Source: Guyparkeria halophila (GTDB lineage: Bacteria; Pseudomonadota; Gammaproteobacteria; Halothiobacillales; Halothiobacillaceae). From it: 64,000 nt of DNA. This document shows positions 1-64,000 of this stretch, one piece after another. Location of the stretch: positions 1,495,501 to 1,559,500 of the forward strand of contig NZ_CP140153.1 of NCBI RefSeq assembly GCF_034479635.1, read 5' to 3'. Numbering within the stretch: position 1 is the stretch's first letter; each line of letters begins with the position of its first letter. The notes beneath the pieces are model-generated. The model did no database searches. It worked only from the letters and a program-made list of their open reading frames with translations, and was not told the origin of the DNA. The position numbers and the translations under genes are program-made.

Positions 1-184
1 TCTGATCGTTGCGCGCGCGCTCTTTCTCCAACTCGCCCTGCAGGTTCTCGACGCGCTGCTTGAGTGCCTCGAGCTCCTGCATGATGCGTTCGGCGCTGGC
101 GTCGCCGGTGGCCGCCATACCGGAAAGCGGCGACGTTCCCAGCGCCACGCCGATGGAGATTGCCAATAACTGCTTCTTCATCAT
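1..184 (-). CDS. N-terminus of an outer-membrane porin-like protein (partial)
   Basis: The reading frame enters from the left edge and begins at a double ATG (184 or 181), so only about 61 residues are visible. They start MMKKQLLAISIGVALG and continue to an Ala-X-Ala type cleavage region (SGMAATGDA), a typical Sec signal peptide. After it comes a heptad-patterned stretch rich in Glu and Leu (ERIMQELEALKQRVENLQGELEKE), a short coiled coil. A signal peptide followed by a short coiled coil is common at the start of OprP/DcaP-like and siderophore-type trimeric porins. A GAGG purine stretch lies about 7 bases upstream of the first ATG. The beta-barrel would lie outside the window, so the porin call is inference; a periplasmic coiled-coil protein is possible. 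Confidence 0.5.
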   Translation of the reverse strand, partial: MMKKQLLAISIGVALGTSPLSGMAATGDASAERIMQELEALKQRVENLQGELEKERARNDQ

Positions 185-299
185 CGATCCCTCTTTCTTC
201 GTTGTTTATCAACGGCTCTGATCGTTTTATTTTGTGGCCGTGGCCACGTTAACACGGGGTGCAAGCCCCTGAATCCGACGCTCACAGGAGCAGCCGACG

Positions 300-1298
300 T
301 CACTTCCCATCTTCTGCTGCGCGATCCGGTGCACACGGGTCCGGCCGGGACACGGCCGGCATGATCAGTCGCAGGTCGAACGCGTCGTCCGCCCCCGGGG
401 GATCACTCAGATGGTTTAGCGGCACCATGCCGACGGACAACACCTCCGGACGCCTCTTCTCGGCGACCCGTGCCAGCCAGTAGCCAACACCCCGGTCAAG
501 TCGCGCGTGCTGATTGCCCATCACGGCGACGATCTGGTGGGCGGGAAAGGATTCCCGCGCGGCCATGATCGCTTCGGCCATCAACACATCGCGTGCCACC
601 TGCGCCCGAACCATGCGGCTCGACATGGCGGGCGGAATCGCCTGGCAATGCGATTGCTCGAGGACCTCGACCAGCCCACGCTGCTGTGCATCCGGCAAGG
701 ACAATGTCGGGGCAATCGAATCGATCCATGCCCGTGCGTCGGCGTCCAGTTCGTCCCGCCAACCGGCATCATCTGCAATCGCCACCGCCATGGCCTTCTC
801 TCGCGACAGGTTCAATGGCCAAAGCGGCACCCCGTGCTCCGTTGCCCAGTCAAACAACGGGCCGTAGTGTTGCCATCCCCACCCCTCGAAATCGAAGCCG
901 CCCGCGTGGGCTCGTGCTCGACCGTTCTCGAAACGCCCGGCGTTTAGCCGATCGATCCTGCCCCCACCACCACGATCGAGCTGCTCGAGGGCAAGCACAA
1001 GCGGACCATCGAAGGCATCGAACAGCTCGACCTGGCGCCGATGGATGGCCTCGGAATCATGCACCTCCCCCAGCAGAATCACCGGGGCATCACGCAGGCG
1101 ATCCAGCGCCTGGTCATTGGTCACGGCATGACCGCGGGCATCCCACCAGCTACCGACAAGCGGGGCGGTCTCAGCCCGAGCGGTGGAGATCACCAGCAAA
1201 ACGGCAAGTCCGCCCAGCAGACCACCGATTCCGGGCAGCGTCCGACCATGCCGAACCACCAACGGAGTCATTTTGTTCGGGGATGCCATCGGGTCCAT
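300..1298 (-). CDS. ChaN-like (DUF399) haem-binding/iron-regulated family protein
   Basis: The protein has an N-terminal hydrophobic segment (GIGGLLGGLAVLLVISTARA) that reads as a signal peptide ending at ARA. It then shows the ChaN/DUF399 hallmarks: VILLGEVHDSEAIHRRQ, an LALEQLDR strand, and near the C-terminus IVAVMGNQHARLDRGVGYWL. ChaN proteins are surface or periplasmic proteins that bind haem cofacially and are linked to iron uptake. The export signal here has no obvious lipobox Cys, unlike Campylobacter ChaN. The frame is open far upstream, but the useful starts are ATGs at 1298, 1289 and 1271. None has a well-spaced Shine-Dalgarno; a GGAG lies 14 bases before 1298. The family call is firm and the exact start is not. 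It is not obviously in an operon. Confidence 0.72.
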   Translation of the reverse strand: MDPMASPNKMTPLVVRHGRTLPGIGGLLGGLAVLLVISTARAETAPLVGSWWDARGHAVTNDQALDRLRDAPVILLGEVHDSEAIHRRQVELFDAFDGPLVLALEQLDRGGGGRIDRLNAGRFENGRARAHAGGFDFEGWGWQHYGPLFDWATEHGVPLWPLNLSREKAMAVAIADDAGWRDELDADARAWIDSIAPTLSLPDAQQRGLVEVLEQSHCQAIPPAMSSRMVRAQVARDVLMAEAIMAARESFPAHQIVAVMGNQHARLDRGVGYWLARVAEKRRPEVLSVGMVPLNHLSDPPGADDAFDLRLIMPAVSRPDPCAPDRAAEDGK

Positions 1299-1739
1299 GC
1301 GTGACAGGTCGACTCCTTCTAGCTGGGGCATACGGTGGGCGGCCAAACCCGGGATGAACCGGAGCTTAGTAAAACGAGGGCGATTTGCCTCCCGCTCAAA
1401 ACTCCATGCTGGTTGAAGGCGGTGGCGCCCGATACACGACCTCGATGGCTTCGAACGCTTGCTTGCCCTCCCAGACCCCCGTTTGATGCGCGTTTCCCAT
1501 CGCCAGACGGGCATGGCGAACGCCACTGACCCGGGCTAGCGACCTCCCGTCAGAGTGATGGAAAACACTGCTTGCGTTCACGCCCGAATCGTTTACTGTC
1601 AATCCAATGAAGGGCCCGGCCCCTGCCCAGCACAAGTTTGGTGAGGCGAGCTGGTTACCTTCATCCGACCGGGGTGGATGCGTGCTGAACACCCCGTCCG
1701 GTCGCCAGATCAGCACGGTTTTGAGAGTTTGTTTTCGAG
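1299..1739. other. Intergenic region between divergent genes, leader of the RRM gene
   Basis: This stretch of 441 bases separates the divergent ChaN-like and RRM genes. The open frames in it have no family resemblance. It must hold both promoters. The only weak sigma-70-like pair I see toward the RRM gene is TTGCGT near 1572 with TACTGT near 1594. That would give the RRM gene a leader of roughly 140 bases. No clear structured element was recognised. Confidence 0.3.
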
Positions 1740-2024
1740 ATGATCAATATTTACGTGGGCAACCTGCCCTACTCCCAGGATGACCAGGGCCTCCAGGCCG
1801 CCTTCGAAGCCTTCGGCGAAGTCAAATCCGCCAAGGTGATCAAGGACATGGCTACCGGTCGTTCCAAGGGCTTCGGTTTTGTCGAGATGACCGACAAGGC
1901 CGCCGGCGAACAGGCCATCGAAGCGCTTAACGATACCGACATGGACGGCCGCACCGTTCGTGTCAACGAAGCGCGTCCGCGCGAGCGTAGCAACGATCGC
2001 GGTGGTTTCGGTTCGCGTTACTAA
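1740..2024 (+). CDS. RRM-domain RNA-binding protein
   Basis: A 94-residue protein made almost entirely of one RNA recognition motif. RNP2 is IYVGNL at residues 4-9 and RNP1 is KGFGFVEM at about residues 41-48, with the aromatic side chains that stack on RNA bases present. The C-terminus is a short Arg/Gly/Asn tail (RPRERSNDRGGFGSRY), as in bacterial and cyanobacterial cold-inducible Rbp proteins. The likely role is single-stranded RNA binding, as an RNA chaperone or in post-transcriptional control, in the cytoplasm. The start is the ATG that places IYVGNL at the N-terminus, as in the family. It is monocistronic and followed by a strong intrinsic terminator. The targets cannot be read from sequence. 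Confidence 0.9.
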   Translation: MINIYVGNLPYSQDDQGLQAAFEAFGEVKSAKVIKDMATGRSKGFGFVEMTDKAAGEQAIEALNDTDMDGRTVRVNEARPRERSNDRGGFGSRY

Positions 2025-2045
2025 GACGCTCTCCGGGAGATGACG

Positions 2046-2075
2046 AAAAGCCGGCCATTGGCCGGCTTTTCTGTT
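2046..2075 (+). terminator. Rho-independent terminator of the RRM gene
   Basis: AAAAGCCGGCC, a three-base loop ATT, and GGCCGGCTTTT form a near-perfect GC-rich hairpin followed by T-rich sequence. It lies 22 bases after the RRM stop codon. The stem is symmetric with A and T tracts on both flanks, so it can also stop the convergent methyltransferase transcript. Confidence 0.9.
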
Positions 2076-2121
2076 TCTGGATGGCCGGAATGCGCCGGTC
2101 GCTGACGAGCGTCCGCCACCA

Positions 2122-2892
2122 TTACTCGGAATCAGATACCACCGACTGCCGCGGCAGTCGTGGATAGCGGAACAAATCGAACCGCCCCGCACCGATCAAC
2201 GACTCGGCCTGAATTCCCGGCACCTCGAAGGCCAGCGAGTACAAGCCGCCCCCCTCGGGCAACTCGCGCTGACACTTGCGCCAGATACGCAACATCGGCT
2301 CAGGGGAAAGGAAGGTAAACACCGCCTCCTGATCACGCCAGGACACGCGCCAGAAATCACGAAATTTCACCTGGCAATTCGACAGCTGACGACAGCGCCA
2401 CCAAGCCACGACATAGAGCAACGGCGCGGTCTCAAAGCCGGTGAATTGCGTCCCGGGAAACCGTTTGGCCAAGGCCGTGATCACGTGGCCGTCCCCACAG
2501 CCCACATCGGCCAGTTGCCGAATCCGGCGTGTCCGGATCTCCTCGGCCAATACCTCGATCACCGCCGTCCCCGAGCGATAAAGCGGCACCCGGTGGCGTA
2601 TCGCATTGAACTGAATCAGCAAGAGGATCAAGGCCGCGGCGAGAAACCAGCCCGGATGGATCTGTAGCCCACCCCACATCACCAGCGGGGCGACCAACAG
2701 CACCCCGCGCCACCACGGCGGCAACAAGCGCCACCCCATCAGCATGGCCAACACGCCGGCTACCAACGCGATCAGCCACGCGTCAGGCATCTCGCCCTGC
2801 CACTGCATCCAACTGCGCGCAATCAGGAGACTCGCCAGTATCGCGAGTGCCAGAACGGCGAACCCGATCAGCAGGGCCAGATGGCGACGCAT
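2122..2892 (-). CDS. Membrane-anchored class I SAM-dependent methyltransferase
   Basis: 256 residues. The first ~100 form about four hydrophobic segments (for example LALLIGFAVLALAILASLL, then helices near residues 38-56, 60-78 and 80-98), and the rest is a Rossmann-like methyltransferase. Motif I is LADVGCGDGHVITALAK (about 128-144), followed by an acidic-strand equivalent FTGFETAP and later FTFLSPEPMLRIWRK. The substrate is unknown. Proteins of this layout are usually annotated only as class I SAM-dependent methyltransferase. It starts 7 bases after the motB stop on the same strand, so it is probably cotranscribed with motAB. Whether it acts on motor, envelope or small-molecule targets is unresolved. 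Confidence 0.75.
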   Translation of the reverse strand: MRRHLALLIGFAVLALAILASLLIARSWMQWQGEMPDAWLIALVAGVLAMLMGWRLLPPWWRGVLLVAPLVMWGGLQIHPGWFLAAALILLLIQFNAIRHRVPLYRSGTAVIEVLAEEIRTRRIRQLADVGCGDGHVITALAKRFPGTQFTGFETAPLLYVVAWWRCRQLSNCQVKFRDFWRVSWRDQEAVFTFLSPEPMLRIWRKCQRELPEGGGLYSLAFEVPGIQAESLIGAGRFDLFRYPRLPRQSVVSDSE

Positions 2893-2899
2893 CGTGAGG

Positions 2900-3925
2900 T
2901 TATCGGCTGGCTTCGGTGTCGATCGGCGTGCCGGTGTCGGGGTTGTCCGTCGCCCCGGCTCCTGGATCGGTCACGCCCGTCGGGCCCTCGAGTAGATCCT
3001 CGACATTCATTCCGCCCCCGCGGGAGGGTTCAAGGATGCGCCGGGTTGCGGATTCCTTCATCACCGTCATCGATATGCGCCGGTTCTGCGGATCGAGCGG
3101 GTCTTCCGCGACGAACGGCAAGGCGTCCGCCATCCCGATGACCTGCAGGAACTTGTCCGGCTGATAGCCATACTCCGCCAGTGTTCGACGGGCCGAGTTC
3201 GCTCGCTCGGCGGACAGCTCCCAGTTGCTTCGCTCCCGACGATCGAAGGGACGGGCGTCGGTATGCCCCTCGATCGACAGGCGGTTGGGCATGTCGTTCA
3301 GGACCGGGGCGAGCGAATGCAGAATCTCGACGGCATACCCCTGCAGGTCATCGGAACCCAGCTCGAACATCGGCCGATTTTCCTTGTCGATGATCTGGAT
3401 GCGCAGCCCATCGCGGGTAATGTCGAGCTTGATCTGATCCTTGTAGGCCTTGAGGGCCGGATCGACCTCGATCAAGGACTCCAGGCGCTCCTTGAGCTCT
3501 TCGATCTGCTCCCGCTCGAGCGCCTCGATCTGCTCCTGGATCTGCTCCTGGGTCATTTCGGACGGATCGGCCGTCTTGTCCTCGGATCGGGTATCCCGCT
3601 TTTCGGGCGTGGGCTTGTCGCCCGCCTGCACCTGCCCTTCCTGGCGGGTGAGGTCGTCCCCGCCCCCGTCGATCAGGCTTTCGCTCATGCCGGCACTGCT
3701 GCCACCTTCCAGGGTGACCTTGGTCGGGTTGGCGAAATATTCCGAGATGCCCTTGAGATCTTCCTCGCCCATCGAGCCCAGCAGCCACATGAGCAGAAAG
3801 AACGCCATCATCGCGGTCACGAAATCGGCGTAGGCAATCTTCCACGCCCCACCATGGTGACCACCATGGCCCTTCTTGACCTTCTTGATGACGATCTGCT
3901 GGTTTTGATCCGGTTGTTCGGCCAC
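2900..3925 (-). CDS. motB: Flagellar motor stator protein MotB
   Basis: 341 residues. A basic, His-rich cytoplasmic tip (KKVKKGHGGHHGGAWK) is followed by the single transmembrane helix AYADFVTAMMAFFLLMWLL. Asp34 in that helix matches the proton-carrying Asp32 of E. coli MotB. After the plug region (KGISEYFANP) and a long charged linker comes the OmpA-like peptidoglycan-binding domain with NRLSIEGHTDARPF and ELSAERANSARRTL. MotB anchors the MotA5B2 stator to the cell wall and couples ion flow to flagellar rotation. The close match to the enterobacterial helix suggests a proton rather than sodium motor (inference). It follows motA by 27 bases. The Gly/Glu/Asp-rich tail after residue 315 is longer than in E. 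coli MotB. Confidence 0.95.
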   Translation of the reverse strand: MAEQPDQNQQIVIKKVKKGHGGHHGGAWKIAYADFVTAMMAFFLLMWLLGSMGEEDLKGISEYFANPTKVTLEGGSSAGMSESLIDGGGDDLTRQEGQVQAGDKPTPEKRDTRSEDKTADPSEMTQEQIQEQIEALEREQIEELKERLESLIEVDPALKAYKDQIKLDITRDGLRIQIIDKENRPMFELGSDDLQGYAVEILHSLAPVLNDMPNRLSIEGHTDARPFDRRERSNWELSAERANSARRTLAEYGYQPDKFLQVIGMADALPFVAEDPLDPQNRRISMTVMKESATRRILEPSRGGGMNVEDLLEGPTGVTDPGAGATDNPDTGTPIDTEASR

Positions 3926-3952
3926 CGTCTTTCTACCCCGTATTCAACCGGT

Positions 3953-4807
3953 TCACTTGTTTTCCTTGAGGAAGGTCTCGAGCTCCGTGAAGCTCGGTCG
4001 ATCCGAGGAATACAACACTTTGCGGCCGAACTCGACGGCCACCTGCGGCGGGTAGCCGTTCATGAACGCAATCAGCGCGGCCTTGATGCTTTGCTGATAC
4101 TTGGTGCCGTCATTGATCTTGTGCTCGAGATTGTTGGCCACCGGATTGACGAACGCGTAAGCCGCGAGGATACCGAGGAAGGTCCCCACGAGAGCCGCGG
4201 CGATCAGTTTGCCGAGTTCCGACGGCGGCAGGTGGACCGACTCCAGGGTGTGCACCACCCCGAGGACCGCCGCAACGATACCGAACGCCGGCAGGGCCTC
4301 ACCCATCTTGGCAATCGCTGATCGGGGCAGATCCGCCTCTTCGTGGTGGGTATCGATGTCCAGGTCCATCAGGTTGTCGATCTGGTGCACATCCAGCGTG
4401 CTGGAGACCATCAGCCGCAGATAGTCGGTGATGAATTCGACGGTGTGATGGTCCTTCATGACGGTCGGAAAACCATTGAACAACTCACTGTTTTCCGGAT
4501 CGTCGATGTCTTCCTCGATCGCCATCAACCCCTCCTTGCGCGCCCGCGTGAACACCGCATAAAGGAGTGCAAGGGTCTCCATATTGAGTTTCTTGCCATA
4601 CCGAGAGCCCTTAAAGGCGGTGCCGAAGCCACCGAGTGTTGCCTTCAGCGTCTTGGGCGAGTTGCCGGCAATCAGGGCGGCACCGGCCGCGCCGAAGATC
4701 ATCAGGTACTCGATTGGCTGGAACAGGATGATCAAATGACCACCCGCAAGCATAAAGCCGCCAATTATGCTGCCCGTCACGATGAGCCAGCCGATTGCAA
4801 CCATCAT
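3953..4807 (-). CDS. motA: Flagellar motor stator protein MotA
   Basis: 284 residues with four transmembrane helices: residues about 1-22, 32-50, and two near 170-190 and 200-222. The cytoplasmic loop contains FTRARKEGLMAIEEDIDDP, the MotA segment whose charged residues (Arg90 and Glu98 in E. coli) touch FliG. A proline-bearing helix (MGEALPAFGIVAAVLGVVHT) forms the ion channel with MotB. Length and motif order match E. coli MotA (295 residues). The start is the first of two adjacent ATGs, with TTGGAG 11 bases upstream. It lies 36 bases downstream of pepN and 27 upstream of motB. No other flagellar gene is in the window. Confidence 0.95.
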   Translation of the reverse strand: MMVAIGWLIVTGSIIGGFMLAGGHLIILFQPIEYLMIFGAAGAALIAGNSPKTLKATLGGFGTAFKGSRYGKKLNMETLALLYAVFTRARKEGLMAIEEDIDDPENSELFNGFPTVMKDHHTVEFITDYLRLMVSSTLDVHQIDNLMDLDIDTHHEEADLPRSAIAKMGEALPAFGIVAAVLGVVHTLESVHLPPSELGKLIAAALVGTFLGILAAYAFVNPVANNLEHKINDGTKYQQSIKAALIAFMNGYPPQVAVEFGRKVLYSSDRPSFTELETFLKENK

Positions 4808-4843
4808 GGCGCGTTCATCTCCAAATAGTCATTCATTATCTTT

Positions 4844-7501
4844 TTATTTCAATGCCTTGCCGGCAATCTCGGCGAGATCGGGCGAGCAATCGACGCGATC
4901 CAGCATGCGCTCGAGTTCCCCTCGCATCCGATCGGCACGGCCGCCATCATATCGGCGCCAGCGACTGAACACCGTCGCCATTCGGGCGGAGATTTGCGGG
5001 TTGAAACCGTCGATCTCGATGATCTTGTCGGCAACCCAGCGATATCCTGAACCCGTCGCGGCATGAAACGCGACCGGATTGCCCCGCGAGAACGTACCGA
5101 TCAGTGAACGCACCCGGTTCGGATTGCGGATCGAAAACGACGGGTGCGCCTCGAGTGCGGCCAACGTCTCCATGTCATCCGGCTCGACGATCCGCGCCCG
5201 CAAGGCAAGCCACTTGTCCATGACCAACGGGTCGTCCTGCCACTCGCTGGCGAAGGACTCGAGCGCCTCATCCCGCTCATCCGTCGCCCGCAGAGACAGC
5301 GCCGTCAGGGCGTTGAAGCGCTCGGTCATGTTGTCGGCTTCACGGACTTGCTCGACCGCGAGGCGGCGCCATGCCGGATGATCGAGCGCATTCAGATACG
5401 TCAACGCTTGAGCGCGCAAGGAACGGCGACCGACATCCACGCCATCGAATCGGTAACCGCCATCGACGGCGAGCTTTTCGAACACCAGGACCAGGGTCTG
5501 GGACCACTCGTTGGCCAGCTGCTCGCGCAGTTCGACACGCGCCTGGTGGATGGCGTCGACCGGTACATCCTGCGTGAACTGCTCGGCGATGTAGTTTTCG
5601 CTCGGCAGCGTCAGGCACTCGGCGACAAAGCGTGGATCGGCGCCTCCCTGCGTGCCTGCCGCCGAGTGCAGCAACCGTCCGAAGGCCTCGCTCAAGCCGT
5701 CCGGCAACCGGGTTTCCGGCCACTCGCCGTGTGCCTCGGCCTCACCCACCCGTTCGACCAGTGTCTTCATCACCAGACGCTGGTAGGCATCCCAGCGATT
5801 GAATTCATCGGTATCGGCACTGGCCAGCAAGGCCAGATCCGCGGCATCGTAGTCGTGCTCGATCTTGACCGGCGCGGTGAAACCGCGATTGAGCGAGAGC
5901 ACCGGCAGATCGGACCCGGCCGGCAGGGAGTAACGACGGCTTTCCTCCGTCTTCGCGAGCACCAGGGTCAATGCCTGTTCGCCGTTGCCGTCCGGGCCGC
6001 CCAACGCCACCGGATGGCCGTCACGGTCAAACGCCGCCAGCCCGAGCGGAATCAGGAACGGCTCGTCATCGTCCTGCCCGGCGACCGCCGGCACCTCTTG
6101 TCGAAAGTCGACCACCAGCTCGTCGCCTTCCAGGCGTTTGCTCACGTGCACGTTCGGCGTGCCCGCCCGATCGTACCAACGGCGGAACTGGGCGGTATCG
6201 AAATCCGCCTGTTCGGCCATGGTGTCGATGAAGTCCTCGATGGTGACCGCCTGGCCGTCGAAGCGCTCGAAGTAGCGATCCGTGCCGCGGCGAAATGCGT
6301 CCCAACCGAGCAGGTTATGCCACATCCGCACCACCTCCGCGCCCTTGTTGTAGACGGTCGCGGTGTAGAAATTGTTGATCTGCTCGTATTCCTTGGGCTG
6401 CACCGGATGGGCCTGCGGGCCGGCATCCTCGGGGAACTGCACCTGGCGGAGCAGGTTGACCTCCTCGATGCGCTTGACCGCCCGTGAGCCCATGTCCGCC
6501 GAGAATTCCTGATCGCGGAACACGGTGAAGCCTTCCTTCAACGACAACTGGAACCAGTCGCGGCAGGTCACCCGGTTGCCCGACCAGTTGTGGAAGTATT
6601 CATGGGCGACCACCGATTCGATGCCCTCGTAGTCATGGTCGGTGGCGGTTTCCGACCGGGCCAGGATGAACTTGGAGTTGAAGACGTTCAGCCCCTTGTT
6701 CTCCATCGCGCCCATGTTGAAGTCGTCGACCGCGACGATGTTGAACACGTCCAGGTCGTATTCGCGACCGTAGGTTTCCTCGTCCCAGGCCATCGACTTG
6801 ATCAACGAGCGCATCGCGTGATCGCAACGATCGATGTTGTGGGGTTCCACGTAGATCCCCAGATCGATCGTCCGGCCCGAACAGGTCGTGAACTGATCGT
6901 GGATCGACTTGAGGTCACCGGCAACCAGGGCGAACAGGTAGGACGGCTTGGGGTGCGGATCTTCCCAGATGGCCAGGTGACGGCCGTCCTCGAGATCGCG
7001 GGACTCGACCGGATTACCGTTACTGAGCAGCACCGGGCAGGTCGACTTGTCGGCAATAAGCGTTACACGGTAACGGCTGAGCACGTCGGGCCGGTCGGGG
7101 AAGAACGTGATCCGTCGAAACCCTTGCGCCTCGCACTGGGTGCAGAAATTGCCGGAGGACTGGTAGAGCCCGTCCAGCGTGGTGTTGTCGACCGGATCGA
7201 CGCGGCAGACAACGGTCAAGCGGCACTGATCCGGCAGGCCGCTGATCGACAGGCCGTTTTCGCGTTGATCGACCTGCTCCTTGGCCAGCGACTCGCCGTC
7301 CAGCGCAATCGACTCGAGCGTCAACTCGTCGCCATCCAGCCACAGCGGCTCGTCGTGGGAGCCGTTGCGCCGGACGGTGAGCGTTGATTCCACCCGAGTC
7401 CCGCGAGCGGCCAGCTCGAAGGTCAGGTCGACATGGTCAATCAGGTAATTCGGCGGGCGGTAGTCGGCGAGGCGGACGATATGCGATTGACGTTCGGTCA
7501 T
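4844..7501 (-). CDS. pepN: Aminopeptidase N (M1 family)
   Basis: 885 residues, close to E. coli PepN (870). The exopeptidase signature NMGAMENKGLN lies near residue 260, and the zinc site VVAHEYFHNWSGNRV (HEXXH, with the downstream Glu in LSLKEG) near 300. The N-terminal LADYRPPNYLIDHVDLTFEL begins the saddle domain as in other PepN proteins. It is a cytosolic zinc enzyme that removes N-terminal residues from peptides late in protein turnover. The frame is open for 34 more codons upstream, but the ATG at 7501 has an AAGG purine motif and gives the family N-terminus. It leads the pepN-motA-motB-methyltransferase run and is divergent from rdgC. Confidence 0.95.
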   Translation of the reverse strand: MTERQSHIVRLADYRPPNYLIDHVDLTFELAARGTRVESTLTVRRNGSHDEPLWLDGDELTLESIALDGESLAKEQVDQRENGLSISGLPDQCRLTVVCRVDPVDNTTLDGLYQSSGNFCTQCEAQGFRRITFFPDRPDVLSRYRVTLIADKSTCPVLLSNGNPVESRDLEDGRHLAIWEDPHPKPSYLFALVAGDLKSIHDQFTTCSGRTIDLGIYVEPHNIDRCDHAMRSLIKSMAWDEETYGREYDLDVFNIVAVDDFNMGAMENKGLNVFNSKFILARSETATDHDYEGIESVVAHEYFHNWSGNRVTCRDWFQLSLKEGFTVFRDQEFSADMGSRAVKRIEEVNLLRQVQFPEDAGPQAHPVQPKEYEQINNFYTATVYNKGAEVVRMWHNLLGWDAFRRGTDRYFERFDGQAVTIEDFIDTMAEQADFDTAQFRRWYDRAGTPNVHVSKRLEGDELVVDFRQEVPAVAGQDDDEPFLIPLGLAAFDRDGHPVALGGPDGNGEQALTLVLAKTEESRRYSLPAGSDLPVLSLNRGFTAPVKIEHDYDAADLALLASADTDEFNRWDAYQRLVMKTLVERVGEAEAHGEWPETRLPDGLSEAFGRLLHSAAGTQGGADPRFVAECLTLPSENYIAEQFTQDVPVDAIHQARVELREQLANEWSQTLVLVFEKLAVDGGYRFDGVDVGRRSLRAQALTYLNALDHPAWRRLAVEQVREADNMTERFNALTALSLRATDERDEALESFASEWQDDPLVMDKWLALRARIVEPDDMETLAALEAHPSFSIRNPNRVRSLIGTFSRGNPVAFHAATGSGYRWVADKIIEIDGFNPQISARMATVFSRWRRYDGGRADRMRGELERMLDRVDCSPDLAEIAGKALK

Positions 7502-7713
7502 GGTGGCCTTGTAGATAACAGCAAAAAAGAGAATTCCAAGTCTCGTGAGCATATCAGGAACCGGATGGATTCCGTGCCCGCGGGCCGCGAGCAATGCCCC
7601 CATCCATCAGGCATAATGCGCCGGTCCTGAACTGGGTGGGCGTGGGAGGATCTGCACGCATCCCATGCCACCGGTTCGTCATCCGCCAACCGTTTATCGG
7701 AGTCGCCGACGCC

Positions 7714-8601
7714 ATGCTCTTTTCCCAGATTGCCGCCTTCGACCTGGCCGACTGGCCGGAACCGTCGCTGGATACGCTATCCGAACAGCTGGCCGAGAAG
7801 CGCTTTGCCCCGACCCTGTCGCAGCAGGTCGAATCCATGGGTTGGGCCCCGGTGGTCGCCGAGGCGCTTGCCATCGAGACCGACGGTGCCTTCGGCCTGC
7901 TGTTCCGCCGCGAAGAACGCGCCGTGCCGCCGCGGGTGGTCCAGGACCACGCGGCCAAGAAGCTGGCCGAGGCCGGTGAGCGCGAACCCTCCCGCGACGA
8001 GCTGCGCCAGGCCCGCGAGAATGCCCTGCTGGAGCTGTTGCCGCAGGCCTTCCCGCGGCAGGCCGAGACCCGGGTGATCATCGATGCACGCAACAAGCAG
8101 GCGTGGCTGGCCAACGCCGGCGAAAAGCGCAACAGCCAGATCAACTCCCTGCTTCGCGAGACCCTTGGCCAGTGGCGCGTCACCCCCGCGTTCGGGTCCG
8201 AGGAGCACGGCAGCCGACTGTCGCGCTGGTTGCTCGAAGGGCCGCCGGCCGGATTCGAACTGGGCGATTCGGCCAAACTGCTCGAACCGCGTGACGGCGG
8301 CAGCATCACGGTCACCCGGCTGGGATTGCCCGACGAGAATGTCCTCGCCCACCTGCGCGACGGCATGACGGTCGAACAACTCGAACTCGTCTGGCGCGAT
8401 CGGCTGCGCTTTACCATGCGGGCCGACGGCGCCCTGACCAAGGTGAAGGCGCTCGACACCCTGGATGACGAGTTTGACGACGATGGCCTGGATGATCCGG
8501 CCACACGCCTTGAAGCCGAGCAACGCCTGACACTCGACGTACTGCGCGAACTGACCCGGGTGCTGCACGAGGCCCTGGCCCGGCCGGAGACCGCCAACTG
8601 A
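7714..8601 (+). CDS. rdgC: Recombination-associated protein RdgC
   Basis: 295 residues, matching RdgC family length (about 300). N-terminal MLFSQIAAFDL and the LSQQVESMGWAPV segment are characteristic, as is the C-terminal KTLDTLDDEFDDD-type region, here VKALDTLDDEFDDDGLDD. RdgC forms a ring-shaped dimer on double-stranded DNA, restrains RecA and supports replication in some recombination mutants. An upstream in-frame start would add 40 residues lacking in the family. The ATG at 7714 was chosen because it restores the usual N-terminus, with a CGGAG about 12 bases before it. It is single and divergent from pepN. Confidence 0.93.
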   Translation: MLFSQIAAFDLADWPEPSLDTLSEQLAEKRFAPTLSQQVESMGWAPVVAEALAIETDGAFGLLFRREERAVPPRVVQDHAAKKLAEAGEREPSRDELRQARENALLELLPQAFPRQAETRVIIDARNKQAWLANAGEKRNSQINSLLRETLGQWRVTPAFGSEEHGSRLSRWLLEGPPAGFELGDSAKLLEPRDGGSITVTRLGLPDENVLAHLRDGMTVEQLELVWRDRLRFTMRADGALTKVKALDTLDDEFDDDGLDDPATRLEAEQRLTLDVLRELTRVLHEALARPETAN

Positions 8602-8669
8602 TCGGCAAGGGAAATCCGGGCGCAACGACTGAAAAGCCCGATCCAGCCCCAGGCCGGCGCGCACCGCAT

Positions 8670-8698
8670 TTGGCTCGCCCGGCCGCCAATCGCATAAT
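8670..8698 (+). promoter_or_regulatory. Candidate sigma-70 promoter of purB
   Basis: TTGGCT at 8670-8675 and CATAAT at 8693-8698 are separated by exactly 17 bases, about 70 bases upstream of the purB start. Each hexamer differs from consensus at two or fewer key positions. The region downstream carries a small GAGCC/GGCTC hairpin (8721-8738) and a T7 run before the ribosome-binding site. No PurR-like palindrome was recognised. Confidence 0.45.
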
Positions 8699-8716
8699 CA
8701 CGAACCAACCCGTTGA

Positions 8717-10153
<1,437 letters not shown>

Positions 10154-10339
10154 ACCAGGCCGACCGGCAGTGCACATGCACGGACGGCGGCTTCGGCAGG
10201 ATGCCCGGTCTCGGTTGGGTCAAAGCCTGAGTAACGCACCGGGTATTGCGCACGGCAAAAAAAGCCCGCAATGTAGCGCTGATGGCCAGGGAATGACGTC
10301 CAGCGACTGGCGTTGAGGGACTACGTGGGGGAAGTCGGC

Positions 10340-11758
10340 ATGACGCTGCCCGAGAACTGGAGCGAGTACCTGCTCGATCACCCGTTGCCTGTCCGACGGG
10401 CGATTCACCAGGGCATGTGCCGGGAATTGCTGAACGAGTCGCCCGATTTCCCGCGGCTGGTCGGCTGGCTGCGGCGTGATCCGGCCGCCGCCAGCGTGGT
10501 GCTGGGGGCCGCGGCCAGCGGCCAACGCAAACGCGAACGCAGTGCACCACACAACCTTGAGCACGCCCTCTCGCTGCTGGGTAGCAACTGGGCGCGCAAC
10601 CAGTTGCCACAACTCCCGATCCTGGAAAACACCCTGACCGATGAGGCGCAGCGGGCCGGCTATCTCGCCGCGTCCTCCCGGGCCATGCGTGCCGCCCGGA
10701 TGACCGAGACCTGGCTGATCGAGCGCCGCGAAACCGGCTTCGAGATGGTCTCGGTCGCCGCCCTGCTCCACAACCTGGTCGAACTCGCCCTGTGGCGGGA
10801 TGCCCCGGAACTGGCCAGACAGGCGTTGGCGATCGCACGCAAAAGCTTGATCGATTTCACGCAGGCACACGCCGAAAACGGCAGTCTCGACAGCTGCTTC
10901 TCGGTCGGCCGTGCCTTCGAGATGGTTCTGGGGGAGGCCGGCATCGATCTGCACCAATTGGAGACCACCTTGACCGAACGGTATTACCTGCCGGTCATGC
11001 TCCTGGCCGAGGAGGCGAGCATTCCCACCCTCGGCGCCCACCACGAATCCATTCTCGTGCTCGCCCGCCGGCTCGCCTTCGCCAGCGAATTCGGTTGGTA
11101 TCACCCCGTGATCCGACGATTGACGGTCAGCATTGCCGAGCAGCTCCACTTGTCCCCCCACGCCGCCTGGCGGGTGACGGTGAAAAAGACCCTGGCCGAT
11201 GCCCGTGAATTCACCGAGGTCCCGCTCTACCACCCCGGTCACTTGCTCGTTCAGCAGGAGGACGGCCGCGACCTGCTCTGGCCCCTGACAGCCGACTATG
11301 GGCTCGACGATAGCGACAATGGTTGCCACGCCAGTGGGGCTGCCACTCGAACCGCGCCGCCGGCCACGCCGGGACGTCAACTGGGCGATACCATCCGGCA
11401 ATTGACCCGGCTCGACGGCGTCGAGGAGATCGCGCTCTACGAGAACAGCGGGGACAGCCTGGTGAAGCACCGTTTCCATTGGAGTCGCAACGGGGAGACG
11501 GCCCTTCCAGAACGGCTGGCGTTGGCCCAATCCCCCTTGCTGTCCCGTCTCCAGTCGCGTTTGGAAACGCTGGGAATCGATGCGGGGAATCTCGAGCGCC
11601 TGGCCCCGCATCTGGACCCGAACCTGGGCCAGGCCGCGAAAGGCGGGCTTGTGATCGCGCCGCTGGCGGTCGACGGTACGTTGATCTCGACCCTGTTCGT
11701 GCGGGGCCCTCGGGGCGACCAGCAGCGCGAGATCCTGGCGACACTGGACCGCAGCTGA
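10340..11758 (+). CDS. HDOD-domain-like regulatory protein
   Basis: 472 residues. The N-terminal half resembles the HDOD fold, an HD-phosphohydrolase relative without catalytic residues. LVGWLRRDPAAASVVLGAAASG, then HNLEHALSLLGSNWARNQL and FEMVSVAALLHNLVELALW, match the DPaLaakLLr, A(i/v)..LG and a.LLHdiG segments. The C-terminal part (about 350-472) is a separate alpha/beta region with alternating strands (VEEIALYENSGDS, GGLVIAPLAVDGTLISTLFVRG) that could be GAF-like. HDOD proteins act as scaffolds in signalling, often near c-di-GMP or chemotaxis systems. The start at 10340 was chosen over one 27 bases upstream because GGGGGAAG lies 6-7 bases before it. The function is unknown. Confidence 0.65.
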   Translation: MTLPENWSEYLLDHPLPVRRAIHQGMCRELLNESPDFPRLVGWLRRDPAAASVVLGAAASGQRKRERSAPHNLEHALSLLGSNWARNQLPQLPILENTLTDEAQRAGYLAASSRAMRAARMTETWLIERRETGFEMVSVAALLHNLVELALWRDAPELARQALAIARKSLIDFTQAHAENGSLDSCFSVGRAFEMVLGEAGIDLHQLETTLTERYYLPVMLLAEEASIPTLGAHHESILVLARRLAFASEFGWYHPVIRRLTVSIAEQLHLSPHAAWRVTVKKTLADAREFTEVPLYHPGHLLVQQEDGRDLLWPLTADYGLDDSDNGCHASGAATRTAPPATPGRQLGDTIRQLTRLDGVEEIALYENSGDSLVKHRFHWSRNGETALPERLALAQSPLLSRLQSRLETLGIDAGNLERLAPHLDPNLGQAAKGGLVIAPLAVDGTLISTLFVRGPRGDQQREILATLDRS

Positions 11759-11789
11759 GGACCCACGGCATGCGTGTTGCCGCGGCGGA

Positions 11790-12881
11790 TTACCTCGCCA
11801 GTCGTGCCAGCGCCCAGTGAATGTGTCGATCAACCTGATCGCCCGCCTCACCCAATCCACCCTGTAGTGCCGCCAACGCGGCCGGGATGCGCGGATGCCC
11901 TGTCGGGAGGTTTCCCAGCGCGACGGCCAGGTTGCGCCGCCAGCGGCGCCAGCCGATTCGTCGAATGGCCGAGCCTTCCGTGCGCGCCAGAAACGTCGGT
12001 TCATCCCAGCCGAACAGCTCGACCAGATCGGGGGCCTCCAACCCCTGCCTGGCGTGAAAATCCGTGTCGTTGGTCTTCCGGGCGAACCGATTCCATGGGC
12101 AGACCAACTGGCAGTCGTCACAGCCATAGATCCGATTGCCCATCAATGGACGCAGCGATTCGGGTATGTCGTCGTGCGACTCGATGGTGAGATAGGAGAT
12201 GCAGCGACGCGCATCAACCACGCCGTCGGCGACGATCGCCCCGGTCGGGCAAACGTCCAGGCAGGCCGTACAACTGCCGCAATGTGGCTGGACGGGCTCG
12301 TCGACCGGGAGATCGATGTCGAGAAACAGCGCGCCGAGGAAGAACCACGACCCGCCGGAGCGGTTGAGCACCAGCGAGTGTTTGCCTTTCCAACCCACCC
12401 CGGCGCGTTCGGCAAGACCGGTCTCGTAGACCGGTGCGGAGTCACAGAACGCCCGGTAGGTAAACGGGCCGACCGACTCGCTGATCCGCTGGGCCAGTTG
12501 CGCCAGCCGCTTGCGCACCAGCTTGTGATAATCCCGCCCCAGCGCGTATCGGCTCACGTAGCCCAGCGCCGGCTCGCCCAGGACTTTCGACGGCCCCAGA
12601 GATTCGGGTGGTAGATAGTCACGCGTGACCATCAGCACCCGGCGGGTTCCGGGCACCAGTTCCTCCGGATGGAAGCGCATCAGACCGTGACGCTGGAAAA
12701 AGCCCATCGTGCCGGCGCACCCGTCCTCGAGCCAACGCTCGAAGCCGGCCTCATAGGCCGAGAGATCGGTATCGGTTACCCGCGCTTCGGTGAATCCCAG
12801 TTCGGCTGCCCAGTCCTGGATCGATTCCTTGAGTCGCTGCGGCGAGGTTTGAGTCGTCATGTCGTCTCGAGCATCGGTCAT
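11790..12881 (-). CDS. queG: Epoxyqueuosine reductase
   Basis: 363 residues. Two [4Fe-4S] motifs are clear: CGSCTACLDVCPTGAIV and CDDCQLVCPWNRFA, about 50 residues apart as in QueG. The N-terminal cobalamin-binding half includes RVLMVTRDYLPPE and YALGRDYHKLVRKRL. The C-terminus ends in the HEAT-like helices typical of the long QueG form. It performs the last step of queuosine tRNA modification, reducing epoxyqueuosine at G34. The start at 12881 overlaps the crcB stop (ATGA), favouring translational coupling; an internal ATG at 12860 is an alternative. The frame is open further upstream only as a shadow of crcB. Confidence 0.95.
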   Translation of the reverse strand: MTDARDDMTTQTSPQRLKESIQDWAAELGFTEARVTDTDLSAYEAGFERWLEDGCAGTMGFFQRHGLMRFHPEELVPGTRRVLMVTRDYLPPESLGPSKVLGEPALGYVSRYALGRDYHKLVRKRLAQLAQRISESVGPFTYRAFCDSAPVYETGLAERAGVGWKGKHSLVLNRSGGSWFFLGALFLDIDLPVDEPVQPHCGSCTACLDVCPTGAIVADGVVDARRCISYLTIESHDDIPESLRPLMGNRIYGCDDCQLVCPWNRFARKTNDTDFHARQGLEAPDLVELFGWDEPTFLARTEGSAIRRIGWRRWRRNLAVALGNLPTGHPRIPAALAALQGGLGEAGDQVDRHIHWALARLAR

Positions 12882-13258
12882 CCGGCGAGGCGCTCGCCAA
12901 GCAACATCCCACCTCGCGCCGCCGCCAGGCACAGGATCACGGTCGCCGTCACGTACAGGCCCGCCCAGAGCCACGCCTGGCGCTGCATCAGGGCCAGCGT
13001 GTCGATGGAGAACGCCGACATGGTGGTAAACGCCCCGAGAAAGCCGGTCAGAACCGCGAGCCGATACTCGATTGGCAGCTGCCAGCGCGTCAGCAGCCAC
13101 ACCCCCAGAAACCCCATCAATCCCGAGCCGATCACGTTGACGCTCAGCGTGCCCCAGGGGAAGGCACGCCCGCCAAACTGCATGATCGCCGCCGTCAGGC
13201 CGTAGCGAGCCATGGCGCCAAGACCACCGGCCAATCCAATCAAAAGATACAGTTTCAT
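12878..13258 (-). CDS. crcB: Fluoride exporter CrcB/Fluc
   Basis: 126 residues with four transmembrane helices. The family signature GLGAMARYGL lies near residue 12, and WGTLSVNVIGSGLMG near 39 holds the Asn of the fluoride path. The pore segment is GFLGAFTTMSAFSID, where most homologues read TTFSTF, so the phenylalanine-box is partly altered. CrcB is a dual-topology dimeric channel that lets fluoride leave the cytoplasm. It is the first gene of a pair with queG (4-base overlap), a known but mechanistically unexplained neighbour in many proteobacteria. I looked for a fluoride riboswitch in the 100 bases upstream and did not see one. Confidence 0.92.
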   Translation of the reverse strand: MKLYLLIGLAGGLGAMARYGLTAAIMQFGGRAFPWGTLSVNVIGSGLMGFLGVWLLTRWQLPIEYRLAVLTGFLGAFTTMSAFSIDTLALMQRQAWLWAGLYVTATVILCLAAARGGMLLGERLAG

Positions 13259-13578
13259 TCCGACCAGCTTTCTCTAGGACGAACGGTCAAACGATCGGGG
13301 GCGACCGATCGCTAACGGGACAGCCGCTTCCAGCACAACCCGTCGTCGTGGGCGTCAGGTTATCACGCGCGATCACCTCACCTGGCAGGCTCGCTCAGCC
13401 TCTGTTCGAATCCAAGCGCCCGTTGTCGCGACGACCATCCTTGCAACAGCGGGCAAGTGTCCTAAGCTCCATCCCATACCGGTAAGCCAGGCACGGGACA
13501 CGGGCTTCCAAACCCAAGCCGCCCCCAAGCCGCTTGGCCGTCGAACGTTTTCAACCAAAGCACAGTCAAGGAGAACGC
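13259..13578. other. Intergenic region between divergent crcB and a secreted-protein gene
   Basis: Noncoding, 320 bases. It holds a palindromic CGATCG...CGATCG pair near 13292-13312 in the crcB leader. Immediately before the next gene is AAGGAGAACGC, a strong ribosome-binding site. Short open frames on the minus strand lack coding character. No riboswitch was recognised. Confidence 0.35.
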
Positions 13579-14004
13579 ATGAAGAAATTGCTACTCGCCA
13601 GTGCGATTGCTGGGCTTTCCGTAGGTATGACCACGCCGACGATGGCTGCAGACGACAAATATGAAGCGTATCAAGCCTCAATTCAGGAGCGGGGAGACTC
13701 CGGCGTTTCCGGCACGGCGATCTTTGATCCTGAAAATGGCCGGATGGCCGTCGTGGTCAATGCCGAAAATGCCAACGGTATGTCCGCGGGTATTCATCGG
13801 GGGATTTGTCGTTACGCTGAAGACAGCGAGGGAGCGCCGGAAGACTTCGCCTTCAACAAGGAGCCGGAGTTCCAGTGCACTCCCTTCCAGGACGGTAAAT
13901 CCATGACAACCATCGACGTAACAGTCGAAGAGTTGATGGGGCAACCGCGTTCAGTCGCGATCTACGACGGCGACACCGTCGTCGCCTGCGGGAACATCCA
14001 GTAA
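13579..14004 (+). CDS. Small secreted protein resembling CHRD / Cu-Zn SOD-like domains
   Basis: 141 residues. A signal peptide MKKLLLASAIAGLSVG...TMAADD is cleaved after AMA or nearby, giving a mature protein of about 118 residues. The mature part has a beta-rich pattern: SGVSGTAIFDPENGRMAVVVNAEN, then AGIHRGICRY, with Cys at 81, 97 and 134 (approximate). The order of strands and the IHxGxC element recall CHRD domains and the Cu/Zn superoxide dismutase fold (HIHxGxC). The metal-binding histidines of true SodC are not evident. I infer a periplasmic protein, possibly disulfide-bonded, of unknown role. Strong ribosome-binding site, single gene, own terminator. Confidence 0.55.
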   Translation: MKKLLLASAIAGLSVGMTTPTMAADDKYEAYQASIQERGDSGVSGTAIFDPENGRMAVVVNAENANGMSAGIHRGICRYAEDSEGAPEDFAFNKEPEFQCTPFQDGKSMTTIDVTVEELMGQPRSVAIYDGDTVVACGNIQ

Positions 14005-14041
14005 CCCGCATCACTTGGTCGGCCAACCGACCGAACACAAG

Positions 14042-14073
14042 AACGCCCCGCAATGAATTCGGGGCGTTTTTTT
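14042..14073 (+). terminator. Rho-independent terminator after the secreted-protein gene
   Basis: AACGCCCCG, a short AT-containing loop, and CGGGGCGTT are followed by seven T residues (TTTTTTT). It lies 38 bases after the stop codon. This is one of the clearest intrinsic terminators in the window. Confidence 0.92.
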
Positions 14074-14117
14074 ATTGGGTCATCCCCCGTCGGGGTTTTC
14101 TGGGACCGCGATCCGGC

Positions 14118-14798
14118 TCAACGACCAGCGACCTTGTCGCGCAGATAGCTCGGCACGGCCGCATCGGGAGAGATACGCTCGTTTTCCGGCAGTCGGCGAA
14201 TCAGGTCCAGCGCATCCCGCGCATGTGGCAAGGCCTCCGGTTCCACTCGTATCGCCGCCGGGCCCTCGCCGAGCTTCGGGTACCGACCGAAGCCTGTGCC
14301 GCAGGCTACCACTCGGTTTTCCTTCGCTGCCGGGAACGTCGGCTCGGTCACCGCCTCCTCCACCAGCGTGATCAAGTCACCTGAGTCGCCCAAACGATAG
14401 ACCGCCCGGTAAATCTCGCCCATGCGGGCGTCGATTGCGACCTGCACCTCGACGTCCCCGGTGTACTCGCCAGATTCCTCCAACCGCCGGAAAGCCCCGG
14501 CTGCCAGACACGCGAGCGACGAGATCCCGACCATGGGCAAGTCGCGCGCGATGGCAATACCCTGAGCCATCGCGGTGGCAATGCGCACGCCGGTGAACGA
14601 TCCCGGCCCGCGCCCGAAACCGATCAGATCCAGGTCCTCGAATTCGATCTGTGCCTCTTCCAGCAGCCCTTCGGCCATTGGCAGCAGCTTTTCGGCATGT
14701 CCCCGGGGGGCGACCTCGAAGCCGGTGACCACCCGGTCGCCAGCGAGGACACCGGCGGTACAGGCCTCCGTGGACGAATCTAGATAGAGAATGTTCAC
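14118..14798 (-). CDS. tsaB: tRNA threonylcarbamoyladenosine biosynthesis protein TsaB
   Basis: 226 residues, near E. coli TsaB (231). The N-terminus NILYLDSSTEACTAGVL and the motif GFGRGPGSFTGVRIATAMAQGIA are diagnostic for this ASKHA-fold relative of TsaD. TsaB pairs with TsaD and TsaE to place threonylcarbamoyl on A37 of ANN-decoding tRNAs; it is essential in many bacteria. The start is a GTG at 14798 with AGGGGTGAGT upstream. An earlier in-frame start would add 19 residues not found in the family. It stands alone on the minus strand, with about 140 noncoding bases separating it from the pgi end. Confidence 0.93.
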   Translation of the reverse strand: MNILYLDSSTEACTAGVLAGDRVVTGFEVAPRGHAEKLLPMAEGLLEEAQIEFEDLDLIGFGRGPGSFTGVRIATAMAQGIAIARDLPMVGISSLACLAAGAFRRLEESGEYTGDVEVQVAIDARMGEIYRAVYRLGDSGDLITLVEEAVTEPTFPAAKENRVVACGTGFGRYPKLGEGPAAIRVEPEALPHARDALDLIRRLPENERISPDAAVPSYLRDKVAGR

Positions 14799-14938
14799 AC
14801 TCACCCCTGGGTGATGAAGGCAATCCGCCAACCGTCGGCCTGGCAGCGCGACCATGGATCGGCGGTTTTTATGGCGGGGATTCTATCGGAAACCGCCGTG
14901 AAATCGCGAGGCGGTCATTGCCAGGACGCCAGTTGGAC

Positions 14939-16621
14939 TCAGCCTTCCTCGTCGCCACTCTGCTCGGCGGTCCAGTGCTGGCGAATCTCGTCGAGAAGCC
15001 ACCGGGTGGAACCGTCGAAGTCATCGTCCGCCAGATCGCTGCCGACGAAGGGCTCGAGTTCGTTGGCCATCTGCTTGCCCAGCTCCACCCCCCACTGGTC
15101 GAAGGAGTCGATCTGCCACACCGCCCCGGCCACGAACACCCGATGCTCGTAGAGCGCCAGCAACGCGCCGACCGCCTCCGGGGTCATCTGCGGGAACAGG
15201 ATGGTATTGGACGGCTGGCCACCGGGGCAGACCCGGTGCGGGGCAATCCGCGCGATGGTCGCTTCATCCGCGCCTTCGGCCCGCATTTGCGCCTCGATGT
15301 CCTCGCGCTCGCGCCCCAGCATCAAGGCCCGGCTCTGGGCGACCAGGTTGGCCAGCAGCTGCTGTTGCTGGCTACCAATCGGGGAATGGGTGCGGATCGC
15401 GCTGATGAAATCCGATGGGATAAGCCGGGTACCCTGGTGGAGCAGCTGGTAGAACGCGTGTTGGCCGTTGGTCCCCAGGCCACCCCACAGCACCGCGCTG
15501 GTGTGCGAGTCGACCGGTTGGCCGTCGATGCGCACCCGTTTGCCATTTGACTCCATCATCACCTGCTGGAGGTGGGCGGGCAGGAAGCCGAGCCGCGTGC
15601 CGTAGGGAAAGACGGCCAGCGAGTCCGAGCCGAGGAAGTCGGCATTCCAGACGTCGATCAGCCCGAGGATCAGCGGCAGGTTGTCCCGCCCCGTGTTGAG
15701 CCGGAAGTGCTCGTCGAGCGCATGCGCCCCATCCAGCAAGCGCTTGAATCGATCCATGCCCAAAAACAGCGCGATCGGCAAGCCGATGGCCGACCAGAGA
15801 GAATAGCGCCCGCCGACCCAATCCCAGATGGGGAACATGTTGTCCGGGTCGATGCCGAAGTCACGCACACGCTGGGTGTGGGTGGAAACGGCGACGAAAT
15901 GCTTCTTGATCGCCTCCTCGTGCGGCGCACTCTCGAGAAACCAGCGCCGGGCCGAGCGGGCATTGGCCAGGGTCTCCTGCGTGCCGAAGCTTTTCGAGGC
16001 GACCACGAACAGCGTGGTCTTCGGGTCGAGCACGGCAAGCTTGGAGGCCAGGTCACTGGGCGCGATGTTGGAAACGAAATGCACCCGGATGCCGCGATCG
16101 GCGTAGGAACCCAACGCCCGGCACACCATACGCGTGCCCAGATCAGAGCCGCCGACACCGATATTCACCACGTCGGTTATCGGGTCGCCCGCATAGCCCC
16201 GCCATTCTCCCGATTGGACCGAGTCGACGAATGTCTCCATGTGATCGAGGACGGCGTTGACCTCCGGCATCACGTCCTTGTCATCGAAGCAGATCGGTCG
16301 GTTCGACCGGTTGCGCAGCGCCACGTGCAGCACTGCCCGGTCCTCGCTGCCGTTGATGTGCACGCCGTTGAACATGTCGTCGCGCAACTCCAGCACGCCG
16401 CGTTCCTCGGCCAGCGCCAGCAGGCCATCGATCACGTCATCGGTGACGCGTTGCTTGGAATAGTCGATCGACAAGCCGGCCGCGTGCCCCGAAAGACGAG
16501 CGGCCCGATTGCCATCGGCCTGGAACCAGTCATTCGGGTGGCGACGCATGTGTTCGGTCGCCTTGACCTCGAGCAACTGCCAGATGGGACTCATCCGGCC
16601 GACATACCGTTCCTGTCGCAT
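14939..16621 (-). CDS. pgi: Glucose-6-phosphate isomerase
   Basis: 560 residues (E. coli Pgi 549). The PGI signatures are present: VVASKSFGTQETLANA and the C-terminal segment around SFDQWGVELGKQMA, with the catalytic Lys in that last helix. Also visible are NIGVGGSDLGTRM, IWDWVGGRYSLWSAIGLPIAL and MMESNGKRV. It interconverts glucose-6-phosphate and fructose-6-phosphate, linking the neighbouring glycogen and pentose phosphate genes. The start at 16621 sits 4 bases after GGGGAGG and shares one base with the zwf stop (TGATG), so translation is probably coupled. A later ATG at 16594 is possible. Confidence 0.97.
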   Translation of the reverse strand: MRQERYVGRMSPIWQLLEVKATEHMRRHPNDWFQADGNRAARLSGHAAGLSIDYSKQRVTDDVIDGLLALAEERGVLELRDDMFNGVHINGSEDRAVLHVALRNRSNRPICFDDKDVMPEVNAVLDHMETFVDSVQSGEWRGYAGDPITDVVNIGVGGSDLGTRMVCRALGSYADRGIRVHFVSNIAPSDLASKLAVLDPKTTLFVVASKSFGTQETLANARSARRWFLESAPHEEAIKKHFVAVSTHTQRVRDFGIDPDNMFPIWDWVGGRYSLWSAIGLPIALFLGMDRFKRLLDGAHALDEHFRLNTGRDNLPLILGLIDVWNADFLGSDSLAVFPYGTRLGFLPAHLQQVMMESNGKRVRIDGQPVDSHTSAVLWGGLGTNGQHAFYQLLHQGTRLIPSDFISAIRTHSPIGSQQQQLLANLVAQSRALMLGREREDIEAQMRAEGADEATIARIAPHRVCPGGQPSNTILFPQMTPEAVGALLALYEHRVFVAGAVWQIDSFDQWGVELGKQMANELEPFVGSDLADDDFDGSTRWLLDEIRQHWTAEQSGDEEG

Positions 16622-18138
16622 CAATCCTCCCCGGGGATCTTGAGATTGTTTCGCCAGCGGTGGGAATCGGCATCGAACAGCCGGTCGGCTTCCGGCGGCC
16701 CCCAGCTGCCCGCCGGGTACGTCGGAATATAGTCACGCTCGACCGCCCAGTTGCGCAGGATGGGATCAACCACCCGCCAGGCCCAAGACACCTCATCATA
16801 CCGAAGGAAGAGCGTCTGATCGCCGTTCATCACGTCGAGAAGCAGGGTCGCGTAGGCATCGAGGTTAGGCGGCTCCTCGCCGGTGTAGGTGGCATCCATC
16901 TGCACCGTGCGGGTACGCATTTCCAGCCCCTCGGTCTTGATCTGCATCTCGAAGCGGAAGTTTTCCTCCGGCTGGATGCCGATCAACAACCAGTTGGGCG
17001 CGGTGTTGGCAACCTGGGTCTCGCGGAAAAGCTGCTGTGGCGGCTCGCGAAAACGAATCGAGATCTGCGAGTGACTCTTCGACATGCGCTTGCCGGTGCG
17101 CAGGTAGAACGGCACGTCCCGCCAACGCCAGTTGTCGATGTAGAGCTTGAGGGCGGCATAGGTCTCGGTGACCGAGTCATCCGGCACGCCCGGTTCATCC
17201 AGATAACCGGATTCGTTCTTCCCTTCGACCACGCCGCGGGCGTACTGAGCGCGAAAGGCCTGCGCGTGCACGCCCCGGTGGGAAACCGGGCGGATGCAGC
17301 GCAGCACCTTGACCTTCTCGTCGCGGACCGCCTCGGCGTCCATCGATGCCGGTGGCTCCATCGCCGTCAGCGCCAGCATCTGCATCAGGTGACTTTGCAC
17401 CATGTCGCGCAGCGCCCCGGCCGAGTCGTAATACTGCCCTCGCCCTTCGATGCCCTGTTGCTCGGCGTGTGAAATCTGCACGTGATCGATGTAATTGCGG
17501 TTCCACAACGGCTCGAGCAGCAGGTTGGCAAAGCGCATCACCATGATGTTCTGCACGGTGCCCTTGCCCAGGTAATGGTCGATGCGGAAGATCTGGTGCT
17601 CGTCGAAATACTGGTGCAGCAACCCATCGAGGGCATGCGCACTCTCGATGTCGTGCCCGAAAGGCTTCTCGATCACCACGTGCCGGCAACCGAGGGTCTC
17701 GTCGGTCAACCCGCAGGCACCCAGGTTGCGGCAGATCGCACCGAAGGCCGACGGCGATACCGCGAAGTAGAACACCACGCAGTCCGGATATTCGGCGTGC
17801 ATCAACCGGTCGGCGAGATTCTCGAAGCATGCCGTGTCGTCGAGATCGCCGTTATGAAAGTGCAGCTTGGCCAGCAGCCGTTCGATCCCCTCATCGGCCG
17901 AGCAACCGTCTCCCTCATCGCTGCCGGCCAGACACAGTCGACGCACCTCTTCCCGCCAGGCGGCATCATCCCAGTCCCGACGACCAAAGCCGACAATGCG
18001 GCTGCCCTCGGCAAGGCGTCCGGCCACCTCCAACTGGAAGAGCGCCGGCAACAGTTTCTTGCGAGACAGGTTCCCGGTCGCCCCGAAAATGACGATCGTG
18101 ACCGGCCGCGGCGGCTCACTACGGGTTGGCTTACGCAT
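16621..18138 (-). CDS. zwf: Glucose-6-phosphate 1-dehydrogenase
   Basis: 505 residues. The N-terminal Rossmann fingerprint is VIFGATGNLSRKKLLPALFQL, with Asn-Leu-Ser in place of the more common Asp-Leu-X. The active-site signature is RIDHYLGKGTVQNIMVMRFAN, containing the substrate-binding Arg-Ile-Asp-His-Tyr-Leu-Gly-Lys. It makes 6-phosphogluconolactone with reduction of NAD(P)+, the first oxidative pentose phosphate step. It is flanked upstream by gnd (27 bases) and downstream by pgi (one-base overlap), forming a gnd-zwf-pgi transcription unit. No 6-phosphogluconolactonase (pgl) is in the unit. The start ATG has GGAATC upstream. Confidence 0.97.
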   Translation of the reverse strand: MRKPTRSEPPRPVTIVIFGATGNLSRKKLLPALFQLEVAGRLAEGSRIVGFGRRDWDDAAWREEVRRLCLAGSDEGDGCSADEGIERLLAKLHFHNGDLDDTACFENLADRLMHAEYPDCVVFYFAVSPSAFGAICRNLGACGLTDETLGCRHVVIEKPFGHDIESAHALDGLLHQYFDEHQIFRIDHYLGKGTVQNIMVMRFANLLLEPLWNRNYIDHVQISHAEQQGIEGRGQYYDSAGALRDMVQSHLMQMLALTAMEPPASMDAEAVRDEKVKVLRCIRPVSHRGVHAQAFRAQYARGVVEGKNESGYLDEPGVPDDSVTETYAALKLYIDNWRWRDVPFYLRTGKRMSKSHSQISIRFREPPQQLFRETQVANTAPNWLLIGIQPEENFRFEMQIKTEGLEMRTRTVQMDATYTGEEPPNLDAYATLLLDVMNGDQTLFLRYDEVSWAWRVVDPILRNWAVERDYIPTYPAGSWGPPEADRLFDADSHRWRNNLKIPGED

Positions 18139-18165
18139 GATGATTCCGTTCGTTATCTGAGTGCC

Positions 18166-19089
<924 letters not shown>

Positions 19090-19664
19090 CGCCTCACACT
19101 CCTGTAATCGTGCAACGGTTACCCGTCCAACGGTTGAAAAACGGCGGATTACCAAACAACTCGACGCCCGCGGCAAGCGGTCAATCGCGTCCTGACGGCG
19201 CTCTGCCACGTCTCTGACCTTGCGCGTGGATCGATCAACGGTCAATCATTGATCGCTCCAGTGATCGACCTGGGAGACCAATGCCCGGTCACCGCCCCTT
19301 TGCGTTCGTTGAGAAAACATCGCCCAACAAAAGGCAGCAAACTTCGCGCCATGTCGGCGTGCCGACATCAAGATCGACTGATTCAAGCGTAGCCAACGCG
19401 GATTCGATTTCCATGACGCCATGACCAAAACAGGCCAGCCACAAGCCAACGAGCACGACATATGGAGCCCGCCATGACGGGCCTTGCGGTGCCAACCGGC
19501 AAGAGAGGCCAGAAATCGATATAATGCCCGCGATTTTGCCCGACGATCCCGATCCCCTTCCCACGGGCCAACCCCAGGGTCCCCGCGGTCGGGCGGGCCA
19601 CTCCGAGCCGGGGCAATCCCCGATCTCGGAGCCGCAACCATCAATCCGCGAGAACTCATACGCG
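19090..19664. other. Intergenic region between divergent gnd and ppc, with a candidate -10 box
   Basis: Noncoding, about 575 bases. The clearest signal is a perfect TATAAT at 19520-19525 in CGATATAATGCC, oriented toward ppc and about 140 bases before its start. No good -35 is seen at 17 bases (CGGCAA). Open frames on either strand here do not resemble proteins. The gnd side holds several TGATCG repeats near 19245-19270 of unknown meaning. Confidence 0.35.
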
Positions 19665-22487
19665 ATGACGACAAGCAAAGACAAGGATAAGGCCCTGCGC
19701 GCCCGAGTGCGCCTTTTCGGCAACCTGCTCGGTGAAGTGCTCCGCGAACAAGCCGGCGAGGCGGTCTTCGATACCGTCGAAAGCCTGCGTCGTGGCTTCA
19801 TCCGCCTGCGCAAGAGCTACGATCCCGAGCTCTACGGCGAGCTGATGGACGAGATTGAAGCGCTCGACGCCGACAGCCTCAACCTGGTCGTGCGTGCCTA
19901 CGGGCTGTACTTCAACCTCGTCAATATCGCCGAGGAAGACTATTCCCATCAGCATCGTCGCCGCCAGATTCGTCGCGGTCTGCGACTGTGGCGCGGGTCG
20001 TTCTACGACACCATCCGAGGCTTCCACCGCGAGGGCATGACCTCGGAACAGCTCCAGGGGCTGCTCGACCAGCTGGTGTACATGCCGGTTTTCACGGCCC
20101 ACCCGACCGAAGCCAAGCGCCGTACGGTCATGGATCTGCAGCGCCGCATCTTCCTCCTGTGCGGCGAACTCGACCGTCCGGAGTCCACCGGGGTCGAGCG
20201 TGAACGCCTGCTGGATGAAGTGAAATCGATCATTCTCGCCCTGCTTCGCACCAACGAGGTGCGCACGACGCGTCCCGAGGTGTCCGACGAGATCCGTCTG
20301 GGCATGTACTACTTCCGCACCTCGATCTTCGCGGCCGTGCCCAAGGCCTACCGCTACCTCGAGCGGGCCGTCAATCTCAATTACAACGCCACCAACCCCG
20401 ACCAGCCGGTCACGGTGCCCAGCCTGTTCAAGTTCGGCTCCTGGATCGGCGGTGACCGGGACGGCAACCCCTACGTCACCCACGACGTCACCATCCAGGC
20501 GGTCTGCCTGGCCTCCGAGACCATCCTCAAGGAGTACCTGGATCGCCTCGAGACACTCAAGCGCATCCTGACCCACTCGCTGCAACTGGTGCCGGAAATC
20601 GACTGCCAGCAGCTGCAATTGAAGGCCGATGCCGAGGCGCTCGGCATGCTGAAGGCCAACCAGCACAACGGCGAGTTCTTCCCCGAGGAACCCTATCGCC
20701 TGAAACTGCGCGCCATCCGCCAGCGGCTGCGTTACAACCTTGCCTACATTCACAGCGAACTCGATGGCAAGCCGACCGAGCTCGATCCGCGCGCCTACCA
20801 GAGCAAGGATGCCTTCCTCGACGACCTGTACCGCCTGCGCGATTCGCTGGTCGGCATTGGTGATCGGCTGCTGGCCGAGGGCGACCTGAAGGACCTGACC
20901 CGCCTGGCCGAAACCTTCGGCTGGCATCTCGTGCGCCTGGACATCCGTCAGGAATCCACCGAGCACACCGAGACCGTCACGCAGGTCCTCAAGCAGCTTG
21001 CCCCGGAAATCGATTACGCCAACCTGGCCGAGGACGACCGCACCCGCGTGCTGGGCGAACTGATCGAGGCCGGCAAGCACCGGGCCGAGGCGCTGGCCGC
21101 GGACGGGTTGAGCGAGAAGTCCCGCGAGGTGGTCAAGGTCCTCGAGGTCAAACGCCAGCTGATCGATCACATCAGCCGCGAATGCTTCGGTACCTACGTG
21201 ATCTCGATGACCCACTCGGCCAGCCACGTCATGGAGGTGATGTATCTCGCCTCGCTGACCGGCCTGGTAGGCAAGACCGAAGACGGGGCCTGGTTCAGCG
21301 ACATCCAGGTCTCGCCGCTGTTCGAGACCATCGAGGACCTCAAGCACATCGAGCACGTGCTGGGCACGCTGTTCGACAACCCGACCTACCGGGGTCTGGT
21401 GCGCGCCTCGGGCGAACTCCAGGAAGTCATGCTCGGCTACTCGGACTCCTGCAAGGACGGCGGCTCGCTCGCCTCGGTCTGGAGCCTTTACAACGCCCAG
21501 AAGCGCGTCATCCGCCTGACCCGCAGCCACGGCATCCAGTGCCGTCTTTTCCATGGTCGGGGCGGCACGGTCGCGCGCGGCGGCGGTCCGACCCACGAGT
21601 CGATCCTCTCGCTGCCACAGGGCACCGTCGAGGGCCAGATCAAGTTCACCGAACAGGGCGAGGTGCTGTCCTCGAAGTACAGCAACAACGAGACGGCCAT
21701 CTACGAACTCACCATGGGCGCGACCGGCCTGATGAAGGCCTCGCAGCACCAGGTCGTCAACGAGCACCCCGTACCCGAGGAATACGAGCACGTGGTGGGC
21801 GACCTGGCGCGCTTCGGCGAAGAGGCCTATCGCGATCTGACCGACCACACGCCGTTCTTCTTCCACTACTTCCACGAGGCCACCCCGGTCCGCGAACTGG
21901 GGCTGCTGAACATCGGGTCGCGACCCACCTCGCGCAAGAAGGGCGATCTCTCCAAGGCATCGGTCCGCGCGATCCCCTGGGTGTTCGGCTGGTCGCAGTC
22001 ACGCCACACCCTGCCGGCGTGGTATGGCATGGGCTCGGCGCTCAAGCGCTGGCGCGAGGAGAATCCGGGCCGCGAAGAGCTGCTTCACGACCTGTTCGAC
22101 CAATGGCCGTTCTTCCACAGCATGCTGCGCAACACGCAGCTGTCGCTGACCAAGGGCGAGATGAACATCGCTCGGGAATACGCCGGCCTCGTCTCCGACC
22201 AGGAACAGGCTCAAACGGTCTACGAAAAGATTCGTGCGGAGTACGACTGCGCCGTCGAGCAGCTGCTGGAAGTGGCCCACGCCGACTCGTTGGTGGAAAT
22301 CGACGAGTACATCGGCACGTCGATGATGCGACGCAACCCGTATCTGGACGTCCTCAACCACATCCAGATCACGCTGCTGTCACGCCATCGTGACGAAAGC
22401 GTGCCGGAAGGCGAGCGCGAGAAGTGGTTGCCACCGTTGCTGCGCAGCATCAACGCCATTGCCGCCGGGATGCGCAACACGGGGTGA
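19665..22487 (+). CDS. ppc: Phosphoenolpyruvate carboxylase
   Basis: 940 residues. The catalytic motif with the essential His is VFTAHPTEAKRRT (about 140-152). The second active-site segment is FHGRGGTVARGGGPTHESIL, and the protein ends in RNTG as nearly all PEP carboxylases do. VRLDIRQES and KFGSWIGGDRDGNPYVT are further family signatures. It fixes bicarbonate onto PEP to give oxaloacetate, replenishing the citric acid cycle; in an autotroph it feeds biosynthesis from the Calvin cycle. A 47-codon upstream extension in frame is not conserved, so the ATG before TTSKDKDKALR was taken. It is single, with a terminator downstream. Confidence 0.97.
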   Translation: MTTSKDKDKALRARVRLFGNLLGEVLREQAGEAVFDTVESLRRGFIRLRKSYDPELYGELMDEIEALDADSLNLVVRAYGLYFNLVNIAEEDYSHQHRRRQIRRGLRLWRGSFYDTIRGFHREGMTSEQLQGLLDQLVYMPVFTAHPTEAKRRTVMDLQRRIFLLCGELDRPESTGVERERLLDEVKSIILALLRTNEVRTTRPEVSDEIRLGMYYFRTSIFAAVPKAYRYLERAVNLNYNATNPDQPVTVPSLFKFGSWIGGDRDGNPYVTHDVTIQAVCLASETILKEYLDRLETLKRILTHSLQLVPEIDCQQLQLKADAEALGMLKANQHNGEFFPEEPYRLKLRAIRQRLRYNLAYIHSELDGKPTELDPRAYQSKDAFLDDLYRLRDSLVGIGDRLLAEGDLKDLTRLAETFGWHLVRLDIRQESTEHTETVTQVLKQLAPEIDYANLAEDDRTRVLGELIEAGKHRAEALAADGLSEKSREVVKVLEVKRQLIDHISRECFGTYVISMTHSASHVMEVMYLASLTGLVGKTEDGAWFSDIQVSPLFETIEDLKHIEHVLGTLFDNPTYRGLVRASGELQEVMLGYSDSCKDGGSLASVWSLYNAQKRVIRLTRSHGIQCRLFHGRGGTVARGGGPTHESILSLPQGTVEGQIKFTEQGEVLSSKYSNNETAIYELTMGATGLMKASQHQVVNEHPVPEEYEHVVGDLARFGEEAYRDLTDHTPFFFHYFHEATPVRELGLLNIGSRPTSRKKGDLSKASVRAIPWVFGWSQSRHTLPAWYGMGSALKRWREENPGREELLHDLFDQWPFFHSMLRNTQLSLTKGEMNIAREYAGLVSDQEQAQTVYEKIRAEYDCAVEQLLEVAHADSLVEIDEYIGTSMMRRNPYLDVLNHIQITLLSRHRDESVPEGEREKWLPPLLRSINAIAAGMRNTG

Positions 22488-22511
22488 TCGACCACCGTTA
22501 GCAGCCCATCG

Positions 22512-22547
22512 AGGCCACCCCCGTGCGCGGGCGGTGGCCTTTTCTTT
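22512..22547 (+). terminator. Rho-independent terminator of ppc (probably bidirectional)
   Basis: AGGCCACC and GGTGGCCT pair around a GC-rich loop and are followed by TTTTCTTT. It lies 25 bases after the ppc stop, between convergent ppc and malQ. Confidence 0.85.
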
Positions 22548-22588
22548 GGCTCCTCGCGCTTTATCGGGGGGCTTGCAGGCGGCGTCGG

Positions 22589-24037
22589 TCAAGCAAGACG
22601 ATCGTGCCGCGCGAGCCGGACACGCATTTCTCGGGCGAGCTCGTCATCCAGGGCGGCGGCGGGCAAATGCCAACACCAGTTGCCCTCCCGAGTGCCAGGG
22701 ACATTGATGCGCGCCTCCGACCCCAGGCCCAGCAAATCGCCGATCGGCAGGATGGCGAGATTCGCCGGGGAGGCCAATGCCGAGTCGATCATTGCCTCCG
22801 GCATGGGCGTGGCCGGGTCGATGCCCTGCATCGCCTCGAGCCACCGCCTCACGCGCGCCCTCATGGCCTCGTCGAGCGAACGCCACCAGCCCAAGGTGGT
22901 GTCGTTGTCGTGCGTGCCGGTGTAGACCACGCAGTTGGGTCGATGGTGTCTGGGCAGGTGAGGATTGTCCTCGTCACCGTCGAAGGCGAAATGCAGCACC
23001 ACCATGCCGGGCAGACCGAAATCATCGCGCAGCGCGATCACGTCGGGGGTGATCACGCCCAGGTCTTCCGCCACCAGGGGCAAGTCGTCCCCACCGACGG
23101 TTTCCAGCGCTTCGAGCAGCGCCGCGCCGGGTCCAGGCACCCATTGCCCCCCGGTGGCGTCGGGATCGTCGACGGGGATCGCCCAGTAGGCGGCAAGCCC
23201 GCGGAAGTGGTCGATCCGGACCCAGTCGTACAAGGCCAGGTGACGGGCCAACCGCTGCTTCCACCAGGCGAATCCATCCTCGGCCATTTGCTGGAAATCG
23301 AACAGGGGATTGCCCCAGCGTTGCCCGGTCGCCGAAAAATAGTCCGGTGGCACGCCGGCCACCACGCTCGGACGGCCGCTGGCATCCAACTGAAACAGGG
23401 GTCGATGCGCCCAGACATCGGCCGAGTCACCGGCCACGAAGATCGGCAGATCACCGAACAGGCAGATCGACCGCTCGCGCGCCTCGTCGCGCACCGACTG
23501 CCATTGCCGCTCCAGCAGAAACTGCTCGAAGGCGATCGCCTCGATACGCGTCGCATGCTCCTGTTCGAAGGCCTGCATGGCCTGGGGGTCACGATCACGA
23601 AGACCGACGGGCCAGTTCAGCCAGCAACGGCCGTGCTGGGCTTCGCGAATGGCCATGAAACGCGCGTAGTCTTCGAGCCAGTGCGATTCCCGGTCGCGAA
23701 ATTCCGCAAACGCCGCACATAACGCCTTGCTGACCCCTTCTCCCCGCCGGCGCGCGCTCACCGGGGTCGAGATCTGGAAGGCTGGGTCGGCGGCCAGATC
23801 GCTTTCATCGAGGTACGCCGGCTCCAGGGCGAACGACGACAGGCACTGGTAGGGACTGTTGTCGGGATGGGTGGGGCCCAAGGGCAACACCTGCCAGACG
23901 GACAGCCCCGACCGCTCCAGGAAAGCCAACACCTCGTGGGCATCCCTGCCGAACCCGGGCGAGGCCAGGCTGCCGATGGGCAGGAGCACGCCCGCCCGCC
24001 GACGCGTCGCCGGGGGTTCGTGGGGCTCGATGCTCAC
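22589..24037 (-). CDS. malQ: 4-alpha-glucanotransferase (GH77, amylomaltase)
   Basis: 482 residues. The N-terminus RRAGVLLPIGSLASPGFG and LPLGPTHPDNSPYQCLSSFA are the usual GH77 opening. WVRIDHFRGLAAYW carries the catalytic nucleophile Asp, LVAEDLGVITPDV the acid/base Glu, and GTHDNDTTLGWW the third carboxylate. It transfers maltodextrin segments and recycles glycogen breakdown products. Translation starts at a GTG whose bases overlap the stop of the upstream GH57 gene (GTGA), with GAGGACAGG before it, so the two are coupled. It lacks the N-terminal extension of enterobacterial MalQ and is of the shorter plant/Thermus type. Confidence 0.95.
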   Translation of the reverse strand: MSIEPHEPPATRRRAGVLLPIGSLASPGFGRDAHEVLAFLERSGLSVWQVLPLGPTHPDNSPYQCLSSFALEPAYLDESDLAADPAFQISTPVSARRRGEGVSKALCAAFAEFRDRESHWLEDYARFMAIREAQHGRCWLNWPVGLRDRDPQAMQAFEQEHATRIEAIAFEQFLLERQWQSVRDEARERSICLFGDLPIFVAGDSADVWAHRPLFQLDASGRPSVVAGVPPDYFSATGQRWGNPLFDFQQMAEDGFAWWKQRLARHLALYDWVRIDHFRGLAAYWAIPVDDPDATGGQWVPGPGAALLEALETVGGDDLPLVAEDLGVITPDVIALRDDFGLPGMVVLHFAFDGDEDNPHLPRHHRPNCVVYTGTHDNDTTLGWWRSLDEAMRARVRRWLEAMQGIDPATPMPEAMIDSALASPANLAILPIGDLLGLGSEARINVPGTREGNWCWHLPAAALDDELAREMRVRLARHDRLA

Positions 24038-25752
24038 GCCTGTCCTCGACGCATCGTGCCGCCGCCGCTGACCCGCCCGGCCGCGTCGCTCGGCACGCTG
24101 ATGGGCTCGTCCAGACTGGCCGGTACCGCCACGTCGATCAGTTCATACAGGCGCGCCAGTTGGAGGCGAAACAGCCGGTCGAAATCGCGCGTCGCCTCGG
24201 CGGGATTGTCTTCCCCGAACCACCAGAACCAGTCCGAGCCCTCGCAGACCGCCAGTTGCTGGGCGTTGCGAGCCCGGGTGGAGTGATCCCAGTCCCCGGC
24301 GGACTCGGCGTCGACGTAGGCCTGACGGGCCTCGACCAGCCGATCCCAGGCCCGGTTCTTGGCGGGCTCGCCGACCCAGGTGGCAAGGTTGCCGTAGACC
24401 CAGCTGCCGGCGACCAGCGCCTTCAATTCCACCGCCTGCGGTTCTTTCTCGAGGAAAGCCGAGAAGGTGGTCATCTCGATGCGGGAATGAGCCGAGAGGT
24501 GCTTGTAAAGCCCGTCGAGCAACCAGAAACCGTTGTCCGGATAATGCTCCCAGGCATTCTCGCCGTCGAGGATGATCGGCACCAACGGCATGTCGACGCC
24601 GAGGTGGTCACAGGTTTCGGCGATCGAGACCAGGTGATGCACGAGATCGTCGACCGCATCGTCGGCATGCCAGTTCTGGTAGTCGAAGCCGATACGATCG
24701 GAAAGCCCGTCGTCGCGGAAGAACAACCGCAGCCCCTGCCCCGGCCGACCATAAACCTGGTGATCGCAGTGCAGTGTCTGGTGGGCCTGGTTCAGGCTGT
24801 TTCTCAGCACCTGCTGGCCACTGGCCGCCCAGGCAAAGCCGGCCTGATCGAGCAGACGACAGGTGGCATCGGAGATGGCCCCTTCGGCCGGCCAGCAGCC
24901 GGCGGGCTCACGCCCCAACAGACGACGGAACACGGCCCGTCCCCGTTCGATGTGCCAGCGGCTGCGCTGATCACCGTCGGGGTAGTCCTCGGCCTGCGGT
25001 TGCGGAGCACCGGGCTCGGCCTCCCGTCCGGCGCGCAGATCCTGCAAGAGCGGTGTGATCGGGTGCGCGTAGGGCGTCATCGACAATTCGATCTGGCCAC
25101 GATCGGCCAGGGCGGCAAACCGATCGAACAACCCGCCAATGGTCTCGCCGATCACGCCCAGCAGCGAACGACGTGATTGGGCATCAAAGCCGCCCTCGTA
25201 CTCGAGCAGACCGCTGATGGTGGGGTTCGTCTGTCGCAGGGTCTCGCCGCACCAGGCCAGGTGGTACCATACCGACAAGTCACCGATGAACGCATCGCTG
25301 GCGTAACCGGCCGGATCCCTGGATTGCAGCAGCGCCTCGGCCGTCTCGACCAGCCGCGCCAGTGGGGCAAATCGCTCGATCATGCGCTCGCGGTTGGCGC
25401 GTAGTAACGCCTCGAGCACGCCCAGACGCTGCTCGCCCGTGAGTGCGCCCGGCTCGGCGAGACTCACCAGCAACGGATCGCGAAGCTCGCTGATATCCCC
25501 GTCACGCCGGTAGGCCTCGATCTGAGTGGCGTAATCCTCAAGTTGCTCGAGGAGTATCGGAACGAAATTGACCACCACCCGGGCATCGGGCCAGCGCTCG
25601 AGGTGCGCGGCCATGTCGGCGTAATCCTTGATCGCGTGCAGGTAGGTCCAGGGTTGCTGGTAGACCCCGTCACGCGGGTCGCGGTACTCCGGCTGATGCA
25701 TGTGCCAGAGAAACACGACCGGCAGCGGTCTCGAGGGGAGCGTGGTTGGCAT
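24034..25752 (-). CDS. Glycoside hydrolase family 57 protein
   Basis: 572 residues. GH57 conserved regions are visible: FLWHMHQPEY at the N-terminus (region 1, HQP), GCWPAEGAISD near 285 (region 3, with the Glu nucleophile position), and IILDGENAWEHYPDNG near 385 (region 4, with the Asp acid/base position). GH57 enzymes act on alpha-1,4 and alpha-1,6 glucans as amylases, 4-alpha-glucanotransferases or branching enzymes. Because glgB (GH13) is present nearby, a debranching, amylase or transferase role is more likely than branching (inference). It lies between glgC (100 bases upstream) and malQ (4-base overlap) on the same strand. The exact specificity is not readable. Confidence 0.88.
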   Translation of the reverse strand: MPTTLPSRPLPVVFLWHMHQPEYRDPRDGVYQQPWTYLHAIKDYADMAAHLERWPDARVVVNFVPILLEQLEDYATQIEAYRRDGDISELRDPLLVSLAEPGALTGEQRLGVLEALLRANRERMIERFAPLARLVETAEALLQSRDPAGYASDAFIGDLSVWYHLAWCGETLRQTNPTISGLLEYEGGFDAQSRRSLLGVIGETIGGLFDRFAALADRGQIELSMTPYAHPITPLLQDLRAGREAEPGAPQPQAEDYPDGDQRSRWHIERGRAVFRRLLGREPAGCWPAEGAISDATCRLLDQAGFAWAASGQQVLRNSLNQAHQTLHCDHQVYGRPGQGLRLFFRDDGLSDRIGFDYQNWHADDAVDDLVHHLVSIAETCDHLGVDMPLVPIILDGENAWEHYPDNGFWLLDGLYKHLSAHSRIEMTTFSAFLEKEPQAVELKALVAGSWVYGNLATWVGEPAKNRAWDRLVEARQAYVDAESAGDWDHSTRARNAQQLAVCEGSDWFWWFGEDNPAEATRDFDRLFRLQLARLYELIDVAVPASLDEPISVPSDAAGRVSGGGTMRRGQA

Positions 25753-25852
25753 GCCGAATCACCCAGCTGGGCGCCCCAGGCGCCCGGTTATTCGCGAAAG
25801 ACGCTGTCCCGGCATCGCCCCGGGGAATGACCCGGGGCGATCAGGATCGATA

Positions 25853-27124
25853 TCAGCGCACCATGTGCAGTTTCTGTCCCAGCATTTGCGGCGTGACCAG
25901 CACCACACCCTCGGGACTGACCTCGAATCGTTCCCGATCGGCCTCCAGGTCGACCCCGATCTGCATGCCCGGCGGAATCAGGCAGCCCTTGTCGATCACC
26001 GCCCGACGTACCTCGGCGCCCTCGCCCACCTGCACGTTGGGCAGGATCACGGCATCCTCGACGTAGGCCTGTTCGCGCACCATCACGTTCGAGAACAGCA
26101 GCGAGTGGCGCACGACCGCGCCGGAGATGATGCAGCCACCACTGACCATCGAATCGATGGCCATGCCCCGGCGACCATCCTCGTCGAAGACGAACTTCGC
26201 CGGCGGCAACTGTTCCTGGTAGGTCCAGATCGGCCAGTCGGTATCGTAGAGGTTGAGATCGGGCTGGACCCCGATCAGCTCGAGGTTCGCCGACCAGTAG
26301 GCATCAATGGTGCCCACGTCGCGCCAGTAGGGTTGATCGGTCAGTCCCGGCTCACGGAACGGGTAGGCATAGACCTGGTGCTCCTCGATCAGGCGCGGGA
26401 TGACGTTCTTGCCGAAATCGTGCTCGGAATCGGGGTCGTCGGCATCCAGAATCAACTGCTCGAACAGGAAATCGGTGCGAAAGACGTAGATCCCCATCGA
26501 GGCGAGCGACGTGTCGGGCGAACTCGGCATGCGCGGCGGGTCGTCGGGCTTCTCGACGAAGCTCTCGATCCGTCCCTCGCGATCGATCCCCATCACGCCG
26601 AAAGCGCGGGCCTGCTCGACCGGCACCTCGATGCAGCCGATGGTCAGATCCGCGCCCTTCTCCACGTGATAGGCGATCATGGGACCGTAATCCATCTTGT
26701 AGACGTGATCGCCGGCCAGGATCAGGGTGTATTCGGACTCGTGCGCGCGCAGGATGTCGATGTTCTGGTACACGGCGTCCGCCGTGCCGCTGTACCAGGA
26801 CTGGTCGTTCATGCGTTGCTGTGCGGGCAGCAGCTCGACAAACTCGCCGCGGGCGACGTGGTTGCCACCCCAGCCAAGCTGGACGTGCTTGATCAGCGAG
26901 TGCGCCTTGTACTGTGTCAGCACGCCCATGCGGCGAATGCCGGAATTGACGCAGTTGGATAGCGGGAAGTCGATGATGCGGAACTTGCCCCCGAACGGCA
27001 CGGCCGGCTTGGCACGCCAGTCGGTCAACTGACGCAGACGCGAGCCACGTCCACCGGCAAGGACCAGGGCCAGTGTGTCCCTGGTGATTCGACTGACCAG
27101 TCGCTTGGGGCTGTCGACAATCAT
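25853..27124 (-). CDS. glgC: Glucose-1-phosphate adenylyltransferase
   Basis: 423 residues from the ATG at 27124, preceded by GAGAGGAAAC; an in-frame ATG at 27148 would give 431 but lacks a ribosome-binding site. The nucleotidyltransferase loop is [28 protein letters not shown]. Downstream are [15 protein letters not shown] and the glucose-1-phosphate segment [10 protein letters not shown]. The C-terminal left-handed beta-helix includes [17 protein letters not shown]. It makes ADP-glucose, the committed step of glycogen synthesis, and family members are allosterically controlled. It is transcribed away from glgB across about 325 bases, so the two arms may share control. Confidence 0.96.
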
Positions 27125-27449
27125 CCCGAGTTTCCTCTCGCGTTCCATGTGGTCGAAACCAGCGGCTAACCGCCAATCAAAAGCCTAGCGCATCCGTGTT
27201 TCCGGGGTATAACAATTTTGAGTCATGAAGCCCCGCACCGGAAACGCCAGGCCGTGCAAATGATCCTGTTTCCCCAAGTCGTGCCGGTAGGTGGAAGCCC
27301 GGCAACGCGGCCTTCGCACCTGTCACCCCGGAACGGGAGCCTCGCTGCGGGCTCGCTGCGACCCGGCGCCTATGCCATAGTCGGGGCAGCGAATCCGCCA
27401 GGCATCGCCGACAGCGCGCACCAGCGCCAACTACCGGGATCGAAACCGC
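27125..27449. other. Divergent glgC/glgB regulatory region
   Basis: This noncoding stretch of about 325 bases separates the leftward glgC-GH57-malQ arm from the rightward glgB-glgA arm and must carry both promoters. I see only weak -10-like elements (CATAGT near 27374) and no convincing operator palindrome. Confidence 0.3.
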
Positions 27450-29624
27450 ATGGAAAACGACCTTCAAGCCATTGTCGATGCGCGCCACCACGACCCGCAC
27501 CGGGTGCTGGGCGTGCATGCCACCGATAACGAAACCCTCCGGCTACGTACCTATCAGCCTCACGCCGCGTCGGTGGAGACCGTCGATCAGGACGGCGAGC
27601 CGATGGCACTGACCGCCCACCCGGAATGCCCGGGCCTGTTCGAGGCGACCCTGCCGCGGGCCTGGGCCCCCAAACATCCGGCGTATACCGTCATCATGCC
27701 GGACGGGCACCGATACGAGATCGTCGATCCCTACAGTTTCCTGCCCACCGTCGGTGAACTCGACCTGCACCTGTTCGCCGAAGGCCGCCATCTGCAGTTG
27801 TGGCAGATGCTCGGCGCCCAGGTGCTCTCGGTCGACGAGGTGGTCGGCACCCGCTTTGCGGTGTGGGCACCCAATGCCGAGCGCGTCAGCCTGGTCGGCA
27901 GCTTCAACGACTGGGACGGCCGTCGTCATCCCATGCGCGTGCTCGGTGACAGCGGCGTCTGGGAACTGTTCGTTCCCGGTGTCACGGTCGGCGATCTCTA
28001 CAAGTTCGAGATCACCAGCCACCTCACCGGCGAAACGCAACTGCGCACCGATCCGGTCGGCCGCGCCTTCGAAATGCGCCCCGACACCGCCGCCATCGTA
28101 CCGGCCTTCCAACCCTATGAATGGCACGACGACGACTGGATGGCCCGCCGCGAGCAATGGCAATGGGACCAGGCGCCCATGGCGACCTACGAGGTGCACC
28201 TGGGCTCCTGGCGGTTGCCCGACGGGCAGTTTCCCAGTTACGACCAACTGGCCGACCAGCTGATCCCCTACGTCCAGGAACGGGGCTTTACCCACATCGA
28301 GTTGCTGCCGGTCACCGAACATCCCTTCGATGCCTCCTGGGGCTACCAGACCACCGGCTATTTCGCCCCCACCAGTCGCTTCGGCAGCCCGGTCGCCTTC
28401 TGCCGTTTCGTCGATCGGGCGCATGCCGCCGGCATCGGCGTGATCCTCGACTGGGTTCCCGCGCATTTCCCGCGTGACGAGTTCGCCCTGGCGCGGTTCG
28501 ACGGTAGCGCCCTCTACGAGCACGACGACCCCCGCCGCGGCGAACATCGTGACTGGGGCACCCTGATCTTCAACTACGGCCGGCGCGAGGTGCAGAACTT
28601 CCTGATCGCCTCGGCGCAGTACTGGGTCGAGCAATTGCACCTCGACGGGCTGCGGGTCGACGCGGTGGCATCGATGCTCTACCTCGATTACTCCCGCCAG
28701 GCCGACGACTGGCTGCCCAACCGCCACGGCGGGCGGGAGAACCTCGAGGCGATCGATTTCCTGCAGCGGCTCAACCACACGATCCTGTCGCGCAACCCCG
28801 GCACGTTGATGATGGCCGAGGAGTCCACTGCCTGGCCGATGGTCTCCCGGCCGCCGGAGCACGGCGGGCTGGGCTTTTCCATGAAGTGGAACATGGGCTG
28901 GATGAACGACTCGCTGGCCTACTTCAGCGAGGATCCGCTGCACCGCCCGTATCACCACAACCTGCTGACCTTCGGCCTGCTGTACGCCTTCTCGGAAAAC
29001 TTCGTCCTGCCGCTCTCCCACGACGAGGTCGTGCATGGCAAGCGCTCCCTGCCCAACAAGATGCCGGGTGACGAATGGCAACGTTTTGCCAATCTGCGCC
29101 TGCTGCTTGCCTGGCAGTACACCTTCCCCGGCAAGAAGCTCCTGTTCATGGGGACCGAATTCGGCCAGGGCAACGAGTGGTCGCATGCCCGAGAGCTGGA
29201 CTGGTGGATGCTCGACTATCCGTTGCATCAAGGCATCCAGGCCCTGGTCGACCAACTCAATTTCCGCTATCGGCACGAACCGGCGTTACACGAGCGCGAT
29301 TTCGACGCCGGCGGATTTGCCTGGATCGACTGCAACGACCGCAACCAGTCGGTGATCAGCTTCTGTCGTCACGGCCATTTCGAAACCGTGGTGGTGGTCT
29401 TCAACTTCACGCCGGTCGACCGCCCCGGCTACCGCATCGGTGTCCCGGAGCCCGGGCGATACCAGGTGCTGTTGAACACCGACAGCGAGGGCTTTGGTGG
29501 CGCGGGCCACAACCCCTCGCCCGGCACGGCCGAGACCACCCCATGGCATGATCAACCATGCAGCCTTACCCTCGACTTGCCCGGCCTGTCGGCGATCGTG
29601 CTCAAGCACGGCGGCGAGGGGTAA
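27450..29624 (+). CDS. glgB: 1,4-alpha-glucan branching enzyme (GH13)
   Basis: 724 residues (E. coli GlgB 728). The protein opens with the N1 module ([10 protein letters not shown]), then the CBM48 module ([27 protein letters not shown]). The catalytic barrel holds [20 protein letters not shown] (nucleophile Asp), [10 protein letters not shown] (acid/base Glu) and [12 protein letters not shown] (third Asp). [24 protein letters not shown] is the GH13 region I equivalent. It introduces alpha-1,6 branches in glycogen. It is the first gene of the rightward arm and precedes glgA by 143 bases, a gap in which no terminator was seen. Confidence 0.97.
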
Positions 29625-29767
29625 CTCCCGCTGTGCCGAACCACGGCGTTCCGATAACATGCGATACTTGGCGGTTTGGGAAACACATCCCACGTTGTCC
29701 CGGGGCGTGACGCCCGTCCGGCGTGGCCCCACCCGGCCGCCGCAACTGATATCAAGGAGATACCGAC

Positions 29768-31222
29768 GTGTCGCTGTCTGTGCTGTTTGCGACGAGTGAA
29801 GCCTATCCCCTGATCAAGACCGGGGGGCTCGCCGACGTCTCCGGGGCGTTGCCCGCCGCGCTGACCGAGTTGGGCGTCGACGTGCGCCTGGTTCTGCCGC
29901 GCTACGGCGACCTGGCCCTGCGCGAGGACCAGACCACCGAGCATCTCGCACGTCTTGACGTGCTCGGTCAGCCGGTCGACATCCTGCACACCGTCATGCC
30001 CGACAGCGGCGTGCGCGTCTACCTGGTGGACCACCCCACCTTCTCCGCCCGCCAGGGAAATCCCTACATGGGGCCGGACGGCAACTCCTGGCACGACAAC
30101 CCGGACCGGTTTGCCCTGTTCGCCCGCGCGGCGGTCGCCGTCGCCACCGGCGAGGTCGATCCCGACTGGCACCCGGACGTGGTGCACGCCAACGACTGGC
30201 AGACGGGCCTGATCCCGGCCCTGCTCCACGAGGCCGAAAAGCCGCAGACCGTCTTCACCCTGCACAACCTCGCCTACCAGGGCGTGTTCGACCGTTCGAC
30301 CTTCGAACGCCTCGGGCTGCCCTGGAGCCTGTGGCGACCCGACGGAGTCGAGTTCTGGGGCAACATGTCCTTCATCAAGGGCGGCATCGTGTTCGCCGAC
30401 CGCATCACCACGGTAAGCCCCAACTACGCCCGGGAAATCCAGACGGCGGAATTCGGTTACGGCCTGGATGGCCTGCTGCGCCATCGCAGTGATGCGTTGG
30501 TCGGCATCCTCAACGGCATCGGGTCGGACTGGGATCCGGAGATCGACCCGGCCCTGGTCACGCCTTACTCCCACGACAATCTCGACGGCAAGGCGACCAA
30601 CAAGGCCGCCCTTCAGAAAGAGCTCGGTCTGCCGATACGGGATGACGTGCCCCTGATCGTGCACGTCGGTCGGCTGGTGGAACAGAAAGGGATCGACCTG
30701 GTCATCCAGGCCCTGTCCATGCTGGGTCAGCGCGACGTGCAGTTTGCCTGCCTCGGCAGCGGCGAGCGCCGCTTCGAACAGGCGCTGCGGGCACGCGCCG
30801 AGGCCGATCCCGAACGTATCGCCGTGCGCATCGGCTACGACGAGGGACTGGCCCACCGACTGGAGGGGGGTGGCGATGCGTTCATCATGCCGAGTCGTTT
30901 CGAGCCCTGCGGGCTCAACCAGCTCTACAGCCTCAAGTACGGCACCGTGCCGATCGTCCACAGCGTCGGTGGCCTGGCCGACACGGTCACCCCGGTCACC
31001 CCGGCCACCCTGCGTGACGCCACCGCCACCGGCATCGTGATGAGCCACGTCGACGTCACCTCGATCCTCTGGTCGATCGACGAATTCGCCGCGTTGTTCA
31101 AACGACCCGACGACCTGATGCAGGTACGCCAGCAGGCCATGGCCCAGGAGTACGACTGGGGCGCGAGCGCCCGCTCGTATCTCGAGCTCTATCAAGCGAT
31201 ATCGAACGCTGAAACGAAATGA
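29768..31222 (+). CDS. glgA: Glycogen synthase (GT5)
   Basis: 484 residues (E. coli 477). The ADP-glucose binding loop KTGGLADVSGALP is near residue 19. Also visible are HANDWQTGLIP, FTLHNLAYQG, the second-domain GRLVEQKGIDL, and the C-terminal PSRFEPCGLNQLYSLKYGTVPIV, in which the E-X7-E retaining-GT signature occurs. Translation starts at GTG behind AAGGAGATACCGAC. It elongates alpha-1,4 glucan from ADP-glucose. The stop codon overlaps the ATG of the following DUF1631 gene by 4 bases, so synthesis of the two proteins is probably coupled. Confidence 0.97.
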   Translation: MSLSVLFATSEAYPLIKTGGLADVSGALPAALTELGVDVRLVLPRYGDLALREDQTTEHLARLDVLGQPVDILHTVMPDSGVRVYLVDHPTFSARQGNPYMGPDGNSWHDNPDRFALFARAAVAVATGEVDPDWHPDVVHANDWQTGLIPALLHEAEKPQTVFTLHNLAYQGVFDRSTFERLGLPWSLWRPDGVEFWGNMSFIKGGIVFADRITTVSPNYAREIQTAEFGYGLDGLLRHRSDALVGILNGIGSDWDPEIDPALVTPYSHDNLDGKATNKAALQKELGLPIRDDVPLIVHVGRLVEQKGIDLVIQALSMLGQRDVQFACLGSGERRFEQALRARAEADPERIAVRIGYDEGLAHRLEGGGDAFIMPSRFEPCGLNQLYSLKYGTVPIVHSVGGLADTVTPVTPATLRDATATGIVMSHVDVTSILWSIDEFAALFKRPDDLMQVRQQAMAQEYDWGASARSYLELYQAISNAETK

Positions 31223-33420
31223 TGAATCGATTCCAGACCAGCCCTGCCCAGGTCCGCAACGAATTGGCCCGCCTGATGGGGGCCGCGTTGCACGAGGGCG
31301 TCAAGCGGCTGTTCGCCCAGGTCGAGCGGCGACTGTTCGACCAGGCCTCGACCGAGACCGACAACGATCGGCGGGCCGAGGCGTTTGAGGCCATCGCCCA
31401 GTCTCGCAGCGAGCAGGAGGACTTCTACCGCGCCTTTGCCCAGACCCTGCTGGAGCCGGCGGCCGACTGGCAGCAAACCGAATGGCATCAACTGATCGGC
31501 GATCGCACCCGCGCACTGGCGTTTGAAGACAAGCTCGCCGAGGCCGGCCAGCGCTGCGGCATCGAACACACCCAATTCGAGGCCCGCATCGGTCAGCTGC
31601 ACGGCGATGACCCGGAGAACGTCCCCGCCGGCCTGTTCACGCTCGAATCGATCAGCCGAGCGTTTCTCGCCCGGACCCGCGACTTGCCGGCCGCTGTACG
31701 GCACCGACTGATCGCCCACTGGGCCGACCAGGTGCTGTTCCGGCTCACCCCGATCTACTCGGTACTCAATGATTACCTGATCCAGGTCGGCGTCCTGCCC
31801 GGCATCAAGCGACTGCGCGACCCGCTGGCCGACGCGGTCCCGCTCGGCGCGCCGCCGACCGCCCAACCGACCGTGCCCGATGTGCCGCAACACGCCGGTC
31901 CCTCGCCCGACGCACTGGCCGATCGGTTGGTACCGCTGGTGCGCGCCAGCATTGACGGCGACGACCAGTACCAGTTCCGCTTCGAGCGCGACCAGGACTG
32001 GCGTGCCGAGGATTTCGCCGCGTTCATTCAGGATCGCCTTGAGCCCACCCTGCCGGCCGCCAACTGGCCGACCCGCAGTCGGGAAGTGATTCGTCTGGTC
32101 GGCATGACCTTGAGCGACGTGCTCAACGACGGGCTGATCGATCCGCGTCATCGCCGCCAGATCGCCACGCTGCAACTGGCGGTATTGCTGCTCGCATCGA
32201 GAGATCGGCACTTTCTCTCCGACGCCGATCATCCGCTGCGCCGCATCCTCAACCTGCTCGCCCTGATCGGCTCGGACCCGGATCTCAAGCCGGATATCGA
32301 GTCGACCGCGTCCATCCTCGGCCCCATCCAGCAGGCCGTGCTGGACAACCCCGCCGAGCTTGACGCCCTCGCCGAGCGCCTGCGTGACATCTCGCGCGGC
32401 AAGCCGGTCGAATCGCCGGAGCCGGCCGTCACCCCAGCGCACGAGCGCCTGGCCCAGATCGAGGAACGCTGCCGTCTCCGTGTCAGCAAGATCCTCGCCG
32501 GTCATGTCAACGACACGCCGGTGCGCGCGCCCACCAGCGCCCTGCTCGACGAGGTATTCCAGCCGTTCATGGTCCGCACCATGATCAACCAGGGTCGGCA
32601 AAGCGCCCCCTGGGCCGGGATCATCGGTCTGCTCCAGGATGCCCTGACCCTGCAGCTCGATCCCACGCTGGGCCCGGACGACGTCAAGGCATTCGCCCGC
32701 GAGGCCTCGCGGGTATTCAACGACACGACCAGCGACGGCCTGCTCGGCGAAGAACAGCAGGCCCTGGATGCCTTCATCGAGTATCTCGACCACCAGAGCC
32801 GCGACAGCCTGGACCTGCCCGAGCCGCCTCGGTCGACACCGGTGGCTGCCGAACAACCACCGACGAGCGCCAACGACGACAAGCCGGCGGCCCAGTCCGA
32901 GCCGGTCGATACCCTGACGATTCCCTCGCCGGTTGCCGAGACGGACACGGCATCGGCCCACCCGAGCACCGACGGCACCCGGGATGACAGCGCGGATAAC
33001 ACCACGGACCACGTGCGCGTCGCGCCGGATGCGCCGGATGCGCCAGATGCGCCGGAAGACGCGGGCACCAGCGAGCCGGCAGCCACCGCGAGCCACATCC
33101 CCACCGACGGGCTGCTGCTCGCCTCGCTCGCCGTCGTTCAGACGTTTTTCGATCAGCAGAGCGCGAGCGAGGAATGGTTCGAGGTATACACCGGGCCCGG
33201 ACGTGCCCTGCGTCGCCTGAAGATCCGGGATCTCGACACCGACAACGGCGTGATCAACTTCGCCAACCGCACCGGGCAGGCGAAGCTTAGCCTTCCGGTC
33301 GGGCAGGTACTCGATGACCTGTTCGCCGATCGCACACGGCTGGTGTTCGGCAACCCGCGGTTCGCCCGCTCGCTTGTCGAACTGCGCGGCCAACTGGAGG
33401 AGCATCGCGATGAACATTGA
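31219..33420 (+). CDS. DUF1631 family protein
   Basis: 733 residues of largely helical, charged sequence. It fits the DUF1631 family, long cytoplasmic proteins of gammaproteobacteria often adjacent to PilZ genes. The body (1-530) contains FRLTPIYSVLNDYLIQVGVLPGIK and VIRLVGMTLSDVLNDGLIDP. A low-complexity acidic/proline-rich linker (about 535-625) includes the tripeptide APD repeated. A compact C-terminal domain (about 630-733: GLLLASLAVVQTFFDQQSASEEWFEVYTG...) may be a PilZ-like or receiver-interacting fold. Two adjacent ATGs could serve as start (31219, 31222). It overlaps glgA by 4 bases and the PilZ gene by 11 bases, placing all three in one operon. The function is unknown. Confidence 0.75.
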   Translation: MMNRFQTSPAQVRNELARLMGAALHEGVKRLFAQVERRLFDQASTETDNDRRAEAFEAIAQSRSEQEDFYRAFAQTLLEPAADWQQTEWHQLIGDRTRALAFEDKLAEAGQRCGIEHTQFEARIGQLHGDDPENVPAGLFTLESISRAFLARTRDLPAAVRHRLIAHWADQVLFRLTPIYSVLNDYLIQVGVLPGIKRLRDPLADAVPLGAPPTAQPTVPDVPQHAGPSPDALADRLVPLVRASIDGDDQYQFRFERDQDWRAEDFAAFIQDRLEPTLPAANWPTRSREVIRLVGMTLSDVLNDGLIDPRHRRQIATLQLAVLLLASRDRHFLSDADHPLRRILNLLALIGSDPDLKPDIESTASILGPIQQAVLDNPAELDALAERLRDISRGKPVESPEPAVTPAHERLAQIEERCRLRVSKILAGHVNDTPVRAPTSALLDEVFQPFMVRTMINQGRQSAPWAGIIGLLQDALTLQLDPTLGPDDVKAFAREASRVFNDTTSDGLLGEEQQALDAFIEYLDHQSRDSLDLPEPPRSTPVAAEQPPTSANDDKPAAQSEPVDTLTIPSPVAETDTASAHPSTDGTRDDSADNTTDHVRVAPDAPDAPDAPEDAGTSEPAATASHIPTDGLLLASLAVVQTFFDQQSASEEWFEVYTGPGRALRRLKIRDLDTDNGVINFANRTGQAKLSLPVGQVLDDLFADRTRLVFGNPRFARSLVELRGQLEEHRDEH
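33022..33057 (+). repeat. Four tandem 9-base units inside the DUF1631 gene
   Basis: GCGCCGGAT is repeated at 33022, 33031, 33040 (GCGCCAGAT) and 33049 (GCGCCGGAA), encoding Ala-Pro-Asp units in the linker. Each unit is three codons, so gain or loss would change linker length without a frameshift. Confidence 0.85.
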
Positions 33421-33805
33421 ACGCGCGACCCGCCCCAGCGACGAAGAGCGCCACCGCGACCGCCGCGATTTCACGCGTCTCGACAAGACCGGCACCGGCC
33501 TGCTGCGCCTGGCCGGCGAATCCCACCCCGTGGGCAGCGGACACATCATCGACATCAGCGCCAACGGCCTGAATCTGTGCTGCGACGCCGGCTGGGCCGA
33601 CCGGGTAACCCCCGGCATGTCCGTCGAGGTGGTCGCGCGCCTGGAGGAAAACACCGAGCCGTTCTACCTGCTTGGCGAGGTGATCTGGTTTCGCCCCCTC
33701 GGCAATGGTGAATGCCAGATCGGCATCGAGCTGCCATTGCCCGGAGTAAAACCCGACCTGCCGCGCAACGACAACCGCGACTGGCGGGCCCTCTTTCTGG
33801 CCTGA
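33410..33805 (+). CDS. PilZ-domain protein
   Basis: 131 residues. The PilZ c-di-GMP signature is present in the expected order: RRDFTRL near residue 19-25 (RxxxR-like, with RDRRDFTR), then IIDISANGLNLCC (D/NxSxxG) near 46, and a WFRPLGNGECQIGIEL closing strand. The first motif reads RDRRDFTRLD, a good but not perfect fit to RxxxR. PilZ proteins bind c-di-GMP and control motility, polysaccharide or pilus functions. The ATG at 33410 has GGAGGAG upstream and lies inside the end of the DUF1631 gene (11-base overlap). It is the last gene of the glgB-glgA-DUF1631-PilZ run, linking carbon storage with second-messenger sensing (inference). Confidence 0.85.
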   Translation: MNIERATRPSDEERHRDRRDFTRLDKTGTGLLRLAGESHPVGSGHIIDISANGLNLCCDAGWADRVTPGMSVEVVARLEENTEPFYLLGEVIWFRPLGNGECQIGIELPLPGVKPDLPRNDNRDWRALFLA

Positions 33806-34039
33806 GAACGGCCAGGCGATCTGAACGGCCTGCCTGATTCGCGGTCAGCCGGGCCCCGCGACACCCCCTCGGCCGGCACCCAGGCGATCAGCCCACCGTC
33901 CGCCCCCAGAGCCTGCCGTGGTTGTCGACAGGCTGTTGTACAATTCACGCCCTCAGCACGCGCCGCCCTGCGACCGCCTTGCGCGCCCCGTGCCTGCCAC
34001 CCGACACACACCGACCCAGGCGACACGCCCGACCGACCT

Positions 34040-37000
34040 ATGCGAATTATTACCGGCAACGCCGCTCGATCCCCGTTTCGACTCGCCAAGCTCCAGCAGC
34101 GACTGGCCGCCATACATCCCGGGATCGAGGCCGTGCACGCCCGGTTCGTGCACCTGGTCGATACCCACGACGGCGGGCAGATCGACGAGGCCCGCCTCGA
34201 GGAGCTCCTCGACTACGGCGAGCCGGTGGAAGACTGGTCGGACGTCTGGCCGCGCATCGTCGTCGCGCCCCGGACCGGCACCATCTCGCCGTGGTCGAGC
34301 AAGGCCACCGACATTGCCCGCATCTGCGGTCTCGACCGCATCGATCGCATCGAACGCGGCATCGAGTTCGCCGTGTCCGGGCACTCGATCAACGCCGATG
34401 ACTTCGACTGGCGCCCGGCACTGCTCGAGGTGCTGCACGACCGCATGACCGAGTCGGTCTACACCGACGAGGCCTCGCTCGAGGCCCTGTTCACCCACGC
34501 GCAACCCGCGCCGCTGTCACGCATCGCCCTTGGCGATGACGCCCAGGGGGCGATCGCCACGGCCAACCAGCGCATGGGGCTGGCCCTGAGCGATGACGAG
34601 GTGGAATATCTCGCCAGCGCCTACGCCCGACTCGAGCGCGATCCGACCGACGTTGAACTGATGATGTTCGCGCAGGCCAACTCCGAGCACTGCCGCCACA
34701 AGATCTTCAACGCCGACTGGACCATCGACGGCGAGGAGCGCGACCTGTCGCTGTTCGCGATGATCCGCAACACCCACCAGCGCCATCCCGACGGCACGCT
34801 GTCGGCCTACAAGGACAACGCCGCGGTGCTCCAGGGCCAGGACGGCACGCGCTTTGCGGTCAATCCCGTCACCGGCAACTACGAGACGGTCGACGAACGC
34901 ATCGACTTTCTCGCCAAGGTCGAGACGCACAACCACCCCACCGCCATCTCGCCCGACCCGGGTGCGGCCACCGGCGCCGGCGGCGAGATCCGCGACGAGG
35001 GCGCCACCGGTCGTGGCGGCAAACCCAAAGCCGGCCTGAGCGGTTTTTCGGTCTCCAATCTGCGCATCCCCGAACTGCCGCAGCCCTGGGAGGCGGCCAC
35101 CGCCGACATCGGTCGGCCGGACCGCATCGTCAGCCCGCTGGAGATCATGCTAGACGGCCCGATCGGCACGGCGGCATTCAACAACGAGTTCGGTCGCCCG
35201 GCACTCGGCGGCTATTTCCGCACGCTGGAGATGAACACCGGCGAGGACGAAGGCGCGCACCAGCGCCACGCCTGGGGTTATCACAAGCCGATCATGATCG
35301 CCGGCGGCGTCGGCGTGATCCGCCCCAACCTGATCGAAAAAGAGCCGATCGCCCCCGGCCATCTGCTGATCGTGCTGGGTGGCCCGGCCATGCAGATCGG
35401 GCTGGGCGGCGGTGCCGCCTCCTCGCAGGATTCCGGCGCCGGCCACGCCGAGCTGGATTTCGCCTCGGTGCAGCGCGCCAACCCGGAGATGGAGCGCCGT
35501 GTCCAGGAAGTCATCGACCGCTGCATCTCGCTCGGGGATACCAACCCGATCGTCTCGATCCACGACGTCGGCGCCGGCGGGCTGTCCAACGCCCTGCCCG
35601 AGCTGATCAACGATGCCGGCATGGGCGGCGACTTCGACCTGCGCCAGATCCCCAACGACGAGCCGGGCATGACGCCGCTGGCGATCTGGTGCAACGAGTC
35701 GCAGGAGCGTTACGTGCTGGCCATCCAGCCCGGCGACCTCGAGCGTTTCGCCGCCCTGTGCGACCGTGAGCGCGCGCCCTTCGCGGTGGTCGGCACGGCC
35801 ACCGCCGAACAGCACCTGCGCGTCGCCGACCCGCACTTCGGTGATAACCCGGTCGATCTGCCGATGCAGACGCTGTTCGGCCACCCGCCCAAGATGCATC
35901 GCGACGTCAAGCACCAGCCGCACAGCAGCATCGATCTCGATCTCGACGGCATCGAGGTCAACGCCGCACTCGATCGCGTACTGGCCCTGCCCGGCGTCGG
36001 TGACAAGAGCTTTTTGATCACCATCGGGGATCGCTCGGTCGGCGGCCTGGTCGCCCGCGACCAGATGGTCGGCCCGGCCCAGGTGCCCGTGGCCGACAGC
36101 GCGGTCACCTCGACCGATTTCTACCATCATCACGGCGAGGCGATGGCCATGGGCGAGCGGGCCCCGGTCGCCCTGCTTGATGCCCCGGCTTCCGCCCGGC
36201 TGGCGCTGGCCGAGGTGGTCACCAACCTGGCCGGTACCGCCATCGACGGCACCGACCGCATCAAGCTCTCGGCCAACTGGATGGCCGCCTGCGGCCATGA
36301 CGGCGAGGATGCGCGCCTGTTCGACACCGTGCGCACCGTGGGCATGGAGTTCTGCCCGGCACTGGGCATTGCCATCCCGGTGGGCAAGGACTCGCTGTCG
36401 ATGAAGACCCGCTGGCAGGACGGCAAGACCGAAAAGACGGTCACCTCGCCGGTCTCGCTGGTGGTCACCGGCTTCGCCCCGGTCAGCGACGTGCGTCGCA
36501 CCCTGACCCCGGAACTGGTCTCGGACGTCGACAACCGCCTGTTCCTGGTCGACCTGGGCCTGGGGCAGAACCGCCTGGGCGGCTCGGCACTCGCCCAGGT
36601 CTACAACGCGACCGGGTCAACCACACCGGACATCGCCCCGGCCCCGCTCAAGGCCTTCTTCGACCTGACCCAGGAGCTCAACCGCCTGGGTTATCTCACC
36701 GCCTACCACGACCGCAGCGACGGCGGCGCGATCACCACCCTGCTGGAGATGGCCTTTGCCGGCCGCTGCGGGCTGGATCTCTCCATCGACGGCCTGGGCG
36801 GCGATCCGATGGCCGGGCTGTTTGCCGAGGAGGTCGGTGCCGTCTTCCAGGTCAAGGCCGGCGATGCCGAGTTCATCCGCGAGCAATTCGAGGTCGCCGG
36901 GCTGGGCGAGGCCCTGATCGAGCTGGGCCGCGCGGTCGCCAAGCCGCAGGTCCATGTCGACTGGCGCGGCAAGACCCTGATCGAGCGCCCGCTGACCGAC

Positions 37001-37969
37001 CTCAAGGCCATCTGGTCAGCGACCTCGTTCCATCTGAGCGCCCTGCGCGACAATCCGGAAACCGCCGAGCAGGCCTATGCCGCGGCAACCGACCTGGACG
37101 ACCCGCAACTGGCCGGTGCCGGGGCGAGCTTCGATGTCAGCCAATCCGTCGCTGCCCCGATGATCGCCACGGGCACACGCCCACGGATCGCGATCCTGCG
37201 CGAACAGGGTGTGAACGGCGAGGTCGAGATGGCCGCCGCCTTCACCGCCGCCGGATTCGAGGCCGTCGACGTGCACATGGCCGACCTGATCGCCGGCCAC
37301 CACGATCTGACCGACATGAAGGGGCTGGTCGCCTGCGGTGGCTTCTCCTTCGGTGACGTGCTCGGCGCCGGTTCGGGCTGGGCCCACGCGATTCGCTACA
37401 ACGCCCGGGCCAGTGACGCCATGCAGGCGTTCTTCGAGCGCGACGACACCTTCGGTCTGGGCGTATGCAACGGCTGCCAGATGTTCTCGCAGCTGGCCGA
37501 CCTGATCCCGGGCGCGGCCCATTGGCCGCGATTCCTGCGCAATCGCTCCGAGCAGTTCGAGGCACGACTCTCGCTGGTCGAAGTGCCGCAGTCGCCCTCG
37601 ATCCTGCTGGCCGGCATGGCCGGCAGTCGCCTGCCGATTACCGTCGCCCACGGCGAGGGTCGGGTGGCCTACCGCCGTCCCGAGGATGCCGAACAGGCCT
37701 TCACCGCCCTGCGCTACGTCAACGGCCACGGCATCGCCACCGAACAGTATCCGGCCAACCCCAACGGCTCGGCCGCCGGCGAGACCGGCTTTACCACCGA
37801 GGACGGCCGTTTCACCATCATGATGCCGCACCCCGAGCGGGTCTGGCGGGCGAGCCAGTTCTCGTGGCGCCCGGACCGCTGGTCGGCCGATCAGCGCGAT
37901 CCGGACACCGATCGCGGCCCGTGGCTGCGTCTGTTCGAGAACGCCCGCGCCTGGGTCGGCGGCTCGTGA
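34040..37969 (+). CDS. purL: Phosphoribosylformylglycinamidine synthase (large, single-chain)
   Basis: 1309 residues (E. coli PurL 1295). N-terminal and linker domains are followed by the AIR-synthase-like core with FAQANSEHCRHKIFNADW, KVETHNHPTAISP and NEFGRPALGGYF. The C-terminal glutamine amidotransferase has the nucleophile in FGLGVCNGCQMFSQL and the catalytic His/Glu in the MMPHPERVWRA region. It converts FGAR, ATP and glutamine to FGAM in purine synthesis. No clear Shine-Dalgarno precedes the ATG. A TACAAT (33939-33944) with an imperfect upstream TTGTCG may be its promoter. It is followed closely by the DMT transporter gene but is otherwise isolated from pur genes. Confidence 0.97.
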   Translation: MRIITGNAARSPFRLAKLQQRLAAIHPGIEAVHARFVHLVDTHDGGQIDEARLEELLDYGEPVEDWSDVWPRIVVAPRTGTISPWSSKATDIARICGLDRIDRIERGIEFAVSGHSINADDFDWRPALLEVLHDRMTESVYTDEASLEALFTHAQPAPLSRIALGDDAQGAIATANQRMGLALSDDEVEYLASAYARLERDPTDVELMMFAQANSEHCRHKIFNADWTIDGEERDLSLFAMIRNTHQRHPDGTLSAYKDNAAVLQGQDGTRFAVNPVTGNYETVDERIDFLAKVETHNHPTAISPDPGAATGAGGEIRDEGATGRGGKPKAGLSGFSVSNLRIPELPQPWEAATADIGRPDRIVSPLEIMLDGPIGTAAFNNEFGRPALGGYFRTLEMNTGEDEGAHQRHAWGYHKPIMIAGGVGVIRPNLIEKEPIAPGHLLIVLGGPAMQIGLGGGAASSQDSGAGHAELDFASVQRANPEMERRVQEVIDRCISLGDTNPIVSIHDVGAGGLSNALPELINDAGMGGDFDLRQIPNDEPGMTPLAIWCNESQERYVLAIQPGDLERFAALCDRERAPFAVVGTATAEQHLRVADPHFGDNPVDLPMQTLFGHPPKMHRDVKHQPHSSIDLDLDGIEVNAALDRVLALPGVGDKSFLITIGDRSVGGLVARDQMVGPAQVPVADSAVTSTDFYHHHGEAMAMGERAPVALLDAPASARLALAEVVTNLAGTAIDGTDRIKLSANWMAACGHDGEDARLFDTVRTVGMEFCPALGIAIPVGKDSLSMKTRWQDGKTEKTVTSPVSLVVTGFAPVSDVRRTLTPELVSDVDNRLFLVDLGLGQNRLGGSALAQVYNATGSTTPDIAPAPLKAFFDLTQELNRLGYLTAYHDRSDGGAITTLLEMAFAGRCGLDLSIDGLGGDPMAGLFAEEVGAVFQVKAGDAEFIREQFEVAGLGEALIELGRAVAKPQVHVDWRGKTLIERPLTDLKAIWSATSFHLSALRDNPETAEQAYAAATDLDDPQLAGAGASFDVSQSVAAPMIATGTRPRIAILREQGVNGEVEMAAAFTAAGFEAVDVHMADLIAGHHDLTDMKGLVACGGFSFGDVLGAGSGWAHAIRYNARASDAMQAFFERDDTFGLGVCNGCQMFSQLADLIPGAAHWPRFLRNRSEQFEARLSLVEVPQSPSILLAGMAGSRLPITVAHGEGRVAYRRPEDAEQAFTALRYVNGHGIATEQYPANPNGSAAGETGFTTEDGRFTIMMPHPERVWRASQFSWRPDRWSADQRDPDTDRGPWLRLFENARAWVGGS

Positions 37970-38020
37970 CGCCCGACATGCAACCCCACCGCCTGCCGCG
38001 CGCCTGACGTGTCGCCCGCG

Positions 38021-38929
38021 ATGACAGCGGGCGCGCGCATCCCGCCCACGCTCATCCTGATGTCGGGCTCCACCCTGTGGGGCCTGACCTGGATCTGGCT
38101 GAAATACGCCCACGCGCTGGGCATCGGCCCGATCCTGCTCACCGTGATCGCCTACGCGGCGCAATGGTTGATCATCCTGCCGTTTGCCTGGCGTGCCTGG
38201 CACGACCCGGCACGCCCACCGATCACCCGGCTGAACTGGGAATGGCTCGCCCTGTTGGCCTTCGCCGCCGGCGTATCGGGCACGGGTTTCACCATGGCGA
38301 TGGTCTACGGCGACGTCGTCCGCTCGATGATGCTGTTCTTCCTGATCCCTGCCTGGGGCGTGCTCTTCGGCCGTTTTTTCCTCAAGGAGCCGCTGACACC
38401 CGCCCGCGTCCTCGCGGTCATCAGCGCCCTGGGCGGGGCGTTTTTGATTCTCGGCCCGGACTTTGGTGACGGCTTGCGTGCCGCGGACCTGTTCGCGCTG
38501 GTCGCCGGCTTTAGCCTGGCCGCGGCCAACACCCTGTTCCGGTTTCTCCACGAGCAGCCCATCCCGATCAAGCTCAGCCTGATGCAGGGCTCCACGGTGG
38601 CACTCGGCCTGATCGCCTGGTCCCTGTCCACCGAATTCGGCGTGGCACCGACGCTCTCGGCGGTCGGCAGCAGCGCGCTCTACGGGGCGACCATGCTGCT
38701 GGCCGCCGTGCTGGCCACGCAATACGCCGTCGAACGCCTGCCCGCCTCGCGCACCGCCATCCTGATGACCCTGGAGCTCTTGGTGGCCGTCGCCTCGGCG
38801 ACCTGGCTGGGGGATCGCATCCACGGGGCCCACGTCTGGACCGGGGGGGCATTGATCCTCGCCGCCGCCCTGCTCGAGGCGGCAACCGCCCGTCACCACC
38901 GCCCACCGGTCGCGCCATGCAAGGGCTGA
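38021..38929 (+). CDS. EamA/DMT-family transporter
   Basis: About 302 residues with ten predicted transmembrane helices, arranged as two EamA repeats. The first repeat opens with LILMSGSTLWGLTWIWLKYA and contains FAAGVSGTGFTMAMVYGDVVRSMMLFFLIPAWGVLFGRFFL; the second contains AVLATQYAVERLPASRTAILMTLELLVAVASATW. DMT proteins export small metabolites or amino acids across the inner membrane; the substrate is unknown. The start is unclear: ATG at 38021 was chosen, GTG at 38009 is possible, and neither has a good ribosome-binding site. The 3' end overlaps rep by 13 bases. Confidence 0.85.
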   Translation: MTAGARIPPTLILMSGSTLWGLTWIWLKYAHALGIGPILLTVIAYAAQWLIILPFAWRAWHDPARPPITRLNWEWLALLAFAAGVSGTGFTMAMVYGDVVRSMMLFFLIPAWGVLFGRFFLKEPLTPARVLAVISALGGAFLILGPDFGDGLRAADLFALVAGFSLAAANTLFRFLHEQPIPIKLSLMQGSTVALGLIAWSLSTEFGVAPTLSAVGSSALYGATMLLAAVLATQYAVERLPASRTAILMTLELLVAVASATWLGDRIHGAHVWTGGALILAAALLEAATARHHRPPVAPCKG

Positions 38930-40938
38930 ACCCCCAGCAACAGGCCGCGGTTCGCCACATCGACACGCCGCTGCTGGTGCTCGCCGGCGCGGGGTCGGGC
39001 AAGACGCGCGTGATCGTCGAGAAGATCGTTCACCTGATCGAGTCCAAGGGCACACCCGCCCGGGCCATCTGGGCGGTGACCTTCACCAACAAGGCCGCGC
39101 GCGAGATGGGCGAGCGGATCGGCCAGCGCCTGCCCGCCGAGCGCCGTCGCGGCCTGAATATCTCGACCTTCCATACCCTCGGGCTGAACCTGATCCGCCG
39201 CGAGATCCGCACCCTCGGCCTGCGCCCCGGTTTCACCGTGCTGGATGCCGAGGACAGCCTCAACCTGTTCAAGTCGCTGCTGCAGCAGAACGACTCGGCC
39301 GCGGGCATGATCGAGCCCAAGGAGGCCCAGTGGCAGATCTCGCAGTGGAAGAACGACCTGCTCACCCCGACCCAGGCGGCCGAGACCAGTGCCGACGAGG
39401 TCGAGGCCGCCTGCGCGTCGCTGTACAGTGACTACGCCCGGCAACTGACCGCCTGCAACGCGCTCGATTTCGACGACCTGATCAAGCGCCCGGTCGAGCT
39501 CTTGCGCGACGATCCCGAGGCGCGCGAACGCTGGCAGAACCGGGTGCGCTATCTGCTGGTGGACGAGTACCAGGACACCAACGCCAGCCAGTACGAGCTG
39601 GTCCGCCTGCTGGTGGGCAAGCTCGGCCGACTGACGGCCGTGGGCGACGATCACCAGTCGATCTACGCCTGGCGCGGGGCGCGCCCGGAGAACCTCTCGC
39701 AGCTTGCGCGCGACTTCCCCAATCTCACCACCATCAAGCTCGAGCAGAACTATCGCTCGGTGAACACCGTGCTCTCGGCGGCCAACCAGCTGATCGCCAA
39801 TGACCCGACCACCCAGCCCAAGACCCTCTGGAGTGCGGTCGGGCCCGGCGAGGCCCACCGAGTGCTGGTCTGCGATACCGCCGAGGACGAGGCCGAGCGC
39901 ATCGCCACCGACATCCTGCACCGGCACTTCAAGGACGATTCGCCCTACCGCAACTTCGCGATCCTGTTCCGCGGCAACCACCAGGCGCGCCTGATCGAGC
40001 AGCAGCTGCGCAAGCTCTCGATCCCCTACATCCTCACCGGCGGCCAGTCGTTCTTCGAGCGCGCCGAGGTCAAGGACGCCATGGCCTACCTGCGCCTGAT
40101 GGCCAACCCGTCCGACGATGCCGCCTTGCTGCGCATCATCAACACCCCGCGGCGCGGCATCGGCCCGACCACCCTCGAGCGCCTGGGCCAGATCGCCCGC
40201 GAACGCCACGTCCATCTGGCTGCCGCCGCCCGGTCCGTGACCGCCGCGCAACGGCTCGATACCCGCGTGCATCACCAACTGACCCAGTTTCTCGACTGGC
40301 TGGATGCCACCCGGGCGCGCATGGACGAGCAACCGGCCAGCGATGCCATGCGCACCATGCTCGAGGAGATCGACTACTTCGGCTACCTGCGCGAGCAGGA
40401 GAACAGCGCCAAGGCGGCCGAGCGTCGCTGGACCAACCTGCAGGACTGGCTCGAATGGACCGAACGGATCGCCGTGGACAACGACAGCGGTGAATCCCTC
40501 TCGCTGACCGAACTGGTTCAGAAGATGAGCCTGCTGGGCATCCTCGAGCAGAAGACCCGCGACCAGGACGACAACGCGGTGCGCCTGCTGACCCTGCACG
40601 CCGCCAAGGGGCTGGAGTTCCCGCATGTCTATCTCACGGGCATGGAGGAGGACCTGCTGCCCCACCAGGACTGCCAGGAAGACGATCGACTGGCCGAGGA
40701 GCGACGCCTGTGCTTTGTCGGCATCACCCGCGCCCAACGCAGCCTGACCTTCACCCTGACCCGGCGACGGCGACGCTACGGCCAGTGGCGCGATATCCAG
40801 CCCAGCCGTTTTCTCGAGGAGGTCGAATCCGACCTGCTCCGCTGGGAAGGCATCGGCGTGCAGAAAAGCGAGGAGGAAAGCCGGGCGACCGCCGCCGAGG
40901 CGATGAGCGCGATCCGTGCCATGCTGGGCAAACCGTGA
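38917..40938 (+). CDS. rep: ATP-dependent DNA helicase Rep
   Basis: 673 residues, the same length as E. coli Rep. Superfamily 1A motifs in order: MQGLNPQQQAAVRH (Q motif), VLAGAGSGKTRVI (Walker A), AVTFTNKAAREM (Ia), LLVDEYQDTNASQYEL (Walker B/II), VGDDHQSIYAWRGA (III), LEQNYRS (IV), and LTLHAAKGLEFPHVYLTG with EERRLCFVGITRAQ (V/VI). Rep travels 3' to 5' on single-stranded DNA and clears proteins ahead of the replication fork. It differs from UvrD/PcrA in its opening MQGLNPQQ. Translation begins within the end of the preceding transporter gene. Confidence 0.95.
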   Translation: MQGLNPQQQAAVRHIDTPLLVLAGAGSGKTRVIVEKIVHLIESKGTPARAIWAVTFTNKAAREMGERIGQRLPAERRRGLNISTFHTLGLNLIRREIRTLGLRPGFTVLDAEDSLNLFKSLLQQNDSAAGMIEPKEAQWQISQWKNDLLTPTQAAETSADEVEAACASLYSDYARQLTACNALDFDDLIKRPVELLRDDPEARERWQNRVRYLLVDEYQDTNASQYELVRLLVGKLGRLTAVGDDHQSIYAWRGARPENLSQLARDFPNLTTIKLEQNYRSVNTVLSAANQLIANDPTTQPKTLWSAVGPGEAHRVLVCDTAEDEAERIATDILHRHFKDDSPYRNFAILFRGNHQARLIEQQLRKLSIPYILTGGQSFFERAEVKDAMAYLRLMANPSDDAALLRIINTPRRGIGPTTLERLGQIARERHVHLAAAARSVTAAQRLDTRVHHQLTQFLDWLDATRARMDEQPASDAMRTMLEEIDYFGYLREQENSAKAAERRWTNLQDWLEWTERIAVDNDSGESLSLTELVQKMSLLGILEQKTRDQDDNAVRLLTLHAAKGLEFPHVYLTGMEEDLLPHQDCQEDDRLAEERRLCFVGITRAQRSLTFTLTRRRRRYGQWRDIQPSRFLEEVESDLLRWEGIGVQKSEEESRATAAEAMSAIRAMLGKP

Positions 40939-41006
40939 TGCCGACACCCGGTCGATTAGTTTTACTGATTTGGCATTAGTGCCGCAACGCAAACCCCGGG
41001 GCGATT

Positions 41007-41052
41007 TGCTATGCTTCGGGCGCCTGATTCCGTGACCCGACACCCGGTCACG
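41007..41052 (+). promoter_or_regulatory. Candidate extended -10 promoter and operator of the RND operon
   Basis: TGCTATGCT at 41007-41015 is an extended -10 element (TGnTATGCT) with a poor -35. About 15 bases downstream, 41031-41052 is an inverted repeat of CGTGACC and GGTCACG separated by 8 bases. A palindrome overlapping the start of transcription is a typical site for a TetR- or MarR-type repressor, as common for RND pumps. No regulator gene is adjacent, so this is a candidate only. Confidence 0.35.
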
Positions 41053-41090
41053 CCCGTCCAGTTGCCTGCGCGAAGGACCAGCGGAACACC

Positions 41091-42422
41091 ATGCAGCCAT
41101 CCGATACCCCCTCCGATACCCCGTCGCGTTCCTCCCGACCGCGGCGCTGGCTGTTTCGGTTCCTGCTTCCCCTGCTGATCCTCGCGGTCGCGATCGCCGC
41201 CTTCCTCGCCCTCAAGGCCAGTCGGCCCGACGCCCCTCAGGCCACGCCCGAGGAGCGCGCCTGGCTGGTCGAGACCATGATCGTCGACCCGGCCACGCGC
41301 CACCCGGTGCTGACGCTATACGGCGAGATCGCCAATCCCGACCGGCTCTCGATCAACGCCCCGCTCTCCGCGCGCGTCGCCGCCGTACCGGTCGAGGATG
41401 GCCAGTCCGTGACCCAGGGCGAGCGCCTGGTCGAACTCGATCGCCGCGATTTCCAACCGGCCCTATCACGCGCCCGGGCCAATCTCGCCGATCTCGAGGC
41501 GCAGATCCGCGAAGTGCGCGCGCAACACCAATCCGATCGCCAGGCACTGGCCCTCGAACAGGAAATCGTCCAGAACGCCGAGACGGCCCTGTCGCGCAGC
41601 CGCGACTTGCGGGCGCGCAACCTAGCCTCGCAAGCCGATGTCGACAACGCCCGCGATACCCTCAGCCAGGCCCGACTCGCCCTGAACACCCGGCGCGAGC
41701 GCCTGTCGACGTTCGATGCCCGCCTGGCCGGTCTCGAGGCCCGCCGCGATGCCGCCGAGGCCGACGTGATGGCGGCCGAACGCGATCTGGAACGCGCCCG
41801 CGTCGACGCCCCGGCCGACGGCCTGATCGGCAACGTCGAGGTCACCGCGGGTGACCAGGTCGGCGCCAATGCAACCCTCCTGACCTTCTACCCCTGGAAC
41901 GGCTTCGAGGCGCGCGCGCTGATTCCCTCCACGCGGGTCGGCTCGATGCTCGAGGCATTGCAGGCCGGTGATCCGCCCCGGGCCCGCACCCACGAGACCG
42001 GGGCGTTGCTCGAGCTCGAGCGCATTGCCGCCGAGGCCAGCGGCCAGGGGGCGACCGGACTGTTTGGCTTTGTCGATCCCGACCACTCGCTGCGCGCCGG
42101 CCAGGTGCTGACGATCGAGCTCGACATGCCGGCGGTCGAAGATGCCGTCGCCATCCCGCACAGCGCGCTCTACGGCAACGATCACGTCTACCGGATCCGC
42201 GACGGACGACTCGAGCGCGCCCAGGTCGAGCGGCTGGGCGAATACCGCGGCGATGACGCGATGGGCGGGAAAGGCGCCCTGCTGGTACGCGCCCCGTCCC
42301 TGACCGTCGGCGATCGCCTGGCGACCACCCAGCTGCCCAATGCCGTCGACGGGCTGCGGGTGCGTTGGGAGGACGCCAGGACCGAGTCCGGTGATACCTC
42401 CCCCACCGGGACCGCGGAATGA
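41091..42422 (+). CDS. RND efflux periplasmic adaptor (membrane fusion protein)
   Basis: 443 residues. A short Ser/Pro-rich cytoplasmic N-terminus precedes one membrane anchor (FRFLLPLLILAVAIAAFLAL, about 24-43). The lipoyl half-motif LSARVAAVPVEDGQSVTQGERLVELD is followed by a long alpha-helical hairpin (about 125-225, with RAQHQSDRQ...VDNARDTLSQARLAL). The second lipoyl half is ARVDAPADGLIGNVEVTAGDQV, then beta-barrel and membrane-proximal domains. It bridges the inner-membrane pump to an outer-membrane channel. The stop overlaps the pump gene start (ATGA). No TolC-like gene is in the window, so an outer-membrane factor encoded elsewhere must be used. Confidence 0.93.
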   Translation: MQPSDTPSDTPSRSSRPRRWLFRFLLPLLILAVAIAAFLALKASRPDAPQATPEERAWLVETMIVDPATRHPVLTLYGEIANPDRLSINAPLSARVAAVPVEDGQSVTQGERLVELDRRDFQPALSRARANLADLEAQIREVRAQHQSDRQALALEQEIVQNAETALSRSRDLRARNLASQADVDNARDTLSQARLALNTRRERLSTFDARLAGLEARRDAAEADVMAAERDLERARVDAPADGLIGNVEVTAGDQVGANATLLTFYPWNGFEARALIPSTRVGSMLEALQAGDPPRARTHETGALLELERIAAEASGQGATGLFGFVDPDHSLRAGQVLTIELDMPAVEDAVAIPHSALYGNDHVYRIRDGRLERAQVERLGEYRGDDAMGGKGALLVRAPSLTVGDRLATTQLPNAVDGLRVRWEDARTESGDTSPTGTAE

Positions 42423-45400
42423 CCGACGGGCAACCGCGCGGCGTACTGGAGCGCTTTGCCCGTCACCGGGTGGCCGCCCACCTGGTGATGCTGCTGATGA
42501 TCCTCGGCGGGCTGTTCGCCATCTCGCGGATGAACATCCAGTTCTTCCCCAATTTCGCGGTGGACATCGTCAGCGTCTCGGTGGTCTGGACCGGCGCCTC
42601 GGCCGAGGACGTCGAGCGGGGCATCACCAACCCGCTCGAGGAACGCCTGCGCGCCGTGCCGGACGTGGACACCATGACGTCCACCTCCGCGCAGGGCATC
42701 TCCACCATCACGCTGGAATTCCTGCAGGGCACCGACCCGGTGCTCGCGCTCAATGACGTCCGCGAGCAGGTCGATACCTTCCGCAACTTCCCGGCCGACG
42801 CCGAAAATCCGCAGATCAGCCGGGCGCCGAAGTTCGATCCGGTCGCCCGGCTGCTGGTCTACGGCGATGTCGAGCGCGGCGCCCTGCGCCAGTGGGTCGA
42901 TCGTTTCGAGCGCGAACTGATCGACCGGGGCATCGACCGGGTCAACGTCAACGGCGTGCCCGAGCAGCAAATCTCGATCGAGGTGCCCTCCGCCTCGCTG
43001 GTGGCCCTGGGCCAATCCCTGCCGCAGCTCTCGGAGACGATCAACGCCCTGTCGCGCGACGTGCCGGCGGGCGAATTCGGCAGTGCCGACGGCGGACGGG
43101 AACTGCGGGCCGTCGAGCAACGCCGCCGACCGCTGGAGTTCGCCAACCTGTCGGTGATCAGCAGCCCGCAGGCGCGGCTCGACCTCGACCAGATCGCGCA
43201 GATCCTGCAGGAGCCGCGGCGCGATTCGCTGCTGCTGCGCTTTGAAGGCATGCCGGCGGCCGAACTGGTGCTCCAGCGCGCCGAGCACGGTGACAGCCTC
43301 GAGTCGGCGCGCGCCCTGCAGCAGTGGGTCGACGAGACCCGCCCGACCTTGCCGCCCGGCCTGCACGTCAAGGCCTATGACCAGTCCTGGCAACTGATCC
43401 GCGACCGCATCAACCTGTTGGTCACCAACGGCGCCGGCGGCCTGATCCTGGTGCTGGTGCTGCTGTACCTGTTCCTGCCCGGGCGCGTGGCCTTCTGGGT
43501 GGCAGCGGGCATCCCGGCGGCCTTTCTCGCCGCCCTGGCGATCCTGTGGCTGATCGGCGGGTCGATCAACATGATCTCGCTGTTCGCCCTGATCATGGCC
43601 CTGGGCGTGATCGTCGACGATGCGATCGTGGTCGGCGAGGACGCCGATGCGCATTTCCGCCATGGCGAGGCGCCCCTGCTTGCCTCGCAGGGGGCGGCGC
43701 GACGGATGTTCTGGCCGGTGATGGCCTCCTCGCTGACCACCATCGCCGCCTTCATGCCGCTGCTGGTGGTCGGCGGTACCATCGGCCAGATCCTGCGCGA
43801 CATCCCGGTGGTGATGATCTGCGTGATCGCCGCCTCGCTGGTCGAGGCGTTCCTGGTCCTGCCCGGCCACCTGCGCGGCGCGTTCAGCGGTCGCCACCGC
43901 GACGACCAGCTCCAACAACGACAACCCGGGCGCATGGCTCGTTTCCGCGCCGGGTTCGATCGCCGGTTCGACCACTTCCGTCAGCGCCACTTCCGACCCG
44001 CCGTGCGCTTCGCCATTGGCCACCGCGCCGTCACCCTGGCGACCGCGGTGGCCACCGTGATCCTGGCCGTCGGCCTGTTGGCGGGCGGGCGACTGGGCTT
44101 TACCTTCTTCCCGACCCCCGAGTCTCAGATCGTCTACGCCAACGCCACCTTCGTCGCCGGCACCGACCGCGAGCGCATGGCCGGGTTCATGGACGAGCTG
44201 GAACGCAGCCTCAACGAGACCGAAGCGGAACTGGGCGAGACGCTGGTCCAGACTGCGATCACCCGCCTGGGCGGCACCATCGGGGCCGAAAGCGGCACAC
44301 AGGGCGACCAGCTCGGCTCGATGCTGATCGAGCTGGTCGAGCCGGATGCCCGCACCACCCGCAACGCCGAGTTCATTCGCACCTGGCGGGAGAACGCCCG
44401 CATGCCGCCGGGCATGGAAAACTTCTCGATCAGTTCGCGCCAGGGCGGGCCGCCGGGCGCCGACCTGACCGTGCGCCTCAAGGGCGGAACCACCGATGAT
44501 CTCAAGGCCGCGGCCGTCTCCCTGGCCGAGACCCTCAAGGGGGTGCCGGGGGTGGTCGATGTCACCGACGACCTGCCCTACGGCCGCCAGCAGATCACCT
44601 TCTCGGTCAATGCCCAGGGCCGGGCGCTGGGCCTGACCACCAGCGATGTCGGCAACCAGCTGCGCGCGGCCTACGACGGGGCGCTGAGCCAGATCTACCA
44701 GTCCGGCCCGGACGAGGTGGAGGTGCGTGTGCTGTTGCCGCGCGCCGAACGCCGCCAGATCGGCTCGCTCGACGACCTGAGCATCCGCACCGACGACGGC
44801 AGCTTCGTGCCGCTGCGCCAAGTGGTCGATCTCGGCTCGCAACGGGGCTTCGAGGCCATCCGCCATGCCGAGGGCGTGCGCGCCGTGGAAGTCTCTGCCG
44901 AGATCAACCGCGAATTGGCCAACGCCGAAAATCTGCGCGCCGCGCTCGAGCGCGACACCCTGCCGGAACTGGCCAGCCGCCATGGCATCGGCTACAGCTT
45001 CGAGGGCCGCCAGGCCGATCAGCGCGAGACCATGGCCGACATGAAATTCGGTCTCTACCTGGGCCTGGCGTTGATGTACGTCGTGCTGGTGTGGGTGTTC
45101 TCCGCCTGGACGATGCCGCTGATCGTGCTCACGGTGATCCCGCTCGGGCTGGTCGGGGCGATCTTCGGCCACTGGGCGATGGGCATCGAGCTGACCATCC
45201 TGTCGCTGTTCGGCCTGTTCGGCCTGTCGGGAATCGTGGTCAACAACGCCATCATCCTGGTCGCCTTCTACCGCGACCAGCTCGAGGCCGGGCTGCCTGT
45301 CGACGAGGCGCTGGAGCAGGCCGCCGTTCAGCGCCTGCGCGCGGTGATGCTGACCTCGTTGACCACCATCGGCGGGCTGACCCCGCTGCTGTTCGAGACA

Positions 45401-45553
45401 TCCTTGCAGGCGCAGTTCCTGATCCCGATGGCCACCTCGATCGCCTTCGGCCTGGGCTACTCCACCCTGCTGGTGCTATTCGTCATCCCGGCCCTGCTCT
45501 CGCTGCGCGAGAGCATCAGCCAACGCGTCATGCCGGCGCAAACCGCTGCCTGA
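42419..45553 (+). CDS. RND efflux pump permease (AcrB/MexB superfamily, HAE-type)
   Basis: 1044 residues. Helix 1 (VAAHLVMLLMILGGLFAISRMNIQFFP) leads into the first periplasmic porter domain. Helices 2-6 follow from GGLILVLVLLYLFLPG, with the proton-relay acidic pair in MALGVIVDDAIVVGEDAD (helix 4). The second periplasmic domain and helices 7-12 repeat the layout, ending ATSIAFGLGYSTLLVLFVIPALLSL. LFGLSGIVVNNAIILV on helix 10 is characteristic. The substrate is unknown. The closest class by motif is the HAE group of drug or organic-solvent pumps, not heavy-metal CzcA. Coupled to the adaptor gene by a 4-base overlap. REP palindromes lie immediately downstream. Confidence 0.94.
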   Translation: MTDGQPRGVLERFARHRVAAHLVMLLMILGGLFAISRMNIQFFPNFAVDIVSVSVVWTGASAEDVERGITNPLEERLRAVPDVDTMTSTSAQGISTITLEFLQGTDPVLALNDVREQVDTFRNFPADAENPQISRAPKFDPVARLLVYGDVERGALRQWVDRFERELIDRGIDRVNVNGVPEQQISIEVPSASLVALGQSLPQLSETINALSRDVPAGEFGSADGGRELRAVEQRRRPLEFANLSVISSPQARLDLDQIAQILQEPRRDSLLLRFEGMPAAELVLQRAEHGDSLESARALQQWVDETRPTLPPGLHVKAYDQSWQLIRDRINLLVTNGAGGLILVLVLLYLFLPGRVAFWVAAGIPAAFLAALAILWLIGGSINMISLFALIMALGVIVDDAIVVGEDADAHFRHGEAPLLASQGAARRMFWPVMASSLTTIAAFMPLLVVGGTIGQILRDIPVVMICVIAASLVEAFLVLPGHLRGAFSGRHRDDQLQQRQPGRMARFRAGFDRRFDHFRQRHFRPAVRFAIGHRAVTLATAVATVILAVGLLAGGRLGFTFFPTPESQIVYANATFVAGTDRERMAGFMDELERSLNETEAELGETLVQTAITRLGGTIGAESGTQGDQLGSMLIELVEPDARTTRNAEFIRTWRENARMPPGMENFSISSRQGGPPGADLTVRLKGGTTDDLKAAAVSLAETLKGVPGVVDVTDDLPYGRQQITFSVNAQGRALGLTTSDVGNQLRAAYDGALSQIYQSGPDEVEVRVLLPRAERRQIGSLDDLSIRTDDGSFVPLRQVVDLGSQRGFEAIRHAEGVRAVEVSAEINRELANAENLRAALERDTLPELASRHGIGYSFEGRQADQRETMADMKFGLYLGLALMYVVLVWVFSAWTMPLIVLTVIPLGLVGAIFGHWAMGIELTILSLFGLFGLSGIVVNNAIILVAFYRDQLEAGLPVDEALEQAAVQRLRAVMLTSLTTIGGLTPLLFETSLQAQFLIPMATSIAFGLGYSTLLVLFVIPALLSLRESISQRVMPAQTAA

Positions 45554-45576
45554 GCCCGGTCCGCAATAGCGTGATT

Positions 45577-45763
45577 TGTCGGGCTAAAGCCCGACCTACG
45601 GGCGATGTGGCCGCCGTGCCCCTTGTAGGTCGGGCTTCAGCCCGACACGCTGAGACCCGATCGTGCTCGGGTCGGTGACGCGGACGGGATGTCGGGCTGA
45701 AGCCCGACCTACGGAGTCGATTCGGTATCCATGGCTTCTGTAGGTCGGGCTTCGCCCCGACAC
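45577..45763. repeat. Cluster of four alternating REP palindromes
   Basis: Four short palindromes lie between the RND gene and the RAYT gene, at 45577-45600, 45624-45648, 45690-45713 and 45739-45763. The unit in one orientation is TGTAGGTCGGGCT, a TCA or TCG loop, and AGCCCGACA. Copies 1 and 3 read in the reverse orientation (TGTCGGGCT...AGCCCGACCTACG) and copies 2 and 4 forward, giving two head-to-head pairs as in BIMEs. The 5' head TGTAGG outside the hairpin marks orientation. Such REP units are the usual targets or products of the neighbouring RAYT. They may also act as a transcript-end stabiliser for the RND operon. Confidence 0.92.
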
Positions 45764-45767
45764 AACT

Positions 45768-46214
45768 TCAAAGCCAGACCGCATCCCAATGCGGATAATC
45801 TCCAATGCGCTCCACCAGTCCCGCCCGCACCGGGTTAGCCACGATATAGGGCGCCACGTCACGACGCGCCTGGTCCTCACGCAAGGCATGATCGTGGTAG
45901 TTCGGTTGCCAGAGTGGCCCGTGCCTGCCCAATTGCCGATTGATCCGGCGGGCACTGACGCCGCGCACCCGTTGCATGACGTCCGCCAGGCTCGATTGCC
46001 GCAGCCTGAGCAGGGCATGGAAATGATCGGGCATCACCACCCAGGCCAGCCAGTCGGCACGATCGGCGACCTCACTCTCACGGAAGGTGGTGATCAGCAG
46101 ACGAGCCAGTTGCCAGTCCTTAAACGTGGGCCTCCGCCCACGGGTCACCGCCGTCACCAGATATTCCCGACCGGGCTCCGAGCATCGACCGCGACGCAAG
46201 TCGCTGTAACTCAT
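45768..46214 (-). CDS. REP-associated tyrosine transposase (RAYT, TnpA-REP)
   Basis: 148 residues of the Y1/HUH superfamily. The HUH motif is MPDHFHALL near residue 63-71 (His-hydrophobic-Phe-His form), and the nucleophile Tyr is in LWQPNYHDHALR near 103. YIVANPVRAGLV near 125 is the family C-terminal hallmark. RAYTs cut single-stranded REP hairpins and are thought to have spread them; they lack IS200/IS605 ends and are domesticated rather than freely mobile. The start ATG follows AAGGAGGG. The four REP units lie just downstream of the stop (the nearest 5 bases away) and none is seen upstream, so the cluster is one-sided. Confidence 0.93.
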   Translation of the reverse strand: MSYSDLRRGRCSEPGREYLVTAVTRGRRPTFKDWQLARLLITTFRESEVADRADWLAWVVMPDHFHALLRLRQSSLADVMQRVRGVSARRINRQLGRHGPLWQPNYHDHALREDQARRDVAPYIVANPVRAGLVERIGDYPHWDAVWL

Positions 46215-46301
46215 GCACCAACCCTCCTTGGTTGATTGCGTTCCACAATAACTTTCTGCGTTTTGTCTGGATTCGCCTTGCCTGTCCCTTCCCGCCAAGG
46301 G

Positions 46302-47021
46302 TTAGAGCACCGACAGCAGATCCCGCACCGGCAGCCGTCCCTTGGGCGACACGCGGTCCTGGCACAGGGCCGAATGCAGTTCGGCGGTCGCCAGCGCGTC
46401 GATCAGGGCGTGGTGGGCGTGGTAGCGCGGCAGGTGGTAGCGCCCACGCAGGGCATCCAGGCGCAGCTCGCCCGGGCCGTGATGCAGGTGACGCCGCTCG
46501 AAGCCCTGGCGGGCCAGCTGCAGGGTGTCGATTACCGGGATGGCCAGCCCGGCGCCGAATTGGCGCCGGCAGGCGGCATTGAGAAAGGCGATCTCGAAGC
46601 GTGCGTTGTGCGCCACCAGCACGCGCCCGGTCAGCGCCTCGAGCACCTGCTCCAGCGCCTGGCGCTCCGGCACACCCTCGGCGGCGGCATCGTCGGTGAT
46701 GCTGTGGATCACCGCGCTCTGCTCGGGGATACCGACCATCGGGTTGATCACCTCGTGGTGCGCCGTGGCCAGGTCGATGGTTGGCCCCCGCATCACCACC
46801 CACCCCACGCTCAGCAGGCGATCCTGCTTGGGATCGAGTCCGGTGGTCTCGAAATCGAGCACCAGGAAACCACCCTCGCGCCAGTCGGCATCCAGATCCG
46901 CCACGGGGCGGTCGAGGAAGTCGGCAAGGAGCGAGCCATCCGCCGCGCGCCGACGATGGTAGCGGCGGCGCATGGCGAGCCAGGTGACATGCGGAAACCA
47001 GGACAGGCGCAGGCGGGCCAT
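46302..47021 (-). CDS. DEDDh 3'-5' exonuclease (DNA polymerase III epsilon-like)
   Basis: About 239 residues. Exo I is FLVLDFETTGLDPKQD (Asp and Glu metal ligands), Exo II is VLVAHNARFEIAFLNAA (Asn-Ala-Arg-Phe where many have HNAxFD), and Exo III is HHALIDALATAEL, with the DEDDh-class His and Asp. It is a single-domain exonuclease with a basic N-terminal extension (RLRLSWFPHVTWLAMRRRYHRRR), not full DnaQ, lacking the C-terminal polymerase-binding tail. Its gene follows the CBS/nucleotidyltransferase gene with a gap of one base, a pairing seen in many proteobacteria. The start is the ATG at 47021, directly after that stop; 47042 is an alternative. The pair may act in signalling or nucleic-acid turnover (inference). 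Confidence 0.88.
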   Translation of the reverse strand: MARLRLSWFPHVTWLAMRRRYHRRRAADGSLLADFLDRPVADLDADWREGGFLVLDFETTGLDPKQDRLLSVGWVVMRGPTIDLATAHHEVINPMVGIPEQSAVIHSITDDAAAEGVPERQALEQVLEALTGRVLVAHNARFEIAFLNAACRRQFGAGLAIPVIDTLQLARQGFERRHLHHGPGELRLDALRGRYHLPRYHAHHALIDALATAELHSALCQDRVSPKGRLPVRDLLSVL

Positions 47022-47022
47022 C

Positions 47023-48921
47023 TCAGCGGGTGCCGCTGACATCAAAGTGGGCGCGTACCCAGCGCTGGTGGTCATCGACCACCCGGAAGGCATCGCGCAG
47101 GTGATCGCGCTCCAGGCCCGAGAGCTGGTCCGGGTCGAGCCGGTTGTCCAGCGGCTCACCGCGGCGGGCCTGGCGGGCCTGATGGCGGGCACGCAGCACG
47201 TAGAACAGGCGCCAGGCATCCGCCAGGCCCGCCGCGGCCTGGTCCGACATCCCCCCGGCCCGCGCGACGGCCTGCAGGCGCCGCACCGTGTGCAACTCCG
47301 GCAACCCCAGACTGACCGCCTGCAGGCGGGCGAGATCGGCAATCGGCATCAAGCCGTACCGCTTGAGATCCAGCCGCTCGTCGTGCTGCTCGTCATCGAC
47401 GACCACCAGTCGGCGGAAAAAGCCCAGCGGCATGCGGATGGCCAGCGCGTTGTTGGCCAGACGGCGCTGGAAGATGGTGTTGGATTGCGCCATCGGACGC
47501 ACCGCCGCCCAAAGCCGGTCGAGCAATGATTCGCGCCCGGCGACCACCCGCATGTCGAAGAAGTTGGTGGCCAGCATGATCGAGTGCGATTCCGGTTGTT
47601 CGATCCAGTCATGAAACGTTTGCGTCCAACCGATCAACGACTGACGCCAGTCCGGGGTGGTGGCCATGGTGCCGCCCGGGCAGGGTTCCAGGCCGGCCGC
47701 AGTCAGGCCGTCGGTGACAAAGCGCGCCAAGCGCTCGAACCATTCGCCATGCCGGTCCGGCTCGAAGGCGTCATCGAGTATCAGGGCATTGTCCTGGTCG
47801 GTGAAGGCGGTCTGCTCGCGCCGCCCCTGGCTGCCCAGGGCCGCCCAGGCCCAGGCGACGGGTGCCGGACCCAGGGTCTTACTCAGCTCCTGCTCGGCCA
47901 GTTCGGTCAGGCGGCGGGTCATGGCATCGGTGACCGTGACCATGGCCTCGCCCAGCGGCTCGGCCTCCGCGCCGATCGCGACCAACTGGGCTTCCAGATC
48001 CGGCAGGCGCGAGCCGACACGCGCGATGGCCTCGACGTCCGGGGCCGCCATCGCATCGCGCACCAGGTGAATCGAATGGGTGCCCTGGTGGCGCAACAGA
48101 TCGGAGGTCGACAGGATGCCCACCAGCGCCCCGTCCTCGGCGAGCACCGGCAGGTGGTGGATGTTGTGCCGCGAGAACAGCAAGGACGCCTCGAAGGCCG
48201 AGCCTGTCGGGGCGACCGTGATCAGGGTCTCGGTCATGATCGCGCGCAGTGGCGAGTCGACCGACACGCCCGCGGCAAGGCAACGCCGGCGCAGGTCCCG
48301 GTCGGTGACCAGTCCCACCAACCGGTCGTCCTCGAGCAGCAACAGCGCCGAGACCTGCGCCTCGGTCATGATCTCGGCGCCCTGGCGGATGGGGGTATCC
48401 GGCGAGGCGGTGATCGGCTCGCGTCGCAACAGGGCCTCGACCGTTGCCGCCATCAGCCCCTCCGGACGACCGCCCTGGCCCAGCTCGCTCAGGGCGCGCT
48501 CGAGGCGCTCGCGCCGCGTGCGTTCGAAACGCCAGGCGAACACGGGGTGCGCCGCGAGCAGCTCCTCAAACGCCGGCAACGGCAACTGGTAGAGCAGGCT
48601 GTCCTCGACCACGGCCACGGTGGCCGCACCGCCATCGTCGTCCGCGCGGGTATCGTGTTCGGTCGCATCGGGGGCATCGAGGTACAGGTCGGTCTCGCCG
48701 AGCTTTTCGCGCAGGCGACCATCGGGTTCGCGCACGGCCAGCGCACCACTGCGCACGATCCACAGGCCGGGCTCGGCATCGGGTGGCGGGAAGGGCCGGC
48801 CACGGCGCAGGTAGCGCACCGTCAGGCGGCGCGGCAAGGCGTCGAGCACCGCGGCGGGCAGCTCGGCGAAGGCCGGCACGCCGGCGATGAAATCGCGTAT
48901 TTCCCAGAGTTCCGCGGCCAT
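47023..48921 (-). CDS. Cyclic-nucleotide-binding/CBS/DUF294 nucleotidyltransferase protein
   Basis: 632 residues in four modules: an N-terminal cNMP-binding-like domain (about 10-125, WIVRSGALAVREPDG); a tandem CBS pair (about 160-285, with MTEAQVSALLLLEDDRLVGLVTDRDLRRR and HNIHHLPVLAEDGALVGILSTSDLLRH); a DUF294 nucleotidyltransferase core with AWAALGSQGRREQTAFTDQDNALIL near 355; and a DUF294 C-terminal helical region. GSQGRRE plus DQD matches the GSxxRxE...DxD catalytic pattern of the Pol-beta fold. Members are predicted signal-dependent nucleotidyl- or protein-modifying transferases, resembling GlnD. The start ATG follows AAGGAGCCAAG. It is probably cotranscribed with the downstream exonuclease. 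Confidence 0.9.
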   Translation of the reverse strand: MAAELWEIRDFIAGVPAFAELPAAVLDALPRRLTVRYLRRGRPFPPPDAEPGLWIVRSGALAVREPDGRLREKLGETDLYLDAPDATEHDTRADDDGGAATVAVVEDSLLYQLPLPAFEELLAAHPVFAWRFERTRRERLERALSELGQGGRPEGLMAATVEALLRREPITASPDTPIRQGAEIMTEAQVSALLLLEDDRLVGLVTDRDLRRRCLAAGVSVDSPLRAIMTETLITVAPTGSAFEASLLFSRHNIHHLPVLAEDGALVGILSTSDLLRHQGTHSIHLVRDAMAAPDVEAIARVGSRLPDLEAQLVAIGAEAEPLGEAMVTVTDAMTRRLTELAEQELSKTLGPAPVAWAWAALGSQGRREQTAFTDQDNALILDDAFEPDRHGEWFERLARFVTDGLTAAGLEPCPGGTMATTPDWRQSLIGWTQTFHDWIEQPESHSIMLATNFFDMRVVAGRESLLDRLWAAVRPMAQSNTIFQRRLANNALAIRMPLGFFRRLVVVDDEQHDERLDLKRYGLMPIADLARLQAVSLGLPELHTVRRLQAVARAGGMSDQAAAGLADAWRLFYVLRARHQARQARRGEPLDNRLDPDQLSGLERDHLRDAFRVVDDHQRWVRAHFDVSGTR

Positions 48922-49003
48922 CTTGGCTCCTTGCCGTCCGGGCCGCCCACCGGCGGGCCCAACGTGGCGATTCGATCAGCGGGGCGCGACGCGGGTCGGG
49001 CCC

Positions 49004-50011
49004 TCAGACCCCATAGTAGCCGCGATACCACTCGACGAAGCGGGCTACGCCCTCCTCGACCGGCGTACTGGGCGCGTAGCCGACGTCGGCCTTGAGGTCG
49101 TCGACGTCGGCGTAGGTGTCCGGCACGTCGCCCGGCTGCATCGGCAGCAGGTTGAGATCGGCCTTCTTGCCGGTGGCCTCCTCGATCAGCTCGATGTAGC
49201 GCAACAGCTCGACCGGCCGGTGGCTGCCGATGTTGTACACCCGCCAGGGGGCGAACGAGGTGCCCGAATCGGGCTCAGCGGCGCTCCAGTCGGCATTGGG
49301 CGTGGCGACGTGGTCGAGCGTGCGGATCACGCCCTCGACGATGTCGTCGATGTAGGTGAAGTCGCGCCGATGATGACCGTGGTTGTAGACGTCGATCGGC
49401 TTGCCTTCGAGGATGTTCTTGGTGAACTTGAACAGCGCCATATCCGGCCGGCCCCACGGACCGTAGACGGTGAAGAACCGCAGCCCCGTGGTGGGCAGGT
49501 CGTAGAGCGAGGCGTAGGTGTGCGCCATCAGCTCGTTGGCCTTCTTGGTCGCGGCATACAGCGACAGCGGGTGATCGACATTGTGATGCACCGAGAACGG
49601 CATCGCGCTGTTCGCGCCGTAGACCGAGCTCGACGAGGCGTAGACCAGGTGCGCGACTTGCGTGTGCCGACAGCCCTCGAGGATGTTGGTAAAGCCCACC
49701 AGGTTGGAATCGATGTAGGCATGCGGGTTCTCGATCGAGTAGCGCACCCCGGCCTGGGCGGCGAGATGCACCACGCGCTCGGGCCGGACGCGCTCGAACA
49801 GCGCGGCCATGCCGGCGCGGTCGGCGACGTCGAGCTTCTCGAAGGAGAAGCCGTCGCGATCGGTCAGCCGGGCCAGGCGGGCCTCCTTGAGGCTGACGTC
49901 GTAGTAGTCGTTGAGGTTGTCCAGCCCGATGACCGTGTCACCGCGGTCGAGCAACCGCGCCGACAACGTCGAGCCAATGAAACCGGCGGCGCCGGTGACC
50001 AGAATCCGCAT
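49004..50011 (-). CDS. NAD-dependent epimerase, probable UDP-glucuronate 4-epimerase
   Basis: 335 residues of the extended short-chain dehydrogenase family. The dinucleotide-binding motif [17 protein letters not shown] is at the N-terminus. Catalytic residues appear as SSSSVYG and YAATKKANE (YxxxK). [18 protein letters not shown] and [13 protein letters not shown] are characteristic of the UDP-glucuronate 4-epimerase/WbpP-like group. It would supply UDP-galacturonate for capsule or lipopolysaccharide. The neighbouring genes are not polysaccharide genes, so it is an isolated supply enzyme. UDP-glucose 4-epimerase activity cannot be excluded, but the NDYYDVxLK motif favours the uronate type. 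Single gene. Confidence 0.88.
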
Positions 50012-50281
50012 GCCTACTCCCTTGAACTGATGGGGCGGCCCGCGCCGCGCGCGAGCTCGCCATGGCCGTGATTATGCCTGCCGCGACACCCCCCTCCAAC
50101 CGGGCACGCACGCCGCCCAGAGAGGGCCGCTTCCACCCCGGCAACGGCGCGGGGTTTTGCCCTACCCCCAAGGCTGGAAGACAAAAATTTTTTTCCTCCC
50201 CGATGGTTTTGTTGATGACGACCCCGGCCGGTCGGCGGACAGCCGTGCGGGGACGCGGGGTTACCGGTTTTCCCACCGGGT

Positions 50282-50290
50282 TTATCCACA
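50282..50290 (+). promoter_or_regulatory. DnaA box upstream of nrdAB
   Basis: TTATCCACA matches the consensus TTATNCACA without mismatch. It lies about 52 bases before the first NrdR box, in the position of the known DnaA control sites of E. coli nrdAB. A perfect match is expected about twice by chance in a window this size, so the support is its location. Confidence 0.5.
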
Positions 50291-50341
50291 GGCTGTTCAC
50301 CGCTTGCCCAGAACCTTCCCCCAGCCTGCCCACCAACTAAT

Positions 50342-50389
50342 ACACAGCATATAGTGGTATTGACTCCATCAGAGCACAGTATTTGCGAT
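50342..50389 (+). promoter_or_regulatory. Paired NrdR boxes of nrdAB
   Basis: ACACAGCATATAGTGG at 50342-50357 fits the 16-base NrdR consensus (ACACWATATATWGTGT) at about 13 positions. GCACAGTATTTGCGAT at 50374-50389 fits mainly in its left half. Their starts are 32 bases apart, the three-helical-turn spacing required by NrdR. The ATP/dATP-sensing repressor NrdR is expected to bind here. A TTGACT element lies between the boxes. Confidence 0.65.
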
Positions 50390-50647
50390 TTTCCCAGTTG
50401 ACTTTGCTCGACCAGCGACCACAATCAAGGCCTTCGAGGGGGCAGCGATCGACCCGGTCGCCACCCCCGGATTCGCACCGGCAACGGCCCATCGGCCGGC
50501 CGGTCGACCAGACAAGGGCCGGGCTGACAGCGCGGCCCGTCGCGTTCCGGTTTGCCGGAGCGCGGGACGGACCACCATCGACACAGGGAATCGGCGACCC
50601 GCACGCAGCGGGCCTTCGAACCAGAACACAGAGGACGGACCAGCGGC

Positions 50648-53521
50648 ATGAGCACCAGTCAAACAGTAGAAACCCCGACCCAGGCCTACCACGAGAACGC
50701 CGGCGGCGCGGCCAGCAGCATCGAGAGTGCCGTGGCCGCTCCGGGCCAGGTACGCGTGATTCGACGCAACGGCAAGCTGACCGCCTATGATCCGTCCAAG
50801 ATCAAGGTCGCCATGACCAAGGCCTTCCTCGCCGTCGAGGGCGGCGGTGCGGCGGCCTCCTCGCGTGTGCACGAATCGGTCGAGTCGCTGGTCTCGCTGA
50901 TCGACCAGGCGCTCAAGCGTCGCCTGCCGGGCGGCGGCACCGTCCACATCGAGGACATCCAGGACCAGGTCGAGCTGGCGCTGATGCGCGAAGGCCACCA
51001 CAAGGTTGCCCGTGCCTACGTCCTCTACCGCGAGAGCCAGGCGCAGAAGCGTGCCGCCGAGATGGACGAGCAGGCCGAGGCCGCGCCGCAGACCAGCCTC
51101 AACGTGACCCGCTACGACGGCACCACCGAGCCGCTGGACACCGTTCGCCTGTCGCGCCTGGTCGACGAGGCCTGCGCCGGTTTGGAGAGCGTCGATAACC
51201 AGCGCATCGTCGACGAGACCATCCGCAACCTCTACGACGGCGTCGCCGAGCACGAGGTCAGCACCGCGCTGGTGATGAGCGCGCGCACCCTGATCGAGAT
51301 CGACCCGGCCTACTCCCAGGTTGCCGCCCGCCTGCTGCTCGACTCCATGCGCACCGAGGCGCTGCGTTTCGTGCACAACCCGGTGACCGCCTGCACCCAG
51401 TCCGAGATGGCATCCATCTACCCGGCCTACTTCAAGGAATACATCAAGGTGGGCGTCGAGCATGAGCTGCTCGACCCGACCCTGCAGCAGTACGACCTCG
51501 ATCGCCTCGGCCAGGCACTGGATCACGAGCGTGACCTGCAGTTCACCTATCTGGGCCTGCAGACGCTCTACGACCGTTACTTCCTGCACCAGGACGACGT
51601 GCGCTTCGAGCTGCCGCAGGCGTTCTTCATGCGCGTCGCCATGGGCCTGGCGATAAACGAGATCGACCGCGAGGAGCGCGCCGTCGAATTCTACCGCCTG
51701 CTGTCGTCGTTCGACTTCATGTCCTCGACCCCGACGCTGTTCAACTCCGGCACCCTGCGCCCGCAGCTGTCTTCCTGCTACCTGACCACCGTGCCGGACC
51801 ACCTCGACGGCATCTACGGCTCGATCCGCGACAACGCCCTGCTCTCCAAGTTCGCCGGCGGTCTGGGCAACGACTGGACCCGCGTCCGGGCGCTGGGCAG
51901 CCACATCAAGGGCACCAACGGCAAGTCCCAGGGCGTCGTGCCGTTCCTCAAGGTGGCCAACGACACCGCCGTGGCGGTCAACCAGGGCGGCAAGCGCAAG
52001 GGCGCGGTCTGCGCCTACCTGGAAACCTGGCACCTGGACATCGAGGAATTCCTCGACCTGCGCAAGAACACCGGTGATGACCGTCGCCGCACCCACGACA
52101 TGAACACCGCCAACTGGGTGCCGGACCTGTTCATGAAGCGGGTCGCCGAGGAAGCCGACTGGACGCTGTTCTCGCCGGCCGAGTGCCCCGACCTGCACGA
52201 TCTCTCCGGCACCGCCTTCGAGAAGGCCTACACCGCCTACGAGGAGAAGGCCGAACGGGGCGAGATCAAGAACTTCCGCAAGATTCCGGCGGTCAATCTG
52301 TGGCGCCGCATGCTCTCGATGCTGTTCGAGACCGGTCACCCGTGGGTCACCTTCAAGGACCCCTGCAACCTGCGTTACACCAACCAGCACGCCGGCGTGG
52401 TACACAGCTCCAACCTCTGCACCGAGATCACCCTGCACACCAACGACTCCGAGATCGCCGTGTGCAACCTGGGCTCGGTCAACCTGGCGCAGCACACCAC
52501 CGAGAACGGCATCGACGAGGAGAAGGTCCAGCGCACCATCAAGACGGCGATGCGCATGCTCGACAACGTGATCGAGTACAACTACTACTCGGTGCCGCAG
52601 GCGCGCAATTCCAACCTGCGCCACCGCCCGGTGGGCCTGGGGATCATGGGTTTCCAGGATGCGCTCTACAAGCAGAAGATCGCCTACGGCTCGGATGCGG
52701 CGGTCGAGTTCGCCGACCGCTCCATGGAGACGGTCAGCTACCACACCATCTCCGCCTCCAGTGATCTGGCCGCCGAGCGGGGTCGTTACGCGAGCTACGA
52801 GGGCTCGCTGTGGAGCCGCGGCATCCTGCCGATCGACTCGATCGAGCTGCTGGCCGAATCGCGTGGCGAGTACCTCGACATGAACACGGATCAGACCCTG
52901 GACTGGAACGCCCTGCGCAAGAAGATCAAGAAACAGGGCATGCGCAACTCCAACACCATGGCGATCGCGCCGACGGCCACCATCTCGAACATCTGCGGCG
53001 TGTCGCAGTCGATCGAGCCGACCTTCGAGAACCTGTTCGTCAAGTCGAACCTCTCGGGCGAGTTCACCGTGGTCAACCCGTACCTGGTCCGCGATCTCAA
53101 GGATCTCGGCCTGTGGGACGAGGTCATGGTCAACGATCTCAAGTACTTCGACGGCTCGGTGCAGGCGATCGACCGCGTGCCGGACGAGCTCAAGCAGCTC
53201 TACGCCACCGCCTTCGAGATCGACCCGCGCTGGCTGATCGAGGCCGGTTCGCGCCGCCAGAAGTGGATCGATCAGGCCCAGTCCCTGAACCTGTACATGG
53301 CCGAGCCCTCGGGTCCGAAGATCGACAACATGTACAAGCTCGCCTGGGTACGTGGCCTCAAGACCACCTACTACCTGCGTGCCGCCTCCAAGACGCGGAT
53401 CGAGAAGACCACGATGAACAAGCTCGACGGCAAGCTGCGCGGCGTGTCCGCCGACCCGCAGGCCGCCGCCGGCCCGCAGGCCTGTTCCATCGACGATCCC
53501 GAGTGCGAGGCCTGCCAGTAA
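50648..53521 (+). CDS. nrdA: Ribonucleotide reductase class I, large subunit NrdA
   Basis: 957 residues, long for NrdA (E. coli 761). The extra N-terminus holds a full ATP-cone (about 35-130, VRVIRRNGKLTAYDPSKIKVAMTKAF) and a second ATP-cone-like region (about 155-250, LNVTRYDGTTEPLDTVRLSRLV), as in Pseudomonas and Chlamydia NrdA. The catalytic barrel has SSCYLTTVPD and NLCTEITL, supplying the two reducible active-site cysteines. The C-terminus ends ECEACQ, the redox CxxC pair. It reduces ribonucleoside diphosphates with the radical supplied by NrdB. The ATG at 50648 follows AGAGGACGG; an in-frame upstream extension is not conserved. nrdB follows at 122 bases. Confidence 0.97.
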   Translation: MSTSQTVETPTQAYHENAGGAASSIESAVAAPGQVRVIRRNGKLTAYDPSKIKVAMTKAFLAVEGGGAAASSRVHESVESLVSLIDQALKRRLPGGGTVHIEDIQDQVELALMREGHHKVARAYVLYRESQAQKRAAEMDEQAEAAPQTSLNVTRYDGTTEPLDTVRLSRLVDEACAGLESVDNQRIVDETIRNLYDGVAEHEVSTALVMSARTLIEIDPAYSQVAARLLLDSMRTEALRFVHNPVTACTQSEMASIYPAYFKEYIKVGVEHELLDPTLQQYDLDRLGQALDHERDLQFTYLGLQTLYDRYFLHQDDVRFELPQAFFMRVAMGLAINEIDREERAVEFYRLLSSFDFMSSTPTLFNSGTLRPQLSSCYLTTVPDHLDGIYGSIRDNALLSKFAGGLGNDWTRVRALGSHIKGTNGKSQGVVPFLKVANDTAVAVNQGGKRKGAVCAYLETWHLDIEEFLDLRKNTGDDRRRTHDMNTANWVPDLFMKRVAEEADWTLFSPAECPDLHDLSGTAFEKAYTAYEEKAERGEIKNFRKIPAVNLWRRMLSMLFETGHPWVTFKDPCNLRYTNQHAGVVHSSNLCTEITLHTNDSEIAVCNLGSVNLAQHTTENGIDEEKVQRTIKTAMRMLDNVIEYNYYSVPQARNSNLRHRPVGLGIMGFQDALYKQKIAYGSDAAVEFADRSMETVSYHTISASSDLAAERGRYASYEGSLWSRGILPIDSIELLAESRGEYLDMNTDQTLDWNALRKKIKKQGMRNSNTMAIAPTATISNICGVSQSIEPTFENLFVKSNLSGEFTVVNPYLVRDLKDLGLWDEVMVNDLKYFDGSVQAIDRVPDELKQLYATAFEIDPRWLIEAGSRRQKWIDQAQSLNLYMAEPSGPKIDNMYKLAWVRGLKTTYYLRAASKTRIEKTTMNKLDGKLRGVSADPQAAAGPQACSIDDPECEACQ

Positions 53522-53588
53522 GACCGGCGATCAAGGTCGGCGCTCAAGGCGAGCCCCGCAAGGCGTACCCCGATTAATTGTGAATAGC

Positions 53589-53611
53589 GCCGGGCAGCCG
53601 CCCTGCCCGGC
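53589..53611 (+). other. Hairpin in the nrdA-nrdB spacer
   Basis: GCCGGGCAG and CTGCCCGGC pair perfectly (9 bp) around a CCGCC loop. No T-run follows, so it is not a normal intrinsic terminator. It could stabilise or partly attenuate the nrdAB message. The spacer then carries the strong site AAAAGGAGAAAGAC for nrdB. Confidence 0.6.
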
Positions 53612-53643
53612 CCGGTGACCCACCGGAGAAAAAGGAGAAAGAC

Positions 53644-54846
53644 ATGCTCGATTGGAATGATCCGCTCAAGAAAGGTGACGACAACCCGCAACCGGCCGGC
53701 CAGCCGCAGCCGTCGCACGACGCGGCCAGCGTGATGCCCGCCGCCTACGACGATGGTCAGGAGCATCACTTCGACCCGTCGCTGGCCGAGGGCGCCGACC
53801 AGACCGGTCTGGGTGGCATCGAGGCCAACGCCGGTCGCGTCGACGTCTCGGAAAAGCGCATCATCAACGCCACTGCCGACGTCAACCAGCTGCTGCCGCT
53901 GAAATACCAGTGGGCCTGGGAGAAGTACCTCGCCGGCTGCAACAACCACTGGATGCCCACCGAGGTTTCCATGCAGGCGGATCTGGCCCTGTGGAAATCC
54001 AAGGACGGCCTGACCCAGGACGAGCGCAACATGGTGATGCGCAACCTCGGCTTTTTCGCCACCGCGGAGTCCCTGGTCGCCAACAACATCGTGCTTGCCG
54101 TCTACGAGCAGGTTACCAACCCCGAGTGCCGCCAGTACCTGCTGCGACAGGCGTTCGAGGAAGCGGTGCACACCCACACCTTCCAGTACATCGTCGACAG
54201 CCTCGGTCTGGCCGAGGGCGAGCTGTTCAACATGTACCGCGAGGTGCCGTCGATCACCGCCAAGGACTCCTGGGCACTGAAATACACCCAGGACCTGTCC
54301 GAAGGCACCTTCAACACCTCCACGCAGGAAGGCGCGCAGAACTTCCTGCGTGACCTGGTCGCCTTCTACGTGGTCTTCGAGGGCATGTGGTTCTACACCG
54401 GGTTTGCGCAGATCCTGTCGCTGGGCCGTCGCAACAAGATGACCGGCATCGCCGAGCAGTACCAGTACATCATGCGCGACGAGTCCATCCACCTGAACTT
54501 CGGCATCGACCTGATCAACCAGATCAAGATCGAGAACCCGGAACTGTGGGGCGAGGCCTTCCAGCACGAAGTCCACGAGATGCTGCGCGAGGCCTGCGAA
54601 CTCGAAATCGACTACGCCCGCGACACCATCCCCAACGGCCTGCTCGGCCTGAACGCCGAGATGTGCGAGGAGTACATGCACTTCATCACCAACCGCCGCT
54701 GCAGCCAGATCGGCCTGGCCGAGCTCTACCCGGGGGCTACCAACCCGTTCCCGTGGATGAGCGAAGTGGTCGATCTGAAGAAGGAGAAGAACTTCTTTGA
54801 GACTCGGGTTACGGATTATCAGACTGGGGGTGCGCTGACCTGGTAA
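53644..54846 (+). CDS. nrdB: Ribonucleotide reductase class I beta subunit, class Ic-like (radical Tyr replaced by Phe)
   Basis: 400 residues. The six metal ligands are all present, at Glu142 (TAESLVANN), Glu173 and His176 ([13 protein letters not shown]), Glu246 (FEGMWFY), Glu280 and His283 (RDESIHLNF). Two features depart from class Ia. The first ligand is Glu rather than Asp. The residue four after the first His, where the stable tyrosyl radical sits (Tyr122 in E. coli), is Phe180. Every spacing between ligands (31, 3, 70, 34, 3) equals that of Chlamydia trachomatis R2, the prototype Mn/Fe class Ic enzyme with Phe127. I therefore infer a tyrosine-free heterometallic cofactor; Mn2 (class Id) is the alternative. 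Ends in [20 protein letters not shown]. Confidence 0.95.
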
Positions 54847-54878
54847 GAGCTCGGCCGGCAGCTTGAAGATGTGAGAAA

Positions 54879-54912
54879 ACGCCCCGCTAGCAAAGCCAGC
54901 GGGGCGTCTTAA
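54879..54912 (+). terminator. Terminator of nrdAB
   Basis: ACGCCCCGCT pairs perfectly with AGCGGGGCGT around a 9-base loop, 30 bases after the nrdB stop. The tail CTTAATTT is only moderately T-rich. Confidence 0.8.
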
Positions 54913-54976
54913 TTTCCACTTCTGGTTGACTAACACGCACGGCCAGCTTTTTGACAGCGCACATTAGGGCATATTT

Positions 54977-55639
54977 ATGAACTTACTTCCCGATTTGCTT
55001 AGGAACTTCGATCGCGGACCCACCACTATATTTAGAGGACATGCAGATTCCTCATGGCAAGCAATCCCATCCATTGGACGAAGCTTTAGTGGCGACTGGG
55101 AGAAGGTGCTCGATAAAGAAAAAGCCATATTAGAAGAGTTTAAAAATAGAAGTATTGCTTCTCTTTCAGTTACGCCAAAATCGGATATCGATTGGCTTTG
55201 CTTGATGCAACATCATGGGTGCCCGACACGTCTGCTGGACTACACGCTAAACCCTCTTATAGCTATATATTTTGCCTCAGACCCAACAATAGAGGCAGAT
55301 GGAGAAGTCATAATAGCCAAATACAAACGTTCAGAAGCGAGTGTACCCAACGATGGGCTTTTTGACATAGAGTTCCCTTTTGCATATCACCCTCCTCACA
55401 TCACAGAACGAATTGTTGGACAGGCTGGTTGTTTTGTATGCTCAGCGACTCCTAACCGAGAATTAGTAGGATCCGAGCAGAAAGGTATAAAGATTCCCGC
55501 CGGACACAAAATAAGACTTCGAAAAGAACTTAGCGTTCTTGGCATATCATACTCCAGTATCTTTCCCGGCTTGGACGGAATTTGCGGTGATTTAAGGGAC
55601 ACCATTGAAAGCGATCTTGAACTCGAGGACTTGTTTTAA
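54977..55639 (+). CDS. FRG-domain protein (AT-rich, probably acquired)
   Basis: 220 residues. The domain-defining motif is IFRGHADSSWQAIPSIGR (FRG at 19-21, then Trp and PS), and the second hallmark LMQHHGCPTRLLDYTLNPLIAIYFA is at about 76-100. FRG domains (named after the FRG triad) occur in proteins of unknown biochemistry, often in variable or defence-associated loci. No partner nuclease, toxin or sensor gene is adjacent. The base composition is strikingly AT-rich (Lys AAA/AAG, Ile ATA codons) compared with the GC-rich neighbours, which indicates recent transfer. No good ribosome-binding site precedes the ATG. It abuts the repeat-rich stretch on its 3' side. Confidence 0.8.
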   Translation: MNLLPDLLRNFDRGPTTIFRGHADSSWQAIPSIGRSFSGDWEKVLDKEKAILEEFKNRSIASLSVTPKSDIDWLCLMQHHGCPTRLLDYTLNPLIAIYFASDPTIEADGEVIIAKYKRSEASVPNDGLFDIEFPFAYHPPHITERIVGQAGCFVCSATPNRELVGSEQKGIKIPAGHKIRLRKELSVLGISYSSIFPGLDGICGDLRDTIESDLELEDLF

Positions 55640-55730
55640 TTTAAATCAAATCGGAGCAGAAGAATTCGCGCTTAGGTAAAGTTTCGCACGCTCCAGAAAT
55701 AGAGCGTTCATCTCTATGCCACCATGCCAA
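55640..55730. other. AT-rich to GC-rich junction
   Basis: The low-GC segment that carries the FRG gene ends near 55680, where TTTCGCACGC begins. The same ten bases open the sequence before the third structured repeat at 57844, so this decamer may be part of the repeat unit or an insertion boundary. Confidence 0.35.
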
Positions 55731-55936
55731 GCGCGCGAGGCACTTTCTCTTGCTTGCCCAAGAGAAAGTGCCCAAAGAGAACGGCACCCCTCGCCTTGGC
55801 CCTGCGGGCTTCCCTCCCGTCCGAGGTGCCGCGGACGGGTCGGTTCGACGCGACGTCGTGTCGCGGCGAACCTCAGCGCCACGTCCATGTGGCGCTGACC
55901 CTGCGGCACCCCGGCCGCTCGGCAAGGGCGAAGGGG
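55731..55936 (+). repeat. Structured repeat, copy A (forward, short-arm form)
   Basis: First of four related elements. It opens with a 14-bp hairpin (GGCACTTTCTCTTG, CTTGCC, CAAGAGAAAGTGCC), followed by a single-stranded-like linker containing CCCAAAGAGAA and CACCCC. Next comes a closing stem (GGTGCCGC...GGGTC, 55825-55841, with GACCC-T-GCGGCACC, 55897-55910). Two arms sit inside it: GGTTCGACGCGAC/GTCGCGGCGAACC (55842-55872) and TCAGCGCCAC/GTGGCGCTGA (55873-55898). No protein is encoded. Confidence 0.85.
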
Positions 55937-56013
55937 ATCGACGAGTCTGGTAATTCGGTGCCAAGAACAACTTGATTGGTGCTGCTTTGGGTTGGGCACG
56001 CGCTCTTGGCGCG

Positions 56014-56079
56014 TTTCGCGAGCGGGGCTCGCTCCCACGGGGGATCTGGTGGTTGTGGGAGCGAGCCCCGCTCGCGAAA
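56014..56079. repeat. Perfect inverted pair of GTGGGAGC-type REP units
   Basis: Two 25-base arms, 56014-56038 and 56055-56079, are exact reverse complements around a 16-base spacer. Each arm is itself a small hairpin (GCGAGC...GCTCGC) with an outer head GTGGGA and tail GCGAAA. This resembles the REP units common in Pseudomonas but is unrelated to the RAYT-side family at 45.6 kb. Confidence 0.92.
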
Positions 56080-56156
56080 GCCGCAGTGCGGCTGTCCTGC
56101 GTTCAGGTCGGCAACAAAGGCCGTTCTTCACCTAGGAAGGTTCGGTTAGCAATCCC

Positions 56157-56423
56157 CGGGGCCCCTGTGCCTTCCCTCGTCATCGCTGGCTTGCCGGGTC
56201 GGCGCCACATGGACGTGGCGCCGAGGTTCGCCGCGACAGGAGGTCGCGTCGAACCGAGCCCTACAGCAAGCCAGCGCTGACGAGGGAAGCCCGAAGGGCC
56301 AAGGCAGCGGGGTGTCCTTGTCTTTGGGCCCTTTCTATTGGACAAGCAATAGAAAGGGCCTCGGGCGTTGGCAACGCGTTACAAACGAAGTTGCCAAACC
56401 CAACAAACGCCCGAAACCCGAAC
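56157..56423 (-). repeat. Structured repeat, copy B (reverse, short-arm form)
   Basis: Read on the minus strand, the order matches copy A: terminal hairpin (GGCCCTTTCTATTG...CAATAGAAAGGGCC), linker CCCAAAGACAA...CACCCC and GGCTTCCCTCG. The closing stem is GCTGGCTTGC with GCAAGCCAGC, and the two inner arms are GGTTCG/CGAACC and CGGCGCCAC/GTGGCGCCG. An extra segment beyond the hairpin (GTTGCCAACGCCC, AACAAACGCCCGAAAC) is shared with copy D but not with A or C. Confidence 0.85.
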
Positions 56424-56591
56424 CACCTCCCCCCGAAGGCATCCGGCTCCCCCAGCGACACCCCATAGGTGGCGCTTGCGCCGACATACTGCTTACCGGC
56501 ATGCTTCTACGCGGGATCAGACGGCTACACAGGACGTAATCGACACTGATCTCGCCTTCAAGGACGAAAAACAGGACAAGGAGAACGTCCC

Positions 56592-57782
56592 ATGTGGATG
56601 CTGCTCGCTGGCGTCATCGCGCTGATCGGTCTGACCGTGTACTTCTATCGCCTAAGGCGCGACGACCGCTGGAAAGCCAAACCCCTTCTCTCCAGGCGCC
56701 AACGCAAGCGCGAGCCGTTTCAGACGCCACCGGAAGGCACGCTGTACTCCTTTGCTGCCCGACCCAGTCGTAAAACCATCGAGCGGCTTGGCTACGAGAA
56801 AGCACCCGACATCCACTTGCGCGTGAAGCGCAAGCGCTGGTGGGATCGCCTTTTCAGTGCACTGGGCATCTCGGTCGCCTGCCGCAGCGATAACCCGAAG
56901 TTCGACCGCACCCTCCATCTGGTTACGGACGCAGCCCCTGTCTGCCGGGCCATGCAGACAAGCCCCAAAACACAGGCGCTCATGCTACGCCTCGCGGATT
57001 CGTGCGAACCCAACGGGGTCCGGTTCCGACAATTCGTCGTGCGTCGCGGTCAATTGTGGATCGAAGTCGTCGCCAAGAAGCGGAAGAAAGGGTCACCCCC
57101 CATGGTGCTGGCCGACACCTTCGTGCCGGATCTGCGCGAGCTTTCCGAGGCAATGGAGCAGGAGATACCGGAAACCGCACGGGGTGTCGAGGATCAAGTG
57201 AACAAAAAGGCCGCTCTGATCGGGAGCATTTGCGTTGCCCTCTTTCTAGGCGGATTCCTATTTTTTTCCCGCCAGATACTCTTCCCCATTCCAGCGCCGC
57301 TCGAGATCTGGCCCCTGGTCGAGATGGCGTTTGTTACCGCCATCGCGGTATTTGCCGCACTCGTGGTGTTCACGTTTGCCTGGATGGGTCGGACCACACG
57401 CACTCACGTCGTACTGATTGAAGTGGTTCTCACCGGCATCCTCGGCGCGGGGCTGACCAGCTACTCGGTCCTGCGCGAAGCCAATATGGCGTTCGACTCC
57501 TCATCGGGCGAACGGCATGTCGTCGAGGTACTAAAAAAAGAGATATCTCACGGCCACCGGAGCACAAGCTACTACCTCCATCTGGCCCCATGGCACGAAT
57601 CGCAGGGGGACACGCAATTGGAGGTCGGCACATCGCTATTCAACGCCGTTCGCTCCGGCTACCCGCTGTTAGTCGAAGAACATCCGGGCGCACTCGGAGT
57701 CAGCTGGGTTCGCCTGATCCCACCACGTTTTCGATATGTCGATGAATCCGGAAATCCGGTATCCGAGAATACGACCCCGTAA
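56592..57782 (+). CDS. Hypothetical four-helix membrane protein
   Basis: 396 residues, not recognised. An N-terminal helix (WMLLAGVIALIGLTVYFYR, 2-20) is followed by a basic cytoplasmic-type region (about 21-200) rich in Arg and Lys, with a RRGQLWIEVVAKKRK strand. Helices follow at about 207-226, 242-264 and 272-291. The C-terminal ~105 residues are soluble and contain SYYLHLAPWHESQGD and PLLVEEHPGALGVSWV. AAGGAGAACGTCCC precedes the ATG, so it is likely translated. It is framed by repeat B on the left and repeat C on the right, an accessory setting. No partner gene is adjacent; the function is unknown. Confidence 0.6.
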   Translation: MWMLLAGVIALIGLTVYFYRLRRDDRWKAKPLLSRRQRKREPFQTPPEGTLYSFAARPSRKTIERLGYEKAPDIHLRVKRKRWWDRLFSALGISVACRSDNPKFDRTLHLVTDAAPVCRAMQTSPKTQALMLRLADSCEPNGVRFRQFVVRRGQLWIEVVAKKRKKGSPPMVLADTFVPDLRELSEAMEQEIPETARGVEDQVNKKAALIGSICVALFLGGFLFFSRQILFPIPAPLEIWPLVEMAFVTAIAVFAALVVFTFAWMGRTTRTHVVLIEVVLTGILGAGLTSYSVLREANMAFDSSSGERHVVEVLKKEISHGHRSTSYYLHLAPWHESQGDTQLEVGTSLFNAVRSGYPLLVEEHPGALGVSWVRLIPPRFRYVDESGNPVSENTTP

Positions 57783-57816
57783 GGTTCAAATAGCTGATAA
57801 ACCAAGGATAAAGGGG

Positions 57817-57841
57817 TCAGAAGTATTTAAATCGCTTCTGA
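57817..57841. repeat. Small AT-rich hairpin with GGGGTCAGA motif
   Basis: TCAGAAG at 57817-57823 pairs with CTTCTGA at 57835-57841 around a TATTTAAAT-containing loop, preceded by AAAGGGG. The GGGGTCAGA element resembles short palindromes seen in many gammaproteobacterial genomes near RAYT-type genes. It lies 34 bases after the membrane-protein stop and has no T-run tail. Confidence 0.45.
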
Positions 57842-57879
57842 AATTTCGCACGCATGCTACTCACCTCACGGTGCCACGC

Positions 57880-58154
57880 GCGCGAGCGCACTTTCTCTTG
57901 CTTGCCCAAGAGAAAGTACCCAAAGAGAACGGCACCCCTCGCCTTGGCCCTGCGGGCTTCCCTCCCGGCCGGGCTGACGCGGACGGGTCGGTTCGACGCG
58001 ACGTCCTGTCGCGGCGAACCTCGGCGCAACGGTCCAGCTACGCTTGCGCTCCGCGTTCATCGGGCATGCGGCGTGCCACTGGCACGCCGGTCCCGATTCA
58101 CCCATGTTGCGCCGACCCTGCGGCACCCCGGCCGCTCGGCAAGGGCGAAGGGGC
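57880..58154 (+). repeat. Structured repeat, copy C (forward, long-arm form)
   Basis: Near-identical to copy A through the hairpin (ACTTTCTCTTG...CAAGAGAAAGT), the linker and the GGTTCG/CGAACC arm. The second inner arm is enlarged: TCGGCGCAAC and GTTGCGCCGA enclose a further perfect hairpin CGGCGTGCCA/TGGCACGCCG. The closing stem is CGGCCGGG...GGGTCGG with CCGACCC...CCCGGCCG. Frames open across it are spurious. Confidence 0.85.
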
Positions 58155-58185
58155 TCTCGTGGCTGATGACTCCGTGCCACATCTT

Positions 58186-58267
58186 TGTAGGTTGGGCTTT
58201 AGCCCAACAATCCATACGGATGAACAGTCGCCCTATCGGGCGACGTTGGACTGAAGTCCAACCTACG
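58186..58267. repeat. Three-hairpin REP cluster, diverged TGTAGG family
   Basis: Three consecutive hairpins: TGTAGGTTGGGCT..AGCCCAACA (58186-58209), GTCGCCC/GGGCGAC (58227-58244) and GTTGGACT..AGTCCAACCTACG (58245-58267). The outer two are oppositely oriented and keep the TGTAGG/CCTACG head of the 45.6 kb REP family while changing stem bases in complementary fashion (TCGGGC to TTGGGC, with GCCCGA to GCCCAA). Confidence 0.85.
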
Positions 58268-58276
58268 CGGGGCTCT

Positions 58277-58301
58277 GTGGGGGCGACCCCTGGCCGCGAA
58301 A
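58277..58301 (+). repeat. Degenerate GTGGGAGC-type REP unit
   Basis: GTGGGGGCGACCCC followed by TGGCCGCGAAA keeps the GTGG head and GCGAAA tail of the 56.0 kb REP unit but has a weakened stem. It lies within the insert between copies C and D. Confidence 0.5.
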
Positions 58302-58368
58302 GCGGCTGTCCTGTTCCCGGATTGGCAACTCAATACATTTCCCGGCAAACATGCCTCGGCCGGCACAC

Positions 58369-58697
58369 CCGGGGCCCCTGCGCCTTGCCTCGTCGCCGCT
58401 GGGTTGCAGGGTCGGAGCGGCATGGGTGAATCGGGAACGGCGTGCCAGTGGCACGCTGCAGCCCGGTGAACGCGTAGCGGTAGCGGAGCAGGACCGCCGA
58501 CCAGAGGTTCTACGCGACAGGAGGTCGCGTCGAACCGACCCGTCCGCAACCCGGCGGTGACGAGGGAAGCCCGAAGGGCCAAGGCGCCGGGGTGTCCTTG
58601 TCTTTGGGCACTTTCTATTGGACAAGCAATAGAAAGTGCCTCGGGCGTTGGCGATGAGTTACAGACGAAATTGCCAAACGCAACAAACGCCCGAAAC
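58369..58697 (-). repeat. Structured repeat, copy D (reverse, long-arm form)
   Basis: Read on the minus strand it is the partner of copy B, with the enlarged arm as in copy C. The terminal hairpin is GGCACTTTCTATTG...CAATAGAAAGTGCC, one compensated pair different from copy B. The closing stem is CCTCGTCGCCGC..GGGTTGC (58388-58407) with GCAACCC..GTGACGAGG (58546-58565). The conserved arm lies at 58506-58536. The tail AACAAACGCCCGAAAC is shared with B. Confidence 0.85.
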
Positions 58698-58762
58698 CGT
58701 CCCACTCCCACTCAATTGGCCCACACCCTCAGCCTCAAAGCGGGACACACGCCGTCGGCGCG

Positions 58763-58787
58763 TTTCGCTTGCGGGGCAAGCTTCCAC
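58763..58787 (-). repeat. GTGGAAGC-type REP unit with compensated stem
   Basis: On the minus strand: GTGGAAGCTTGCC then CCGCAAGCGAAA. Compared with the 56.0 kb unit (GTGGGAGCGAG...CTCGCGAAA) the stem bases GA/TC became TT/AA, so pairing is kept. Confidence 0.7.
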
Positions 58788-58821
58788 AGTGGGGTTGGTG
58801 AGCGTGCGGGGATGCAGCGGA

Positions 58822-58845
58822 TTTCGCGCCTGAAGGCGCTCCTAC
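58822..58845 (-). repeat. GTAGGAGC-type REP unit with TTCA loop
   Basis: On the minus strand: GTAGGAGCGCC, TTCA, GGCGCGAAA. Head, hairpin and tail fit the same REP architecture as at 56.0 and 58.76 kb, with another compensated stem. Confidence 0.7.
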
Positions 58846-58987
58846 GGTTGCCGGGGTGAGCGGGTTGGCCCGGTCTCCGTCGGGCCGACGATACCGTCGA
58901 TTGATCGCCCGCCCTGCCCCAACCGCCCAAATCCGCTAAGGTGACGATCAGTCTCGACGAACCCATCCGCCGTCACGGACAGGCCCC

Positions 58988-60706
58988 ATGAACAAGTTCC
59001 AACTCCTCTACGGCCGCCTGCTGGGCGACGTCGGCACGGTCTTCTATCTCTCGGTGATGATCATCGCCGTGTTCGTCACGGTGGCCGCGCTCTACCCCGC
59101 CGACGTCGAGCGGGTCGCCAACCAGGTGCTGGATTACACCGCGAACAAGATGGGCTGGATGTACCTGCTGGCGACCAGCGGGTTCGTGATCTTCATCCTG
59201 TTCCTGGGACTGTCGAAGTTCGGCAACATCCGGCTGGGACCGGACGACGAGCCGCCGGAGTTCAGCTTCAAGAGCTGGCTTGCCATGATCTTCTCCGGCG
59301 GCATGGGCGTGGGCCTGGTCTTCTGGGGCGTGGCCGAGCCGATGATGCACTTCAACGAGCCACCGCTGGGAATCGCCGAGCCACGCTCGGTGGACGCGGC
59401 ACAGACGGGCATGCGCTATGCCTTCTTCCACTGGGGGCTGCACCAGTGGGCGAACTTCGCACTGGTGGGGCTCGCGATCGCCTACATCCGCTTTCGCCAC
59501 AATGCGCGCGGCCTGATTTCCGAGACCTTCCGCCCCATGCTGGGCAGCCGCGTCGATAGCGGCTGGGGCGTGGCCATCGACACGCTGGCGGTGGTGTCGA
59601 CCATCTTCGGGGTGGCCACCACGCTGGGCCTGGGTGCCCTGCAGATCAACAGCGGCATCGCGCGCTTCGAGGGGATCGAGTACGGCACCTCGACGCAGAT
59701 GCTGATCATTGCCGGGCTGGGCGTGCTGTTCACGCTCTCGGCGATGACGCCGCTCAAGCACGGCATTCGCTATCTCTCGAATCTGAACATGATCCTGGCG
59801 ATCGCCCTGTTCACCTACGTGATCCTGTTCGGGCCGACGGCGTTCATCTTCCAGGAGTTCACCCAGACGATGGGCGAGTACCTGGGCAATATCGTGCAGA
59901 TGAGTCTCGTGACCACGCCCTACTCCAGCGAACACTGGGTCGAGCAGTGGACGATGTTCTACTGGGCGTGGGGGCTTTCCTGGGCGCCGTTCGTCGGTTC
60001 GTTCATCGCGCGGATCTCGCGCGGGCGAACGATCCGGGAGTTCGTGCTGGGCGTGATGGTCGTGCCGGTGGGCCTGAGCATGCTGTGGTTCGCCGCCTTC
60101 GGCGGCAGCGCGATTTACATGGAGCTCTACGAGGCCGCCGGCATTGCCGATGCGGTGGCCCGCGAGGTGCCCGCCGGGCTCTACACCACGCTCGAGCAAC
60201 TGCCCTGGGGCACCTACGCGGGGCTGCTCGCGATCACGCTGGTGAGCGTGTTCGTGATCACCTCGGCGGATTCGGCCACCTTCGTGCTGGGCATGTTCAC
60301 TTCCAAGGGCGTGCTCAACCCGACGCGCTTCGTGCGCGTGCTCTGGGGCATGCTGCAGCTGTCGATGGCGGTGGTGCTGCTGTTGAGCGGCGGGCTCGAG
60401 GGGCTGCGCACGGTGTCGATCGTCGCCGCCTTCCCCTTCATGCTGCTGATGGTGCTGATGGCCTTCGCCCTGCACCGCGACCTGACCCAGGAGTTCTGGC
60501 AACGCGAGGAAAAAGAGCGCGTGATTCGCCAGCGGATCGAGAATCTGCTGTTGCGTGAATCCGAACGCGAGGCCGAGCGTGCCGCCGCCGAGGAGGTCCA
60601 CCCCTCTGCCCCGGACACGGTGCTCGGGCCGGATGAGCCGCCGCGCACCGGGCTTGGCGAGCACAGCGAGGCGCCAGACGCGGACGCGTCACCGAAGGCG
60701 AACTGA
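58988..60706 (+). CDS. BCCT-family betaine/carnitine/choline transporter
   Basis: 572 residues with twelve transmembrane helices. The BCCT signatures GGMGVGLVFWGVAEPMMHF (helix 3, start of the Gly-rich stretch) and WTMFYWAWGLSWAPFVGSFIARISRGRTIREF (helix 8 tryptophan box and following loop) are both intact. The C-terminal ~80 residues are cytoplasmic and strongly charged (EKERVIRQRIENLLLRESEREAERAAAEE), a helical extension like the osmosensing tail of BetP. It would import glycine betaine, choline or a related compatible solute, consistent with a salt-exposed lifestyle. Monocistronic, downstream of the repeat island and convergent with the GGDEF gene. Confidence 0.92.
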   Translation: MNKFQLLYGRLLGDVGTVFYLSVMIIAVFVTVAALYPADVERVANQVLDYTANKMGWMYLLATSGFVIFILFLGLSKFGNIRLGPDDEPPEFSFKSWLAMIFSGGMGVGLVFWGVAEPMMHFNEPPLGIAEPRSVDAAQTGMRYAFFHWGLHQWANFALVGLAIAYIRFRHNARGLISETFRPMLGSRVDSGWGVAIDTLAVVSTIFGVATTLGLGALQINSGIARFEGIEYGTSTQMLIIAGLGVLFTLSAMTPLKHGIRYLSNLNMILAIALFTYVILFGPTAFIFQEFTQTMGEYLGNIVQMSLVTTPYSSEHWVEQWTMFYWAWGLSWAPFVGSFIARISRGRTIREFVLGVMVVPVGLSMLWFAAFGGSAIYMELYEAAGIADAVAREVPAGLYTTLEQLPWGTYAGLLAITLVSVFVITSADSATFVLGMFTSKGVLNPTRFVRVLWGMLQLSMAVVLLLSGGLEGLRTVSIVAAFPFMLLMVLMAFALHRDLTQEFWQREEKERVIRQRIENLLLRESEREAERAAAEEVHPSAPDTVLGPDEPPRTGLGEHSEAPDADASPKAN

Positions 60707-60731
60707 CACCGGGCGGGACCGCCAGAGCCAC

Positions 60732-60753
60732 CTCGGCCCTTGACCGGGCCGAG
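60732..60753. terminator. Hairpin between convergent BCCT and GGDEF genes
   Basis: CTCGGCCC and GGGCCGAG pair perfectly (8 bp) around a short loop, midway between convergent stop codons. There is no T-run, so termination would be weak or Rho-assisted. Confidence 0.45.
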
Positions 60754-60798
60754 ACCGGAAAGGCGGCCCGTCGTTGACCGTGAGGGCCGCGCCTTCGA

Positions 60799-63477
60799 CT
60801 ACGCGCTTTCGCTGTCGACCGGTGCGTAGCGGCAGGCGCGATTCCGCCCGCTTGCCTTGGCCTGGTACATGGCCTCGTCGGCCTGCTTGAGCAACATCTC
60901 GTCGTCGAGCTCGCTTGCCTGCGGGTAGAAGGTGTAGCCGATGCTCGCCGTGACCTGGATCGATTCCCCGTCGATGTGACGTTCACGGGCCGCCTTCTCG
61001 ACCAGGCGGGCAATGATCGGCTCGGCATCCGTTTCGCGCTCCAGCCCACCCAGAATCATCACGAACTCGTCACCGCTGATGCGCGCGAGCGTGTCCGTCT
61101 CGCGTAGTTGGGCGCCCAGGTCCTTGGCCACCTCGACCAGGAGCTTGTCGCCCATGTCATGGCCGTGCTCGTCGTTGACGGTCTTGAAACCATCGAGATC
61201 GAGGAAGGCCAGCGCCAGGGTGCCGTGGTTGCGACGTACCGTGGCCATGGCCTGGCGCAGCCGGTCGGCCATCAGCACCCGGTTGGGCAACCCGGTCAGG
61301 GCATCGTGGTTGGCCCGATGCTCCAGCTCCTTCTGGTATTTCTTGATATCGGTGATGTCGGAGGCCAAGGCGATGTAATTGCGGGGCCGCCCCTCGGCGT
61401 CGTGCACCAGGCTGATGGTCAGGCGCTCGGCAAACAGCTCGCCGTTCTTGTGGCGATTCCACAGCTCGCCGCTCCAGTAGCCCGCCGAACGCAGGCGTGC
61501 CCGCATGTGCCGATAGAACTCGCCGTCGTGGTGGCCCGACTGCAGGAATTTCGGTGTGTGACCGATCACCTCGTCACGGCGCCAGCCGGTCATCTCGGTA
61601 AAGGCGGCATTGACGTCGATGATGCGCGCCTCGAGATCGGTGATCAGGATGGCCTCGCGGGCATGGACGAACACCGAGGCGGCCAGCTGGAGGTCCTGTT
61701 CCATCTGCTTGCGGGCCGTGATGTCCTGGTGCGTGCCCCACATGCGCAGCGGTTTTCCGTCGCTGGTCCATTCGAGGATACGGCCACGGTCGAGCACCCA
61801 GATCCAGTGGCCATCGCGATGCTGCATGCGCACCTCGACCTCGTAATAATCCCTTTCCCGACTGAAGCATGCCTCCAGCGAGCGCTCTGAATGCAACAGG
61901 TCGTCGGGGTGGGCAAAGTGCTTCCAGGTATCGATGGTGGTCGGTTCGAGTTCATGCAACTCGTAGCCGACCATTTCCGCCCAGCGGGGGTTGAAGACGG
62001 TCTCGCCGGTCTGGATGTTCCATTCCCAGGTGCCGACATTGGTCCCCTCGATCACGTTGCGCAATCGCTCCCGTTCCCGATTGAGGGCCTCCTCGGCCCG
62101 TTCGCGCTCGGTGATGTCGTGGACGATCACGAACATGCGCCCGCCCTGGGGATGGTCGTTCATGGGCGTGACGTGCACCTCGACCCGACGCTCCTCGCCG
62201 GAACGCAGGCGATGCGTGTGCAGGTGACATTGGCCGCCGGCCACGCCGCCGTTGCTGAACTCGTCGAACTGCTGGCAACGGTGAGCCCAGAGCCGGTCAA
62301 CGGGCTGGCCGATCAACTCCTCGCGTGACCAGCCATAAAATGCCGCCGCGGCGTCATTGGCGTCCAGGATCTCGCCCTTCTCGAAGTCGAGCAGCAGGAG
62401 TACCGACGCATTGTCTTCAAAGAAACGCCGAAACCGCTCCTCACTCCGCCGCACGGCCAGGTGGCGCAACAGCAGCGCAAGCGACAACCCGGCGATCAGG
62501 AGGACCGACACACCCAGCACCATGATGAGGACGCGGTGCTGCGTCCAGATATCGGTCAACGTGATCTCGGGCGGGGTGTCGAACGGCGGCAGGCCGAGAC
62601 GACGGCTGAGCTCCTCGACCGGCGCGTAGTCGCCCGGCGGGCCGAAACCGGCGATCCCCGCGAGCATCGAGGCCGGATCACTGGTATCGAGCGAGAACAG
62701 CGCCGCCCCGATCCGGCGTTCCAGGTCGGCGCCCATGTGCTGCATGGTCACCATGGGCCATTCGGGGTACAGCCGGGTGGAGACCGCGAACGGATAGCTG
62801 CCCACCGACTGCGGATTGACCACCCGCAGGTTGTCGATATGCGACGCCCCCAGCCCGCGCAGGTTCTCGAGCACGCCGGTCCGGATAAAACCGACGTCGA
62901 CCTTGCCGGTCAACACCGCCTCGATTACCGCGTCGTGGGTGCCGACGAAACGAAAGCTTGCCGTCTCGCGCAGGTCCACGCCGGCATCGAATACCTCGTA
63001 CAGCGGGGCACGGTATCCCCCCAGGAATTCGGTACCCGGCGCGGCGATCGTCTTTCCCGCGAGGTCCTTGAGCGCCTCGATCCCGGTCTCGCCCTTGCGC
63101 GTGATGATCACGCCCCCGAGGCTGCGGGTGGTGGTGCCCTGATGACGCGCGACCAGGGTGGCCAACACCCCGGAGAGCGTGTTCTCCGACCGAACCATCA
63201 CGTAATGGGTCGGGTTGGTCAGCAGCAGGTCGACCTGATTGCGCCGGATAGCATGGTCGAGCTGATCGGGCGGCAGCACCTTGAGGCGGAAGGTCACGCC
63301 CGAGATGTTGTCGTTGAGGTAGTCGACCAGGGGTTGGAAACGCTGCTCCATGATGGGTGCCGGGCGCATGCCGAATACGCCCACCAGCACCTCGTTCTCG
63401 GACATCAGCGCCTGTGCCCCGCCGGTCCAGAGGAGCAACGCAAGCAGCGACCAGGCGATTGGCAGGCGCCGCCTCAC
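60799..63477 (-). CDS. PhnD-type periplasmic sensor with three PAS domains and GGDEF
   Basis: 892 residues. A signal/anchor helix (LPIAWSLLALLLWTGGAQA) precedes a PhnD-like solute-binding domain (about 25-290, LLTNPTHYVMVRS, GKTIAAPGTEFLGGYRAP). A membrane helix at about 308-330 leads to three PAS domains (about 340-465, 475-600, 605-725). The C-terminal diguanylate cyclase has DALTGLPNRVLMADRL, the inhibitory-site RETD at 792-795 and the active-site loop SGDEF at 801-805. The first Gly of GGDEF is Ser, a variant found in many cyclases, so activity is likely but not proven. It senses a periplasmic ligand and would make c-di-GMP. Start GTG with GAGGAG upstream; overlaps the upstream binding-protein gene (GTGA). 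Confidence 0.9.
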   Translation of the reverse strand: MRRRLPIAWSLLALLLWTGGAQALMSENEVLVGVFGMRPAPIMEQRFQPLVDYLNDNISGVTFRLKVLPPDQLDHAIRRNQVDLLLTNPTHYVMVRSENTLSGVLATLVARHQGTTTRSLGGVIITRKGETGIEALKDLAGKTIAAPGTEFLGGYRAPLYEVFDAGVDLRETASFRFVGTHDAVIEAVLTGKVDVGFIRTGVLENLRGLGASHIDNLRVVNPQSVGSYPFAVSTRLYPEWPMVTMQHMGADLERRIGAALFSLDTSDPASMLAGIAGFGPPGDYAPVEELSRRLGLPPFDTPPEITLTDIWTQHRVLIMVLGVSVLLIAGLSLALLLRHLAVRRSEERFRRFFEDNASVLLLLDFEKGEILDANDAAAAFYGWSREELIGQPVDRLWAHRCQQFDEFSNGGVAGGQCHLHTHRLRSGEERRVEVHVTPMNDHPQGGRMFVIVHDITERERAEEALNRERERLRNVIEGTNVGTWEWNIQTGETVFNPRWAEMVGYELHELEPTTIDTWKHFAHPDDLLHSERSLEACFSRERDYYEVEVRMQHRDGHWIWVLDRGRILEWTSDGKPLRMWGTHQDITARKQMEQDLQLAASVFVHAREAILITDLEARIIDVNAAFTEMTGWRRDEVIGHTPKFLQSGHHDGEFYRHMRARLRSAGYWSGELWNRHKNGELFAERLTISLVHDAEGRPRNYIALASDITDIKKYQKELEHRANHDALTGLPNRVLMADRLRQAMATVRRNHGTLALAFLDLDGFKTVNDEHGHDMGDKLLVEVAKDLGAQLRETDTLARISGDEFVMILGGLERETDAEPIIARLVEKAARERHIDGESIQVTASIGYTFYPQASELDDEMLLKQADEAMYQAKASGRNRACRYAPVDSESA

Positions 63478-64000
63478 GGGGTCTCCTCGCGCGGCAGGTA
63501 GTCGGCCGTCACCCAGTGGTCGATGGCGGCCATTGAAGGCGGCGGCTCACCGTTGGACAGCCGTGAATGGAGGGAGCGTATGGCATCAAACAGCCGCGAG
63601 TTTCGCGACAGGTAACGGCGGTTGGCCTCGAGCCCCGGCAGAAGAACCCCGGCGATCGACCAGGTGACGGTTCGCTCGTCGATTTGCTGGGCGTCCGCGA
63701 TTCGGTAGACGGCATCCTGACGATTCGTGCGCAGGTGATGCAGCCCGCGGAAATGCGCACGGATCAGGTCGGTCAGCACCTGGTCGACCTGACCGATGCG
63801 GTCGCGACGGACGGCGAGCACGTCGAAGATCAGGTCGGGAAAGTCGCGACTGTCGATCAACCGTTCGGCGCCCGCGGTCTGCAACTGCGAGGCGGTCGGC
63901 TCGTAGGTCACCACCGCATCCACTTCGCCACCCCGCCAGGCGTTCAGGTGCTGGGTAGCGGGGCGATCGACAATGGTGACGTCATCCCAGTCGAGTTCGG
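63474..64000 (-). CDS. Periplasmic substrate-binding protein, NMT1/SsuA-like (partial)
   Basis: The gene enters from the right edge; about 175 C-terminal residues are visible. ATQHLNAWRGGEVDAVVTYEPTASQL is the characteristic 'A' strand-helix region of NMT1/SsuA/TauA-type binding proteins. After FPDLIFDVLAVRRDRIG, the chain ends AAIDHWVTADYLPREETP, as usual for the family (final helix with a Tyr-Leu). Ligands in this class include alkanesulfonates, thiamine precursors and nitrate. No ABC permease or ATPase lies downstream; instead the PhnD-GGDEF receptor gene overlaps by 4 bases. I infer that it may be a ligand-presenting partner of that sensor rather than a transporter part. Confidence 0.75.
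   Translation of the reverse strand, partial: ELDWDDVTIVDRPATQHLNAWRGGEVDAVVTYEPTASQLQTAGAERLIDSRDFPDLIFDVLAVRRDRIGQVDQVLTDLIRAHFRGLHHLRTNRQDAVYRIADAQQIDERTVTWSIAGVLLPGLEANRRYLSRNSRLFDAIRSLHSRLSNGEPPPSMAAIDHWVTADYLPREETP

What the first reader, a model, noticed from the sequence alone, without database searches (positions are those of the whole stretch)
55731..58697. Four-copy structured repeat element with covarying stems
Seen directly: four related elements (55731-55936 +, 56157-56423 -, 57880-58154 +, 58369-58697 -) share one order of parts. A terminal hairpin is followed by a conserved linker, a closing stem, and two inner arms, giving a three-way-junction outline. Pairing is kept while bases change. 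The terminal hairpin is CTCTTG/CAAGAG in A and C but CTATTG/CAATAG in B and D. Its base is GGCCC/GGGCC in B but GGCAC/GTGCC in D. The closing stems differ almost completely between A and D yet still pair. One inner arm (GGTTCG/CGAACC) is constant and the other varies in length. Covariation at several stems is strong evidence that folded RNA or single-stranded DNA is the selected form. Similar sequences (ACTTTCTCTTGCTTGCCCAA...) are, from memory, scattered through Pseudomonas and Xanthomonas-type genomes and often mis-called as small proteins. I know of no described function.
Basis: partly seen in the sequence, partly recalled or inferred. Interest (0 to 1): 0.82.

Follow-up and report, generated by a model that had tools for sequence, protein, structure and literature searches.

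The report
Paired triple-helix RNA repeats, CsrA-type loops
The four copies belong to a repeat found in many Proteobacteria whose reverse strand appears to encode a folded RNA with two loops that look like binding sites for the global regulator CsrA and a knot containing a triple helix; the repeats sit in mirror-image pairs near the 3' ends of genes, and what they do has not been shown.

Summary
All four copies are there; the genome (a Guyparkeria relative) has 24 model matches at about 15 sites. The family is patchy but widespread in Proteobacteria. Covariation is very strong: 22 of 36 pairs with double changes within the genus, 33 of 36 across other genera, and no shuffle reaching the observed covariation score.

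Three things change the reading. (1) The selected strand is probably the reverse of the one described. There the inner junction is Rfam RF01731 (TwoAYGGAY, same clan as CsrB), already proposed in 2014 to bind CsrA; its main loop is CANGGANG. (2) The terminal hairpin and 'linker' form an H-type pseudoknot: loop and linker covary (196 of 200 Watson-Crick), and linker bases follow the stem as a parallel Hoogsteen third strand (U*A-U, C*G-C, G*U-A). (3) Elements come as heterotypic pairs whose RNAs point apart, at gene 3' ends and rarely between divergent genes.

Most likely a dispersed RNA element that binds CsrA. Transcription and binding are untested; a mobile element whose folded form is its substrate is the main rival. 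I found no description of the triple-helix pseudoknot or the pairing in the papers searched.

The parts
55682..55936 (-).
   Evidence: Fold, boundaries, R1 match on - at genome 1551312-1551422
56162..56416 (+). Element B, partner of A and of a different subtype (RNA strand +).
   Evidence: RF01731 57.2 bits at 56154-56306 +
57844..58153 (-). Element C, A-type, with a ~70-nt insert in the P7 loop (RNA strand -).
58375..58696 (+). Element D, B-type, partner of C, with the P7-loop insert (RNA strand +).
55739..55788 (-). A: H-type pseudoknot with triple helix (hairpin S2 55739-55772, third strand L1 55774-55781, S1 55783-55788).
   Evidence: 8 of 8 positions fit the third-strand rule; family covariation
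56311..56360 (+). B: pseudoknot with triple helix; one G*U-A triple.
57888..57936 (-). C: pseudoknot with triple helix.
58591..58640 (+). D: pseudoknot with triple helix; one G*U-A triple.
55842..55897 (-). A: arms P6 and P7; P7 loop CAUGGACG, P6 loop CACGACG (GGA lost in P6).
   Evidence: RF01731 49.8 bits; loops
56200..56255 (+). B: arms P7 (CAUGGACG) and P6 (CAGGAGG).
   Evidence: RF01731 match; loops
57990..58114 (-). C: arms P6 (CAGGACG) and P7 with insert.
58412..58536 (+). D: arms P7 with insert and P6 (CAGGAGG).
55937..56161 (.). Middle of the A/B unit; contains a separate 30-bp-arm REP-like palindrome at 56009-56084.
58154..58374 (.). Middle of the C/D unit; contains another palindrome at 58187-58266.

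Best explanation
Each copy is one half of a two-part unit, and each half specifies a structured RNA of roughly 200-260 nt on the strand opposite to the one described. Going 5' to 3', that RNA has a P2/P5 trunk, a three-way junction with two hairpins (P7 with a CANGGANG loop, P6 with an AGGA-type loop), and then an H-type pseudoknot in which the linker runs as a pyrimidine third strand along the terminal hairpin. The fold, the pseudoknot and the third-strand rule are shown by covariation; that RNA rather than DNA is the selected form is supported but indirect. Inferred: the RNA is made, either from its own start or as part of transcripts reading past gene 3' ends, since a transcript crossing a unit from either side meets one element in sense orientation. 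The two neighbouring GGA loops would then bind a CsrA dimer and sequester it or mark the transcript, and the triple-helix pseudoknot would close and protect the 3' side. The halves stay different in sequence, which would keep them from pairing with each other along their whole length.
For: Covariation within the genus and across genera. P7 loop CANGGANG in 35 of 35 genus sequences and 39 of 47 elsewhere, with freely changing stems, matching the CsrA SELEX consensus (PMC7652899). RF01731 above its gathering score and in the same clan as CsrB. csrA present here and in all eight other genomes checked. Strand bias G-U 37: A-C 7. Pseudoknot and third strand. Position at gene 3' ends.
Against: No transcript was seen, and no sigma-70-like promoter was found near the elements. 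Stand-alone elements show no preference for sense orientation relative to the neighbouring gene. Modules are separable: some elements keep the hairpin-linker without a clear GGA domain, and genome G049 keeps the GGA domain without the pseudoknot. SELEX suggested that very stable stems may disfavour CsrA binding (PMC7652899), and P6/P7 stems are long. Copy number, patchiness and inverted pairs look like a mobile element.
Confidence: 0.48

Rival explanations
1. A non-autonomous mobile element, REPIN- or MITE-like: the two-part unit (left half, middle, right half) is what spreads, and its folded form, as single-stranded DNA or RNA, is the substrate of an enzyme acting in trans. The CsrA-like loops would be coincidental or serve the mobility protein.
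For: Patchy but high-copy distribution. Convergent pairs 29 against 5 divergent and 1 tandem. Halves always of two subtypes. Unit inverted, absent or reduced between species at one site. Y1_Tnp genes in the four genus genomes with 21-24 blast hits and none in the two with 11 (n = 6 and confounded by kinship).
Against: No clean empty site with target duplication was found; absent sites look decayed. No transposase lies inside or beside the units examined. Genomes without Y1_Tnp still carry 11 hits, and reverse transcriptase is absent from seven of eight genomes. Mobility alone does not explain conserved GGA loops.
Confidence: 0.3
2. A DNA-level element: mirror-repeat triplex (H-DNA) or cruciform DNA that binds nucleoid proteins, gyrase or a replication factor, or insulates transcription between genes.
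For: Mirror repeats and inverted pairs are classical substrates for such DNA structures; depletion between divergent genes.
Against: Strand asymmetry of G-U against A-C, one-sided loop motif, and the G*U-A triple fitting the pyrimidine motif of the reverse strand.
Confidence: 0.12
3. A bidirectional transcription terminator or mRNA 3'-end stabiliser without CsrA: the GC-rich P2 stem followed by the U-rich linker ends or protects transcripts from either side.
For: Two terminator-like sites fall in this segment of C and D, on the RNA strand; location at gene 3' ends.
Against: as a whole found 7 such sites where shuffles gave 3.1 (sd 2.0), a weak excess; the U-tract is interrupted; the conserved GGA loops are unexplained.
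Confidence: 0.08
4. Decayed remnants of a protein-coding insertion sequence.
For: Open frames of 83-172 aa cross the elements.
Against: No Pfam match even at E 0.1; substitutions preserve pairing on a set of stems.
Confidence: 0.01

Closest known systems
TwoAYGGAY RNA (Rfam RF01731; Weinberg 2010, PMC2864571)
   Same: Three-way junction whose two arms carry AYGGAY-type loops; same strand; scores above the gathering cut-off in this genome and in other genera.
   Different: RF01731 covers only P5-P7. The terminal hairpin, pseudoknot, third strand, outer stem, copy number and paired arrangement are not in that model.
CsrB/CsrC and RsmX/Y/Z sponge RNAs (clan CL00106)
   Same: GGA in hairpin loops, same Rfam clan, and a proposed role in binding CsrA (PMC4333381).
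   Different: Those are one to a few promoter-driven genes with many GGA sites; here there are two sites per element, many dispersed copies in pairs, and no promoter was seen.
REPINs / REP doublets and other extragenic palindromes
   Same: Dispersed, extragenic, mostly inverted pairs around a spacer, avoiding promoter regions.
   Different: About 250 nt per half with a multidomain fold, two obligate subtypes, and no linked Y1 gene in the units examined; present in genomes without Y1_Tnp.
H-type pseudoknots with an L1-S2 triple helix (telomerase RNA, SAM-II riboswitch; from general knowledge, not tested here)
   Same: A pyrimidine-rich L1 parallel to the purine strand of S2.
   Different: No sequence relation is claimed; here the third strand covaries with the stem, including C*G-C and G*U-A.

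Membership tests
TwoAYGGAY RNA (RF01731) | Covariance-model score at or above the gathering score of 43 bits | tested here: met
   15 matches in the genome at 46.6-64.2 bits; in the window B scores 57.2 and A 49.8. C and D were not listed, probably because of the P7 insert.
TwoAYGGAY RNA (RF01731) | Two adjacent hairpins with AYGGAY-type loops | tested here: met
   P7 is CANGGANG in 35/35 genus sequences; P6 carries GGA in 24/35 genus and most other-genus sequences. P6 is often one base shorter than the consensus loop.
Csr/Rsm RNA that sequesters CsrA | GGA in hairpin loops matching the CsrA consensus | tested here: met
Csr/Rsm RNA that sequesters CsrA | CsrA encoded in the same genome | tested here: met
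Csr/Rsm RNA that sequesters CsrA | Own promoter and discrete transcript | tested here: inconclusive
   No sigma-70-like promoter in 55600-58800, but such consensus scans are weak in GC-rich genomes; no expression data available.
Csr/Rsm RNA that sequesters CsrA | Binds CsrA | not testable with these tools
   Needs gel shift or CLIP
H-type pseudoknot with triple helix | Loop-linker Watson-Crick covariation | tested here: met
   196 of 200 Watson-Crick at the top column pair; uncommon loops change with their linkers
H-type pseudoknot with triple helix | Third strand parallel to the purine strand, following it base by base | tested here: met
   5.86 of 6 at the correct register, lower at others; 0 of 2000 permutations reached it; 8 of 8 in the window copies
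REP/REPIN | Short (about 20-40 nt) single palindrome per half | tested here: not met
   Halves are about 250 nt with several domains
REP/REPIN | Y1 transposase (RAYT) linked to the repeats | tested here: inconclusive
   Y1_Tnp genes exist in the genome but none lies beside an element; two genus genomes with elements have none

The most novel reading that the evidence does not exclude
A widespread bacterial RNA family, encoded in obligate two-subtype pairs pointing apart at gene 3' ends, that joins a two-site CsrA-binding junction to a triple-helix pseudoknot, so that Csr regulation in these genomes is tuned by a dispersed, turning-over array of RNA elements instead of one or two sponge genes.
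Probability: 0.33. Interest if true: 0.85.

Novelty: new variant of a known kind. Interest (0 to 1): 0.7.

Why it matters
RF01731 has had little biological context beyond a predicted CsrA site. Here its arms are the inner domain of a larger element with a covariation-supported triple-helix pseudoknot, present in many copies per genome in a fixed two-part arrangement. That makes its role directly testable, and asks why the two halves must differ. The loop-linker and third-strand rules also give a specific signature for finding the family and assigning its strand; otherwise it shows up as spurious small open frames.

Tried and rejected
Protein-coding IS remnant: rejected. Plasmid- or virus-borne element: no plasmid match and only 3 viral contigs. 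Watson-Crick pairing of the linker with the hairpin arm as an alternative fold: rejected, because the covariation runs parallel and antiparallel matching is lower at every offset tried. Integron-like cassettes, suggested by swapped genes between nrdB and the A/B unit: not kept as the main reading, because other unit subtypes sit at shared core loci; integrases were not searched. Retrotransposition by a resident reverse transcriptase: disfavoured. Fold-energy difference between strands as strand evidence: dropped, since control windows vary as much. Literature searches for the hairpin sequence and for triple-helix intergenic repeats found nothing relevant; the library lacks most subscription journals.
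Full report
CHECK OF THE OBSERVATION. Each element also includes an outer stem (P0, TTTCGCACGC...GCGCGCGAG in A and C), so A and C start about 40-50 bases earlier than stated. The folds show P0, a terminal hairpin, a linker, a closing stem P2 with side hairpins, a trunk P5, and a three-way junction with arms P6 and P7. In C and D a roughly 70-nt insert enlarges the P7 loop.

EXTENT. The genome is one 2.45-Mb contig. A covariance model of P5-P7 (R1), built from genus sequences, finds 24 matches in this genome; one of these is a weak second hit on the opposite strand of a stronger one. Nine of ten genus relatives have 8-24 blast hits (the tenth is incomplete and has none); other genera of the family have few or none. 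R1 then finds the inner domain in many of these loci. In 143 class genomes, with strict filters, only 4 were positive (the own genome among them), but two unrelated ones carried 18 and 24 copies. The family is patchy, and abundant where present.

COVARIATION. On 35 genus sequences, 22 of 36 pairs have changes on both sides, 97.2% of cells pair, and the covariation score is 0.456 against a shuffled mean of 0.146 (0 of 500 reach it); sliding the partners by 1-3 columns drops it below 0.1. On 47 sequences from other genera, 33 of 36 pairs have double changes and the score is 0.623 against 0.152. The second alignment was fitted to the structure and leans towards it; the first was made without structure.

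STRAND. RNAalifold run on both strands shares 35 pairs. Counted on the reverse strand, these hold 37 G-U and 7 A-C cells (23 sequences against 3). The sequences are related, so these are not 44 independent events. All 15 RF01731 hits in this genome lie on the reverse strand of elements (with the element at 45.8 kb read in L080), as do 5 of 5 in other genera. Fold-energy differences between strands were no larger than in random windows and are not used.

INNER DOMAIN. P7 loops are CANGGANG in 35 of 35 genus sequences and 39 of 47 elsewhere, while the stems change freely; P6 carries GGA in 24 of 35 genus sequences and nearly all others. The CsrA SELEX consensus is RUACARGGAUGU, mostly in six-base loops (PMC7652899). 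RF01731 and E. coli CsrB share clan CL00106. CsrA binding by RF01731 was proposed in 2014 (PMC4333381), so that step is not new. csrA is present here and in all eight other genomes checked.

PSEUDOKNOT AND TRIPLE HELIX. On 204 distinct hairpin-linker sequences the strongest corrected mutual information is between a hairpin-loop base and a linker base: T-A 99, C-G 93, G-C 4 of 200. Uncommon loops change together with their linkers, for example CTTCGCC/GGCGA, CGTGGCC/GGCCAC, CTTGTGC/GCACA, CGTCGCC/GGCGAC. Other linker columns covary with the stem pairs: on the forward strand A where the stem is T-A, G where it is C-G, C where it is A-T, in parallel register. On the reverse strand this is a pyrimidine third strand with U*A-U, C*G-C and G*U-A, the geometry known for L1 and S2 of triple-helix pseudoknots (general knowledge). 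Over 43 distinct combinations 5.86 of 6 positions fit at that register; other registers give 2.6-3.5 and antiparallel pairing at most 4.51; none of 2000 permutations reached the observed value, though only 10-13 unique short combinations enter that test. All four window copies fit 8 of 8, B and D with one G*U-A. A caution: the pattern used to collect many sequences fixed part of the loop and a few linker bases, so loop conservation is partly by selection, while the third-strand match was not selected. Genome G110 was found by the inner domain alone: read by eye, loops TCGCGA and TTACGA go with upstream GCG and GTA, and third strands TTCTTT and TTTTTT with stem purines AAGAAA and AAAAA. My automatic finder missed S1 there because it is only about three pairs long.

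PAIRS. In other genera, neighbouring hairpins within 2.5 kb are 29 convergent, 5 divergent and 1 tandem (p about 1e-12 against random orientation). In RNA terms the two halves point apart. The halves are of two different subtypes in 9 of 9 pairs here (read), 7 of 7 in G110 and 3 of 3 in G049. In six own-genome pairs every half but one tie is closer to a copy elsewhere than to its partner. Between species the unit at the dapC-dapD site is inverted, absent, or reduced to a remnant (gene names by eye). Elements sit in convergent against divergent gene contexts 27:5, while other intergenic regions are 19:38 (genes called by a simple codon-position rule).

HOW IT LIKELY WORKS. Shown: the fold, the pseudoknot, the third-strand rule, the pairing, the position bias. 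Inferred: transcription, CsrA binding, protection of the 3' side, and avoidance of full pairing between halves. I give 0.48 to a CsrA-binding RNA element. The main rival is a mobile unit whose fold is its substrate (0.3), favoured by patchiness, copy number, inversion and the fixed halves; the two are not exclusive. Y1_Tnp genes are present in the four genus genomes with 21-24 hits and absent from the two with 11, a lead with small numbers. Modules are separable: some elements keep the hairpin-linker without a clear GGA domain and G049 keeps the GGA domain without the pseudoknot, so one function cannot be assumed for every copy.

VERDICT. A real and strongly supported structured element. RF01731 is its inner part; the triple-helix pseudoknot and the two-part arrangement appear undescribed in the papers I could search.

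Noticed in passing
54846-58988 (nrdB to BCCT transporter): The stretch between nrdB and the BCCT transporter is a hotspot: the window has an FRG-domain gene (PADLOC PDC-S15, candidate defence) and an unassigned membrane protein; other species have different genes there, including a Tn7-like TnsA/TnsB/TniB/TniQ set and large operons in G003 (L048), and similar ORFs in G002 (L051).
   Followed up: partly
56009-56084 and 58187-58266: The middles of both units hold other palindromes that look like ordinary REP-type repeats.
   Followed up: no
58022-58114 and 58412-58503; also G000 near 610.2 kb and L060: A similar roughly 70-nt insert sits in the P7 loop of at least four elements with different P7 stems, as if it were a separate mobile or convertible module.
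   Followed up: no
L213, L219 (genome G110): Some copies carry an insert in the third-strand region that itself has two hairpins with AGGAUG/AGGGAUG loops, that is, two more CsrA-type sites.
   Followed up: no
L015, L069-L072 (dapC-dapD site): The whole two-part unit is inverted between species at the same locus, suggesting recombination between its halves or an inversion mechanism.
   Followed up: partly
window 45843-46163, strand -: A Y1-type transposase gene lies about 10 kb from the elements; genus genomes with Y1 genes have roughly twice as many elements as the two without.
   Followed up: partly
57811-57835; also beside elements near 610.0, 1745.4 and 2247.5 kb of the genome: A recurring AAAGGGGTCAGAACC-like motif lies just outside several A- and C-type elements.
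   Followed up: no
L120 (Ulvibacter litoralis contig): A match to the hairpin-linker pattern in a Flavobacteriia record: transfer, contamination or chance.
   Followed up: no
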